Assembly: GCA_005879945.1 (NCBI GenBank)
Contig: VBHX01000023.1
Span: forward strand, 1 to 48,206
From: Chloroflexota bacterium
Lineage (GTDB): Bacteria > Chloroflexota > Dormibacteria > Dormibacterales > Dormibacteraceae
Length of the DNA: 48,206 nt
Direction: 5' to 3'
The translations under genes and the position numbers were made by a program. The notes beneath the pieces were generated by a model. That model searched no databases and was not told the DNA's origin. It saw only the letters and a list, made by a program, of their open reading frames with translations. Each line of letters opens with the position of its first letter. Position 1 is the first letter of the stretch. Below are positions 1-48,206 of the stretch, piece after piece.

Positions 1-855
1 CAGCATGTCGGCGAGCTTGTGCGATACGGCCTGGTAGATGCCGATGGGCTTGCCGAACTGATGGCGGGTCTTCGCGTAGTCGGTTGAGGTTTCGAGCACC
101 TTCTGCGCGCCGCCGATCATCTCGGCGCACAGGGCCGCCGTCGCCCACTCGAGAGCACGCTTGAGGGCCGGCCAGGCTTTGTGGGGGGCGCCCATGACCG
201 AGTCGGCGCCGACCTCGACGCCTTCGAAACGAACCTCGCCCCAACGCCTGGTCATGTCCAGCGTCTGCAGGGGGTGCACGGACATGCCCTTGGGCTTGCC
301 TTCGATGAGGAAGAGGGAGATGCCATCCTCGCCTTCGCCACGCGTGCGCGCCGCGACGACCGTGTAGTCGGCGTTCTGCGCGTCGGGCACGAAGAGCTTG
401 ACCCCGTCGAGCTTCCATCCGCCGCCGCTCGGCTTCGCGCTCAACGTCACCCCGATCGCGTCCCACCGTGCGGACGGTTCGGTGAACGCGAGCGTGGCCC
501 TGGCGTCGCCCGACGCGATCGCGCCAAGCGCCGCCTTCTTCTGCGCCTCGGTGCCCGCTTCGATCAGCGCCGGCACCGCGAGACCCATGGTCGCGAAGAA
601 TGGACCCGGCAGCAAGGCGCGCCCCGCTTCTTCGAGGACGACGATCAGATCGAGAAAGGTGCCGACGCCGCCGTACTGCTCGGGGATGCCGAGGGCGGTC
701 CAGCCGACCCCCGCGATCTTCGCCCAGAGGGCTGGATCGTACGCGTCGGGCTCCTCCATGAGCTTGCGCACGACCTTCGGCGGGCATTCCTTGGCCAGGA
801 AGTCGCGAGCCGAGCGCCGAAGCATCTCCTGCTCTTGAGAAAAAGCAAAGTCCAT
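1..855 (-). CDS. Acyl-CoA dehydrogenase, C-terminus cut by window edge
   Basis: FAD-dependent acyl-CoA dehydrogenase, which introduces an alpha,beta double bond into an acyl-CoA. The reading frame is open from the ATG at 855-853 to base 1 (285 codons) and continues outside the window. The N-terminus starts MDFAFSQEQEMLRRSARDFL, followed by GIPEQYGGVG near residue 60 and LAFTEPSARWD near residue 110 (the flavin/substrate-binding FTEP motif). The visible end contains TRHQFGKPIGIYQAVSHKLA, typical of the C-terminal helical domain. The catalytic glutamate is not in view. This N-terminal style (ARDFLAKECP) is seen in the partner subunit of two-gene acyl-CoA dehydrogenases; a second, different member lies at 3664-4812. 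A TACACT box lies 11 bp before the ATG. Substrate cannot be assigned. Confidence 0.9.
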   Translation of the reverse strand, partial: MDFAFSQEQEMLRRSARDFLAKECPPKVVRKLMEEPDAYDPALWAKIAGVGWTALGIPEQYGGVGTFLDLIVVLEEAGRALLPGPFFATMGLAVPALIEAGTEAQKKAALGAIASGDARATLAFTEPSARWDAIGVTLSAKPSGGGWKLDGVKLFVPDAQNADYTVVAARTRGEGEDGISLFLIEGKPKGMSVHPLQTLDMTRRWGEVRFEGVEVGADSVMGAPHKAWPALKRALEWATAALCAEMIGGAQKVLETSTDYAKTRHQFGKPIGIYQAVSHKLADML

Positions 856-882
856 GCGGCTAGTGAAGTGTAAGGAGCGCCG

Positions 883-1527
883 TCAGGCGGGCGGAGGAAG
901 CTCCCTGGGTTCGAGCGGCGCGGGAAGCTCCTTCGGTTCGTCATCCGACTCCACCTTCACCTCGGCGCTGGTGTCGGCAGTCGCTGCGGGAGGCGCAGCC
1001 GCGACGGCCTCCACCGGCGTCTCCGCGGCGGGCTTGGCGGGCGGTTGCGCGGGCCAGACCTGGGGCGCCTCCTTGGCCAGCGCCGCGCGGCGGCGGTACA
1101 GCATCAGCAGCCCGTAGAAGCCGATGAATACGCCCAGCACCCCGCAGAAGGTCGCGATCGCAAAGCCGTTGCTCTCGCCGTGGGTCATCGCCACCTCGGC
1201 GCCGGGCGCACACTGGGCGGGCGATGGCGGACAAGTGCCGACCACGGCGAGTCGAATCGGAACCGACACCATCAGGAGAATCCCGTACACGATCGCCAGC
1301 CCGGCGATGAAGTACAGGGCCACCGCCAGCGGCCGCCCATGGTGGTACAAGCGGGCGTTGACCGCCAACGCCACCGCCGCGATTCCGAATGGAATCAACA
1401 CCGCGCCGACGCGGCTGTTGGCGCCGAAGCTCGTGATGAACGGCGCCACCGCGCCGACGGCAACGAGCGCGGCAGCGATCCAGAACGACCACACGACGCG
1501 CTGATCCCGATAGACGGTCGGTTCCAC
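883..1527 (-). CDS. Four-helix membrane protein with Pro/Ala/Glu-rich tail
   Basis: I do not recognise the family. The protein has 214 residues: four hydrophobic segments (about residues 13-33, 41-59, 66-90 and 122-143), then a cytoplasmic-looking tail of about 70 residues rich in Pro, Ala and Glu. A CPPSPAQC loop between helices 3 and 4 holds two cysteines that could form a disulfide outside the membrane. The start is a GTG at 1527; a TAAACT box ends 10 bp upstream and overlaps the stop codon of the MFS gene behind it, so the gene may have its own short-leader promoter. It lies between an efflux transporter and an acyl-CoA dehydrogenase on the same strand. No function is proposed. Confidence 0.7.
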   Translation of the reverse strand: MEPTVYRDQRVVWSFWIAAALVAVGAVAPFITSFGANSRVGAVLIPFGIAAVALAVNARLYHHGRPLAVALYFIAGLAIVYGILLMVSVPIRLAVVGTCPPSPAQCAPGAEVAMTHGESNGFAIATFCGVLGVFIGFYGLLMLYRRRAALAKEAPQVWPAQPPAKPAAETPVEAVAAAPPAATADTSAEVKVESDDEPKELPAPLEPRELPPPA

Positions 1528-1540
1528 GTGCGCGGTCAGT

Positions 1541-3148
1541 TTAGACGGCTGACCCTACGTCCTCGACAGATTCCGCGCGAGTTCGCCCGGCTGCCACGTG
1601 GGCGGTCTGGCGGAGCGGGACCTCCTTGATGAAGAGGGTGGCGATGAACGACACCACGATCATGGCCAGGCCGGCCACGAAAACAGGGTGCAGGGCATCC
1701 GAAAGCCCATGGCGGATGCCCGCCGCGATGGCTGCCGGCAGGTGCGCCAGCTCGGTTGGGTCGAAAACAGAGCCGGCGGTCGCCGAGTTGCCTGCCGACT
1801 GGAGCTTCTGAAGCGCGGCGGCCGGGATGTACTTCGCCATGGACGAGGCCATCCCCGACGTGAGAATCGTGCCCAGGATGGCCAGTCCGAGCGCCGAGCC
1901 CATCGACCGCGACAGCTGCGTCGCCGACGTCGCCACCGCCAGTTCGGCGCGGCTGACTGCGTTCTGCACGACCAGCGTATAGGTCTGCATCGTCGAGCCG
2001 AGGCCGAGGCCGATGAGAATCATCGCTTCAATTACGGTCTCGTTGGTCGTGTTCACATCAAAAGTGCTGAGCATGTAGAAGCCAGCGCCCATGAGGACCA
2101 GGCCCGCGAGCATGGTCAGCTTGTAGCGGCCCGTACGGGAGATGAGCTGGCCGCTGCCGATGCTTGTCACCACCATCGCGAGCAGCATGGGGACGAGGAT
2201 CGCGCCCGAGTTGGTGGCGCTGTTGCCGACCACGCCCTGCACGAAGACGGGTAGGAAGAAGATGGCCCCGAACATCGTCATGGCCACGCCGATCCCCGCG
2301 ATGTTGGAGAAGGTGAAGATGCTGCTCTTGAAGAGATACAGCGGAAGCACCGGTTCCGAGGCGTGGCGCTCAAACCAGATGAAGGCGGTCAGCAGCACGG
2401 CCGCGGCCACATAGAGCCCGATGATCTGCCACGACCCCCACGCAAACTGCCCGCCGCCCCAGACGGTCGCGAGCAGCGCGGCTGTGATGCCCAGCGACAG
2501 CGTCAGGCTACCCGCGACGTCGATGGTGTGTTTGCGCCGTTCGTTCGGCACGTGCATGTAAAGCGCGACCACCAGCAGCGTGAGCACCGCGAAGGGGAGG
2601 TTGACGAAGAACAGCCAGCGCCACGAGTAGTGGTCGGTGATGAAGCCGCCCGCGGCGGGGCCGACTATTGAGGCGAGGCCGAATGACGCGCCGATCATCC
2701 CCTGGTACTTGCCGCGCTCGCGCGGCGAGATGATGTCGCCGATGATCGCCTGCGAGAGCGGCATGATGAAGCCCATCCCCGCGCCCTGGACGAATCGCGC
2801 GAAAACGAGAAACCAGAAGTTGGGCGCCAGCCCCGAAAGCGCGGATCCGACCGCGAACACGACGATCCCAGTCATGTAGAGCGGCTTGCGTCCGTAAATG
2901 TCGGAGAGCTTGCCCGCGATCGGAACGACGATCGTCGATGCCAGCATCGCGGAGATCGGAATCCAGCTGTAGTCGGCGATGCCGCCAAGCTCGGCCACGA
3001 TGGTGGGGAGGGCGGGCGCGACGAGGGTCATGTTGAGAGACGCGATGAGCGAACCCAGCATCAACCCTGCAAAGACGGCGAGGACGGCTCGATCGACGCC
3101 CTTCTTCTCGGCTGCTGTGGTTGAAGTCTTTGTGGCGACTGCGGTCAT
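1541..3148 (-). CDS. MFS multidrug efflux transporter, DHA2 (EmrB/QacA) type
   Basis: Proton-driven drug exporter of the 14-helix DHA2 family, 535 residues. The N-terminus reads [18 protein letters not shown], matching the first helix of this family (normally containing the conserved membrane-embedded acidic or Asn position). Motif A-like [13 protein letters not shown] follows helix 2, and [20 protein letters not shown] and [23 protein letters not shown] are the characteristic helix 4-6 motifs. The ATG at 3148-3146 is chosen because it overlaps the stop of the upstream MarR gene by four bases (ATGA), indicating translational coupling; a longer reading frame upstream lies entirely inside marR. 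The MarR neighbour suggests ligand-induced expression. The substrate is unknown. Confidence 0.93.
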
Positions 3149-3603
3149 ACGGCGCTCTTCTCGAGCGGGTGGGCGTGATGCGCGGCGACCTCGGCGAGCG
3201 CCCGCCAGCCGCGGCTGAGCGCCGCGAGGTCTTCCGGCGAAAGCGAAGCCATCCACCGGCGAAGAAGGGCGTTGTTTCCTTCGCGCAGATCTGTGACGAG
3301 TCGTGCCCCGGCGCGCGTGAGGCTGAGCAGCACCCGTCGGCGGTCGAGGGGATCTCCGTGCCGCTCGACGAAACCCGAGCGCACAAGCCGGTCCGCAAGC
3401 AGGCTGGCCGCCGGCAGGCCGATGCCGAACAGCTCGGCCAGGCGGCCGACGGACGCTTCCTCCTCGTCGCGGAGCAGGTACAGCGCGCGCAGCTGCTGCA
3501 TGGAGATGTCGAGGTCGCGCCAGCGGCTCGCGGTCGAGGTTAGAAGCGCGCGGTGGACGCGCTTGTAGCCCGCCAGCGCGTCATCGATTGAGGCTTGAGA
3601 CAT
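3145..3603 (-). CDS. MarR-family transcriptional regulator
   Basis: Winged-helix regulator of 152 residues that probably represses itself and the efflux gene it overlaps. The DNA-binding region is clear: [20 protein letters not shown] (helix-turn-helix) followed by [20 protein letters not shown], the wing with the DRR motif. I chose ATG 3603 over an in-frame ATG at 3624 because a TATTGT box lies exactly 6 bp upstream of 3603, which would give a leaderless message starting at this codon; neither start has a ribosome-binding site. An imperfect GTTT-N9-AAAC inverted repeat at 3605-3621 covers this box and could be the operator, but the arms are short. Direct evidence for the ligand is lacking. 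Confidence 0.9.
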
Positions 3604-3609
3604 AGTTTC

Positions 3610-3615
3610 ACAATA
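3610..3615 (-). promoter_or_regulatory. -10 element for leaderless marR
   Basis: TATTGT on the minus strand, separated from the ATG at 3603 by six bases. Spacing predicts transcription starting at or next to the A of the start codon. No clear -35 element is visible. Confidence 0.5.
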
Positions 3616-3663
3616 CCAAACCATTCAGCGCAACGAAAGCTTCCACGACCTTGGCGTTGGAGG

Positions 3664-4812
3664 TTAGCGGCTGCGCGGAAGGCCGAGCACCCGCTCGGCA
3701 AGGATGTTGCGAAGCACCTCTGAAGTTCCCGCTTCGATCGTGTTCGCACGCGAGCGCAGGAACTGGTACTTCCACCCTTCGCCGTCGCCCACCTGGCCCG
3801 CCGGGCCGGCGATGTCCACGGCCGTTTCGGCCATCTGCTGGTTGAGCTCCGACCACATTAGCTTGAGGATCGAGCCCTCGGGTCCGGGGACCCCGTTCCG
3901 CTTCATCGCTGTCACCGCGCGATAGCCGTTGAGCTGCAGAGCCCGAGCCTCGATCGTATACCGGGCGATCCTCTGGCGCACGAGGGGGTCGGATCCACGG
4001 CCGAGCTTGCGCGCGTGGTCGGCCAGCTCCGCCACTGTGATTTGGGCGCGTGTCGCGAGGGCCATCCCGAGCGTCCCGCGCTCATGCAGCAGCGTCGTCA
4101 TCGCCACGGCCCAGCCGTTCCCGGCTTCGCCAAGGATCTGCGACTTGGGCACCTTGACGTCCTTGAAGAAGATCTCGTTGAACTCCGCGTCGCCGGTGAT
4201 CTGGACCAGCGGCCTCACCTCGACGCCAGGGCTCTCCATATCGACCAGAAAGTAGGTCAGACCATCGCGTGGGTTCGCTTCCTTGCGCTCGCGCGCGAGC
4301 AACATGCACCATTTCGCGACGTGCGCGAGCGTGGTCCAAACCTTCTGTCCGTTGACGAGGTAGTGATCGCCCCGGTCCTCTGCGCGCGTCTGCAAACCGG
4401 AGAGATCGCTGCCTGCGTTGGGCTCGCTGAAACCCTGGCACCAGATCTCCTCGGCTGAGAGAAGCGGCGGCAGGTAGCGCTTCTTCTGCTCATCCGTTCC
4501 GTGTGTGATGACTACGGGTCCGCCCATACCCAGTCCGATCACGTTGATGGGTTCCGGGGCCTGGGCCACGATCATCTCGTCGTTGAAGATGAGCTGTTCC
4601 ATGAAGCCGGCGCCACGGCCGCCATATTCCTTCGGCCAGGTGATGCCTACGTAGCCCGCCTCATCCAGCTTCTTCTGCCATGCCCGCCGGCTTTCGATGA
4701 ATACCTTTTGGCCCTCGTCGCTAGAGCCGTTCTCGCGAGGCTTGTTGGCCTTGAGCCACGCCCGAACCTCGTCGCGAAACTTCTTTTCGGATTCGCTCAG
4801 CTCGAAGTCCAC
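3664..4812 (-). CDS. Acyl-CoA dehydrogenase
   Basis: Full-length acyl-CoA dehydrogenase of 382 residues, oxidising an acyl-CoA with electrons passed on through electron-transfer flavoprotein. N-terminal domain begins MDFELSESEKKFRDEVRAWL; the middle domain has WCQGFSEPNAGSDLSGLQTR (FSEP motif, residues about 125-145) and NGQKVWTTLAHVAKWC; the C-terminus has IEAGTSEVLRNILAERVLGL, where the Glu is the likely catalytic base. Style resembles actinobacterial FadE proteins of sterol or branched-chain catabolism, which often act as heterotetramers with a partner such as the truncated paralogue at 1-855; that pairing is an inference. The start is GTG 4812, six bases after a TAGATT box. It is transcribed away from the YciI gene. 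Substrate unassigned. Confidence 0.94.
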   Translation of the reverse strand: MDFELSESEKKFRDEVRAWLKANKPRENGSSDEGQKVFIESRRAWQKKLDEAGYVGITWPKEYGGRGAGFMEQLIFNDEMIVAQAPEPINVIGLGMGGPVVITHGTDEQKKRYLPPLLSAEEIWCQGFSEPNAGSDLSGLQTRAEDRGDHYLVNGQKVWTTLAHVAKWCMLLARERKEANPRDGLTYFLVDMESPGVEVRPLVQITGDAEFNEIFFKDVKVPKSQILGEAGNGWAVAMTTLLHERGTLGMALATRAQITVAELADHARKLGRGSDPLVRQRIARYTIEARALQLNGYRAVTAMKRNGVPGPEGSILKLMWSELNQQMAETAVDIAGPAGQVGDGEGWKYQFLRSRANTIEAGTSEVLRNILAERVLGLPRSR

Positions 4813-4817
4813 GACAG

Positions 4818-4824
4818 TAATCTA
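4818..4824. promoter_or_regulatory. Symmetric bidirectional -10 element (TAATCTA)
   Basis: The 7-mer TAATCTA reads TAATCT on the plus strand and TAGATT on the minus strand, so one site can serve as -10 element for both divergent genes. The minus-strand box is 6 bp from the GTG of the acyl-CoA dehydrogenase (4812), which would be leaderless; the plus-strand box is 15 bp from the ATG of the YciI gene (4839), giving a leader of about 9 bases. The gap between the genes is 26 bp. Confidence 0.5.
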
Positions 4825-4838
4825 AGAGCAAACCTTCG

Positions 4839-5192
4839 ATGGGTGTGCAGTTCGACCGTTTTAGCATCGCCTTGCTGATACTCCGCCCCGACGCCCCGCA
4901 GCTGGGCGAGGAAGCGGCAAATCGCCTGCAGGACGCGCACATGTCGCACCTCGCGGACCTGCACGAAGCGGGCTATCTGCTCGCGGCAGGGCCATTGTTC
5001 GATGACAAATTCCGCGGGTTGACCATCTTGAACGTCGAGCCGGAGCGAGCACTTGCGCTGAAAAAACAAGATCCCGCTGTGATTGCAGGCCGATTCTCTG
5101 TGACGGTGATCTCCTGGATGGTGCCAAAAGGAGCGATGACCTTCTCGCACACTCGTTTCCCCCGCTCGATGAGCGAGGTCGAAGAACCCTAG
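4839..5192 (+). CDS. YciI-family protein
   Basis: Small protein of 117 residues with the YCII fold (ferredoxin-like, related to dienelactone and muconolactone isomerase-like proteins). Recognisable features are the N-terminal strand FSIALLILRP, the helix with HMSHLADLHEAGYLLAAGPL (His and Asp residues that form the family's putative active site) and the segment GLTILNVEPERALAL. The biochemical role of most YciI proteins is unknown. It is divergent from the acyl-CoA dehydrogenase, 26 bp away, and convergent with the monooxygenase gene, whose stop lies one base beyond its own. The C-terminal 15 residues beyond the domain are polar and unremarkable. Confidence 0.82.
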   Translation: MGVQFDRFSIALLILRPDAPQLGEEAANRLQDAHMSHLADLHEAGYLLAAGPLFDDKFRGLTILNVEPERALALKKQDPAVIAGRFSVTVISWMVPKGAMTFSHTRFPRSMSEVEEP

Positions 5193-5193
5193 C

Positions 5194-6102
5194 TCAGGCG
5201 ATCGCGGGAATCACCTCAGAGGCCAACAGCCTCAACGCGTCCTGGTCGTCGAGCAAGAAGTGCTGGAGCATGAACAGGTCCACACCCATGGCTGCGTAGC
5301 TTCGTATCTGATCGACGATCTCCTCGGGTGTGCCCACCAGGCCGCGCTTTCGCACCTCGCTCATCGCCTCGTCGACTTCGAAACCCTGCAGGCTTGGCAG
5401 GAATTCGCGAAGCTTGCCCGCCCGCTCGCGGAGGTCGGCGCGGTCACGTCCGATGATGTAGGTCGCCATCGTCGAATGGCGGATCGTTGATGGGTCGCGC
5501 CCGATGGTGCGGCAGCTTTCTTCCAGCACTCCACGCTTTTGCTGGTACTCGGCCGCGTCCATGTGCGAAAGGTTCCACTCGGAGGCCTCACGCGCGATCA
5601 TCGGCAGCGCCCTCCTCTCACCCCGGCCACCCATCAGGAGTGGGATCGGGTTCTGGGCCGGTTTCGGGTTGGACATCTTCCACGTGTCGCGGATGCGTGC
5701 CACGCCGTTCTCGAGGAGGTCCATTCGCTCCTTCGTGGTGAGAAACGGGACTCCGAACGTCTCGTGCTCGTGCTGATTCCAGCCCGCGCCGACTCCGAGG
5801 ATCAGCCTGCCGCCGCTAAGCAGGTCGACTGCCGCCGCTTTGCGTGCGAGCACCGCGGGGTGATGGAACGTCATCGGGCTCACCATCGGCCCGAACTGGA
5901 TCGACTTCGTCCACTCTGCCGCGAGCGCAAGCGAGGTCCAGCAGTCGATGCAGTCGCGGTCGTCGTGACCCATGAGTGAGATCAGGTGCTCGCTTCGTCG
6001 CAGCGAGGCGAAACCGAGCGCCTCGACGTCGTGACAAAGGCTGCGCCAGCGGTCCCAGTTGAGGCCCTCCTGGCCTTCGATCATGATTCCGAGCTTCGCC
6101 AC
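5194..6102 (-). CDS. LLM-class flavin/F420-dependent oxidoreductase
   Basis: Luciferase-like monooxygenase fold (TIM barrel), 302 residues, using FMN or F420 as hydride carrier. The protein begins VAKLGIMIEGQEGLNWDRWR, the first strand and helix of the barrel, and continues GFASLRRSEHL, SIQFGPMVSPMTFHHPAVLARKAAAVD and GGRLILGVGAGWNQHEHETFGVPF, all typical family blocks. The GTG at 6102 is preferred: the frame is open 86 codons further upstream, but that part is Arg/Cys-rich and unlike the family, and a TACGAT box ends 9 bp before the GTG. Because the window encodes F420 biosynthesis, F420 is a plausible cofactor, but FMN cannot be excluded. Substrate unknown. Confidence 0.88.
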   Translation of the reverse strand: MAKLGIMIEGQEGLNWDRWRSLCHDVEALGFASLRRSEHLISLMGHDDRDCIDCWTSLALAAEWTKSIQFGPMVSPMTFHHPAVLARKAAAVDLLSGGRLILGVGAGWNQHEHETFGVPFLTTKERMDLLENGVARIRDTWKMSNPKPAQNPIPLLMGGRGERRALPMIAREASEWNLSHMDAAEYQQKRGVLEESCRTIGRDPSTIRHSTMATYIIGRDRADLRERAGKLREFLPSLQGFEVDEAMSEVRKRGLVGTPEEIVDQIRSYAAMGVDLFMLQHFLLDDQDALRLLASEVIPAIA

Positions 6103-6446
6103 GACCGTGTGATCGTAAGCTGCGACCGGTGCAGCCGTTGGGGACGTGCCCAAGTGCGGGGGTAGTTTCGCGAATCGCAACCGGTTCCATTTCTGCAGCA
6201 ACCGGCGCCTCGATGTGCACTTCGGCGGTCGAGATCCACAGGTGGTGGATACATTCCAGCGCCTGCTCAGCGCATCCGAGAAATCAGGACCGGTGACGGT
6301 CGTGCCGGAGAAGGCCGGATTGAATTCCAGCTGCGGATGGGCTACGTCTTTCGAATTCATCCGCCCGACGAGGGCGACGGCGAGGTGGAGAGCTGGCTCG
6401 ACGACGCCTATTCAGCCGGCGAGCAGCGGCATCTCAAGCGACGCGC
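6103..6446. other. 344-bp gap without a convincing gene
   Basis: No reading frame here has the length or composition of a confident gene. On the minus strand two overlapping frames both give protein-like composition (for example VAHPQLEFNPAFSGTTVTG, then in another frame EVHIEAPVAAEMEPVAIRE), as if one gene had been broken by a frameshift. On the plus strand a 44-codon frame from ATG 6337 to TGA 6471 (starting MGYVFRIHPPDEGDGEVE) also looks coding and would overlap the 3' end of the next gene by 25 bp. The GC content is lower than in the flanks. A decayed gene or a small unrecognised one are both possible. Confidence 0.4.
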
Positions 6447-7154
6447 TCAGGGTTCCGGCTCAGATAACTGAGAGAGCTGGTACTCGATCCGCTGCCGCGT
6501 CGCGCCCAGGTCCTTGAGCACATGCGCCGCGATGCCCTCGCCCTCGGTCGCCAGCGCCAGCAACATGTGACCGGTGCTGACACGAGGATCGCCCATCGAG
6601 CCGCAAAGCTGGAAAGCCTGCTCGATCACCTTCTTCACCCGCGAGGTGGGGATGATCTTAGTCGGCACTGCGCGCTTCTTGCGGCCGAGCGCCTTCTCCA
6701 AGGCGGATCGAACCGCGGCCTCGTCGACGCTGAGCGCGGCGAGGATCTTCGCTGACTGGAAATCGGCGTCTCCATATGCGGCGAGCAGCATGTGCTCGGT
6801 GCCGATGTAGGAGAAGCCGGCTTTCAGTGCCTCGGTCTGAGCCAGCGTCAGCAGCTTCTGCGCGCTGGGCGTGAACTGCTCGAATGGATAGATAGTCGAC
6901 GGACGCTTCCCCACCGCCTGCTCCACGGCTCGCCGGATCGTTGCCCACCGTGGCGGGACCGTGATGCGCATGCCCTCGGTCGTGGGGAGCTGGACACCTA
7001 TCCGCGGCTCCATCGGCGTCTGGGTGTGGCGCTCCATCCATTCCAGGCAGGCGGCGATGACGATCGAGTTGACGGGCATCCCGGTCCGCGCCGAAGCCTG
7101 GTCGAGCCGAGCGAACATCTCATCGGTGAACCGGACGGTCGTCGCCTTCGGCAT
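6447..7154 (-). CDS. Ribbon-helix-helix protein fused to two Clp N-domain repeats, no ATPase
   Basis: The 235-residue protein joins two domains rarely seen together. Residues 4-43 (TTVRFTDEMFARLDQASART, then VNSIVIAACLEWMERH) match the Arc/CopG ribbon-helix-helix DNA-binding fold. Residues 94-157 and 167-230 are two Clp_N repeats as found at the front of ClpC/ClpA: FTPSAQKLLTLAQTEA with YIGTEHMLLA, and the second repeat with STGHMLLALATEGEGIAAHV. There is no Walker motif, so it is not a protease ATPase. Clp N-domains bind adaptors and substrates, so the protein may be a DNA-bound regulator whose stability or activity is linked to ClpC; this is inference. A TGACGTCA palindrome lies at 7164-7171, just upstream of the ATG at 7154, and could be an autoregulatory site. 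Confidence 0.85.
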   Translation of the reverse strand: MPKATTVRFTDEMFARLDQASARTGMPVNSIVIAACLEWMERHTQTPMEPRIGVQLPTTEGMRITVPPRWATIRRAVEQAVGKRPSTIYPFEQFTPSAQKLLTLAQTEALKAGFSYIGTEHMLLAAYGDADFQSAKILAALSVDEAAVRSALEKALGRKKRAVPTKIIPTSRVKKVIEQAFQLCGSMGDPRVSTGHMLLALATEGEGIAAHVLKDLGATRQRIEYQLSQLSEPEP

Positions 7155-7168
7155 CGGTCAATCTGACG

Positions 7169-8176
7169 TCATTTTGCAACCATTGTCAAGGCCTCGAGCG
7201 GACGGAAGTTGAGGATCCGATCCATCGGGATGCCGGCCCGCCTCGGCATCCACGCGGCCATCGGCACGTATGCGAACTCGGTCGGGGCATGGGCGTCGGC
7301 GTCGAGGGAGAAGGTGCAGCCGAGTTCGAGCGCAAGCCGAGCCTGCTCAGGCGACAGGTCCATGCGCGCGGGATCGCAGTCGATCTCCAGCGCCACGCCG
7401 TGGGCGGCCGCCTCGCGGAAGACGCGCTCGAAGTCGTAGGTCGCACCCTCTCGCGAGCCTGGCCTGCGCCCGGTCGGATGGCCGATTACATCGACATTGG
7501 GATTCGAGACCGCCCGCAGCATGCGCTCGGTCATCGCGGTCGGTTCCTGCCGCAGCTTGACGTGCGGGGAGGCGATGACGATGTCGAGCAGCTCGAGCAC
7601 GGCGTCGGAAAGATCCAGCGCGCCGTCCTCGAGGATGTCGACCTCAATGCCCTGGAGCAGGGCCAGCCCCCCGACCTCCTGCTCGACCTTCTCGCGCTGC
7701 TGCGACTGGGCCAGCAGGCGTTCGGCATCGAGCCCGTTGACCACCTTGATGCGCGGCGAGTGGTCGGTGACCCCCAGGTACTTATAGCCCAGCGCCTTCG
7801 CGGCGCGAGCCATGTCGATCATCGTCGCGCGGCCGTCGCTCCAATCCGTGTGCGCGTGAAGGTCGCCCTGGTACGCGGTGAGGTCGATCGTCGACTCGTC
7901 ATCGCGCGCCGGCTGCCCGGTCTCCGCCCGCAGCCTTTCGAGGTATGAGCTGCGGCCGGTCTCGACCAGCCCGGCGAGGACTTTCGCGATACCCGCCCCG
8001 ACGCCCTCGATCGAGGTCAGCTTGTTCGCTTTGTGCAGCGCCTCGAGGTCCGGCCGCTCGAGCGCGATCGCCCACGCCGCCGCCGAAAACGCCTTGGCGC
8101 GAAAGACCTCCTTGGGATCCTGCCTCAGGAGATAGCCGATCTCAGACAGGACCTGAGCCGCAGCGATCGCATCCAC
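7169..8176 (-). CDS. PHP-domain phosphoesterase with PolX-like N-terminal HhH domain
   Basis: A 335-residue protein. Residues 1-85 look like the 8-kDa/helix-hairpin-helix region of family X DNA polymerases (YLLRQDPKEVFRAKAFSAAA; SIEGVGAGIAKVLAGLVETG). A PHP metallo-phosphoesterase domain follows: GDLHAHTDWSDG (residues 104-115), GVTDHS, GIEVDILEDG, IASPH, GHPTGRRPG, EIDCDP and SLDADAHAP, together supplying the His/Asp/Glu metal ligands. The polymerase palm that separates these parts in bacterial PolX is absent. The likely role is a nucleotide or DNA 3'-end phosphoesterase in repair, but histidinol-phosphatase-like activity is possible. The GTG at 8176 is preferred to an upstream ATG at 8203 that would run into folE; a CACAAT box is 6 bp upstream of it. 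Confidence 0.87.
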   Translation of the reverse strand: MDAIAAAQVLSEIGYLLRQDPKEVFRAKAFSAAAWAIALERPDLEALHKANKLTSIEGVGAGIAKVLAGLVETGRSSYLERLRAETGQPARDDESTIDLTAYQGDLHAHTDWSDGRATMIDMARAAKALGYKYLGVTDHSPRIKVVNGLDAERLLAQSQQREKVEQEVGGLALLQGIEVDILEDGALDLSDAVLELLDIVIASPHVKLRQEPTAMTERMLRAVSNPNVDVIGHPTGRRPGSREGATYDFERVFREAAAHGVALEIDCDPARMDLSPEQARLALELGCTFSLDADAHAPTEFAYVPMAAWMPRRAGIPMDRILNFRPLEALTMVAK

Positions 8177-8201
8177 GTAGCAATTGTGTGACCATCTCGG
8201 C

Positions 8202-8780
8202 ATGGCCAAGCCGAAGCTCACCCATCGCGACCAGATCCCGGACCTGGTCGAGTCACTGCTCGCCGAGCTGGGCGAGGATCCGACGCGTCCGGGACTGAAG
8301 GCGACCCCTACCAGGGTGTCGCGCGCGCTGCGCGAGCTGACGGACGGATATGGCGTCAGCGCCGCTGATATCGTCGCCGGCGCCGTCTTCGACCAGGACT
8401 ACGACGAGATGGTCCTCGTCAAGGACATCCCGTTCTACAGCCTGTGCGAGCACCACATGCTGCCGTTCTTCGGCAGCTGCCACGTCGGGTACCTGCCGAA
8501 AGGTCGCGTCGTCGGGCTGAGCAAGATCCCGCGCCTGGTCGTCGCCTTCGCGCACCGGCTGCAGCTGCAGGAGCGCATGACCAAGGACATCGCCGAGGCC
8601 CTCAACGAGGCGGTCGCGCCCAAGGGCGTCGGCGTGGTCGTCGAGGCGCGCCACCTGTGCATGGAGATGCGGGGGGTGCAGAAGCCTGGAGGCCAGATGA
8701 TCACGTCGTGCATGCTGGGCACCTTCCGCAAGGACGCGCGCACGCGCGCCGAGTTCCTGGAGCTGGTCCGCCGCCCGTAG
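8202..8780 (+). CDS. folE: GTP cyclohydrolase I
   Basis: Homodecameric zinc enzyme that converts GTP to 7,8-dihydroneopterin triphosphate, the first step of folate synthesis. The 192-residue length is normal. Family signatures are EDPTRPGLKATPTRVSRAL at residues 25-43, SLCEHHMLPFFG with zinc ligands Cys82 and His85 and catalytic His84, GLSKIPRLVVAFAHRLQLQERM, and HLCMEMRGVQKPG with zinc ligand Cys153. All ligands are intact, so this is the zinc-dependent FolE rather than FolE2. The ATG at 8202 fits the family; an upstream TTG at 8184 adds six residues. It is divergent from the PHP gene with a 25-bp gap. Its stop is 69 bp before the inositol-lipid operon, which has its own control region. Confidence 0.97.
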   Translation: MAKPKLTHRDQIPDLVESLLAELGEDPTRPGLKATPTRVSRALRELTDGYGVSAADIVAGAVFDQDYDEMVLVKDIPFYSLCEHHMLPFFGSCHVGYLPKGRVVGLSKIPRLVVAFAHRLQLQERMTKDIAEALNEAVAPKGVGVVVEARHLCMEMRGVQKPGGQMITSCMLGTFRKDARTRAEFLELVRRP

Positions 8781-8805
8781 CGTCCCCGGCGGCCTCCGCA
8801 ATACA

Positions 8806-8851
8806 CATAAACAGTCCTTTATGCATTAGACTCCTATAAAGCAAGCTTTAT
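8806..8851 (+). promoter_or_regulatory. Promoter and tandem palindromic operator of the inositol-lipid operon
   Basis: An AT-rich island in GC-rich DNA with two inverted repeats built from the same half-site. The first is CATAAA-N6-TTTATG (8806-8823). The second is ATAAAGC-AA-GCTTTAT (8836-8851), a perfect 7-bp-arm palindrome whose last two bases are the first two of the arsR ATG (8850-8852). TATAAA at 8835-8840 is a good -10 element 9 bp before the ATG, so transcription should begin at or just before the start codon; there is no ribosome-binding site. A dimer of the ArsR protein bound here would cover both -10 and start codon. Confidence 0.65.
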
Positions 8852-9173
8852 GTTTCTCCCGAACCCCAGTCACGAGCTTCCTGACCACTTTCTGGCGTTC
8901 GCCAACCCCACCCGCCTCCGCATCCTGGAGCGCCTGGGCAAGGTCGGCGAGGAGAGCGTCAACGACCTCGCCGCGTATCTGCGGATGAGCCAGCCGCGCA
9001 TTTCCTGGCACCTGCGAATGCTCCGGCTGGGAGGGGTGATCCGGACCCGGCGGGAGGGCCGCCAGGTCTACTGCTCGCTCGACGTCGAAAACATTGCGCG
9101 CGTCCGGGCGCGCCTGGACCAACTGCTCGGAATCACAGATCAAATGAAGCTTCACGAGGAGGTCGGGGCATGA
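8850..9173 (+). CDS. ArsR-family winged-helix regulator of the inositol-lipid operon
   Basis: Small regulator of 107 residues. The HTH region is [34 protein letters not shown] and [20 protein letters not shown], a textbook ArsR/SmtB winged helix. There is no CxC metal-binding pair in the recognition helix region (the only Cys is in the QVYCSL strand), so it is more likely a non-metal sensor. It is the first gene of the operon and its stop overlaps the ino1 start (ATGA). In Streptomyces and Mycobacterium regulators near ino1 sense inositol or serve cell-envelope control; an analogous role here is inferred. The start codon is inside a palindrome, which suggests autoregulation. Confidence 0.9.
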
Positions 9174-10351
9174 AAAACGGCCAACGCGACGGCCGGAGCA
9201 ACGGTCAACACAACGGCAAGGTGCGCGTCGCGATAGTGGGCGTGGGCAACTGCGCGTCTTCATTCGTGCAGGGAGTCCACTACTACCGCGACGCTTCTCC
9301 GAAGGCTCTGGTTCCCGGGTTGATGCACGTGAACCTCGGCGGCTACCACGTCAGCGACATCGAGTTCGTGGCCGCATTCGACGTCGACAAGACGAAGGTT
9401 GGCCTCGATCTTTCCGAGGCGATTTTCGCCGGCGCCAACAACACGGTGAAGTTCACCGACGTGCCCAAGACCGGCGTCAAGGTCCAGCGCGGCATGACGC
9501 ACGACGGGATCGGCAAGTACCTGTCGGAGATCGTCGTCAAAGCCCCGGGCGAGACATCCGACGTGGTCGGCATTCTCAAGAGGACGAAGGCCGACGTACT
9601 TGTCAGCTACCTACCGGTTGGTTCCGAAGAGGCGACCAAGTGGTACGTCGAGCAGGCGCTGCAGGCGGGCGTCGGATTCGTCAACTGCATCCCGGTATTC
9701 ATCGCTCGCGAGACGTACTGGCAGAAGCGATTCGCCGAGAAGAACCTGCCCGTGATCGGCGACGACATCAAGTCGCAGGTCGGCGCGACGATCATCCACC
9801 GCGTGCTCACGCGTCTGTTCCGTGACCGCGGCGTGAAGCTCGAGCGCACGTATCAGCTGAACTTCGGCGGCAACACCGACTTCCTGAACATGCTCGAGCG
9901 CGATCGCCTGATGTCGAAGAAGATCTCGAAGACGCGCTCGGTCACATCCCAGCTTGACTACGACATCGGTGCCGACAACGTCCATATCGGCCCGTCGGAC
10001 TATGTGCCCTGGCTGAACGACCGCAAGTGGGCGTACATCCGCCTCGAAGGTCGGACATTTGGGGATGTGCCGCTCAACGTCGAGCTCAAGCTCGAAGTGC
10101 ATGACTCGCCCAACTCGGCGGGAATCGTCATCGACGCCGTCCGCTGCATCAAGCTCGCGCTCGATCGCGGGATTGGCGGTGCGCTCGAAGGGCCGAGCTC
10201 GTACTTCATGAAGTCGCCGCCCGTGCAGTACAGCGACTCCGAGGCCAAAAACCTGGTGGAGGAGTTCATCGGTGCTGGCAAGAGCGAGCCGAATGGCCGC
10301 GTCCGCCGCAGCGTGCGAACCAAGCCGGCGACCGCCGCTGCTCGCCGGTAG
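9170..10351 (+). CDS. ino1: Inositol-3-phosphate synthase
   Basis: NAD-dependent cyclisation of glucose 6-phosphate to 1L-myo-inositol 1-phosphate, the headgroup precursor for phosphatidylinositol. The 393-residue protein has the Rossmann start [19 protein letters not shown] (residues 18-36), [42 protein letters not shown], the active-site block [20 protein letters not shown] with its conserved lysines and the tetramer segment [20 protein letters not shown]. This is the short actinobacterial/archaeal form. A Gly/Asn/Gln-rich leader of about 16 residues precedes the domain, and the basic C-terminal tail is likely disordered. It overlaps arsR by four bases and precedes the lipid acyltransferases. 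Confidence 0.97.
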
Positions 10352-10439
10352 CCTCGGCCATCGGGGGTACGCGAGACATGCGCTGGCATCGGCAGCCGAA
10401 GCCAAGGAGGCGACGAGCAGCGGAGCGAGCGCATCTGTG

Positions 10440-11378
10440 ATGCGTGAGCGAGCAGCGCAGGAGCCGACGACGGATAGGCGCCCGACGGGCGCCGATCGGC
10501 CGCCTGGGACGGCGCAGGGTCGCGGGCTCCCGGTGGCCGGGGCTGCTTACGGCGTCGGTGCGCGGATCCTGCGGGTCGTGCCGCGGGGACTTCGCCATGC
10601 CGCCGCGGCACCAGGCGGCGCCGCATGGTACTGGCTCAGTCCGGGCCAGCGCCGCGCCGCGCTCGACAACTATGCGGCCGCCCTCGGCCGCGAGCGGTCG
10701 GACCCTGAGGTTGGACGCGTCGCCAGGCGCGCCTTCCAGAACTACGGCCGGATGCTCATGGACTTTGTGCTGATGGGAAGCCTCACGCCGGCCGAGCTGG
10801 TCAATCGCGTCACGCTCGACGGCCGCGACCGACTCGATGCCGCGCTATCACGCGGGCGCGGCGCAATCATGGCCGCCCCCCACATGGGTTCGTGGGACAT
10901 GGCCGGCTCGTACGCCGGCGCGCTTGGCTACAGGATCTCCGCGGTCGCCGATCGATTCCCGGGGTCGCTCAACGAGGCGGTCGTGGCAACGCGGCAGCGA
11001 TTCGGAATGAATGTGATCATGCTCGGCCGTGGCGCCGTCCGGTCCCTCACCGAGGCCTTACGCGCAAATCACATCGTTGCCCTGCTGTGCGACCTGGAGC
11101 AGGGACCGGGAGTCGATGTCCGATTCTTCGGCAGACGTGCCGTGGTACCTGGTGGACCCGCCGCCCTGGCGATCAAGACAGGGGCCGCGCTGATGCCCGC
11201 TTGCCAGTACGTGACGGCGCCAGGTCGGTACAACATCGAACTCGACGCGCCGCTCTCCATCGGTGAAGGTGAGACCAAAGAGCATGTGATGCAGCGGGTC
11301 GTGGATCGATTCGAAGTGTTCATCTGGGAGCGTCCTGATCAGTGGTACGCATTCCGGCCGATGTTCAGGGGTGAGTGA
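10440..11378 (+). CDS. Phosphatidylinositol mannoside acyltransferase-like protein (first copy)
   Basis: Membrane-associated lysophospholipid acyltransferase of the LpxL/HtrB superfamily, to which mycobacterial PatA belongs. The catalytic HX4D motif is in AAPHMGSWDMAGSYAG, followed by VALLCDLEQGPGVDVRFFGR and VPGGPAALAIKTGAALMPAC, typical of the family, and ERPDQWYAFRPMF near the end. The likely substrate is a mannosylated phosphatidylinositol, from context. The start is uncertain: ATG 10440 lies within a small hairpin (10430-10444), and recognisable similarity only begins at YGVGARILRVVPRGLRHA, so the GTG at 10533 is an alternative giving a shorter protein. The 88 bp between ino1 and ATG 10440 holds no other gene. 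Ends eight bases inside the next gene. Confidence 0.85.
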   Translation: MRERAAQEPTTDRRPTGADRPPGTAQGRGLPVAGAAYGVGARILRVVPRGLRHAAAAPGGAAWYWLSPGQRRAALDNYAAALGRERSDPEVGRVARRAFQNYGRMLMDFVLMGSLTPAELVNRVTLDGRDRLDAALSRGRGAIMAAPHMGSWDMAGSYAGALGYRISAVADRFPGSLNEAVVATRQRFGMNVIMLGRGAVRSLTEALRANHIVALLCDLEQGPGVDVRFFGRRAVVPGGPAALAIKTGAALMPACQYVTAPGRYNIELDAPLSIGEGETKEHVMQRVVDRFEVFIWERPDQWYAFRPMFRGE

Positions 11379-12249
11379 ATGGCGCTGGCGCGCATTCAAG
11401 ATCGTCCAGTCACTGGTGGAGCGGTTGCCACGGACGTGGGCCTACGCGCTCGCCGTCATGGCCGCCCGGGTCGCTTGGTGGTTCTCGCCGCTGGCGCGGC
11501 CTCGGCTCGAGTACAACCTGAAGGTCGCGTGCCCAGAGCTCACGACGTCCGGGTTGAAGGAACTTTCGCGGCTGAATTTCCGCAACCACGCCAAGGCGTA
11601 CGCCGACCTGATGATGCTGCCCAGCATGAAGGTCGAGGCGATGCGCCCACTTCTGCACCTCGAGGCCAAGGACCTGGAGTACCTCGAGCAAGCTCGCGCG
11701 GTCGGCAAGGGCGTGATGGTGGTCTCGTGCCACATGGGCTCATACGAGGTGGTGTCGGCGATCTGGTCGGCGACCCTGGCGCCAGTCAGCCTGTTCGCGG
11801 AGGAGCTGGAGCCGCGAGCCCTGTTCGAGTGGTACCGGGATACTCGGGCGCGCCTCGGCATCAGCGTGCTGCCTCTTCATCTCGGCGGCCTGCGCAAGGT
11901 CACGCAGGCGCTGCACGATCAGGAGATGGTCGTCACGGCGATCGACCGCGACATCACCGGGACCGGTCAGATGATGCCCTTCTTCGGCCGCCCGGCGCCG
12001 ATCCCACTCGGGCCGGCGGCGATCGCGGTGCGTCTTGGCACCCCTCTTTTGCCGGTGTGTGTTTTCCGCCTTGCCGACGACACCTACTCGGCCGAGGCGG
12101 CGGCGCCAGTGATCGCGCAGTCGACCGGAGACGCTCGGGTCGACGAGGTGCGGGTTACGCAGCAGCTGCTGCGGCACATCGAGGGATTCATTCGCCGGCA
12201 CCCCGATCAGTGGCACGTCCCGCACCGAATGTGGGAAGGATCTCCATGA
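11371..12249 (+). CDS. Phosphatidylinositol mannoside acyltransferase-like protein (second copy)
   Basis: A second, diverged member of the same superfamily, 292 residues. It starts with a hydrophobic N-terminal helix (AYALAVMAARVAWWFSPLA), then the catalytic HX4E motif in VSCHMGSYEVVSAIW, VVTAIDRDITGTGQMMPFFG and PLGPAAIAVRLGTPLLPVCV, ending with HPDQWHVPHRMW. The Glu in place of Asp in the motif is also common in the family. Two consecutive copies could acylate two positions (mannose and inositol), whereas Mycobacterium has one PatA at this place in its pgsA-patA-pimA order. The start is GTG 11371, overlapping the previous gene by eight bases, with AGGGG directly upstream. Confidence 0.9.
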   Translation: MSEWRWRAFKIVQSLVERLPRTWAYALAVMAARVAWWFSPLARPRLEYNLKVACPELTTSGLKELSRLNFRNHAKAYADLMMLPSMKVEAMRPLLHLEAKDLEYLEQARAVGKGVMVVSCHMGSYEVVSAIWSATLAPVSLFAEELEPRALFEWYRDTRARLGISVLPLHLGGLRKVTQALHDQEMVVTAIDRDITGTGQMMPFFGRPAPIPLGPAAIAVRLGTPLLPVCVFRLADDTYSAEAAAPVIAQSTGDARVDEVRVTQQLLRHIEGFIRRHPDQWHVPHRMWEGSP

Positions 12250-12250
12250 A

Positions 12251-13423
12251 GTGAAGATTGGCCTCGTTTCGCCGTACGACTTCGCCTCGCCCGGCGGCGT
12301 CACCGACCACGTCCGCCACCTTGCGCGACAGCTCCGGCGGCTGGACCATGCGGTGCGCATCTTCGCGCCCTCGAGCCGAGCCGACGTCGACTTCGACACC
12401 GCGGAGTTCTATCGAATCGGCAGCCCCATCTCGGTGCCGGTGAACGATTCGGTCGCGCGGATCACGCTCAGCTTCCACCTCGCCGATCGCGTGGCCGAAA
12501 TCATCGAGCGCGAGCGCTTTGACGTTCTGCACTTTCACGAGCCGTTGATGCCGGCGCTGCCGATCACGATGCTGCGCATGTCGCAGGCGGCCAACGTCGG
12601 CACGTTCCACGCATTCGCCAAGTCGAACATCGGCTACTTCTACGGCCGCCCGCTGCTCGAGCCCTACCTTGCGCACCTCCATCGAGGGATTGCGGTGAGC
12701 GAGCCCGCCAAGGCATTCGTCAATCGGTACTTCCCGGGCTTTCCGCTGAAGGTCATACCCAATGGAATCGACGTCAGCGTGTTCCATCCCGGTCACGCGC
12801 CGATCCGGCACCTGCGGGACGAGAGGGTCAACATCCTGTTCGTCGGCCGGTTGGAGAAGCGCAAGGGCCTCGGCTACTTGCTGCGGGGTTACGAGTTCAT
12901 GAAGCAGCGCGTGCCAAACACCCGGCTCATCGTGGTCGGCGACGGACCGCTGCGAAGCAGCGTCGAGTCGTACATCTCCAGGCATCGCGTGCCCGACGTT
13001 GTGATGGCGGGCTACGTTCCCGACACGGTGCTGCCGCGCTATTACTGCAGCGCCGACATCTTCTGCGCGCCCGCGACCGGCGCGGAGAGCTTTGGGATCG
13101 TGCTGCTCGAAGCGATGGCGACCGGGCTGCCAGTCGTCGCCACGGAGATCGATGGCTACATGTCGGTGCTCGAGCCCGGACGCGACAGCCTGACTGTGCA
13201 GCCCAAAAGCTGGTCCGAGCTCGGCGCAGCACTGGTCATCCTCGCGCGTGACGCCCAGCTCCGGACACGGATGGGCGCATACGGGCTCGAGAAGGCCCGG
13301 CGATACGCATGGGACGAGGTTGCTTCACAGGTCCTTGAGGTCTACGGCGAGGCCCGCCAGATACGCGCGCAGCGAGAGATGGTCCGTTCAGGAGAGGTGC
13401 TGAATGTTCACGACGCGGTTTGA
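12251..13423 (+). CDS. pimA: GT4 glycosyltransferase, PimA-like phosphatidylinositol mannosyltransferase
   Basis: GDP-mannose-dependent mannosyltransferase expected to act on phosphatidylinositol at the inner face of the membrane. The 390-residue protein opens with MKIGLVSPYDFASPGGVTDH, nearly the PimA N-terminus with its Gly-rich donor loop, followed by DVLHFHEPLMPALP, GTFHAFAKSN, IAVSEPAKAFVNRYF, VIPNGIDVSVF, FVGRLEKRKGLGYLLRGYEF (Arg/Lys that bind the sugar nucleotide) and GAESFGIVLLEAMATGLPVV with the EX7E motif. It is flanked by PatA-like acyltransferases and a PI synthase-like gene, the same neighbourhood as in mycobacteria, which supports the name. Start GTG 12251, with GGAAGGA ten bases upstream. 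Its last 20 bases overlap the next gene. Confidence 0.9.
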   Translation: MKIGLVSPYDFASPGGVTDHVRHLARQLRRLDHAVRIFAPSSRADVDFDTAEFYRIGSPISVPVNDSVARITLSFHLADRVAEIIERERFDVLHFHEPLMPALPITMLRMSQAANVGTFHAFAKSNIGYFYGRPLLEPYLAHLHRGIAVSEPAKAFVNRYFPGFPLKVIPNGIDVSVFHPGHAPIRHLRDERVNILFVGRLEKRKGLGYLLRGYEFMKQRVPNTRLIVVGDGPLRSSVESYISRHRVPDVVMAGYVPDTVLPRYYCSADIFCAPATGAESFGIVLLEAMATGLPVVATEIDGYMSVLEPGRDSLTVQPKSWSELGAALVILARDAQLRTRMGAYGLEKARRYAWDEVASQVLEVYGEARQIRAQREMVRSGEVLNVHDAV

Positions 13424-14060
13424 AGCTTGGGTCCGCCGCCACGCCGAGTCCCTGATGGCCGCGCTTGGCCGCATGCCGGTGACCCCAAACCAGATCACCG
13501 TGCTCGGGACTGCCCTGACGTTTGTGGCCGCGGTGCTGACCGCTGGCGGCCACCTTCGTTGGGGTGGTGTGGTCCTCGCCTTCGCGGGCACGTTCGACAT
13601 CCTGGACGGCGCCCTCGCGCGCTCGACGAAGCGCAGCTACCCGTACGGCGCATTCCTCGATTCCACGCTCGACCGATACTCGGAAGGCGCGATGTACATC
13701 GGCCTTGTTGCGTACTTCGTGGGCGCGGGCGGACCGCTGGAGCGGTGGCTCGTGCTTGCGACGGTCACGGCACTCGCCGGCTCGTTCCTTGTGAGCTACG
13801 TGCGCGCGCGTGCCCAAAGTCTCGGCTTCACATGCGAAACAGGCTTATTCGCGCGGCCTGAGCGCGTGGTGATGACGGTGATCGGTCTGATCTTCGGCGG
13901 GGTGGTGCTCGCAGCCGTTGTCTTCCTGCTCGCGATACTGACCAACCTGACCGCGCTCCAGCGCATCCGCGAGGTGTGGCTGCAGGGCCGCGCGCAGCGA
14001 CTGGAGCGCGAGCGCGAGGCAGCCAAGGCGCTTCGAAGCGGTCAACCCGTCAAGCCGTAG
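13404..14060 (+). CDS. CDP-alcohol phosphatidyltransferase, probable phosphatidylinositol-phosphate synthase
   Basis: Integral membrane enzyme that transfers a phosphatidyl group from CDP-diacylglycerol to an alcohol. The complete family motif is present: DILDGALARSTKRSYPYG then AFLDSTLD, i.e. D65, D68, G69, A72-R73, G82, D86 and D90. About six hydrophobic helices follow the usual pattern. Residue VTPNQITVLGT precedes helix 1. Position directly behind ino1 and pimA makes inositol phosphate the likely acceptor (as for Rv2612c), but phosphatidylglycerophosphate synthase is the main alternative and sequence alone does not settle it. The 25-residue charged C-terminal helix (QRLEREREAAKAL) is cytoplasmic. 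Overlaps pimA by 20 bp; GGAGAGG lies upstream of the ATG. Confidence 0.9.
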   Translation: MFTTRFEAWVRRHAESLMAALGRMPVTPNQITVLGTALTFVAAVLTAGGHLRWGGVVLAFAGTFDILDGALARSTKRSYPYGAFLDSTLDRYSEGAMYIGLVAYFVGAGGPLERWLVLATVTALAGSFLVSYVRARAQSLGFTCETGLFARPERVVMTVIGLIFGGVVLAAVVFLLAILTNLTALQRIREVWLQGRAQRLEREREAAKALRSGQPVKP

Positions 14061-14069
14061 AGTTTCTCC

Positions 14070-15020
14070 GTGGTGGGGGATCCGTTCGCCGGCATCGCCG
14101 GGCACACGCGAGCACTGGACCAGCTTCGGTCGCAATTCGAATCAGGCCGACTGGCGCATGCATACCTACTCGTCGGGGAGGCCGGGCTCGGCAAGGCGAC
14201 CACCGCGCGCACGCTCGCCGCGGCCCTGCTCCCCGAGGCGCCGCTGCACAGGCACCCCGACTATTGGGAGGACGACCGGATCAAGGCGCTGTCGATCAAC
14301 GAGATCAGGCTGCTTCCCGACAAGCCGCCGGAATTTCACGAGCTGTCGCTGCAGGCGTTTCTCAACCTCAAGCCCGCCGTGGGTACACGACGTGTCGCGT
14401 TGGTGACCAATGTTGGCCGCCTTCGTGACCAGGACCAGGGTGTGCTGCTCAAGACGCTCGAAGAGCCGCATCCCCACCGGGTGATCGTGCTCACGACGCC
14501 GAGCCTGAATCCGTTCGTCGTGCTGCCGACGGTCGTCTCGCGATGCCAGCGTCTGTTCTTTCACCCGGTGCCCGCGCCGGAGATCGAGAAGCTTCTTCTG
14601 GACCTCGACGTGGAGCCGGGACGCGCGCGTCTGCTCGCCGACCTTTCTCGCGGCCGGCCGGGCTGGGCTCTGCGCGTCGCGGGCGATGCCGGCGTGATCG
14701 AGCAGCACGAGGAATGGACGCGACGCCTGGAGGAGGTGTTCGGCGCGCCCGCCGATGTGCCGCTTCGAGTCGCCGCCGAGCTCGACGGCAGCCAGATGGC
14801 GTGGCGCCGAGGCGAAGGCGAGGCCGAGGATCCCGCGCTGTTCGCGATTGCGAGCTGGCAGATCGAGCTGCGGCGCCGGATGCTGTCGAGCAGCGGCAAG
14901 ATCCAAGGCCGATGGGCGCGCCTGCTCGAGCTCTCCTACGACACGCTCGGATACCTGGAGCAGAACGTCAATCCGCGCCTCGCCTTTGAAACCTTCCTGT
15001 TGGAATGTCGCACTTCCTGA
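14070..15020 (+). CDS. holB: DNA polymerase III delta' subunit-like AAA+ protein
   Basis: Clamp-loader subunit of about 316 residues. It has FAGIAGHTRALDQLRSQFES and AHAYLLVGEAGLGKATTART, with a Walker-A-like loop at residues 36-43, LQAFLNLKPAVGTRRVALVT, LLKTLEEPHPHRVIVLTT (equivalent of the Walker B/LEEP region) and VVSRCQRLFFHPV with the SRC motif of clamp-loader subunits. The Cys4 zinc module usual in delta' and gamma is not present. The last 100 residues are divergent, as usual in HolB. Start GTG 14070, nine bases after the lipid synthase stop, so it may be the tail of that operon. It overlaps hisC by 16 bp. Confidence 0.9.
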   Translation: MVGDPFAGIAGHTRALDQLRSQFESGRLAHAYLLVGEAGLGKATTARTLAAALLPEAPLHRHPDYWEDDRIKALSINEIRLLPDKPPEFHELSLQAFLNLKPAVGTRRVALVTNVGRLRDQDQGVLLKTLEEPHPHRVIVLTTPSLNPFVVLPTVVSRCQRLFFHPVPAPEIEKLLLDLDVEPGRARLLADLSRGRPGWALRVAGDAGVIEQHEEWTRRLEEVFGAPADVPLRVAAELDGSQMAWRRGEGEAEDPALFAIASWQIELRRRMLSSSGKIQGRWARLLELSYDTLGYLEQNVNPRLAFETFLLECRTS

Positions 15021-16054
15021 AGAATGCCCTCGAGGGCTACCGGCCGTATGTCCCCGGCGAGCAGCCGCCCGACGGCGAGGATTGGGTCAAGCTCAACACC
15101 AACGAGTCGCCGCTGCCCCCTTCGCCGAAGGTCATCGAGGCGATCAAGGCCGCCACAGACGAGTCATTGAGGCTATATCCGAGTCCCACCGCGGCGCCGG
15201 CGCGCAAGGCGATCGGCGAGCACTTCGGGCTCGACGCCGACCAGGTTGCGCTCGGGAACGGCGCCGACGAGCTGATCGAGATGTGCTTTCGAGCGTTCGC
15301 CGGCGCTGGAGATCGCGTGGCCTACTCGACGCCGACGTACCCACTCCTCGATCCCCTGTGCCGCGTTCACGAGGTCGTCGCATCGACCCATCCCACCGCC
15401 GAAGAGTGGACGTGGTCGCCCGAGTTCGTTGATGACCCGGCACCGCTCAAGTTCCTCATCAACCCGAACTCCCCGACCGGGACCCACCACGGCAGGATGA
15501 CCGTCGAGCGAGTGCTCGGAAGATCGCGCGGGGTGGTCGTGCTGGACGAGGCGTATGTCGACTTCGCACCCGAATCGCAGCTCGGGTTGATCGGCAAGCA
15601 CCCCAACCTGCTGATCCTGCGCACGATGTCGAAGTCGTACGCGCTGGCCGGCATGCGCATCGGCTTCGCCTTCGGCCATCCGGAATTGATCGCCGCGCTC
15701 GACGCGGTCAAAGATTCGTACAACCTCAACCGGCTGGCCATCGTCGCCGCCATGGCCGCGATCAACGACGACGAGCACCACCGCAAGATCGTCCAGCACG
15801 TGGTCAGCGAGCGCGCCTGGCTCGAGGACCAGCTGAGCGAGGATGGCTTCGAACACTCGCCGTCCGCGGCCAACTTCGCGTTCGTCAAGCCGCCGCGCGG
15901 CGCGTCCGCGGCAGCGGTCGCCGACGCCCTTCGCGAGCGCCGGGTGCTCATCCGGCATTACGATCGGGAGCCGATCGCGGGTTGGTTCCGCATCACCATC
16001 GGCACCCGCCGGCAGCACGAACGCCTGCTGGAGGCCTTGAAGGAGATTCTGTGA
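15005..16054 (+). CDS. hisC: Histidinol-phosphate aminotransferase
   Basis: PLP-dependent class I/II aminotransferase of 349 residues converting imidazole-acetol phosphate and glutamate to histidinol phosphate. Motifs: VKLNTNESPLPPSPKV, RLYPSPTAAPARKAIGEHFG, LGNGADELIEM (phosphate-binding of PLP), INPNSPTGT with the Asn, LDEAYVDFA with the Asp and Tyr, RTMSKSYALAGMRIGF with PLP lysine K210, and WFRITIGTRRQHERLLEAL with the substrate-binding Arg. Related aminotransferases can act on phenylalanine or aromatic keto acids, but the N-terminal block fits HisC. It overlaps the upstream gene by 16 bp and the next by four, so it is translated from a polycistronic message. No other his genes are in view. 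Confidence 0.92.
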   Translation: MSHFLKNALEGYRPYVPGEQPPDGEDWVKLNTNESPLPPSPKVIEAIKAATDESLRLYPSPTAAPARKAIGEHFGLDADQVALGNGADELIEMCFRAFAGAGDRVAYSTPTYPLLDPLCRVHEVVASTHPTAEEWTWSPEFVDDPAPLKFLINPNSPTGTHHGRMTVERVLGRSRGVVVLDEAYVDFAPESQLGLIGKHPNLLILRTMSKSYALAGMRIGFAFGHPELIAALDAVKDSYNLNRLAIVAAMAAINDDEHHRKIVQHVVSERAWLEDQLSEDGFEHSPSAANFAFVKPPRGASAAAVADALRERRVLIRHYDREPIAGWFRITIGTRRQHERLLEALKEIL

Positions 16055-16614
16055 CGCCAACCCGCAACGAAGCCTGGGACCTGGTCACCTCCATGACCCA
16101 GTCCGAACAGCTGCGCCGGCATATGCGCAGCGTCGAGGCCGCAATGCGCGTGTACGCGCGGCGCTACGGCGAGGACGAGGAGCGGTGGGCGGTGCTGGGC
16201 CTGATCCATGACTGGGATTACGAGACCGGGCCGACCGCGGAGCTGCACCCGATGCGCGGGATCGCGATGTTGCGCGAGAGGGGCTGGCCCGAGGACATCC
16301 TCGACGACATCGCTTCGCACGCCGATTACCTGAACGTGCCGCGCGACAGCAACATCCGCAAGGCGCTGAACGCGGTGGACGAGATGTGCGGCTTCATCAT
16401 TGCGTGCGCGCTGGTCAAGCCGGACAAGTCGCTCAGCTCGGTGGAGCCGAGCACCGTGCGCAAGAAGATGAAGGACAAGGCCTTCGCGCGAGGCGTGCAT
16501 CGCGAAGAGCTCCTGGCCGGCGCGCAGGCGCTCGGTATACCCTTCGACGAGCACGTGGAGAACGTCCGCGATGCCTTGAAGCCGATCGCAGGAGAGCTGG
16601 GGTTGAATCCATGA
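16051..16614 (+). CDS. HD-domain metal-dependent phosphohydrolase
   Basis: Protein of 187 residues with an HD domain: QLRRHMRSVEAAMRVYARRY supplies the first His, AVLGLIHDWDYE the HD pair, DIASHADYLNVP a further His, and ALNAVDEMCGFI the final Asp. The family hydrolyses phosphate bonds, commonly in nucleotides; the substrate here is unknown. The GTG at 16051 is preceded by a strong AAGGAG and overlaps the hisC stop (GTGA). It ends in ATGA with the next gene. The C-terminal helices (VRKKMKDKAFARGVHREELL) match similar uncharacterised HD proteins of Chloroflexota and archaea. Confidence 0.87.
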   Translation: MTPTRNEAWDLVTSMTQSEQLRRHMRSVEAAMRVYARRYGEDEERWAVLGLIHDWDYETGPTAELHPMRGIAMLRERGWPEDILDDIASHADYLNVPRDSNIRKALNAVDEMCGFIIACALVKPDKSLSSVEPSTVRKKMKDKAFARGVHREELLAGAQALGIPFDEHVENVRDALKPIAGELGLNP

Positions 16615-17594
16615 GCACACAGGGCAAGCCACGGGTCCTCCTCATGCATCCGATCCTCGACCCCGGGCCGGCGATTTTGGCTGAGGCCGCCGAGGTGGTC
16701 CCTTACCCGCCCGACCGGCCCCTCGACGAGGCCAGCATCAGATCGCACGCCGAGGGCTGCACCGGCATCGTCAGCCAGGTGATGGATCCGATTCGCGAGA
16801 CGGTCCTGTCGACGCCTGGGCTAAAGGTCGTCAGCAACGTCGCAGTCGGCTTCGACAACATCGACGTCGCGGCCGCGACGGCACACAAGGTCATGGTGAC
16901 CAACACCCCGGGTGTGCTCGACGACACCACAGCCGACTTTGCGTTCACCCTGCTGATGGCTACCGCGCGCAGGGTCGTCGAAGCCGACTACTTCACCCGC
17001 CAGGGCCAGTTCAGAGGCTGGGCGATCGACATGATGCTCGGCACCGACATCTACGGCGCCACGCTTGGCATCATCGGCATAGGTCGCATCGGGCGCGGGG
17101 TCGCACACCGCGCCAAGGGCTTCAACATGCGCGTGCTTTACTACGATCCGAATCCGCTGACTCGCGAGGCCGAGCAGCAGCTTGGCTCGGAGCGTGTCGA
17201 CCTGGCGAGACTGCTGGTCGAGTCGGACTTCGTGTCGGTGCACGTGCCGCTGACAGAGCAGACGCACCACCTGCTCAGCACGCAGCAGTTTGGACAGATG
17301 AAGCATTCGGCAATCCTCATCAACACGTCGCGCGGGCCGGTCATCGATGAAGCGGCGCTCGTGGAGGCGCTGAACGCCAGGAAGATCGCCGGTGCGGGGC
17401 TCGACGTCTACGAGCGCGAGCCGGCGGTCCACCCGGGCCTCATCCCGTTGGCGAACGTCATCCTCGCTCCGCACATCGCCAGCGCAAGCGTGCGCACGCG
17501 CTCCGAGATGTCCGCGATGGCGGCGCGCAACATGGCCACAGCGGTTCGAGGCGGGCGGCCGCCAAACCTTCTCAACCCAGAGGTCAAGCGATAG
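16611..17594 (+). CDS. D-2-hydroxyacid dehydrogenase (glyoxylate/hydroxypyruvate reductase type)
   Basis: NAD(P)-dependent oxidoreductase of 327 residues. Substrate domain: SNVAVGFDNIDVAAATAHKV and VTNTPGVLDDTTADFAFTLL. Nucleotide domain: LGIIGIGRIGRGVAHRAKGF with GxGxxG, then a YYDPNP acidic end. Catalytic residues are the Arg in INTSRGPVIDEAAL, the Glu in GLDVYEREP and the His in APHIASASVRTR. The TNTPGVLDD block is typical of glyoxylate reductase/hydroxypyruvate reductase and D-glycerate dehydrogenase rather than phosphoglycerate dehydrogenase; there is no ACT domain. The ATG at 16611 overlaps the HD gene stop by four bases and there is GGAG about 20 bases upstream. A longer frame in front lies inside the HD gene. 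Confidence 0.92.
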   Translation: MSTQGKPRVLLMHPILDPGPAILAEAAEVVPYPPDRPLDEASIRSHAEGCTGIVSQVMDPIRETVLSTPGLKVVSNVAVGFDNIDVAAATAHKVMVTNTPGVLDDTTADFAFTLLMATARRVVEADYFTRQGQFRGWAIDMMLGTDIYGATLGIIGIGRIGRGVAHRAKGFNMRVLYYDPNPLTREAEQQLGSERVDLARLLVESDFVSVHVPLTEQTHHLLSTQQFGQMKHSAILINTSRGPVIDEAALVEALNARKIAGAGLDVYEREPAVHPGLIPLANVILAPHIASASVRTRSEMSAMAARNMATAVRGGRPPNLLNPEVKR

Positions 17595-17611
17595 TCGAGG
17601 CGCGGTATCGG

Positions 17612-18394
17612 GTGCTGGCCCTCGACCTCGATGGCACGATCATCGATACCCACCTGAACCTCGATCCGCGAGACGTCGAGGCGTTGAGGAAGATCATCGG
17701 CGCCGGTGTCGAGGTCATCGCATGCACCGGACGCCCTTTCCCAGGCGCGCTGCCATGGGCGATCCGGCTGGGCCTGGACAACCCGATCGTCTGCTACCAG
17801 GGCGCCCAGGTGCGAACGCCGAGCGGCGAGATGCTCCTCGACCACGGCATCCACCACGACATCGCCATGGAGGTGATCCGATTCGCTCGCGAGCGCGATC
17901 TCCACATCCAGGCCTACCGCGATGATCAGCTTCTCGTCGAGCGCGATCGGCCGGAGGCGCGCGAATATTCCAGGCACGCCGGCATGCCCATCAACGTCGT
18001 CGCGGACCTCGACAAGGCGATGGGCGCCACCACGCCGAAGCTCGTCATCGTTTCGTCGAGAGTGACCCTGGAGGAGCTGCTCCCGAATGTGCGACGCAAG
18101 TGGGAAGGCCGGCTGAACGCGGCGACGTCGATGCCGACCTATCTCGAGTTCACAAGCATCGAGAGCGACAAAGCTTCGGCGCTTCAGTTCCTGTGCGCGC
18201 GTATGGGAGTTCCGCGGGAGCAGTGCATTGCCGTCGGCGATGGACGCAACGACGCCTCGATGATCGCCTGGGCCGGCCTCGGTGTCGCGATCGAGGGCTC
18301 GCCGCCGGAGGTCCAGGCAGCCGCGGACCGAACGATCCCCGGACCCGGCCGCGGTGGAATCAAGCAGCTCGCCGACCTGTTGGTCGCATCGTGA
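17612..18394 (+). CDS. HAD-superfamily hydrolase, Cof/IIB type
   Basis: Phosphatase of 260 residues with a type IIB cap. Motif I is LALDLDGTIIDTHLNL with nucleophile Asp5 and acid Asp7, motif II is ACTGRPFPGAL, motif III includes a Lys in the ESDKASALQFL segment and motif IV is AVGDGRNDASMIAWAG with the metal-binding Asp pair. Cof-type enzymes dephosphorylate small sugar phosphates or phosphorylated cofactors; the substrate is not evident. The start GTG 17612 leaves only four residues before the nucleophile strand, slightly short; an earlier non-standard start (ATA or GTC codons) would be needed for more. Overlaps the following gene by four bases (GTGA). Confidence 0.9.
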   Translation: MLALDLDGTIIDTHLNLDPRDVEALRKIIGAGVEVIACTGRPFPGALPWAIRLGLDNPIVCYQGAQVRTPSGEMLLDHGIHHDIAMEVIRFARERDLHIQAYRDDQLLVERDRPEAREYSRHAGMPINVVADLDKAMGATTPKLVIVSSRVTLEELLPNVRRKWEGRLNAATSMPTYLEFTSIESDKASALQFLCARMGVPREQCIAVGDGRNDASMIAWAGLGVAIEGSPPEVQAAADRTIPGPGRGGIKQLADLLVAS

Positions 18395-19203
18395 GCACTC
18401 TGCTTCTCGTTCACGCCCATCCCGATGACGAGGCGGTCTCGACCGGCGGGGCGATGCTGAAGGCCGCCGCTGATGGGCGCCGCGTCGTCCTCGTGACCGC
18501 CACACGTGGCGAAGCGGGAGAGATCTACAACATGGACGAGGCGGCCACCCGTCCCCGGCTTGGCGAGGTGCGCGCCAAAGAGTTGGAGAACGCCTCGCGA
18601 ATCTTGGGAGTCGACCGCGGCGAGATCCTTGGCTATCGCGATTCAGGCATGGTCAGAACTGCCGACAACGAAGATCCAGGGTCGTTTCACCAGGCGCCAC
18701 TGCGAGAAGCCGCCGCGAAGCTGATCGCGATCTTGCGCGAGGAGAAACCCGACGTCGTCGTGACGTATGCGCAGGATGGGATCTACGGCCACCCGGACCA
18801 CATCAAGGCCCATCAAGTCACCATCGCGGCGCTGGATGCCCTTCTGCGCTCGAGCGAACCGTGGACCCCCAAGAAGCTGTACTACACGGCGATACCGCGC
18901 TCGATGATGCAGGCGTTCATGGAGCAGATGCCCGAAGAAGCGCGCCGGGACATGAACCCGGACATGCGCATTGAAGGCACCCCCGACGAGCTGGTCACGA
19001 CGCGGATCGACGTGAGCGATTTCGTCGATCGCAAGCGCGACGCGTTTGCGGCCCACGTGAGCCAGAACGATCCCAACTCGTGGTTCGCGACCATGGCCGA
19101 CCAGGTCTACCGGCTGGCGTTCGGCACCGAGTACTACCAGCTGGCTCGAGGCAAGCCCGGGTCAGCGCTGCCAGAGAACGACCTTTTCCTGGGGATCAGC
19201 TAG
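18391..19203 (+). CDS. PIG-L/LmbE-family zinc deacetylase or amidase (Mca/MshB-like)
   Basis: Zinc hydrolase of 270 residues. LLLVHAHPDDEAVSTGGAML carries the HPDDE zinc/catalytic motif at residues 10-14, then TATRGEAGEIYNMDEA, GYRDSGM and YAQDGIYGHPDHIKAHQVT with the third zinc ligand. The overall length and the DSGM and YGHPDH blocks resemble mycothiol S-conjugate amidase Mca and the deacetylase MshB, which both act on N-acyl-glucosaminyl-inositol compounds. With ino1 nearby an inositol-linked substrate is attractive, but other LmbE proteins (bacillithiol, GlcNAc derivatives) cannot be excluded. It overlaps the HAD gene by four bases. Its stop codon interlocks with that of the RDD gene on the other strand in a CTAG. 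Confidence 0.88.
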   Translation: MSTLLLVHAHPDDEAVSTGGAMLKAAADGRRVVLVTATRGEAGEIYNMDEAATRPRLGEVRAKELENASRILGVDRGEILGYRDSGMVRTADNEDPGSFHQAPLREAAAKLIAILREEKPDVVVTYAQDGIYGHPDHIKAHQVTIAALDALLRSSEPWTPKKLYYTAIPRSMMQAFMEQMPEEARRDMNPDMRIEGTPDELVTTRIDVSDFVDRKRDAFAAHVSQNDPNSWFATMADQVYRLAFGTEYYQLARGKPGSALPENDLFLGIS

Positions 19204-19988
19204 ACGCAGTCGAGCGTGCCGTCGCTCTCCGACCACCCGAGCGGCCAGCTCCAATTCAGCGAGATGTAACCAGTGCACTTCTTGGCGCCTTCGTATCCAC
19301 TCAAGGGATACGTCACTCGGCCCAGCGACCATCGTGGGATTCCGAGCTGGTACGAGGTCAAGCCCGGCGCCAAGAGCTGGTGCTCGTTGTACAGGCCTTC
19401 CAACACAACGGCGGGCCTGCCGAAGTATTCGAACGCGATCGTGAACAGTGTCGCGATCAGGAGCGCCGCAACGAGCAGCCGGTTGGCGCCGCGCGGCGGA
19501 TGCCGGGTCGCGCCGGGCTCGGCAGCGTGGCCTCTGAAGACCACAGTCGTGCCGGCCCACCTGTCGCCGACCCGTTGGCTGTAGGTCGTCAGCCGGACGG
19601 AAAGGCCGCCCAGCAAATAGAAGAGGGGCAGGACGTCGATGAACCTGAGCAGGTTGCGAGTCCAGATCGATCCCAGGCGGAGCGGCCGGCCGTCAACCCG
19701 CACCACGCACAGGCCAAGGAGCATCTTGCCCAGGCTGGCCCCGTACAGTCCCTCGGGCACGATGTAGTACGCCATCCAGAGGGGAATGAGCCACGGCCAT
19801 GGCAGCGTATTCACCCCATAAACCACGTCGACCACCACCGTCACGATGGCGAACACAACCAGGTCAAGCAGCAGGGCGCGGAACCTGGTCCACTGAGCCG
19901 CCCGTGCCTGGGCAGCCCGCCCGGTGATGACATTCCCTGCGGTGGCGGCGACGGCCATCCCGAAGCGGATCATGCCATCGATTCCCAC
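19200..19988 (-). CDS. RDD-family membrane protein
   Basis: Membrane protein of about 262 residues with an RDD domain: WTRFRALLLDLVVFAIVTVV contains the Arg and Asp that name the family, and GASLGKMLLGLCVVRVDGRP and SIWTRNLLRFIDVLPLFYLL follow. The domain spans three helices; a fourth hydrophobic segment (LLVAALLIATLFTIAFEYFG) leads to an outside C-terminal part of about 65 residues that contains two cysteines and many aromatic residues and resembles nothing I know. The GTG at 19988 is preferred because GGAG stands 8 bases upstream; ATGs at 19973 and 19958 are alternatives. RDD proteins are thought to act in transport, some as Na+/H+ antiporters. Divergent from ispH by 22 bp. Confidence 0.83.
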   Translation of the reverse strand: MGIDGMIRFGMAVAATAGNVITGRAAQARAAQWTRFRALLLDLVVFAIVTVVVDVVYGVNTLPWPWLIPLWMAYYIVPEGLYGASLGKMLLGLCVVRVDGRPLRLGSIWTRNLLRFIDVLPLFYLLGGLSVRLTTYSQRVGDRWAGTTVVFRGHAAEPGATRHPPRGANRLLVAALLIATLFTIAFEYFGRPAVVLEGLYNEHQLLAPGLTSYQLGIPRWSLGRVTYPLSGYEGAKKCTGYISLNWSWPLGWSESDGTLDCV

Positions 19989-20010
19989 CGCGTAGACTCC
20001 AAAAAGAGCC

Positions 20011-20880
20011 TTGGAAGTAATCAGGATCACGCCCCGCGGGTACTGCCACGGCGTGGTGGATGCGTTCCGGATCGCCAAACGGGTGCGTGAGGAGACCTCT
20101 GGACCCGTGCACATGCTCGGCATGCTGGTCCACAACACTCACGCGACCGACGACCTGCAGACGCAGGGGATCGCGCTCGTCGATCCTCCGGACCGCCTCG
20201 CCGGGCTCAACCAGATCAAAGACGGAACCGTCATCTTCACCGCCCACGGCGTCTCGCCGCAGGTCAAGCAGCGAGCGGTAGAGCTGGGGCTGAAGGCGAT
20301 TGACGCGACCTGCTCGGACGTGGTGCGCACCCACGAGCTGGTCGCCGACCTCGCCAGCAAGGGTTACGAGGTCGTCTACATCGGCCGCAAAGGCCATCCC
20401 GAGCCAGAGGGAGTCATGGGCGAGGCGCCGGGTAAGGTGCACCTGGTCCAGGACCCTGAGGACATCGAGGCGCTCGACATCACGGGCGACCGCGTCGCGG
20501 TCACCTGCCAGACCACGCTCTCCGTGTGGGACACCGAAGACCTGATCGGACGCGTGAAGGCGCGCTATCCGCAGGCCGAGGTCCACAACGAGATCTGTCG
20601 AGCGACCCAGGAGCGGCAGGAGGCGGCGGTCGAAGCAGCCAAAGATGTCGACGTCGTCATCGTGGTCGGCAGCTCGCGCTCATCGAACTCACTGCGCCTG
20701 GTCGAGGTCGTGAAGAAGCTCGGCTGCAAGCCGGCTTACCTGGTCGACCGGCTCGAGGACCTCGACGTCGAATGGCTGAGGGGGGCAAAGAAGGTGGGCG
20801 TGACGAGTGGCGCCTCGACCCCCTCGCAGCTCACGCGCAGGGTCATCGAGTACATCGAGGCGCTCGAAGCCCCCGGGTAG
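20011..20880 (+). CDS. ispH: 4-hydroxy-3-methylbut-2-enyl diphosphate reductase
   Basis: Last enzyme of the MEP isoprenoid pathway, an iron-sulfur protein making IPP and DMAPP. The 289-residue protein has the three cluster cysteines: RGYCHGVVDA (C12), IDATCSDVVRTHE (C101) and NEICRATQERQ (C196), plus FTAHGVSP and GRKGHPEPEGVMGE with catalytic Glu, and VVGSSRSSNSLRLVEV. The short form without extensions is like that of Firmicutes and Chloroflexota. The start is a TTG at 20011; a TAGACT box ends 12 bp upstream and AGAG lies close, so the leader is at most a few bases. It is divergent from the RDD gene and ends 60 bp before the convergent MaoC gene, with a hairpin between. Confidence 0.96.
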   Translation: MEVIRITPRGYCHGVVDAFRIAKRVREETSGPVHMLGMLVHNTHATDDLQTQGIALVDPPDRLAGLNQIKDGTVIFTAHGVSPQVKQRAVELGLKAIDATCSDVVRTHELVADLASKGYEVVYIGRKGHPEPEGVMGEAPGKVHLVQDPEDIEALDITGDRVAVTCQTTLSVWDTEDLIGRVKARYPQAEVHNEICRATQERQEAAVEAAKDVDVVIVVGSSRSSNSLRLVEVVKKLGCKPAYLVDRLEDLDVEWLRGAKKVGVTSGASTPSQLTRRVIEYIEALEAPG

Positions 20881-20911
20881 CGGTCGACTCTGGTCACGCC
20901 CCTCTCCCCGA

Positions 20912-20936
20912 CCCTCCCCACTGAAGGTGGGAGGGG
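20912..20936. terminator. GC-rich hairpin between convergent genes
   Basis: Inverted repeat CCCTCCCCAC-TGAAG-GTGGGAGGGG: nine or ten base pairs with one bulged base and a 5-base loop. It lies between the ends of ispH (+) and the MaoC gene (-) and would work in both directions. There is no T-run, so it may be a transcript-end stabiliser rather than a classical intrinsic terminator. Confidence 0.55.
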
Positions 20937-20939
20937 AAG

Positions 20940-21710
20940 CTAAGTTCGGCGCAGTCTCTTGATCACCCGGCTGATCGCGCCCGGGGGCGGGTTGGATGAG
21001 GACACGGCTACAGGCCCCGGTGTTGGGGCCGTCTCGGGCGCAGCGGCTGCCGGCGGAGCCGACGGGCCGTTAGACCCAGCCGCGGTCCCGGCGCGGGGAC
21101 GCCGCCGACGGCGCCGCCTCGCTGTACCCGTCTTTTCGATCGTCGCCGCCTTGGCGGGCGGTTCGACAGCTGCCGGGGCCGGCTGCTCCACCGGCTGTAC
21201 GGCCGGAGAACGCCGGCCGCGCCGCCTTCGCGACGCGGGTGCCCCGGGCGCTGGGGCCTCGACCGGCCGCAGTCCAGCGCCCTTCGCCTTGCGCCGAACG
21301 CTGGCCCCGACCTCGCCCTCGGCGCAGAGCGCTCCGTCGGCGGTGTGCACGTCCACTCGCCACACGACGATCGCCGTCGGGGCGCCGCCAACCGGCGCCC
21401 GCTTCTGGGTGAGCGTCCAGCGCGCGTAGATCGTCTCGCCGGCGCGAACCGGGCGCGGGAACTTCCAGTTCAGCCACTCCCACTCCGCCACTGAAGGCAC
21501 CGGCATGTCCATCGTTCCTAGCCCGATCGCAGCCGCCAGCAGGAGGGCGGGCGGGGCGAAACGCGCGCCGGCGTGGCCGACGTCGATGGTGAGGGGAGAG
21601 AAGTCGCCCGCCACCGCCGCAAACAGCGCGATCTCAGAATCCGAGATGGTGCGACGGCGGGTCGTCCACTCGCCTCCGAGAGGCAGATCGTCGAAAGAGA
21701 TCGGCTCCAG
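20940..21710 (-). CDS. MaoC-like hotdog dehydratase with Arg/Pro-rich tail; unusual start
   Basis: N-terminal MaoC/hotdog domain expected to hydrate an enoyl-CoA or act as a related thioester enzyme: FDDLPLGGEWTTRRRTISDS, ALFAAVAGDFSPLTID, RFAPPALLLAAAIGLGTMD, FPRPVRAGETIYARWTL and VVWRVDVHTADG. The active-site Asp in GDFSPLT is present, but the usual His is replaced by Thr. The second half is an Ala/Pro tail with RRRRGRR and RRRRRRRPR clusters that could bind RNA or DNA. The first standard start (GTG 21614) cuts the domain; the frame is open back to 21757 without ATG, GTG or TTG. A TATACT box ends 10 bp before a CTG at 21710, the start I suggest. The 256-residue extent rests on that. Confidence 0.7.
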   Translation of the reverse strand: MEPISFDDLPLGGEWTTRRRTISDSEIALFAAVAGDFSPLTIDVGHAGARFAPPALLLAAAIGLGTMDMPVPSVAEWEWLNWKFPRPVRAGETIYARWTLTQKRAPVGGAPTAIVVWRVDVHTADGALCAEGEVGASVRRKAKGAGLRPVEAPAPGAPASRRRRGRRSPAVQPVEQPAPAAVEPPAKAATIEKTGTARRRRRRRPRAGTAAGSNGPSAPPAAAAPETAPTPGPVAVSSSNPPPGAISRVIKRLRRT

Positions 21711-21720
21711 GTCGGGAGCG

Positions 21721-21726
21721 AGTATA
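21721..21726 (-). promoter_or_regulatory. -10 element before the MaoC gene
   Basis: TATACT on the minus strand, one base from the TATAAT consensus, 10 bp before the proposed CTG start at 21710. It is the strongest reason to place the start there. Confidence 0.5.
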
Positions 21727-21789
21727 GCGGGATCAAGATCGCGGGCCCGGGCGTTAACCTATGACGACTTCGACCGCCGGGAGGGTTTC

Positions 21790-22932
21790 GTGCCGGATGT
21801 AGCGTCCGTTCTTTTGATCACCTCGGTGCTGTTCATCATCGCGGTGGTACTGCTCACGATCGCCCTCATGCGGATGCGAAGCATGACAAGCCGGTTGCAG
21901 CTGGCACTCGACGACGAAAGCGGCGCGCGCGACCGCGCCGCGCTTCTGCTGGCGATGGCATCGGCAGTCAACTCGTCGCTGGGACTCGAAGAAGTGCTCG
22001 ACGTGGCCATCCGCCATGCCGGGCGGATCATGGGCGCGGTTGCCGGCGCGATGTACCTGGTGGTGCCGGGGAAGACCGAGATGCGCCGCCAGGCGCAGTT
22101 CGGACTCACGACCCGTGCACGCGGCGGTGTTCGCGCACTCACCGAGGAGCCGCTGCACTCGGCGCTTGCGACCATGCGGCCGGTGGTCGTCCGCCTTGGC
22201 GAGGAATCCGCGCCCGGTCTCGAGACCGGAGGCCATCCGCCGCACGTGCTTGTGGTTCCGGTTCAACGCTCAGGGCAGTTGATGGGCGCGATGGAGCTCT
22301 ACCTCAACGCGTGGCGCGAGCTTACCGAAGACCAGAGCGATCTCCTGATCGGGGTCGCATCACAGGCCGCCATTGCCATCCGGCACGCGCAGCTCTTCCA
22401 GGCCCAGGAGGCGAACGCGCTCACCGACGAGCTCACCAAGCTGCCCAACCGACGTGCGTTAGCTCAAGAATTCCTGAAGGAGACAACGCGTGCGCGCCGT
22501 CATCGCAAGCCGATCGCATTCCTGATGGTCGACATCGACCACTTCAAACAGGTGAACGACACATACGGCCACCTGCATGGCGACGCGGTGCTGGCCGAGC
22601 TCGCCTCGATCCTCAGCACCGGCGCGCGCGAATCAGATGTATGCGCGCGATATGGTGGCGAGGAGTTTGCGCTCATCCTGCACGAGACGAATGACGCCGG
22701 CGCTAGGATTCTCGCCGAGCGAATTCGAGCCAAGGTTGCGGCGCATACATTTCCTGGAGGCTTGAAGCTGACAATCAGCATCGGCGTCGCGGCCACGACT
22801 GAGGCGGCAATGTTCACAACGCTCATCGAGCGCGCCGACCAGGCCCTGTACTCCGCCAAGATGGGTGGTCGCAACCAGGTGCGGGTGGCGGACATGAAGG
22901 TGGCTCCCACCAAGCAGCAGCAGCGCGCGTAA
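21790..22932 (+). CDS. Membrane GAF-GGDEF diguanylate cyclase
   Basis: Synthesises cyclic di-GMP from two GTP. The 380-residue protein has one N-terminal membrane helix (residues 6-27), a short coiled region, a GAF-like sensor domain (about 60-205) and a GGDEF domain (about 212-370). The active site is ARYGGEEFALIL with GGEEF at residues 289-293, VDIDHFKQVNDTYGHLHGD provides the metal and GTP contacts, and RESD at 280-283 is an intact inhibitory I-site, so product feedback is expected. The GTG at 21790 is chosen because GGGAGGG lies 5 bases upstream and the membrane helix follows at once; the open frame continues upstream over the divergent MaoC gene. The GAF ligand is unknown. Confidence 0.92.
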   Translation: MPDVASVLLITSVLFIIAVVLLTIALMRMRSMTSRLQLALDDESGARDRAALLLAMASAVNSSLGLEEVLDVAIRHAGRIMGAVAGAMYLVVPGKTEMRRQAQFGLTTRARGGVRALTEEPLHSALATMRPVVVRLGEESAPGLETGGHPPHVLVVPVQRSGQLMGAMELYLNAWRELTEDQSDLLIGVASQAAIAIRHAQLFQAQEANALTDELTKLPNRRALAQEFLKETTRARRHRKPIAFLMVDIDHFKQVNDTYGHLHGDAVLAELASILSTGARESDVCARYGGEEFALILHETNDAGARILAERIRAKVAAHTFPGGLKLTISIGVAATTEAAMFTTLIERADQALYSAKMGGRNQVRVADMKVAPTKQQQRA

Positions 22933-22943
22933 CCTCGTGGGAG

Positions 22944-23443
22944 ATGTCCCACTACTGCGTCCGGTGCGGCACCGAGCTAGTGACGCGCATCACCGAAGGC
23001 CATGAGCTCGAGGCGTGCCCCAACGACGATTTCATTCTGTGGCGCGATCCCAAAGTTGCGTCTGCGGTCATGAGCATCCCGCGGAGGCCGCCATGCGGGA
23101 GTGCTTGGAGGAGATCAGCGCCGCCGTCGAGTTGACGTCGCTGATTGGCGTCTACCACGTGCCCAAGCGTGACGCACCCAGCATGGTTGGAATCGCATAC
23201 CGGGCGCGGCTGGCCGACGGCGCGCGGCTCGAACCAGGTGTTGAGATGCTCGAGATCGGCGTGTTTCCAGTCGATTCGATTCCCCCGCTGGCGTTTCCCA
23301 GCCACCGGTACGTCCTCGACGAGTTCCTCAAGTCCCGGGCGTCGGCGGCGGAATCCTCAACCCGGCGCGTCGTCGCAGAGGCTCCGCGTGAAGCGCGGCC
23401 ATCACCAGCGCCAGCGCAACCGCGACCACGGCGCAAGCCGTGA
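22944..23443 (+). pseudogene. Nudix hydrolase broken by internal deletion and frameshift
   Basis: The 5' part from ATG 22944 encodes a NudC-like zinc ribbon and first strand: CVRCGTELVTRITEGHELEA with CPNDDFILWRDPKVASAV. After about 23072 the homology continues in another frame: EHPAEAAMRECLEEISAAVE, the second half of the Nudix box, then GVYHVPKRDAPSMVGIAYRA. About 30 residues normally between these parts, including the box's first Gly and Glu, are missing. The deletion is not a multiple of three, so neither frame gives a complete enzyme. The 3' end overlaps the convergent MFS gene by about 115 bp, so the original stop may also be altered. A GGGAG precedes the ATG, so a 63-residue fragment could still be translated. 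Confidence 0.85.
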
Positions 23444-24539
23444 AGCCGGCCGCATACCCATAGTTCTGAACCACCGGACCGAAAAGCAAGGGTCCGCTCG
23501 CTAGACCGAGGAAAAGGACCGTGCCGTACATCCCCATGGTCACGCCGCGGGTCGACGCGGCCGAGAGGTCCGCGAAGACGACGCCCATCGCGACAAATGC
23601 GGTGGCCATGAATGGAGTGGCGACGATGAGCACGATCGCGGGCCACAAGAAACCTGTCAGGTGACCGACGACGCCCATCGCCGCCGACCAGAGGACCACC
23701 CCGACGAACACAATTGGCCAGCGCTGACGAGCGCGGTCGACAAGCAATCCTCCAGGTATGCGCGAGAGGCCGTTGGCAACTGCCTGCAGGGCGAGCAGAA
23801 GTCCAACCTGTGAGCTCGGCAGCCGCAGTGCCTCCTTGCCGAAGATGGGAAGGAAGGCTCCGATGGTGCCCCATGCCAGCGTGGCGGAAACAAGTCCGAT
23901 CACGACCGGCAGAAACGAGCGCTGCGAGACCAATGCCCTCAGAGGCTCTCGCAGCGAGAGCCCGCGTTGAGTGGATTGTGCGGTTCCACTGGCCAGCAGA
24001 GCGCCCGGGACGGTAAGTATCAGCATCGCGGTCGTCACCGCCAGGTCGGTGCGGATGTCGAGCCAGTTCAGCAGCAGCCCGGCGATTGAAGGCCCGATGA
24101 AGAATCCTGCTTGCATCGAGAAGGTGAGCCATCCCATCGCGCGGCCCAGCCGCCCGCTCTTCACGGACTCTGTCACGGCCGAAAACAGCGCCGCCTGCTG
24201 AGCGCCGCCGCCGAGCCCGCCGACCACCTGCCAGATGAACAGCGGCAGCACTGTCGTGGTGGCGGCGGCGGCGAGCTGAGAACCGGCGGCGACGACGATC
24301 GAGAAGATGAGCAGCGATCGGGCGCCGAAGCGGTCGATCAGCAGCCCCGACGGCATCGAGAGAGCGGCCGCCGCCAGCGTGGCCACCGCGAAGAGCGCCC
24401 CGACCTGAAAACGATCCGCTCCCAACCCATGCGCGTACAGCGGAACCGTGAGACCACGCGCCGAGAGCGCCGCGAAGGATGCACCGGCCGCGATGTAGAT
24501 CGCGAGCGTCCGCCGCGATTCGAGGACGCTCGGCCGCAC
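23328..24539 (-). CDS. MFS transporter, 12-helix
   Basis: Major facilitator of 403 residues with about 12 helices. The first half has GARGLTVPLYAHGLG-like start (ASFAALSARGLTVPLYAHGL), LSMPSGLLIDRFGARSLLIF (motif A, with LIDRFGAR) and GWLTFSMQAGFFIGPSIAGL (motif C-like GPxxxG). The second half repeats it with RIPGGLLVDRARQRWPIVF. The pattern is that of drug:H+ antiporter-like or sugar-efflux-like members; the substrate is unknown. The start is GTG 24539, 7 bp after a TATCTT box within the 20-bp gap it shares with the divergent sirtuin gene. The 3' end overlaps the remains of a Nudix gene. Confidence 0.9.
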   Translation of the reverse strand: MRPSVLESRRTLAIYIAAGASFAALSARGLTVPLYAHGLGADRFQVGALFAVATLAAAALSMPSGLLIDRFGARSLLIFSIVVAAGSQLAAAATTTVLPLFIWQVVGGLGGGAQQAALFSAVTESVKSGRLGRAMGWLTFSMQAGFFIGPSIAGLLLNWLDIRTDLAVTTAMLILTVPGALLASGTAQSTQRGLSLREPLRALVSQRSFLPVVIGLVSATLAWGTIGAFLPIFGKEALRLPSSQVGLLLALQAVANGLSRIPGGLLVDRARQRWPIVFVGVVLWSAAMGVVGHLTGFLWPAIVLIVATPFMATAFVAMGVVFADLSAASTRGVTMGMYGTVLFLGLASGPLLFGPVVQNYGYAAGFTACAVVAVALALVMAALHAEPLRRRAGLRIPPPTPGT

Positions 24540-24545
24540 CCTTCC

Positions 24546-24552
24546 TAAGATA
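24546..24552. promoter_or_regulatory. Symmetric bidirectional -10 element (TAAGATA)
   Basis: TAAGATA reads TAAGAT on plus (8 bp before the sirtuin GTG at 24560) and TATCTT on minus (7 bp before the MFS GTG at 24539). Both genes would have leaderless mRNAs, and the whole gap is only 20 bp, so any -35 contacts must lie inside the opposite coding sequence. AGGAAGG on the minus strand could alternatively act as a ribosome-binding site for the MFS gene. Confidence 0.55.
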
Positions 24553-24559
24553 GCTGCAG

Positions 24560-25315
24560 GTGATCAACGGACGGATCGGGCGGGCAGCGGAGCTGCTGTC
24601 GAGCGCGCATGCCGGTATCGCGCTCACCGGAGCCGGGGTTTCCGCTGAGAGCGGAATTCCCACGTTTCGCGGCGAGGGCGGTTTGTGGTCGCAGTACGAC
24701 CCGGTCAAGGTCGCTTCGATCGGCAACTTCCTCAACGATCCGACTGCCTACTGGAGCGTGGCCCGGGAGCGCGGCCCAGCGGTGTTGAGCGCGCGGCCGA
24801 ATCCCGGCCACGCCGCCCTTGCCGCACTCGAAGAGGCAGGACACCTCGTCGCGGTGATCACGCAGAACACCGATGGTCTACACCAGGACGCCGGCACTCA
24901 GCGTGTGATCGAGCTGCACGGCTCGGGCAGGACGGTCCAGTGCCTGGACTGCGGCGCGCGCGAAAAGCGAGCCGAGGTGCAGTCCCGGCTCGCCACCGAG
25001 ATGCCGCCGCTATGCCGCATGTGCGGCGGGATTTTTTTGAAACCGACGGTCGTGCTGTTTGGTGAGGCGATGCCGATCCCCGCGATGCAGGAAGCCTTCG
25101 CGCTGGCGAGGGCGGCCGACGTGATGCTGGTGGTGGGGTCGTCGCTGGTCGTGTACCCCGCCGCGCAGATCCCGCTGGCGGCCGTCGAGGCCGGCGCCGC
25201 GCTTGTCGTCATCAACGCCGAGGCGACGCCGCTCGACCGACACGCCGAGGTACTGATCCGCGGCAGATCGGGCGAGGTCTTGCCTGAGCTCGCGGCGTTG
25301 ATGTCACCCGCCTAG
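24560..25315 (+). CDS. Sirtuin, NAD-dependent protein deacylase
   Basis: Removes acyl groups from protein lysines using NAD. The 251-residue protein has GIALTGAGVSAESGIPTFRG (NAD-binding, residues 19-38), TQNTDGLHQDAG (101-112) and the catalytic His120 in ELHGS. The zinc ribbon has C128, C131, C152 and C155 (CLDC and CRMC). GSSLVVYPAAQIPLAA and VVINAEATPLDRHAEVLIRG complete the Rossmann domain. GLWSQYDPVKVAS lacks the Tyr/Arg pair of desuccinylating class III sirtuins, so acetyl or other short acyl groups are more likely. With acyl-CoA enzymes in the window it might control acyl-CoA synthetases, as known for CobB; this is inference. Start GTG 24560. Confidence 0.94.
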   Translation: MINGRIGRAAELLSSAHAGIALTGAGVSAESGIPTFRGEGGLWSQYDPVKVASIGNFLNDPTAYWSVARERGPAVLSARPNPGHAALAALEEAGHLVAVITQNTDGLHQDAGTQRVIELHGSGRTVQCLDCGAREKRAEVQSRLATEMPPLCRMCGGIFLKPTVVLFGEAMPIPAMQEAFALARAADVMLVVGSSLVVYPAAQIPLAAVEAGAALVVINAEATPLDRHAEVLIRGRSGEVLPELAALMSPA

Positions 25316-25921
25316 GACGGTCACGCTCCCGGCGCTCACGCGCAAACCGTCGACAACCAGGTTCCCGTTGGCGTCGATGTCCTGGGCCACGCCCTCGATG
25401 ACGTGATCCGGCAGCTCGACGCGAACCTTCTTGCCGATCGTGTCGGAGAGCTCGCGCCAGCGTGCGATGACCTGTCCCGCCGGCGCCGCCGACCATCGCT
25501 CGATTGCAATTCGCAGCTTCTCGAGCACCTGGTCACGCGGCTCGCCTAGCGTCGCGGCGCCCTTCGGGGCCCAGGTGAGGTTGATCCCGATCCCGCAGAT
25601 CGCCTTCGCTGCCGAGGCCTCGACGAGGATGCCACCGACCTTGCGCCCGTCGAGAAGCAGATCGTTGGGCCATTTCAAGCGCACGCCTGGACCGCATGCC
25701 TCGGCCGCGGCCACGCCGGCCGCGAGGCTGAGCAGGGGATTGGGTTCGAGGACGAAGGAAACGAGGAGGGCCGTGCCCGCCCGCGTCTCCCACTGGTGAG
25801 ACAGACGGCCGCGGCCGGCGGTTTGGTGGTCCGCCATCACCACCGACCCAATTGGGAGATCGCGCGCGATGTCCTGGGTCGAAGTCACCGTGCCGAGGCG
25901 GACGACCTGTGGTTTTTCCAT
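25304..25921 (-). CDS. birA: Biotin-[acetyl-CoA carboxylase] ligase, catalytic form without HTH
   Basis: Attaches biotin to carrier proteins by way of biotinyl-AMP. The 205-residue protein has the motifs TSTQDIARD, ADHQTAGRGRLSHQWETRAG (biotinyl-AMP loop), LKWPNDLLLDGRKVGGILVE and GIGINLTW, followed by a C-terminal SH3-like domain (VRVELPDHVIEGVAQDIDAN). There is no N-terminal DNA-binding domain, so it is a group I ligase and not a repressor. It is convergent with the sirtuin gene, overlapping it by 12 bp. The acyl-CoA carboxylase beta subunit at 44147-45778 needs a biotinylated partner that this enzyme could modify. Confidence 0.94.
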   Translation of the reverse strand: MEKPQVVRLGTVTSTQDIARDLPIGSVVMADHQTAGRGRLSHQWETRAGTALLVSFVLEPNPLLSLAAGVAAAEACGPGVRLKWPNDLLLDGRKVGGILVEASAAKAICGIGINLTWAPKGAATLGEPRDQVLEKLRIAIERWSAAPAGQVIARWRELSDTIGKKVRVELPDHVIEGVAQDIDANGNLVVDGLRVSAGSVTVLGG

Positions 25922-25945
25922 GAGGGCTCTAAGCTAGCGGAGGGG

Positions 25946-26140
25946 ATGAAGGGGATGAAGGTTCACCGCGCCGCCACGCTTGTGGTGATGATGCTGCTGG
26001 CGGTCCTGACGCTCGGCTTGCTCATGATCACCGCGGTGGCCAACTTCAACGGCCGCAGCCTTGTCGCTCTCGGCGTGGTGGTGGTCCTTGCCGCCGCAGG
26101 CGGCATCGGCTTCAGCTGGAAGCGTTACTCGCGCCGCTGA
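25946..26140 (+). CDS. Small two-helix membrane protein
   Basis: Sixty-four residues with two hydrophobic segments ([20 protein letters not shown] and [18 protein letters not shown]) joined by a short loop, and a basic C-terminus. I do not recognise it. ATG 25946 and ATG 25955 are both possible; GGAGG at 25939-25943 favours the second by spacing. It lies between birA and the F420 operon, 11 bases before fgd, and may be translated from the same message. An orthologue search would be needed to separate it from a chance hydrophobic frame, although composition and position support it. Confidence 0.55.
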
Positions 26141-26151
26141 GTTTCACAAGC

Positions 26152-27156
26152 ATGCTGCGGATCGGGTACAAGGCTTCGGCCGAACAGTTCGCGCCGCGCA
26201 CGCTTCTCGATTTCGCCGTCGAGGCCGAACGCAATGGCTTCGACAGCGTGTTCGTGAGCGACCATTTCCAGCCGTGGCGGCACTCCGACGGTCATGCGCC
26301 GTTTGCTTTATCGTGGCTCGCGGCGACGGGTGAACGGACGCAGCGCGTGCTGCTCGGGACGTCGGTCGCGACGCCGACATTTCGCTACCATCCGGCGATC
26401 GTTGCGCAGGCATTCGGCACATTGGGTTCGCTCAACCCGGGACGCATGATTCTCGGAGTCGGCACGGGCGAGCATCTCAACGAGGGCGCGCTCGGCATCG
26501 CCTGGCCGGACAACAAAGAGCGGTTCGCGCGGCTGCGCGAGGCGGTCAAGCTCATCAAGCTGTTGTGGAGTGAGCAGAGCGTGACGTTTGAGGGTGAGTA
26601 CTACCGCACGCGCAACGCCACGATCTACGACCGGCCGGATCAGCCGATTCCGATCTACATCGGTGCCGGCGGCCCACAGGTCGCGAAGTACGCGGGCCGC
26701 GCGGGCGATGGACTGATCTGCACTTCCGGCAAAGGCATGGAGCTCTACTCAGAGCAGCTGCTGCCGGCCTTTGCCGAAGGCGCCGCGGCCGATGGGCGCG
26801 ACGCTTCGAAGCTCGACAAGATGATCGAGGTCAAGGTCTCGTACGACACGGATCGGTCGCGCGCGTTCGAAGACACCAAGATCTGGGCCGCGCTCGCGCT
26901 GCCCGCGGAGGCGAAGGCCGGGGTCGACGATCCTCGTGAGATGGAGAGACTAGCTCGCGGTGTCGAAGATGTCGCGCACCGTCGATGGCTGGTGTCAAAC
27001 GACCCGGACGAGCATCTCGAGCAGTTGCGCCCGTACCTCGAGCTGGGCTTCACGCACCTGGTTTTTCACGCACCGGGCAACGACCAGGCTCGATTCCTGA
27101 AGTTGTACGGCTCGCAGATCGTCCCCCGAATCCGCGAGCGGTGGGGCACGCGATGA
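26152..27156 (+). CDS. fgd: F420-dependent glucose-6-phosphate dehydrogenase
   Basis: Oxidises glucose 6-phosphate to 6-phosphogluconolactone and reduces F420, the main source of F420H2 in actinobacteria. The 334-residue protein is closely Fgd1-like: [40 protein letters not shown] (with the catalytic His), [77 protein letters not shown] and [11 protein letters not shown]. Trp and Glu residues of the active site are kept. It starts the F420 operon and overlaps cofC by ATGA. Other F420-dependent sugar-phosphate dehydrogenases are close relatives; identity with Fgd1 blocks is strong. Confidence 0.94.
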
Positions 27157-27746
27157 GCACGTGGGTCATCGTCCTCGTCAAGGATTTCGATTCCGCCAAG
27201 CAGCGCTTGGGGCCGGCGCTCGATCCGGCCCGGCGACGAGCACTGGCGCGGCGCAATGCGACCCGCGCAATTCGCGCCGCCGCGGCCGGTGAGCGGCGAT
27301 TGGTGGTGGCCGGCAGTGCCGACGCCGCAGCATTGGCCTCGGAGCTCGGCGCCGAGGTGTTGGTCGAGCCTCGCCAGGAAGGCCAGAACGTGGCCGCGCA
27401 GCGCGGCATCGGGTACGCAATCGAATCCGGTGCGAGCGCAGTGCTGCTGCTGTCGAGCGATCTGCCGCTGGTTACGAAGAAGGCCGTGCGCGAGCTGCTA
27501 GACAGCGCGTCGAGGCTGGCTCCACCGGTGGTGGTGGCGGCGCCGGCCGTCGGGCGAGGGGGCACGAACGCTCTGTACCTGCACCCGCCACGCGCGATCG
27601 GCATGCACTTCGGCGCCGATTCGCTCGCGGCTTTCAAACGTGAGGCGCAGAGCAAGGATGTGCGCTTCGTGATGCATCGCGCGCCGGCGATGGCGCTCGA
27701 CCTGGACGAGCCCGCCGACCTCGCGCGCCTGCGCCGGGCGGTGTGA
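27153..27746 (+). CDS. cofC: 2-phospho-L-lactate/phosphoenolpyruvate guanylyltransferase
   Basis: Activates the three-carbon acid that becomes the first part of the F420 side chain, using GTP. The 197-residue protein is a nucleotidyltransferase: [60 protein letters not shown] (with the metal-binding Asp in SSDLP), [12 protein letters not shown] and [14 protein letters not shown]. Whether the substrate is 2-phospholactate (CofC), phosphoenolpyruvate (FbiD) or 3-phosphoglycerate cannot be told from these motifs. Start ATG 27153 overlaps fgd by four bases; stop overlaps cofE by four. Confidence 0.93.
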
Positions 27747-28480
27747 ACAGCCTCGAGCTGCTGGCCGTCGATGGTCTACCGGAGGTTCAGCCCGGCGACG
27801 ACCTCGGCGAGCTGATCAGCGCCCGCGCAGAGCTGAAGGCGGCCGACGTGCTAGTGGTCGCGCAGAAAGTGGTGTCGAAGTCAGAAGGCAAAATGCGAGA
27901 CCTCGCCTCGGTCGTCGCCGGCAATGACGCGCATCGCATCGCCAAGCAACTGATCGCGCTGCCTGATCCGCGTCTAGTCCAGGTGATCCTCGACGAGAGC
28001 GTGCGCGTGCTCCGATCCGAGCGTGTGCTGATCACCGAGACCCGTCACGGCTTCGTGTGCGCAAACTCTGGAGTCGACCAATCAAACACCGGCCAGCCGG
28101 ACGTCGTCACCCTTCTACCCGACGATCCCGACGCGAGCGCTCGCCGCATTCGCCAGCGAATCCGCGAGGGGCACGGCTTCGACGTCGGCGTGATCGTGTC
28201 CGACACGTTCGGCCGTCCGTGGCGGCTGGGCATCGTCAACGTGGCCCTGGGAGTGGCCGGGCTCCCCGCGTTGATCGATCTGCGCGGCACTCCTGATGAC
28301 TTTGGCCGTGAGATGCACGCCACGGTGCTTGCCGTCGCCGATGACCTTGCGTCGGCGGCCGGCCTCGTGATGCGCAAGACCGCGCGCACGCCGGTCGTTG
28401 TGATTCGGGGGGTCGAGCTCGAGGGCGATGGCAGCGGTCACGACCTCATTCGCCCCGCGGCGGAGGACGTGTTCCGGTGA
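27743..28480 (+). CDS. cofE: F420-0:gamma-glutamyl ligase, stand-alone
   Basis: Adds glutamate residues to F420-0 using GTP. The 245-residue protein shows VVAQKVVSKSEGKMRDL, ETRHGFVCANSGVDQSNTG, DVGVIVSDTFGRPWRLGIVN, VALGVAGLPALIDLRGTPDD and RTPVVVIRGVELEGDG. In actinobacterial FbiB a nitroreductase-like domain that reduces dehydro-F420 is fused to the C-terminus; here the protein ends right after the CofE domain, as in archaea. If the three-carbon unit is phosphoenolpyruvate, that reduction must come from another gene. Start GTG 27743 and stop both overlap neighbours by four bases. Confidence 0.94.
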   Translation: MNSLELLAVDGLPEVQPGDDLGELISARAELKAADVLVVAQKVVSKSEGKMRDLASVVAGNDAHRIAKQLIALPDPRLVQVILDESVRVLRSERVLITETRHGFVCANSGVDQSNTGQPDVVTLLPDDPDASARRIRQRIREGHGFDVGVIVSDTFGRPWRLGIVNVALGVAGLPALIDLRGTPDDFGREMHATVLAVADDLASAAGLVMRKTARTPVVVIRGVELEGDGSGHDLIRPAAEDVFR

Positions 28481-29382
28481 AGATCGTTGTTCTCGCGGGT
28501 GGCACCGGCGGCGCCAAGCTCGCGGCCGGCTTCCAGTCGCTTGTGGCGCCCGGTGAGCTCACCGTGATCGCGAACACTGCTGACGACGACGAGTTCTGGG
28601 GTCTGCTCATCTGCCCGGATGTCGACGCGACCATTTACCGCCTCGCGGGAGTGTTCGACGCCGCCGCCGGCTACGGCCAAGCCGGGGACACGTTCCACAC
28701 GCTGGAGACGCTTGAACGGTTGGGCGAGCCGGCCTGGTTTCGCATCGGCGATCGCGACCTGGCCACGCACCTGCTGCGCGCGCAGATGCTTGATGGGGGC
28801 TGCCGTCTGACCGAGACCGCGCTCGAATTGTGCCGGCGATTCAAACTGCAAACCCGAGTCGTACCGATGACTGACGACAAGGTGCGCACGCGTTTCGTGA
28901 CCGATGCGGGGAACCTGTCGTTCCAGGAATATTTCGTCCGCGAGCGGCTTGGCCCGCTTCTACGCGCGATCGAAATTGCTGGTGGTGATGTGGCGTCGCC
29001 GAGTCCTGAGGCCGCGGCCGCGCTTGCCGAAGCCGACCTGGTCGTCATCGGTCCTTCGAACCCGTTGATTTCCATCGCACCGATCCTCGAGGTTCTCGGG
29101 CGCCGGATGGACCGCGAGCGGACGATGGGAGTGACGCCGATCGTCGGCGGCGCGGCGCTCAAGGGTCCCACGGTGGCGATGCTCCGCGCCCTCGGATCCG
29201 AAGCCACGCCGGTGGAGGTGGCGCGCTCGTACAAGTCTGTGGCCGGCACCTTCGTAATCGATTCGCGCGATTCCGGGAGTGCCGGCGAGATCGAGGCGAT
29301 GGGCTATCGGGTGATCGTTTGCAACACGGTCATGACCGACGATGGTCAGTCGCTGGCGAAATCGATCCTGGAGGCTGTCTAG
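28477..29382 (+). CDS. cofD: 2-phospho-L-lactate transferase (F420-0 synthase)
   Basis: Joins the GDP-activated three-carbon acid to the deazaflavin Fo. The 301-residue protein begins KIVVLAGGTGGAKLAAGFQS with the Gly-rich loop, continues VIANTADDDEFWGLLICPDV, GDTFHTLETLERLGEPAWFR, GDRDLATHLLR, VVPMTDDKVRTRFVTDAG and FQEYFVRERLGP, and has VVIGPSNPLISIAPIL. All are characteristic of CofD/FbiA. It is the last gene of the F420 operon; the convergent next gene ends 12 bases away. Genes for Fo synthesis (cofG/cofH or fbiC) are not in the window. Confidence 0.95.
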   Translation: MKIVVLAGGTGGAKLAAGFQSLVAPGELTVIANTADDDEFWGLLICPDVDATIYRLAGVFDAAAGYGQAGDTFHTLETLERLGEPAWFRIGDRDLATHLLRAQMLDGGCRLTETALELCRRFKLQTRVVPMTDDKVRTRFVTDAGNLSFQEYFVRERLGPLLRAIEIAGGDVASPSPEAAAALAEADLVVIGPSNPLISIAPILEVLGRRMDRERTMGVTPIVGGAALKGPTVAMLRALGSEATPVEVARSYKSVAGTFVIDSRDSGSAGEIEAMGYRVIVCNTVMTDDGQSLAKSILEAV

Positions 29383-29394
29383 GGTCGCCGTGGC

Positions 29395-30135
29395 TCAGGT
29401 TACGTGCGAGTTGGCCACCATGACCAGCACGCCGATCAGCACCATCACGAGTCCCACGACCAGGACCGCGTACTGCGCCACCGCGATGGCCGAGCTCGGT
29501 CCCTTGACCTCTTCGCCGGCTTCGTCTCCGGGCGCCTCGCCCGACGCCAGCTGCCAGCTTGACTGGACCTGTCTCTCCTTCTTGCCTTTCTTGTCGGCCA
29601 CCGGCCCCTCGTCGCCGGCTTTGGTCTCGCCGACGATCGACCATGCAGCGCCACCGCCCGCGGGGGTCGTGACCTGTGGCTCGAGGGGAGAGGGCGGCGG
29701 CGGGGCGACCGGCTCCATCGGTGCGGGGGTCCACACCTGCTCTGCCGGTGCGGGCTTGTAGGGCGGCTCGGGCGCCGGAGGCGGGACGCTCGGCGGCGGG
29801 GGCACGGTGGGGCCGATCTCCCAGACCTGCTCGGAGGGGGGAGGGGACGGCGGAGGGGCGATTGCTTGACCGGCCTCGGGACCCCAGGTGGCGGTCGGGA
29901 TCGCGGTCTTGCCTTCCATACCGGGGGCGATGAATTCCTGCGCCGGGACGTCTGCGCCTTCCGGATGTTTGCCGCTCGGCGTCAGCGTGCGCTGGCGCGC
30001 TGCGCGCACCTTGCGCTCGATCTGCTGCCGTCTCGACGAGTACATCGACTTCGTCTGCACCGACCTGTGGCGCATCACGAAGAACACGGCCACGAGGCCA
30101 ACCACAGCGACGAAGGGCCCGATCAGGAGGTACAT
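29395..30135 (-). CDS. Two-helix membrane protein with 30-residue Trp-containing repeats
   Basis: I know no family for this 246-residue protein. It has a membrane helix at each end (residues 3-21 and about 216-241). Between them lie a basic stretch (SSRRQQIERKVRAARQR) and a long Pro/Ala/Glu-rich linker. In the linker single tryptophans recur at W84, W105, W135, W165 and W194; the last four are 30, 30 and 29 residues apart, two of them in the context EQVW. With both helices crossing the membrane the linker would be a cytoplasmic loop, given the basic residues next to helix 1. The tail of the protein at 883-1527 has a similar APQVWP motif. ATG 30135 has GATAAT 8 bp upstream. Function unknown. 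Confidence 0.75.
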   Translation of the reverse strand: MYLLIGPFVAVVGLVAVFFVMRHRSVQTKSMYSSRRQQIERKVRAARQRTLTPSGKHPEGADVPAQEFIAPGMEGKTAIPTATWGPEAGQAIAPPPSPPPSEQVWEIGPTVPPPPSVPPPAPEPPYKPAPAEQVWTPAPMEPVAPPPPSPLEPQVTTPAGGGAAWSIVGETKAGDEGPVADKKGKKERQVQSSWQLASGEAPGDEAGEEVKGPSSAIAVAQYAVLVVGLVMVLIGVLVMVANSHVT

Positions 30136-30150
30136 AGGCGCCGATTATCC

Positions 30151-30172
30151 GCGATCGGTCCGCGATCGGTCC
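30151..30172. repeat. Tandem 11-bp repeat (GCGATCGGTCC x2)
   Basis: Two exact head-to-tail copies of GCGATCGGTCC, each with a CGATCG palindrome, in the 41-bp gap between divergent genes, ending 4 bp before the yqeY start. It could be a regulator's paired site or replication slippage. Confidence 0.8.
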
Positions 30173-30176
30173 ATAT

Positions 30177-30644
30177 GTGACAATCGCGAGCGTGGGGCTC
30201 TACGACCGCCTTCAAACCGAGCTAGTGGATGCCCGCAGGCGGCGTGACGAGCTGACTTTGAACACGCTTTCGCTGCTGAAGAGTGAAGTCGTGCGGGCCA
30301 GCAAGGAAACGGACGCGAGCGGGTCGATCGACGATGCCCTTGTCGAGCGGGTCGCGCGGAAGGAAGTGAAGCGTCGCCAGGACGCGATCGAGGCATATCG
30401 AAAAGGTGGCCGTGAGGAGGCCGCGCGGCGCGAAGAGGCCGAGATGGCGATCCTGCGCGCTTACCTGCCGCAGGGGATGAGCGACGGGCAGGTCGAGGCC
30501 GAGGTTCGCGCGGTCATCGACGAGCTGAAACCGGACGGTCCCAAAGCCTTCGGCGCGGTGATGAAGGCAGCGACCGCCCGACTTGCCGGGCGCGCCGAGG
30601 GCGCGCAGGTCGCTGCCGCGGCACGCAAGCTCCTTGCCTCCTAA
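30177..30644 (+). CDS. GatB/YqeY-domain protein
   Basis: Helical protein of 155 residues similar to the tail domain of GatB and to YqeY. Typical blocks are LYDRLQTELVDARRRRDELT, LNTLSLLKSEVVRASKE, AIEAYRKGGREEAARREEAE, MAILRAYLPQGMSD and GAVMKAATARLAGRAEGAQV. The domain binds tRNA in the amidotransferase; the function of free YqeY is not firmly known. The start is GTG 30177 or GTG 30192 (VGLYDRLQ); neither has a good ribosome-binding site. Overlaps the start of the endonuclease III gene by about 11 bases. Confidence 0.9.
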   Translation: MTIASVGLYDRLQTELVDARRRRDELTLNTLSLLKSEVVRASKETDASGSIDDALVERVARKEVKRRQDAIEAYRKGGREEAARREEAEMAILRAYLPQGMSDGQVEAEVRAVIDELKPDGPKAFGAVMKAATARLAGRAEGAQVAAAARKLLAS

Positions 30645-31329
30645 GACCAAGAAGAAAAAAGCTCCGCTTCTGCCACGCCTGCCGCGCGGGGCGCGGACGC
30701 GCGCTCTCCTCACGGTCCAGCGGCTTCGCGAGGCGTATCCGGCGGCGACGGAGCTGGCGCACGAGAACACGTTTCAGCTTCTGATCGCGACGATTCTGTC
30801 CGCGCAGACGACCGACAAGATGGTCAACCTCGTCACGCCGAAGCTGTTTGCGCGGTACCCGACGCCATTCGACCTTGCGGCCGCGGATCCCGCCGAGGTG
30901 GAGGCGATCATCAAGCCGACCGGATTCTTCCGGGCGAAGACGCGGCGGATCATCGCGGCGAGCCGCACGCTGGTGGAGCTATTTGAAGGGGTGGTGCCGT
31001 CGAACATGGACGACCTGCTGAAGATTCCCGGCATCGGGCGCAAGACGGCCAACGTCATCCTGGGGGCCGGGTTCAACGAGCCGGGGTTTGCGGTCGACAC
31101 GCATGTGATCCGCCTGACGAACCGGCTGAAGCTGGTGTCGTCGAGGGATCCGGTGAAGATCGAGCGGCAGGTCACGTCGATGGTGGCGAAGGAGGAGTGG
31201 ACGGGGCTGTCTCTGCGGCTGATCCTGCATGGGCGGCGGATCTGCATAGCCCGGCGGCCGCGCTGCGAGGAGTGCATCCTGAACGACTTCTGCCCGTCGT
31301 CGACGACGCGGCCGAAGGCGGCCAAATAG
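30634..31329 (+). CDS. nth: Endonuclease III
   Basis: Iron-sulfur DNA glycosylase/AP lyase removing oxidised pyrimidines. The 231-residue protein has a lysine-rich leader (KTKKKK), then AYPAATELAHENTFQLLIAT, LSAQTTDKMVN, the helix-hairpin-helix LLKIPGIGRKTANVIL with the catalytic Lys, VDTHVIRLTNRL with the catalytic Asp and, at the C-terminus, CIARRPRCEECILNDFC, a perfect C-X6-C-X2-C-X5-C cluster motif. I chose TTG 30634, which overlaps the yqeY stop; an earlier TTG at 30583 would add a shadow of yqeY. Probably cotranscribed with yqeY. Confidence 0.93.
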   Translation: MPPKTKKKKAPLLPRLPRGARTRALLTVQRLREAYPAATELAHENTFQLLIATILSAQTTDKMVNLVTPKLFARYPTPFDLAAADPAEVEAIIKPTGFFRAKTRRIIAASRTLVELFEGVVPSNMDDLLKIPGIGRKTANVILGAGFNEPGFAVDTHVIRLTNRLKLVSSRDPVKIERQVTSMVAKEEWTGLSLRLILHGRRICIARRPRCEECILNDFCPSSTTRPKAAK

Positions 31330-31464
31330 CGTCCTGACATACCTTTTGGGGGCCCTCCCCTGATTGCCGGTACCCTCCCCCCACCGGCCAGCCTGAGCCG
31401 AATTCAATTTGATTTGACGCCCGCCGCCAACCCAGCCTGTTAAGAGGACGGCGAACATTTGTTC

Positions 31465-31470
31465 TATCAT
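31465..31470 (+). promoter_or_regulatory. -10 element for the radical SAM gene
   Basis: TATCAT seven bases before the GTG at 31478, predicting a leaderless transcript. The preceding 148-bp gap after nth contains otherwise only C-rich runs. Confidence 0.45.
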
Positions 31471-31477
31471 CGACAAG

Positions 31478-32398
31478 GTGGACGCCCCCGAGCCACGCCT
31501 CGCCGACGTCGAGTACGCGGAGATCCAGTGCAAGTCGGCCCTCAACCGGGTCAAGGGCATGTTCTTCGAGTGGTCCCTCAACCCCTACACGGGCTGCGAG
31601 CACCGCTGCGCCTTCTGCTACGTCCGGGCCTTCGAGCTCCGGGCCGATCGCCCATCGGACGACCGCTACGGCCGGACCGTTCGCGTGAAGGTAAACGTCG
31701 CCGGCGTCTTGCGCGCCGAGCTGTCGCGCAAGTCGTGGCGGAAGCAGACGGTCGTCATCGGGGCGGCCACCGATCCCTACCAGCCCGCCGAGGGCCGCTA
31801 TAAGCTCACGCGCCAGTGCCTCCAGGCGCTCCGCGATTTCGCCAACCCCGCCGCGATGATTACCCGCGGTCCGATGATCGTCCGCGACTTAGACGTCCTC
31901 ACCGAGCTCGCGCGCAGAGCCGAGCTCCACATCACCTTCAGCATCCCGACCATCGACGACGACATCTGGAGGCGCACCGAGCCCGGCACCGCACATCCCA
32001 AACAGCGGCTCCGCGCCATCGAGAAGCTGGTTTCGGCCGGCATCGATGTCGGGGTGGGCATGGCTCCGATCTTGCCTGGGCTGTCGGATCGTCCAGACCG
32101 CGTCGAGGCCGTGGTCAAGGCCGCCCGCGCCGCCGGCGCCACCGGGTTGTGGGCCGGCATGCTTCACCTCAAGGACGGCACGCGCGAGCACTTCATGTCC
32201 GTGCTGGCCACGCACTGGCCGGAGCTCGTGCCTCGCTACGAAGCGGCCTATCGCGCCCGTGCCTACCTGCCGCCCGCATACGGCGAGTCGACGATGAAGA
32301 CGGTGGCGCGGCTGCGGACCGTTCACGGCGTCGAGGACCGGCGCCGGGTCATCCTGAAACCGCCACCCGAGCCAGAGCAGCTATCTCTTCTCAATTAG
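31478..32398 (+). CDS. Radical SAM protein, SplB-like/Rv2578c type
   Basis: Radical SAM enzyme of 306 residues. NPYTGCEHRCAFCYVRAFE gives the CX3CX2C motif for the 4Fe-4S cluster, preceded by CKSALNRVKGMFFEWSL. AATDPYQPAEGRYKLTRQCL, FSIPTIDDDIWRRTEPGTAH, RLRAIEKLVSAGIDVGVGMA and PILPGLSD are typical of the group of DNA repair photolyase-like radical SAM proteins (COG1533), of which Rv2578c is the mycobacterial representative. Spore photoproduct lyase is a distant relative, but the substrate of this group is not established. It is followed 12 bases later by two small proteins of unknown function, which may belong with it. Confidence 0.87.
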   Translation: MDAPEPRLADVEYAEIQCKSALNRVKGMFFEWSLNPYTGCEHRCAFCYVRAFELRADRPSDDRYGRTVRVKVNVAGVLRAELSRKSWRKQTVVIGAATDPYQPAEGRYKLTRQCLQALRDFANPAAMITRGPMIVRDLDVLTELARRAELHITFSIPTIDDDIWRRTEPGTAHPKQRLRAIEKLVSAGIDVGVGMAPILPGLSDRPDRVEAVVKAARAAGATGLWAGMLHLKDGTREHFMSVLATHWPELVPRYEAAYRARAYLPPAYGESTMKTVARLRTVHGVEDRRRVILKPPPEPEQLSLLN

Positions 32399-32410
32399 CA
32401 TTGGCGGCGG

Positions 32411-32707
32411 ATGCGAAGCCCCATTGACGTGCTCTCAGGCCGGGTCGGCGGCTTCAAGAAGATCGAGATCGCCCGCCGGACAGTGCCCTGCTACAAGCAC
32501 GTGATCGAAAAGGATGGCGAGAAGCTGTCCCTCTGCATGCTCGTCGATTCGGGCAAGCTCTATCGCTTTCCCTACGAAAGCAGCCGGGGCATCGCGAGCC
32601 TCGAGATCAAGGCGCGCTATCTACGCGGCGAGATGGAGCACCTCCGCCTGCGTGAGTTCCAGCCAGGACTTTGCCGCTATGTCGAGCGAGCCGAAAAAGC
32701 CGGCTGA
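32411..32707 (+). CDS. Conserved-looking small protein, unknown
   Basis: 98 residues without recognisable domain. It is basic, with three cysteines (residues 27, 42 and 88) and a compact alpha/beta pattern: strand-like KIEIARRTVPCYKHVIE, KLSLCMLVDSGKLYRFPYES, SLEIKARYLRGEMEHLRL. Third-position GC is high and the start ATG 32411 lies 12 bases after the radical SAM stop, so it is probably real and cotranscribed. Its 3' end overlaps the following coiled-coil gene by 29 bases. It could be a partner or substrate of the radical SAM enzyme, which is speculation. Confidence 0.65.
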   Translation: MRSPIDVLSGRVGGFKKIEIARRTVPCYKHVIEKDGEKLSLCMLVDSGKLYRFPYESSRGIASLEIKARYLRGEMEHLRLREFQPGLCRYVERAEKAG

Positions 32708-32960
32708 GTCGCTCGTCCAGGAGCTCCTTGCGGAAAGGCGCGAGCTGAAAGTGCTCCTCGAGCGCGCCCGCATGGAGGTGGCGGAGGCGCGGGCCGGTGC
32801 GTCCGGTCCAGACCCGCGAATGAAGGAGCTCGAGACCGAGGTCGAACGCCTGAGGCACCAGCTGGCCATCGCTCGAGCCGAGGCGAACCTGATGCGCGAA
32901 GAGCGAGACGAGTACCGCGCGGGCATTGAGACGGTGGTGCGGCAGCTCTCTGAGCTCTAG
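32679..32960 (+). CDS. Small coiled-coil protein
   Basis: 93 residues, almost entirely a predicted coiled coil: SLVQELLAERRELKVLLERA and ELETEVERLRHQLAIARAEA show clear heptads with a Gly/Pro hinge (GASGPDPR) between. No membrane segment. It starts at ATG 32679 inside the previous gene (29-base overlap) and is followed by a terminator-like hairpin, so it closes the radical SAM cassette. Unknown function; oligomerisation or a structural role is all the sequence suggests. Confidence 0.7.
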   Translation: MSSEPKKPAESLVQELLAERRELKVLLERARMEVAEARAGASGPDPRMKELETEVERLRHQLAIARAEANLMREERDEYRAGIETVVRQLSEL

Positions 32961-32967
32961 AAAACCA

Positions 32968-32992
32968 AGAGGCCCCGCGTCGCGAGGCCTCT
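32968..32992. terminator. Hairpin between convergent genes
   Basis: AGAGGCC ... GGCCTCT, seven perfect pairs, with an inner CGCG/CGCG pairing around one T. It sits 8 bp after the coiled-coil gene stop and 25 bp before the end of the DUF4870-like gene. No T-run follows on either strand. Confidence 0.6.
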
Positions 32993-33017
32993 CGAGAAAG
33001 TCACTACAGGTTGGTCG

Positions 33018-33431
33018 TTACTTCGCCCAGCCCTCGACCATGGGGACGTAAGAAGCGACCATCGGCCCGAGGACCGGAAAGCTGACCCGGGCGCCGTTGG
33101 CCTGCAGGGCAATGATCAAACCAACAAGCCAGATCACAAACCAAACGAGCCACCACAGCGGTATCAGGATCCCGAGAATGCCGCCCGTGACGATGGTGAT
33201 AACCCACAGAAGGATGTAGATGACGAGGGCAGCGCCGTGAATCACTGTCGCTTGGGCTGCGTTGTACTTCACGTCGGGGTCGTCCTTCCCGACAAATAGA
33301 AAGATCAGGCTTCCGATTGGTGGGAACAACGCCCAGGCGAGGATCGTGTACAGGTTCTTGTTGGCTCCGACGCCAGGGGCACCTCCCATAGGGGCCGGCT
33401 GACCGGGAGGCGGGGGCGGGATCTGCGACAT
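33018..33431 (-). CDS. DUF4870/Tic20-like membrane protein
   Basis: 137 residues. A Pro/Gly-rich N-terminus (about 25 residues) is followed by hydrophobic helices: LYTILAWALFPPIGSLIFLF, GAALVIYILLWVITIVTGGI and LGILIPLWWLVWFVIWLVGL. The segment VGKDDPDVKYNAAQATVIHG matches the DUF4870 signature (charged loop, then HAAQ/NAAQ), a family of small membrane proteins of unknown function. The start is certain: AGGAGG lies 6 bases upstream of the ATG at 33431, one of the best ribosome-binding sites in the window. Divergent from the kinase gene by 179 bp. Confidence 0.85.
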   Translation of the reverse strand: MSQIPPPPPGQPAPMGGAPGVGANKNLYTILAWALFPPIGSLIFLFVGKDDPDVKYNAAQATVIHGAALVIYILLWVITIVTGGILGILIPLWWLVWFVIWLVGLIIALQANGARVSFPVLGPMVASYVPMVEGWAK

Positions 33432-33610
33432 GGGAACCCTCCTGTAAAAGCTGATCGGTGCGCGCCGATTATGGGTCGGTGGCGACCAAAACGCCAGAGG
33501 CTCCTCTGGGCGTCCGGAGCCCCACCTGCCGCTGAAGATACTCTGCTAGTCTCCCGGCGAGCGACTGGGCGCCCGCGCTCGATGCGGCCGCGCCAGAGCC
33601 GGCCCTCCCG

Positions 33611-34858
33611 ATGACCCCACCGCCTCCGGTTCCAGCGCAGGCGCCGCCATCCGACCCGTATGCCGTCGACGCCACCATGCGCCTGATCCCGACTCCGCAC
33701 ATCGCGCCGCCGGAGCCCCCATTACCCGCAACGACACCGCCCGCGTCGCCCGCCGAGCGCCGGATCGGTAAGTACATCGTCAAAGGCGAGCTCGGCCGCG
33801 GCGGGATGGGAGCCGTCTACCTCGCGGAGCAGCCTGGGTTGGGGCGCGAGGTCGCGATCAAGGAGCTCAACCGGTCGGCGGTCGCCGATCCGGTGGCGTT
33901 GAAGCGGTTCATGCAGGAAGCCCAGGTGATGGCGCGTGCCAGCCATCCGAATCTCGTCCAGGTCCACGACCTCGAGCAGATCGGCGACGTCAACTACATC
34001 GTTCTCGAGTTCGTGCGCGGCAAGTCGCTGCGCGACATGATCAACCAGGGGACGCTCCCTCTGCCGCAGACGTTTGCCGTCATGCACGGAGTTCTGCAAG
34101 CGCTGGATTACGCGCACAGGCGGGCCATCGTTCACCGCGATATGAAGCCCGAAAACGTGCTGCTTTCGGAGGATGGGGACGTCAAGGTTGCGGACTTCGG
34201 GATCGCACGACTCATGGACGACTCCGGCGCGGGCTCGACCGCCACCAAGACCGGCACCACGGTCGGCACGCCACAGTACATGTCGCCCGAGCAGGTTGCG
34301 TCCAGCAAGGTCGACGGGCGCAGCGACCTCTACTCGGCCGGGATCATGTTCTACGAGCTGGTGGTCGGCCAGCCGCCGTTTACGTCATCCGACGCCGACG
34401 GCCCATTCACCCTCATGGCCAAGCACGTGCAGGCTCCACCCAAACCGCCTTCGGTGCACAGGCCGGGCCTCGACATGGGTCTCGAAGAGGTGATCCTCAA
34501 AGCGCTTTCGAAGCTTCCTGAGGACCGCTACCAGAGCGGCCAGGAGTTCGACGATGCCATGTGCCGCATCGCCGATCGCCTGACCCCTGGCTGGCAGCGC
34601 AGCCTCCAGCCGGGCGCCGACCTCGCGAAGATGGTGCCGGGCGCCACCCCCTACCCGGGCGCGATCCCGGCCATGGCCGGCATGCCCGTGATGCCCGCAG
34701 CCTCGCCGATACCCGCGCGGCCGGTCGAGTCGATCTACAAACCGACCCCGCCGGTCAGACCTGCGGCCAAGAAAACCGCCGGCTGCCTCGGACTGCTCGG
34801 CGGCGTGGTCGGGTTATCGCTGGGGGCGACGGGCCTTTTCGACGCGCTCGTCCACTAG
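33611..34858 (+). CDS. Membrane-linked Ser/Thr protein kinase
   Basis: Hanks-type kinase of 415 residues. A Pro-rich N-terminal arm of about 50 residues precedes the kinase domain (about 54-315): GELGRGGMGAVYLAEQ (P-loop), VAIKE with Lys84, IVHRDMKPENVLL with the catalytic Asp in HRD (175-177), VADFGIARL with DFG (195-197), then TTVGTPQYMSPEQ and GRSDLYSAGIMFYELVVGQP. The HRD Arg and activation-loop Thr residues suggest activation by autophosphorylation. After a Pro/Ala-rich linker there is one C-terminal hydrophobic helix (GCLGLLGGVVGLSLGATGLF), and no PASTA or other external sensor. The last 45 bases overlap the end of the convergent cyclase gene. No ribosome-binding site is seen at ATG 33611. 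Confidence 0.93.
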   Translation: MTPPPPVPAQAPPSDPYAVDATMRLIPTPHIAPPEPPLPATTPPASPAERRIGKYIVKGELGRGGMGAVYLAEQPGLGREVAIKELNRSAVADPVALKRFMQEAQVMARASHPNLVQVHDLEQIGDVNYIVLEFVRGKSLRDMINQGTLPLPQTFAVMHGVLQALDYAHRRAIVHRDMKPENVLLSEDGDVKVADFGIARLMDDSGAGSTATKTGTTVGTPQYMSPEQVASSKVDGRSDLYSAGIMFYELVVGQPPFTSSDADGPFTLMAKHVQAPPKPPSVHRPGLDMGLEEVILKALSKLPEDRYQSGQEFDDAMCRIADRLTPGWQRSLQPGADLAKMVPGATPYPGAIPAMAGMPVMPAASPIPARPVESIYKPTPPVRPAAKKTAGCLGLLGGVVGLSLGATGLFDALVH

Positions 34859-36919
34859 AGCCGCCTGGCCGGCGAGGGCCTCCTCGGCGTCGGTGCCGAC
34901 CAGGATGTCCTTCGACTCCGCGTCGGCGGCGGCGAGGATCGACTTCTGCGTGAACTGCCGCGCATATTTCTGGTGCGCCTCCGTCGCCGTGTTCGTTGGA
35001 AACTGGACCCACTGCGAGGTCGGCGTCTCTCGAATCGCCACCACCTGGTAGATCCGGAACGTTTCGGCCGACTTGCCCTTGAGCTGAACGCCGGGAACCA
35101 GGTCGACCGCGATGTAGTCCTTGCACATGTCGTAAGTGGTTTGGCCGGTGAGCAGATGGAACGCCGGCGCGCTGGCGCAGAAGCGGGCTGCCGTGTTGAC
35201 CGTATCGCCCAGCGCCGTGTACTGCAGCCGGCTGCGCGAGCCCATCATCCCGACCACTGCGCTGCCCGTGTTGACGCCGATGCCCCAGCGGATCGGCGGC
35301 AGTCCCTTCTCGAGCAGCCTGGCCTGCAGCTCGGGAGCCTTGTTGACGAGGTCGTACGCGCAGCGCACGGCGAGCAATGCGTGATCTTCCTGCGTCCGCG
35401 GCGCGTTCCAGAACGCGACGATCTCGTCACCGACGTATTTGTCGATCGTTCCGTCCCAGGTGAAGATGATTCCGCTCAAGTGGTCGAGGTACATCTGCAC
35501 CACCGCGGTCACGTCGTGCGCGGGCATCGACTCCGACATCGAGGTGAAGCCGCGGATATCGACGAACAGCAGAGTGATGTCGCGACGCTCACCGCCGCGC
35601 ATGATGTCCGCTACGCCACCGCGGGTCTTGGCCAGCTGCGCCACGATCTCGGGCTTGAGGAACTGGCTGAAGAGCGAAGAAACCTTTCGCCGCTCGCGGT
35701 CCTCGTAGAGGAACCGATACGCAGTCAGGCCGGTGTAGGTGAGACCGACTGCGAGCCAGGGGTGGAGCACGTTGGGGATCAGGCCACCCCCCGCCGCAAC
35801 AAAACTGATGGCGACGGTGAAGATCACAAGTGCAACCAGGGTTGCGATCAGACCAAGGACCACCGAGACTCGCGCGATCACCACCGCCATCGCCAGCGAA
35901 AGCAAGAGGATGATGAGGAAGACGACCAAGGGCGGCTCTGGGCTCAGGAACTTGGCGCCGATAAGCATCTGGACTACGTTGGCGTGCATCTCGACGCCAG
36001 GCATCAGCTGGCCGCCCGCGCCTGCGCTGGTCGTTGCGAAGACCTCGTCGTGAACGCCGCTCAGGTAGTAGTCGCCGATGAGCACGATCTTGTCCTTGAC
36101 CGCGTCACTCGAGAAGTTGCCTTTGTAGACATCTCCGAACGAGATGTAGTGGGTCTTGTCGTGGTAGTTGCCGGGCGGTCCGAAGTAGTTGATGAGGGCC
36201 GCGCCGTTGCTGTCGACGGACATGGGATTTCGCCAGGTCGTTCCGAATGTCGCCTGGCCGTTCGACTCCTGCAGCTCCGGACCTCCCAGGCCGGACAGCC
36301 ATGCCCGGTAGGCCGCGAAGCCGAGCGGGTTCAGGGTCTTGACGTTGCAGGCGCTGTCCGATGTACACGCCGCCTGCACGAACATCGGGATTCGTCGCAG
36401 CACGCCGTCGTTGTCCGGTCTCGTGTCCACGGAGGCCAACAGCACGTTCGGAATCGGCTGTTGGCATGGGTCTGTGGCGCCGCCGCTGGCATCGGCGCAC
36501 CGGAACATGCGAAGCGGGATCTGGTCGATCCCAATGGGGTCGGTGCTCGAAGAGGTCTGCACGTACTTGCCGTCAGCCGGCAGCATGTTGTCCGCGGCGT
36601 AGGCAAGGACGACCGGGACCTTGCTGTTGGCCAGAGCGGAGGCGAAAACCTTGTCGTCCTTGGGGTCGCGCGGGTCCGGGAATGCGATGTCGAATGCGAC
36701 AACAGCCGCGCCAGCGTTCTGAAGGTTCTGCAGAACGGACGCGTAGGCGGGGCGAGGCACTGGGAAGGTGCCCACGGTCTTTACGCTCTGGTTGTCCAAG
36801 CCGACGATGACGACGTTGTCGTTCGGGCTGGACTGGTTGACGAGGCGGTCTTCGGGGTGACCGGTCAGCACTGCGACGAAGGTGCGGTACGTGTACCAGT
36901 AGCGGATGTATCGGCCCAC
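34814..36919 (-). CDS. CHASE2-domain class III adenylate/guanylate cyclase
   Basis: 701 residues: CHASE2 sensor (about 30-325), three membrane helices (about 331-349, 352-375, 381-403) and a class III cyclase domain (about 445-625). The CHASE2 part has VVIVGLDNQSVKTVGTFPVP, AAVVAFDIAFPDP and KDKIVLIGDYYLSGVHDEVF, with four cysteines (141, 152, 185, 191) that may form disulfides outside the cell. The cyclase has LLFVDIRGFTSMSE with metal-binding D454, GTIDKYVGDEIVAFW with Lys494 and D498, and LQYTALGDTVNTAARF with Asp572, Asn575 and Arg579, so it should be active, more likely on ATP. The membrane helix normally before CHASE2 is missing; the GTG at 36919 is the only start before an in-frame TGA. 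A TATGAT box is 11 bp upstream. Confidence 0.92.
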   Translation of the reverse strand: MGRYIRYWYTYRTFVAVLTGHPEDRLVNQSSPNDNVVIVGLDNQSVKTVGTFPVPRPAYASVLQNLQNAGAAVVAFDIAFPDPRDPKDDKVFASALANSKVPVVLAYAADNMLPADGKYVQTSSSTDPIGIDQIPLRMFRCADASGGATDPCQQPIPNVLLASVDTRPDNDGVLRRIPMFVQAACTSDSACNVKTLNPLGFAAYRAWLSGLGGPELQESNGQATFGTTWRNPMSVDSNGAALINYFGPPGNYHDKTHYISFGDVYKGNFSSDAVKDKIVLIGDYYLSGVHDEVFATTSAGAGGQLMPGVEMHANVVQMLIGAKFLSPEPPLVVFLIILLLSLAMAVVIARVSVVLGLIATLVALVIFTVAISFVAAGGGLIPNVLHPWLAVGLTYTGLTAYRFLYEDRERRKVSSLFSQFLKPEIVAQLAKTRGGVADIMRGGERRDITLLFVDIRGFTSMSESMPAHDVTAVVQMYLDHLSGIIFTWDGTIDKYVGDEIVAFWNAPRTQEDHALLAVRCAYDLVNKAPELQARLLEKGLPPIRWGIGVNTGSAVVGMMGSRSRLQYTALGDTVNTAARFCASAPAFHLLTGQTTYDMCKDYIAVDLVPGVQLKGKSAETFRIYQVVAIRETPTSQWVQFPTNTATEAHQKYARQFTQKSILAAADAESKDILVGTDAEEALAGQAALVDERVEKARRPQR

Positions 36920-36930
36920 GGGCGGGTCGG

Positions 36931-36936
36931 ATCATA
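36931..36936 (-). promoter_or_regulatory. -10 element for the cyclase gene
   Basis: TATGAT on the minus strand, 11 bp before the GTG at 36919. The predicted leader is at most about 4 bases. No -35 element is evident. Confidence 0.45.
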
Positions 36937-36971
36937 ACCTTCAATTTGCGGACTTGTGCCACGATCCGGCG

Positions 36972-37874
36972 GTGACCGTGAAGGCCGGCATCGCGGGGTG
37001 GATCGACAAGTCGCTGATCGATTCGGGGCTCTTCTATCCGATGAACGCGAAGTCGTCGGAAGAGCGCCTGCAGTTCTACTCCAGCCAGTTCCTGCTGGTC
37101 GAGGTCGACTCGACCTATTACGGCATGCCGAAGAAGGAGAACTCGGAGCTGTGGGTCGCCCGTACGCCCGCGGGATTCACCTTCGACGTCAAATCGTTCT
37201 CGCTGTTCACCAACCATCCGACCAAGCCGATGGCGCTTCCCAAAGACATTCGCGACCTGCTGCCGGAAAAGCTGCGCGAAAAGAACATCTACGTGGAACA
37301 GATGCCCCCGGAGCTCGTCGACGAATCATGGGATCGGTTTCGAGAGGCGCTCGAGCCGCTGCGCGCCGCGGGCAAGCTGGGCGCGGTGTTCTTTCAATTC
37401 CCACCGTGGTTCCTGCCCTCGTCGCGCTCGCTGGCGTACGTCGAGCAGTGCCAGGAGCGCATGTTCGGATTTCAGATCGCGGTCGAATTTCGGAAGCCGG
37501 AATGGCTGGACGCACGGCACATCGAGGGCACGCTGGCGTTCCTGCGCACGCGTGACATCCCGTACATCGCCGTCGACGTGCCTCAGGGCCATCAGACGAG
37601 CATGCCTCCGGTTTACGACGTCACATCGCGCTCGCTGGCGGTCGTCCGGTTTCACGGACGCAACCACGACACGTGGGACCTGAAAGGCGCACCGCCGAAC
37701 CTTCGATTTCGCCACGAGTACAGCGATGCGGAGCTTGCAGAGTGGGTGCCGCGAATCAAGGAGATGGAAAAGTCGGCGAAAGAGGTGCACGCGGTCATGA
37801 ACAACAACTACTCCAACTACTCGGTGAAGAACGCGATGCAGCTGGAGAAGCTGCTGGCGGCCTGGCAGAAGTAA
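36972..37874 (+). CDS. DUF72 (YecE-like) protein
   Basis: 300-residue TIM-barrel-like protein of the DUF72 family. Characteristic parts are VKAGIAGWIDKSLIDSGLFY, FLLVEVDSTYYGMPKKENSE, WVARTPAGFTFDVKSFSLFT, LGAVFFQFPPWF, IAVEFRKPEWLD, AVDVPQGHQTSMPP and VVRFHGRNHDTWDL, near the end NNNYSNYSVKNAMQLEKLL. DUF72 proteins have a conserved putative active site, but no established reaction. The start is taken at GTG 36972; GTG 36978 is two codons later, and an ATG at 36906 would overlap the divergent cyclase start. Convergent with the SDR gene, which ends next to it. Confidence 0.92.
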   Translation: MTVKAGIAGWIDKSLIDSGLFYPMNAKSSEERLQFYSSQFLLVEVDSTYYGMPKKENSELWVARTPAGFTFDVKSFSLFTNHPTKPMALPKDIRDLLPEKLREKNIYVEQMPPELVDESWDRFREALEPLRAAGKLGAVFFQFPPWFLPSSRSLAYVEQCQERMFGFQIAVEFRKPEWLDARHIEGTLAFLRTRDIPYIAVDVPQGHQTSMPPVYDVTSRSLAVVRFHGRNHDTWDLKGAPPNLRFRHEYSDAELAEWVPRIKEMEKSAKEVHAVMNNNYSNYSVKNAMQLEKLLAAWQK

Positions 37875-38681
37875 CTAGGGCGTCGAGGGAGGCGAGCCCG
37901 ATCCGCCCAGGCTTGGCGATTTGAGTCGGCGAGCCTCCCCGAGGCTGTGGTCGAGCAACCCGCCGAAGATTGGCTCTGTGAGGTGGACGAAGCGGTACGG
38001 CAGCACTATCGCGTCGCGGCGCGGAAACCGGGCGGTGCGCACGATCAGCCTGGCCACCCATGCCGGCGAATAAACCGGCCCGATCGGAGCCTCGGTGGAG
38101 GCGAAGAACTCTGTGCCCGTGGAACTGGGATAGACGACGCAGACCTTCACTCCAGTGCCCGACAGCTCGCCTCGTAGGGCATGGGAGAAGCCGACGACTG
38201 CGTGTTTGGTCGCGGAGTAGACAGCCGAGTACGGCGCGGCCCTGAAACCAAGAACGGAGGCGACGTTGATGATCACGCCCTGCCGCCGCTCGAGCATGAA
38301 TGGCAGCGCGGCCTGCGTGGTGGCGATGACCCCCGCGAGGTTCGTGGCCAGCAGTTCGTCGACCTTGTCGTCCGGCATCTCGTGGGCCTTGCCCATCCAG
38401 CCGAGGCCGGCGTTGTTGACCAGGACATCTAGGCGGTCATGGTCGCGCAGCGCCGCGGCCACGAATGCCCGCGCGTCCGCGCGCCGGCCTACGTCGAGCC
38501 TTCTCGTACTCACGTCAGGCGCGCCGCGGTCCCGACATTTCTGCGCCACGGCGTTCAGGCGATCGATGCGCCGGGCACCCAGCGCCAACCGCGATCCCTT
38601 GCGCGCGAATGCCAGCGCCGTAGCCTCGCCGATCCCGCTCGAGGCTCCCGTGATGGCGACGACCGCCCCCTTCAGCCGCAT
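37875..38681 (-). CDS. Short-chain dehydrogenase/reductase
   Basis: NAD(P)-dependent classical SDR of 268 residues. GAVVAITGASSGIGEATALA is the nucleotide-binding TGxxxGIG motif, LGARRIDRL has two Arg that favour NADP, DVLVNNAGLG is the NNAG motif, INVASV carries the catalytic Ser and YSAVYSATKHAVVGFSHAL the YxxxK pair. The 60-residue C-terminal region carries PYRFVHLTEPIFGGLLDHSL, typical of SDRs on hydrophobic substrates. The ATG at 38681 stands 6 bases after a TAAGCT box. It is divergent from the zinc alcohol dehydrogenase with a 46-bp gap. Confidence 0.93.
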   Translation of the reverse strand: MRLKGAVVAITGASSGIGEATALAFARKGSRLALGARRIDRLNAVAQKCRDRGAPDVSTRRLDVGRRADARAFVAAALRDHDRLDVLVNNAGLGWMGKAHEMPDDKVDELLATNLAGVIATTQAALPFMLERRQGVIINVASVLGFRAAPYSAVYSATKHAVVGFSHALRGELSGTGVKVCVVYPSSTGTEFFASTEAPIGPVYSPAWVARLIVRTARFPRRDAIVLPYRFVHLTEPIFGGLLDHSLGEARRLKSPSLGGSGSPPSTP

Positions 38682-38687
38682 ATGGGT

Positions 38688-38693
38688 AGCTTA
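38688..38693 (-). promoter_or_regulatory. -10 element for the SDR gene
   Basis: TAAGCT six bases before the ATG at 38681, predicting a leaderless mRNA. No ribosome-binding site is seen. Confidence 0.45.
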
Positions 38694-38713
38694 GGTGCGC
38701 AACGAAGCCGACT

Positions 38714-38719
38714 TAGAAT
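38714..38719 (+). promoter_or_regulatory. -10 element for the zinc alcohol dehydrogenase gene
   Basis: TAGAAT eight bases before the ATG at 38728, predicting transcription from the start codon. This supports the shorter start over an upstream in-frame GTG at 38695. Confidence 0.5.
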
Positions 38720-38727
38720 CCGGTCCG

Positions 38728-39765
38728 ATGAAAGCTCTTAAGTACGAGGGCGAAGCCAACGTCAAGGTTGTCGATGTCCCTAAGCCTTCGATCAAGGACC
38801 CGACCGACGCCCTGCTGCGGGTGACCCTCAGTGCAGTCTGCGGCTCCGACCTTCACATCTATCACGGTCGAATTCCTGGATGCGAGGGCAGCGTGTTGGG
38901 ACACGAGTTCGTCGGGATAATCGAAGACGCCGGCTCCGAGGTGCGGCGTTTCCGACCGGGCGATCGTGTCGTGTCCTCATTTTTCAGTTCGTGCGGGCAC
39001 TGTTATTACTGCCGGCGAGGCTGGTTCAACCAATGCGCTAGCAAAGCGACCTTCGGGTACGGCGTTCACTTCGGCGCGCTGGCTGGCGGTCAGGCCGAAT
39101 TCGTCGCCGTGCCGCTCGCCGACCACACATTGGAGCCGATTCCATCCGACCTCAGCGACGAGCAAGCCATCTTTGTCGGCGACATCCTGGCCACGGGCTT
39201 CTTCGCAGCCGAGCGCGCGGAGATCGAGGCCGGCGACACCGTCGCTGTCATCGGGGCGGGACCGGTTGGACTGATGTCGATCATGTCCGCCCAGCTCTTC
39301 GGCCCCGCGCGAATTTTCGTGGTCGACATGGTGGACAGCCGTCTCGAGCTTGCGCAGGGCATGGGCGCTATTCCGATCAACGCGGCGCAGACGGAACCGG
39401 TCGAGGCGATCAAGATCGCTACCGGTGGTTTTGGCACCGATCGCAGCATCGAGGCTGTCGGCCTTCTGTCGGCGATCGAGACCGCGATCAATTGCGTTCG
39501 CGGCGGCGGAACGATCTCAACGGTGGGCGTGCCCAATCACACCAGCGGCGAATTTCCCTATCTGCTTGCCTGGAGCAAGGCGCTCACCTTCCGGTCCGGC
39601 TGGTGCAACGTGCAGGCCTATATGCGGAGATTGCTCGACCTGATCGCGGCCGGGCGCCTGAAGCCTGACGCGATCATCAGCCATCGGATGAAGCTCGACG
39701 ATGGAGAAGATGCGTACCGAATCTTCAATGCCCGCGAGGCCACCAAGATTGTCTTGACGCCGTAG
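38728..39765 (+). CDS. Zinc-dependent medium-chain alcohol dehydrogenase
   Basis: 345-residue MDR-family dehydrogenase. Catalytic zinc: Cys in SAVCGSDLHIYHG and His-Glu in VLGHEFVG. Structural zinc: SSCGHCYYCRRGWFNQC has the four cysteines. Rossmann domain: GDTVAVIGAGPVGLMSIMSA with GAGPVG, followed by IFVVDMVDSRLELAQ, whose Asp suggests NAD rather than NADP. The blocks PGCEGSVLGHEF and FGYGVHFGALAGGQAEF resemble the formaldehyde/threonine dehydrogenase-like branch. Substrate unknown. It may be transcribed with the GMC oxidoreductase 12 bases downstream, although that gene has its own -10-like box. Confidence 0.93.
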   Translation: MKALKYEGEANVKVVDVPKPSIKDPTDALLRVTLSAVCGSDLHIYHGRIPGCEGSVLGHEFVGIIEDAGSEVRRFRPGDRVVSSFFSSCGHCYYCRRGWFNQCASKATFGYGVHFGALAGGQAEFVAVPLADHTLEPIPSDLSDEQAIFVGDILATGFFAAERAEIEAGDTVAVIGAGPVGLMSIMSAQLFGPARIFVVDMVDSRLELAQGMGAIPINAAQTEPVEAIKIATGGFGTDRSIEAVGLLSAIETAINCVRGGGTISTVGVPNHTSGEFPYLLAWSKALTFRSGWCNVQAYMRRLLDLIAAGRLKPDAIISHRMKLDDGEDAYRIFNAREATKIVLTP

Positions 39766-39768
39766 AGT
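39763..39768 (+). promoter_or_regulatory. -10-like box before the GMC gene
   Basis: TAGAGT overlaps the stop codon of the alcohol dehydrogenase gene and ends 9 bp before the ATG at 39778. It could start a separate leaderless transcript within the operon. Confidence 0.3.
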
Positions 39769-39777
39769 GGCGGCCTG

Positions 39778-41256
39778 ATGGCGACCCGGCCTGACGTGAT
39801 CGTCGTTGGCTCCGGCTCGGGCGGCGGCGTCGTCGCCAGCCGGCTGAGCGAAGATCCGGCGGTCCGAGTCCTCCTGCTCGAAGCTGGACCCGACCCCGGA
39901 GACAATATTCCCGACGCAATTCGCTACATGAGGCAAGGCAGCGGCGTCCAGGAATACGACTGGAACTATTTCGACCGGCAGACTCGCGGCGGCATTCCCC
40001 GCGGTCGGATCGTCGGCGGCAGCTCCAGCACCAACGCGACGTTTGCCCTCCGAGGGCAGCCCGAGGACTACGACGGCTGGGCCGCGCGCGGTGCGCCCTC
40101 GTGGACATGGGACCAATGCCTGCCGTATTTCAACCGGCTGGAGACAGACCGTGACTACGGCGACCTGCCGTATCACGGAAACGCCGGCCCGATCCACGTC
40201 GAGCGAGAGGCCCTCAATGACTTCCAGCAACACGTCCGCTCGGCATGCCTCGAACTTGGTCACGCGAAACTCGATGACCTGAACCAGCCCGGCGGTGTCG
40301 GCGTCGGCCCCCTGCCGAGAAACCTGAAAAACCGGGAGCGGCAGAGCACGCTGTTGACGTACATCGCCGCCGCCAGATCGCGCCCGAACCTCACGATCCG
40401 GTCGGACACGCTTGTCAACTCATTGGTGATCAGGGATGGCACGGCGACCGGCGTGCTTCTGGCCGGCGGCGAGGTCATCGAGGGCCGAAGAGTCGTCCTC
40501 GCGGCCGGTGCGTACAACTCGCCGCAGATCCTCCACCGGACAGGAGTCGGGCCGCGCGACCTTCTCCGCCGCATCGGTGTCGACTCAGTCCTCGACCTGC
40601 CGGGTGTCGGCGAGAATCTGCTCGACCACGTCTCCAGCCTCGTTATCGTCGATGCCGGCCAGACGGCACCGGCCGACTTCATTCCCATCGGGCCGACTCT
40701 GAAGCTCCGCACGGTCCCCGGCCTCAGCGTCGACGATGTGAAGTTCACGTTCATGTTCGGTGAGATTTTCGCGATGCCCGGTCTGAACGGCTTCTACGTC
40801 GAGGTCAGCAACTGCGAATCGCGGGGTGTGGTGCAAGCGGTTTCGCGCGACCCCGCTGCGGAGCCGCACATCGACCATCGCTACTTCTCGGAGGAGCGAG
40901 ACCTGGATCGGATGGTCGGCGCGGCGCAAGCCGCCTTCGAGGTGGCGAAGGTCCTTGGCGAGAGCGTGAAGTGCGATCTGCTCCTACCGGCCGCCGATAC
41001 CGCGCGCGACGAGGAGGCGCTTCGAACTCATTTCCGTGAGTTCCACGCCACCGACTACCACCCTTCGGGAACGCTGCGCATTGGGCCTGATGACGACGAG
41101 CTGGCCGTGGTCGACGACCACTGCCGGCTGCGGGGGATCGGCAACCTTTACGTAGCAGATGCATCGGTCATGCCCACCGTGCCCCGCGCGAACATCAACC
41201 TGCCAACGATGATGATCGCGGAGCGGGTGGCGGAGTTCATTAGAGCCGAGCTCTAG
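39778..41256 (+). CDS. GMC-family FAD oxidoreductase
   Basis: 492-residue glucose-methanol-choline oxidoreductase. ADP-binding: PDVIVVGSGSGGGVVASRLS and VLLLEAGPDPGD. FAD motif: RGRIVGGSSSTNATFALRGQ. GMC signature 2: GRRVVLAAGAYNSPQILHRT and GVGENLLDHVS. Active site: ATDYHPSGTLRIGPD with the catalytic His, and PRANINLPTMMIAERVAEFI with the second residue as Asn, as in many choline dehydrogenase-like enzymes. There is no signal peptide. The group also contains MftG, which serves mycofactocin; the alcohol dehydrogenase and SDR next door make that worth considering, but no mycofactocin gene is in view. Substrate is an alcohol of unknown type. Confidence 0.93.
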   Translation: MATRPDVIVVGSGSGGGVVASRLSEDPAVRVLLLEAGPDPGDNIPDAIRYMRQGSGVQEYDWNYFDRQTRGGIPRGRIVGGSSSTNATFALRGQPEDYDGWAARGAPSWTWDQCLPYFNRLETDRDYGDLPYHGNAGPIHVEREALNDFQQHVRSACLELGHAKLDDLNQPGGVGVGPLPRNLKNRERQSTLLTYIAAARSRPNLTIRSDTLVNSLVIRDGTATGVLLAGGEVIEGRRVVLAAGAYNSPQILHRTGVGPRDLLRRIGVDSVLDLPGVGENLLDHVSSLVIVDAGQTAPADFIPIGPTLKLRTVPGLSVDDVKFTFMFGEIFAMPGLNGFYVEVSNCESRGVVQAVSRDPAAEPHIDHRYFSEERDLDRMVGAAQAAFEVAKVLGESVKCDLLLPAADTARDEEALRTHFREFHATDYHPSGTLRIGPDDDELAVVDDHCRLRGIGNLYVADASVMPTVPRANINLPTMMIAERVAEFIRAEL

Positions 41257-41269
41257 CTTCCAAACGAGA

Positions 41270-41848
41270 TCAGTCGATCGAAAACCCCACCAACTCAGGG
41301 GCTCCGCCTTGAGTTGGCGGGGACCCCGTAGCGCCAGCCTCGGCCGAATGATCCAGCGCCAGCAAATATCCGCGGGCTCGCTCGCTGAGCGGATAGCGAT
41401 TCTCCAGCTCGCGGAACGCCGGCCCGTGGTCGCTGTGCTCCAGGTGCGCGAGCTCGTGTATTAGCAGGTAATCCAGGACCCACTCGGGCAGCGCGGCCGC
41501 TCGCCTCGCGATCCGGATGGCGCCCGCTGTGAACGTGCAGCTGCCCCACAGGTGCGCCATGTCGGTGAAGCCGATGGACGTCCACCGCAATCGGCCGCCA
41601 AAGTGGCGAACGTTGAGCGACCGCGCTCGGCTGGCCAGCCGCTCGTCGGACGGGGCAGACCGCTCAAGGCGACGCTGCAGCCGCCGGCTCATCACCTCCG
41701 CCCATCTCTGTCGTTCCGCATGCGACATCCAATCGGGAACCAGGAGCTCGAGAACGCCCGAGCGCAGCCGCGCCGCGACCGTCCGGCGGCGCTTTCGGGT
41801 GGCGACGATGCGAATGGGTGGCGGAAATGGGCTTGCGGGATTGTTCAA
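41270..41848 (-). CDS. YgjP-like zinc metalloprotease (M48-related)
   Basis: 192-residue protein of the YgjP/DUF45 family. WVLDYLLIHELAHLEHSDHG contains HELAH at residues 131-135 and a further His at 141, with HGPAFRELENRYPL supplying the helix that follows in SprT/WSS1-like peptidases. The N-terminal part (RIVATRKRRRTVAARLRSGV, then ELLVPDWMS) matches the family's basic strand region. The related YgjP proteins are uncharacterised; WSS1 relatives act on DNA-protein crosslinks. The start is TTG 41848 with GGAG about ten bases upstream. Convergent with the GMC gene and divergent from the GH15 gene. Confidence 0.86.
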   Translation of the reverse strand: MNNPASPFPPPIRIVATRKRRRTVAARLRSGVLELLVPDWMSHAERQRWAEVMSRRLQRRLERSAPSDERLASRARSLNVRHFGGRLRWTSIGFTDMAHLWGSCTFTAGAIRIARRAAALPEWVLDYLLIHELAHLEHSDHGPAFRELENRYPLSERARGYLLALDHSAEAGATGSPPTQGGAPELVGFSID

Positions 41849-41972
41849 AGCGTTGTGCTCCGGTGTTGCTGAGACGGGTGTTGGAAGCGATTCTAAGTGC
41901 GCCGGCCTGAGCTGGAAACCTCGGTTGTTAAGCGCAGTTTTTTGGACGCGCCACTACGATTGCCAGGGAACC

Positions 41973-43982
41973 GTGCCCAGGAGCCTCGTCATCGGAAACG
42001 GCAACGTGTGCATCGGCTTCGATGCCACGTACTCGGTTCGTGACATCTACTTTCCTCGCGTCGGCGATGCGAACCAAACGATGGGCAACATCTGCCACGC
42101 CGGTTTCTTCATCGACGGCAAGTTCGCATGGCTCGACGGCGGTGGCTGGGAGCGGCAGCTCGGCTACGTCGAAGATTCGCTCGTCACCGACGTCACGCTG
42201 AAGCACGTCGGGCTGGGGGTGACCGTAAAGTTCGCCGACTACGTCGACCTCGCGCGCAACTGGTTCATCCGCAACATCGAGGTGACGAGCGCAACAGGTT
42301 TCAAGGTCGGCCGCGCCTTTCTGCACTACGACTGGTACATCGAAGGCTCTGACATCGGCAACACAGTTGCCTACGACCCGCGGCACCGCAGCGTGATTGC
42401 TTACAGGGGCAACCGCTACTTCCTCATCGGCGGCAGCTCCGGCCCTGAGTTCGGGATCGACACCTGGGCCACCGGCAAAAAGGGCAATGGTCTGGCCGGG
42501 ACCTGGGTCGATGCCGAGGATGGGGTGCTCGGGCGCAACCCGATCGAGCAGGGGTCGGTCGACTGCACGATCGGATTCGAGCTGGGGCCTGCCGCGGCCG
42601 GCGAGTCGCGGAAGGTGACCCACTGGGTCTGCATGGGCGCGCGCCTGAGCGAGGTCTCCGCTTACGGCCAGGACCTGATCATCGGCCGCGGGCCGAACGT
42701 CTACTACGGCCGCACTCGCACGTACTGGCAGGTGTGGTCCGAAAAGGATCACCGCCACATCGACGAGGAGCTCGGCGCGGACGTCACGCAGCTGTACCGG
42801 CGGAGCATCCTGACTGCGCGCATCCACGCGGACAACCATGGCGCGATCATCGCCGCGACCGATTTCGACATCACGAAATTCGCGCGCGACACCTATGCGT
42901 ATGCATGGCCGCGCGACGGCGCGCTGGTGGCCAATGCCCTCGACCGCGCCGGCCACGAGGACATCACCAGACAGTTCTTCACGTTCTGCCAGGAATCGCT
43001 CGTCGAGGAAGGATTCTTCCTGCACAAGTACACGCCGTATGGGAACCCGGGCAGCTCGTGGCTCCCATGGGTCGACGCCCGCGGCGCGCGCACGCTTCCG
43101 ATCCAGGAGGACGAAACCGGCCTGGTGCTGTGGGCTTTGTGGCAGCACTACCGCATTCATCGCAACCTCGACTTCGTGGTCGGCCTGTACACGTCGCTGG
43201 TCCTGCCCGCGGCCGACTGGATGGTCTCTTACGTCGACCAGCGGAACGGCCTGATCCAGCCGTCGTGGGACCTGTGGGAGGAGCGATGGGGCGTGCACGC
43301 GTTCACGGTCGGTTCGGTTTGGGGCGGGCTCGAGGCGGCGCGAAGCTTTGCCGAGCTCTTTGGTGATGGACCCGCCGCGATGCGCTATCGCGATGCTTCC
43401 GAGCGACTCAAGGAGGCCGCCGACACGCACCTCTACTCGGCAGACCTAGCGCGGTTCGCGCGGCGAATCGCGGTCGAAGAGGACGGCACGATGACCGTTG
43501 ACATGATCATCGACAGCGCCATCTACGGCTTGTGGCGATTCGGCATGTACGCGCCCGATGAAGCCCGCATCACGGAAACCATGACTGCGATCGGCCACGT
43601 GCTCACCAACAATGCCGCGGCAGGTGGGATCGCGCGCTACAAGGACGACTATTACTTCAGGGTCGAGCCGGACACGCGCAAGGTACCTGGCAACCCGTGG
43701 TTCATCTGCACGCTGTGGATGGCCCAGTGGTACATCGCCATCGCCAAGACCACGCACGACCTCAAGGCGGCGCGCGACATCATCAACTGGGTCGTCGCCC
43801 ACCAGATCCCAGGCGGCTTGCTGTCAGAGCAGCTGGATCCCAACACCGGCGCCCCGCTGTCGGTGTCGCCCCTGACCTGGTCGCACGCCGAGTTCATCGC
43901 GACCGTCGATGAGTTCTGCCGCAAGTCGGAGCGGCTCAGGCGCTCCGCGCTGTCGACGGTGCCTCCGAAGCCCAGCTCCTAA
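41973..43982 (+). CDS. GH15 glycoside hydrolase (glucoamylase/trehalase type)
   Basis: 669 residues. An N-terminal beta-rich GH15 domain (LVIGNGNVCIGFDATYSVRD, RVGDANQTMGNICHAGFFID) is followed by the (alpha/alpha)6 barrel: TYAYAWPRDGALVANALDRA, SSWLPWVDARG, IQEDETGLVLWALWQHYRIH and WDLWEERWGVHAFTVGSV, in which a Glu near residue 435 should be the acid, and LLSEQLDPNTGAPLSVSPLT near 617 with the Glu base. No signal peptide is present, so it acts in the cytoplasm. Glucoamylase, trehalase and isomaltose-type activities all occur in this family; none can be singled out. The GTG at 41973 is preceded by AGGGA and by a TACGAT box at 41955. A longer open frame upstream overlaps the metalloprotease gene and is not coding. 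Confidence 0.92.
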   Translation: MPRSLVIGNGNVCIGFDATYSVRDIYFPRVGDANQTMGNICHAGFFIDGKFAWLDGGGWERQLGYVEDSLVTDVTLKHVGLGVTVKFADYVDLARNWFIRNIEVTSATGFKVGRAFLHYDWYIEGSDIGNTVAYDPRHRSVIAYRGNRYFLIGGSSGPEFGIDTWATGKKGNGLAGTWVDAEDGVLGRNPIEQGSVDCTIGFELGPAAAGESRKVTHWVCMGARLSEVSAYGQDLIIGRGPNVYYGRTRTYWQVWSEKDHRHIDEELGADVTQLYRRSILTARIHADNHGAIIAATDFDITKFARDTYAYAWPRDGALVANALDRAGHEDITRQFFTFCQESLVEEGFFLHKYTPYGNPGSSWLPWVDARGARTLPIQEDETGLVLWALWQHYRIHRNLDFVVGLYTSLVLPAADWMVSYVDQRNGLIQPSWDLWEERWGVHAFTVGSVWGGLEAARSFAELFGDGPAAMRYRDASERLKEAADTHLYSADLARFARRIAVEEDGTMTVDMIIDSAIYGLWRFGMYAPDEARITETMTAIGHVLTNNAAAGGIARYKDDYYFRVEPDTRKVPGNPWFICTLWMAQWYIAIAKTTHDLKAARDIINWVVAHQIPGGLLSEQLDPNTGAPLSVSPLTWSHAEFIATVDEFCRKSERLRRSALSTVPPKPSS

Positions 43983-43997
43983 CCCGCGTGGCATTTA

Positions 43998-44015
43998 GGC
44001 CGGATTATTCCGGCC
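43998..44015. terminator. Hairpin after the GH15 gene
   Basis: GGCCGGA-TTAT-TCCGGCC, seven perfect pairs with a 4-base loop, 15 bp after the GH15 stop. No T-run follows. Confidence 0.6.
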
Positions 44016-44091
44016 GTCCCTCGCGTCCTAACTGATCGCCTTGCGTGGCCAGGAGAAACATTCAACTATTCCAAACAGCGGGAAAGAGAGC

Positions 44092-44115
44092 AGCGCCGCG
44101 CGAAGCGCCGCGCGA
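44092..44115. repeat. Tandem 12-bp repeat (AGCGCCGCGCGA x2)
   Basis: Two exact adjacent copies in the gap between the convergent GH15 and carboxyltransferase genes. The palindromic core GCGC/CGCG could add to local structure. No coding sequence is seen in this 164-bp gap. Confidence 0.8.
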
Positions 44116-44117
44116 TG

Positions 44118-44141
44118 AGAGGGAACCGGCAGGTTCCCTCT
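44118..44141. terminator. Strong hairpin after the carboxyltransferase gene
   Basis: AGAGGGAACC-GGCA-GGTTCCCTCT, ten perfect pairs with a 4-base loop, 5 bp beyond the end of the minus-strand carboxyltransferase gene. It can stop or protect transcripts from either side. Confidence 0.7.
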
Positions 44142-44146
44142 TATAA

Positions 44147-45778
44147 CTAGAGCGGGATGTTTCCGTGCTTGCGGGATGGGCGTTCGACCGTCTTCCGCAA
44201 GCTGAGCTCGAGGCCCCTGATCAGCGCCCGCCGGGTCTCGCTGGGCTCGATCACGTCGTCGATGTAACCTCGCTCCGCGGCCACATACGGGTTCGCGAAT
44301 CGTGCCGTGTACTCGGTGACGAGCTCCTTGCGGCGGGCGGCCGGGTCGGGCGATGAGGCCAGCTCGCGCTTGTAGATGATGTTGACCGCCGCATCGGGAC
44401 CCATCACAGCGATCTCGGCGGTCGGCCAGGCAAGATTCAGATCTGCGCCCATCTGCTTGGGCGACATGACTGTGTACGCGCCGCCGTAGTTCTTGCGAGT
44501 TATCACCGCGAGCTTGGGCACCGTGGCCTCGGCGTACGCGTAGAGAAGCTTGGCGCCGTGGCGGATGATCCCGCCGTGCTCCTGGTCGCGGCCAGGGAGA
44601 TAGCCGGGCACGTCGACGAAAGACACGATGGCGATCCCGAAGGCGTCACAGAATCGTATGAACCGCGCGGACTTGACCGACGCGTTGATGTCGATCGCGC
44701 CGGCCAGCACCTTGGGCTGGTTGCCGACGATCCCGACCACATGACCGCCCAGTCGCCCGAAGCCGACGATGATGTTGGGCGCGAAGAACGGCTGCACCTC
44801 GAAGAACTCGCGGTCGTCGAGCACCCGAGCCACGACCTCGCGCATGTCGTACGGCTTGTTCGGCGCTTCGGGCACGATCGTCTGCAGCTCGCGGTCGGCG
44901 CGTTCCGGGTCGTCGGTGGTCGGCAGGTATGGCGGGCGCTCGCCGTTGCTTGAAGGCAAATAGGAAAGGAGCCTGCGCACGCCGGCCGCGCACTCCTCCT
45001 CGGTCTTGGGTAGGAAGTGCGCGACGCCGGAGGTCGCGTTGTGCACGTTGCCGCCGCCGAGCTCTTCGAAGGTCACGTGCTCGCCCGTGACCACGCGGAT
45101 CACCTCAGGTCCCGTGATGAACATATAGCCCTGGCCGGCGACGATGAATATGAAGTCGGTGATCGCAGGCGAGTAGACGGCGCCGCCCGTGCACGGGCCG
45201 GCGATGATGCTGATCTGCGGGATCACCCCCGAAGAGCGCACGTTGCGATAAAAGATGTCCGCGTAACCGGCCAGTGCGACGACGCCTTCCTGGATCCGAG
45301 CCCCGCCGGAATCGTTGACGCCGATGATCGGCACGCGGTTGCGCAGCGCCAGCTCCTGGACCTTGACGATCTTCTCGGCCGTGACCTCGCCGAGCGAGCC
45401 GCCGAACACCGTCGCGTCATACGCGTACACCGCAACCGGCCGGCGATCGATCTCGCCGAAGCCGGCCACCACGCCGTCGCCGGCGATCTTCCGCTCCTCC
45501 ATGCCGAAGCCATGTGCGCGATGCGTCGCGAAGAGGTCCAGCTCGACGAATGTTCCGTCGTCGAGGAGTGCCTCGATGCGCTCGCGCGCGGTGGAAAGGC
45601 CTTTCGCGCGACGCTTGACGGCCGCGTCGTTCTCGGAATGGAGCGCCTGGTAACGGCGCTTGCGGTACTGGTTGATCTTCTGCTCGGACACGGACGCCTG
45701 GGTACGCTCGGGCGCCTCGACGCCTTCGATGTCAGGAGTTGTCCGGCGAATTGGAGACAATCGCTTGGGGGCGGCCAT
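44147..45778 (-). CDS. Acyl-CoA carboxylase carboxyltransferase (beta) subunit
   Basis: Transfers CO2 from carboxybiotin to an acyl-CoA. 543 residues with the two crotonase-like halves: RRAKGLSTARERIEALLDDG, THRAHGFGMEERKIAGDGVV, GVNDSGGARIQEGVVALAGY and AGPCTGGAVYSPAITDFIFI in the N-half; MREVVARVLDDREFFEVQPF, NQPKVLAGAIDINASVKSAR, FVDVPGYLPGRDQEHGGIIR, ITRKNYGGAYTVMSPKQMGA and AWPTAEIAVMGPDAAVNIIY in the C-half. This is the PccB/AccD5 type, for propionyl-, acetyl- or longer acyl-CoA. About 35 basic N-terminal residues precede the domain. No biotin-carrier subunit is in the window. ATG 45778 is 7 bases after a TACGAT box. Confidence 0.94.
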   Translation of the reverse strand: MAAPKRLSPIRRTTPDIEGVEAPERTQASVSEQKINQYRKRRYQALHSENDAAVKRRAKGLSTARERIEALLDDGTFVELDLFATHRAHGFGMEERKIAGDGVVAGFGEIDRRPVAVYAYDATVFGGSLGEVTAEKIVKVQELALRNRVPIIGVNDSGGARIQEGVVALAGYADIFYRNVRSSGVIPQISIIAGPCTGGAVYSPAITDFIFIVAGQGYMFITGPEVIRVVTGEHVTFEELGGGNVHNATSGVAHFLPKTEEECAAGVRRLLSYLPSSNGERPPYLPTTDDPERADRELQTIVPEAPNKPYDMREVVARVLDDREFFEVQPFFAPNIIVGFGRLGGHVVGIVGNQPKVLAGAIDINASVKSARFIRFCDAFGIAIVSFVDVPGYLPGRDQEHGGIIRHGAKLLYAYAEATVPKLAVITRKNYGGAYTVMSPKQMGADLNLAWPTAEIAVMGPDAAVNIIYKRELASSPDPAARRKELVTEYTARFANPYVAAERGYIDDVIEPSETRRALIRGLELSLRKTVERPSRKHGNIPL

Positions 45779-45784
45779 ACCGCA

Positions 45785-45791
45785 TATCGTA
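45785..45791. promoter_or_regulatory. Symmetric bidirectional -10 element (TATCGTA)
   Basis: TATCGTA reads TATCGT on plus, 7 bp before the LysR GTG (45798), and TACGAT on minus, 7 bp before the carboxyltransferase ATG (45778). The whole gap is 19 bp. Both transcripts should begin at their start codons, and a LysR protein bound here would have to contact DNA inside the coding sequences. Confidence 0.55.
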
Positions 45792-45797
45792 GGCGCC

Positions 45798-46778
45798 GTG
45801 CCTCAGCACGACCCCTCGAGCATGCCGGACCTTGACCTCGACCGCGCAATGACGCTGCGTCAATTGCGGACCTTCAAAGCTGTGGCCGACCTGAGCAGCT
45901 TCAGCCTCGCCGCGCAGAAGCTGCGCCTGAGCCAACCGTCCATCTCCTATCAGGTCAAGGAGCTCGAGGAGACGCTTGGCCTACCGCTGCTCGACCGCCT
46001 CGGCAAACGGGTGCAGCTGACCGAGGCAGGCACGATCCTCTACACATATGCGCGCCGCACCCTCGACATCCTGGACGAGGCTACACTCGCCCTCGAGGAG
46101 TTGCGCGGGATCAAGCGCGGACACCTCCGCGTAGGGGCGAGCACGACCGTCGGCATCTACATCCTGCCGGCCGCGCTCGGGGCCTTCAAGAAGCTGCATC
46201 CTGGCCTGGTCATCTCGCTCGAGATCGGAACGCGCGCACGAGTCCAGGAGCAGGTCCTGCGCAACGAGCTCGACCTCGCTGTGGTCGGGCCGGCGCTCAA
46301 AGACCCGGATCTCGCCATCCTGCCCTTCATGAGCGACGAGCTCGTCGTCGTTGCGCCGGCGAGCCACCGCTTTGTCGGCAAGCGCGGGCTCGGCCTCAAG
46401 GACCTTGCCGACGAGCCTTTTGTGATGCGAGAGCCGGCGTCCGGCAGCCGGTGGTCGCTCGAGAAGGCGGCGAGAAAGGCCGGAGCGAAGCTGCGCGTCG
46501 CCATGGAGCTGGGCTCGAACGGGGCGATCAAGCACGCGGTCGAATCGGGTCTCGGGCTGGCGGTGCTCTCGCGCTACGCCTGCGCGCTGGAGCTTTCGAG
46601 CGGCCGGCTTGTGGAGCTCGACGTGCGCGGATTCCCGATTCGACGCGACTGGCATATCGTCCACCTGCGCCGGCGGCGCTTGCCGTCTTCGGTGCAGGAG
46701 TTCATTGCCTTCCTGAAAGATCCGGAATGGCTGTCTCGCGACGGTAGCCGCGGCCGCACGCGCCCGCCCACCGACTAG
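45798..46778 (+). CDS. LysR-family transcriptional regulator
   Basis: 326-residue regulator. HTH domain: MTLRQLRTFKAVADLSSFSL, AAQKLRLSQPSISYQVKELE and LPLLDRLGKRVQLTEAG. Effector domain of the LysR type from about residue 100: LRVGASTTVGIYILPAALGA, NELDLAVVGPAL, ELVVVAPASH, MREPASGSRWSLEKAARKAG and ESGLGLAVLSRYA. Its divergent position, 19 bp from the carboxyltransferase gene, makes that gene the likely target, with an acyl-CoA-related effector as a guess; CysB/CbbR-like proteins have similar effector domains. I chose GTG 45798 because of a TATCGT box 7 bases upstream. A longer frame upstream lies over the divergent gene. The GT87 gene follows directly. Confidence 0.93.
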   Translation: MPQHDPSSMPDLDLDRAMTLRQLRTFKAVADLSSFSLAAQKLRLSQPSISYQVKELEETLGLPLLDRLGKRVQLTEAGTILYTYARRTLDILDEATLALEELRGIKRGHLRVGASTTVGIYILPAALGAFKKLHPGLVISLEIGTRARVQEQVLRNELDLAVVGPALKDPDLAILPFMSDELVVVAPASHRFVGKRGLGLKDLADEPFVMREPASGSRWSLEKAARKAGAKLRVAMELGSNGAIKHAVESGLGLAVLSRYACALELSSGRLVELDVRGFPIRRDWHIVHLRRRRLPSSVQEFIAFLKDPEWLSRDGSRGRTRPPTD

Positions 46779-47996
46779 GTGTCGCCCCTCAGAAAGGCTG
46801 CGGTCGACCTGTTCTCGCGACCGGCCCTCTACTGGACGGTGGCTGCGGTGTTCTGGGTCAGGGTGGTCGTTATTACCGTGCTGGTGCCGCGCCGCCCTGA
46901 CACCGAGGGGATGTGGGAGGGAGCGCACGCTTACCTCACCGACCCGGGCCACATGTACAGCGCGGCCGCCGCATACCTGGCCCGCTCGCACGTCATCGCG
47001 CCGCCGGGCACACTCGATGCGTTCGTGAGCCCGCCGCCGGTGGCGCTCCTTGCGATTCCGGTGGCGCTGCTCCCCAAGAGCGTGGGCGTGGCGGTGTGGA
47101 CGGCGATCGATGGGGCCGCGATCCTTGCGAGCCTCGTCCTCCTCTACGTTTTGCTGGCTCCGCGCCACCGCCTGGCGGCACCGATCTTCTGGCTCGTCGC
47201 GGCCTACTTTCCACCGCTCTTCGCTGATGTCTCCGCCGGCCAGCGCGGTGGCGTGCTGATGCTGGGAGCCGCGGCGTCGATATGGTTCGAGGCGAGCCGG
47301 CCCTCGCTGGCGGGAGCCATCGGCGGCGCTGCCGCGGCGCTGAAGTACTACCCCGCGGCGATGATCATCGGCCCGCGACCCGCTCACCGCGTTCGCTACG
47401 CGCTCAGCCTAGGCGCGGTGCTCGTGGCCGTCACCGCGGCGAGCTTCATCCCCCTGGGCTTCTCGGGCGCGCTGCACTACTACCAGCAGGTCCTTCTGCC
47501 TTCGCTCGCATCGCACAACTCCGACTGCGCCTATGACTCGGTGCGGACGCTGTTCACGCGCACGATCGGCGGCGAGACGTATCAGCAGCCCACATTAAAT
47601 GGCTACGTCGCGGTGACCTCGCCGATCCACCTCATGGGCGTGGCGATCGGCCTCTCATATCTGAGCGCAGTCCTGTTCGCGGCCGGGGCGGTGTGGGCGG
47701 CGTGGCGCAGCGGGTGGAATCCGCCTTATGGCATGGCATTGGGCTTTGCCCTCGGTGCGCTCATCCCGAATGAGGTGTGGCCGTATCAGTGGCTGCCCCT
47801 GTTGCCATTGATCCTTCTCGTCGCGGTCCGCGCGGTCGAGCGCCGCCGGATCGTGACGCTCGGGCTGCTCGGCATCCTCCTGCTCGGTTTCGTGCGCCAG
47901 CCATGCGACCTGTTCTTCCCCAACCTCTGGACGCTGTCCGCAATCGCCGTATTCCTTTTGGGCCTGTGGGAGAATCGCCTTTTCAGGGCTTCTTGA
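46779..47996 (+). CDS. GT87-like (DUF2029) membrane glycosyltransferase
   Basis: 405 residues with about ten membrane helices. The first external loop has the GT-C style acidic and aromatic residues (RRPDTEGMWEGAHAYLTDPG), then PPPVALLAIPVALLPKSVGV, ADVSAGQRGGVLMLGAAASI (Q after the helix is typical of the GT87 loop) and GAAAALKYYPAAMII, with the KxxP motif seen in the family. Members such as PimE are polyprenyl-phosphate-mannose-dependent mannosyltransferases that act outside the membrane, which would complement the phosphatidylinositol-mannoside operon, though it is 33 kb away. Start GTG 46779 immediately follows the LysR stop. Family assignment is good, substrate is inference. Confidence 0.82.
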   Translation: MSPLRKAAVDLFSRPALYWTVAAVFWVRVVVITVLVPRRPDTEGMWEGAHAYLTDPGHMYSAAAAYLARSHVIAPPGTLDAFVSPPPVALLAIPVALLPKSVGVAVWTAIDGAAILASLVLLYVLLAPRHRLAAPIFWLVAAYFPPLFADVSAGQRGGVLMLGAAASIWFEASRPSLAGAIGGAAAALKYYPAAMIIGPRPAHRVRYALSLGAVLVAVTAASFIPLGFSGALHYYQQVLLPSLASHNSDCAYDSVRTLFTRTIGGETYQQPTLNGYVAVTSPIHLMGVAIGLSYLSAVLFAAGAVWAAWRSGWNPPYGMALGFALGALIPNEVWPYQWLPLLPLILLVAVRAVERRRIVTLGLLGILLLGFVRQPCDLFFPNLWTLSAIAVFLLGLWENRLFRAS

Positions 47997-48018
47997 TTCA
48001 CTTTGGGGAGGATCGCGA

Positions 48019-48206
48019 ATGCCGTTAAACGCTGATGTCAGCTTCACGTGGGTCGGGCACGGCACCTGGAAGGTTCGCAGCGCGAGGCGCAAAGACATCC
48101 TTATCGACCCGTGGGTGATGAACAATCCGGTCGCGCCAGACAAGCTGAAAACGGTCGATCGATGCGACCTGATGCTCATCACGCACGGTCACTTCGACCA
48201 CGTGCA
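48019..48206 (+). CDS. Metallo-beta-lactamase-fold hydrolase, cut by window edge
   Basis: The first 62 codons are visible. DVSFTWVGHGTWKVRSARRK and DILIDPWVMNNP match the start of UPF0173/UlaG-like metal-dependent hydrolases, and LMLITHGHFDHV carries the HxHxDH zinc motif. The ATG at 48019 has GGGGAGGA 6 to 8 bases upstream, a strong ribosome-binding site. The rest lies beyond the window. Confidence 0.88.
   Translation, partial: MPLNADVSFTWVGHGTWKVRSARRKDILIDPWVMNNPVAPDKLKTVDRCDLMLITHGHFDHV

Follow-up and report, generated by a model that had tools for sequence, protein, structure and literature searches.

A ribbon-helix-helix domain fused to a ClpC-type N-domain pair in Dormibacteria: a candidate autorepressor analogous to ClpC2

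In mycobacteria, ClpC2, a partial homologue of ClpC1, represses its own promoter (Taylor et al. 2023, PMC10030653; PDB 8ADA, 8AD9, 8B9O). Cyclomarin releases ClpC2, clpC2 mRNA rises 263-fold and ClpC2 then titrates cyclomarin from ClpC1; the operators overlap the promoter, the transcripts are thought to be leaderless and the authors assign DNA contact to the Clp_N domain rather than to the N-terminal domain (PMC10030653). ClpC2 is the one worked example, in the literature that we searched, of a ClpC N-domain acting both as autorepressor and as toxin sponge. Ribbon-helix-helix (RHH) repressors form intertwined dimers with an antiparallel beta ribbon. They bind palindromic or tandem sites, often in their own promoter, and their dimers sit in tandem on palindromic boxes about one helical turn apart. 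No paper was found in our literature search that pairs the phrases Clp N-terminal domain and ribbon-helix-helix.

Here we describe a gene in which these two kinds of domain are joined. It lies in a stretch of 48,206 nucleotides (the window), which is a contig of a Dormibacteria genome of the phylum Chloroflexota; what its nearest loci are called suggests a lineage from soil.

Architecture of the protein

The gene is on the minus strand (7154..6447, ATG at 7154, stop codon ending at 6447) and, as supported by Pfam and by its orthologues, it encodes a stand-alone protein of 235 residues without an AAA+ domain. Pfam detects Clp_N (PF02861) above cut-off in two stretches (E = 4.7e-22) and no AAA+ ATPase domain after the pair. 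Based on Pfam and on the structure model, repeat 1 covers residues 94-157 (6684..6875, minus strand) and repeat 2 residues 167-230 (6465..6656, minus strand); a genome scan puts the stretches at 6684-6842 and 6483-6617 on the same strand. The model is that of a monomer and was computed from a deeper alignment, an earlier four-row alignment having given too poor a model. Most of residues 90-155 and 170-230 are modelled with high confidence. The closest fit of the Clp_N part is to the N-domains of ClpC (E = 6.6e-11; TM, by target, reaches 0.91). Among the structures matched are the ClpC1 complexes with cyclomarin, ecumicin, rufomycin and lassomycin, as well as ClpC2 from M. smegmatis. Two Clp_N repeats without an ATPase, as the first-pass annotation had read from the letters of the window, are thus borne out by both profile and fold. 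In all ten fusions that we found, the protein ends in P-E-x (PEP, PEA, PET or PED), a conserved tail.

The Clp_N pair resembles the N-domain of ClpC from B. subtilis (5HBN/2Y1Q) and of ClpC1 from M. tuberculosis (3WDC) in fold, in sequence (about 40% identity), in its E32-type glutamate and in its groove residues; it is about 51% identical to the ClpC of its own host. ClpC binds phosphoarginine through the glutamates E32 and E106 (PMC12583610). The first corresponds to E120 and is kept in nine of the ten members. Unlike ClpC, the protein has no AAA+ rings, and the E106-type glutamate is replaced by G, N or D in every member (G195 here). In the alignments, the groove residues F2, K85 and E89 of ClpC1 (roles after PMC10030653, PMC12583610 and general knowledge) have F91, K174 and E178 as their counterparts. 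The position equivalent to F80 of ClpC1 is occupied by P169, so that cyclomarin itself may not bind; the host ClpC likewise has a proline in that stretch (IIPTSRVKK). In G036, the most distant member, the Clp_N part has much degenerated; this speaks against strict conservation of the ligand.

The N-terminal domain (residues 1-44; 7023..7154, minus strand) is separated from the Clp_N pair by a variable, fast-evolving linker of low pLDDT (residues 45-88; 6891..7022, minus strand). It has the strand-helix-helix sequence pattern of the RHH repressors CopG, Arc and MetJ, with a GxPxNSIV turn, a presumed strand at about residues 4-9 and helices at 11-24 and 28-43; it differs from them in being fused to Clp_N and in that no RHH family passes its cut-off. 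RHH_3 matches the full protein with E = 0.012, below the Pfam cut-off, and N-terminal pieces match PF12651 (0.0012), RHH_4 and RHH_1, all below the curated cut-offs. The 'Arc-like repressor' PHROG scores 0.035 against the N-terminus, and hhalign aligns the latter with CopG without gaps (P = 4.4e-5). RHH_3, RHH_4, RHH_1, NikA-like proteins, BrnA/RelB-type antitoxins and the Arc-like PHROG align in register, each of them weakly. PapA_C, an unrelated family, scores as high as the RHH families, so the family matches alone are insufficient to call the domain. A search of solved structures with the RHH profile gave nothing significant, and in the monomer model both helices are present while the N-terminal strand is not formed (pLDDT 41-68).

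The domain is accepted as real because of its conservation among relatives. The same fusion occurs in nine other species; its RHH part is better conserved than Clp_N, and TTxRF and GxPxNSIV are near-invariant. Between the window protein and two congeners, dN in the RHH part is 0.010 for a dS of 0.6-0.7; the dN/dS ratio is thus about 0.015, against about 0.14-0.18 for Clp_N. An RHH motif had been proposed at residues 4-43 and, weak when taken alone, it is well supported by these nine further species. The first 44 residues are present in the orthologues and are their most conserved part; this conservation and the low dN/dS rule out a start-codon error. The fusion of an RHH domain to a Clp_N pair without an ATPase is therefore real, and sequence comparison indicates that the RHH domain is its most constrained part.

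The upstream two-box element and promoter

Just upstream of the gene, all ten members have the pattern TGAnnKCA-N3-TGAnnTCA. In the window this candidate tandem operator (7164..7182, minus strand) consists of box 1, TGGTTGCA (7175-7182), a spacer of three nucleotides and box 2, TGACGTCA (7164-7171), and the centres of the two boxes are 11 bp apart. The boxes score 10-12 of 12 in the ten members and lie 21-30 nt ahead of the start codon; the P values per sequence are 0.0005-0.019, which is optimistic given that the pattern had been derived from these very sequences and that the relatives are not independent. The self-similarity of 11-mers, summed over nine relatives including the window, reaches 71 at a lag of 11 and at most 53 at the other lags from 4 to 20. 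Two divergent members show the repeat most strongly, G282 with 9/11 and G191 with 10/11; in each, both copies have changed together. The boxes of G036 were read only once the 11-bp period was known.

A sigma-70 promoter, TTGACA-N17-TCAGAT, is predicted here, and its -10 coincides in part with box 2. The predicted -35 (7184..7189, minus strand) contains TTGAC, which is invariant in nine aligned upstream regions. The predicted -10 (7161..7166, minus strand; TCAAAT or TCTAAT in relatives) is 17 bp from it and ends 6 nt before the ATG. We found no Shine-Dalgarno-like sequence within 20 nt of the start in any of the ten members, and we infer that the mRNA is leaderless.

The conserved upstream neighbour encodes a PHP-domain protein (7169..8221, minus strand) and is considered here for context only. 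In this genus its last codons run into box 1, the TGA of box 2 closing the gene. In genus g6 it stops earlier and the boxes persist; they also persist in G191 and G036, in which no PHP neighbour was found in the stretch examined. The boxes are therefore not a by-product of coding sequence.

A palindrome, TGACGTCA, had been proposed as a self-operator. As a stand-alone site we rejected it, since this 8-mer is expected 0.88 times per window by chance (one copy is seen) and is not strictly conserved; it stands as box 2, half of a conserved tandem element over the promoter. Self-regulation is supported by this sequence pattern. In the host genome (3.04 Mb, 86.8% complete, 236 contigs), a 20-mer search found the element in a single copy within 3 mismatches, so no regulon is visible, and the region upstream of the host clpC scores only 8/12 for the boxes, which leaves clpC unsupported as a target.

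Distribution and history of the locus

When 110 Dormibacteria genomes were searched with the RHH profile, ten matches were obtained, each fused to Clp_N, in ten species of four genera. No fusion was found elsewhere among 400 sampled Chloroflexota genomes. Outside the phylum the search covered near relatives, plasmids and phages. Viral contigs and phages yielded no full-length relative. Three plasmid matches (H1, H2 and H15) were rejected as RHH carriers, the alignments having run into out-of-gene sequence or a ClpC. In a Clp_N tree, a single clade (99/99) unites eight of the ten RHH members, while G191 and G036 are on long branches.

The order PHP, RHH-Clp_N, luciferase-like oxidoreductase and acyl-CoA dehydrogenase is syntenic in genera g1 and g6. 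In five genomes (G095, G207, G261, G439 and G027) PHP adjoins the oxidoreductase and the fusion is absent. A congener, G342, keeps a deletion scar in which the first few and roughly the last 14 codons of the fusion gene are left (L152, G342:C143:29800-32612). From these clean absences and the scar, we conclude that the gene is dispensable and was gained or lost more than once, a pattern consistent with a gene that serves conditionally in defence or stress.

Two other features of the locus were observed. In the window, about 300 bp between the fusion and the oxidoreductase (6130-6446) are absent in relatives and hold the remnant of a plus-strand reading frame, seemingly frameshifted; the start of the oxidoreductase is likely near 6129, not 6360. 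In G087 (L158), several copies of a palindrome around TAGTCGCGACTA lie within 254 bp between PHP and the oxidoreductase.

Possible function and related proteins

Like ClpC2, the window protein is short, with an extra N-terminal domain, a C-terminal ClpC N-domain and no ATPase; also like ClpC2, it has an operator-like element over its promoter and a leaderless start, both predicted here from the nucleotides. The N-terminal part of ClpC2 is, in contrast, a four-helix-bundle dimerisation domain, whereas that of the window protein is RHH-like, with two helices after a short extended stretch. The operators also differ: the ClpC2 site, CGTCAAC-n5-GTTGACG, has no match near 7155-7195 when up to 3 mismatches are allowed, and tandem TGAnnTCA boxes, in another phylum, stand in its place. 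As neither the N-domain nor the operator of ClpC2 was found, we do not file the protein as a ClpC2. The analogy is functional, not part by part, and by this analogy the protein most likely works like ClpC2 despite its different parts.

On balance, and with some reserve, we favour the view that the protein represses its own gene through the RHH domain and uses its Clp_N domain to sense or buffer ClpC ligands. This view draws on the fusion in ten species, the constrained RHH domain, the two-box element over the promoter, the ClpC-like Clp_N pair and the ClpC2-like arrangement; the scores below cut-off in single sequences and the unformed strand in the monomer model count against it. The RHH domain would dimerise and two dimers would sit on the tandem boxes, the 11 bp from centre to centre being about one turn of DNA. 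They would cover the -10 of their own leaderless promoter and so keep expression low. The Clp_N pair would mimic the docking face of the host ClpC, and a ClpC-directed ligand (candidates are a peptide antibiotic, an adaptor, or an arginine-phosphorylated or misfolded protein) would, by binding to it, weaken DNA binding, so that the protein would be made in quantity, soak up the ligand and spare ClpC. The first-pass annotation had suggested a regulator that binds DNA and is linked to the Clp machinery, and this suggestion is well supported. Of the two roles that it offered, decoy or factor delivered for degradation, the closest precedent, ClpC2, which it had missed, favours the former, combined with a sensor; nothing was found for the latter.

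The protein could also be a decoy, a sponge or an adaptor in which the RHH domain only dimerises and does not regulate through DNA. Short Clp_N proteins in which no DNA-binding part is recognised are indeed common in the same class and in Actinomycetota, but near-invariant RHH motifs, and a tandem element conserved alongside them, make this unlikely in our opinion. We regard as rather improbable a transcription factor for which Clp_N is a handle, brought to ClpC adaptors or competing at them, such that its stability, and through it its targets, follow ClpCP activity. A DNA-binding part is fused to Clp_N and the E32-type phosphoarginine site is largely kept, yet Clp_N is the docking domain of an unfoldase and not a known degron, the E106-type site is lost throughout, and no second operator was found in the genome within 3 mismatches. 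The patchy occurrence (10/110 genomes), the clean absences and the scar in a congener would suit a relic or neutral fusion without function, its upstream element being a promoter only; the low dN/dS in both domains and a two-box repeat over and above -35 and -10 make this very improbable. That the RHH domain is an antitoxin of the VapB/BrnA type, with Clp_N in place of the toxin-binding tail, is scarcely credible, since the conserved neighbours (PHP, oxidoreductase, dehydrogenase) are not toxins and the fusion gene can be lost alone, even though BrnA-type antitoxins match weakly and an RHH reading frame that the profile detects in a distant Chloroflexota genome directly precedes that of a PIN-type toxin (VapBC-like, PIN recognised by eye).

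If the autorepressor reading holds, the logic of ClpC2 recurs in a second design, in another phylum and with another DNA-binding domain, and the fusion would serve as a testable reporter of unknown natural products or phage proteins that bind ClpC in soil bacteria. It is possible, though we are more doubtful than confident here, that the docking domain of ClpC was independently made the sensor of one-component regulators through unrelated DNA-binding domains, namely a four-helix domain (ClpC2), an N-terminal RHH (this protein) and a C-terminal RHH-like domain (Rhodococcus plasmids), forming a general 'ClpC-attack' class of sensors or sponges. If true, such a class points to widespread natural ClpC-targeting molecules in soil.

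Several other Clp_N proteins were seen. The host genome also has a full ClpC (contig 54), a ClpB-like reading frame and a second short Clp_N reading frame cut by a contig end. On Rhodococcus plasmids (L131:1489-2097 and L136:1198-1812), a short Clp_N pair is followed by a probable C-terminal RHH (NikA-like, weak, E = 0.0018-0.0036); these proteins thus share both parts with the window protein but have the reverse domain order and belong to a separate lineage. A short Clp_N protein encoded on a Streptomyces plasmid (L134:955-1656) has, in its N-terminal part, a stretch that resembles a helix-turn-helix, GASWTEIGDAIGVSKQAAQQRH (HTH_AsnC-type, weak, 0.0079), and is possibly a ClpC2-type N-domain. 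Finally, contig 174 of the host genome, G000 (14373-15659; L139:1074-2360), carries a fusion of Clp_N (2e-7) to Peptidase_M50 (6.3e-9), a membrane metalloprotease family.
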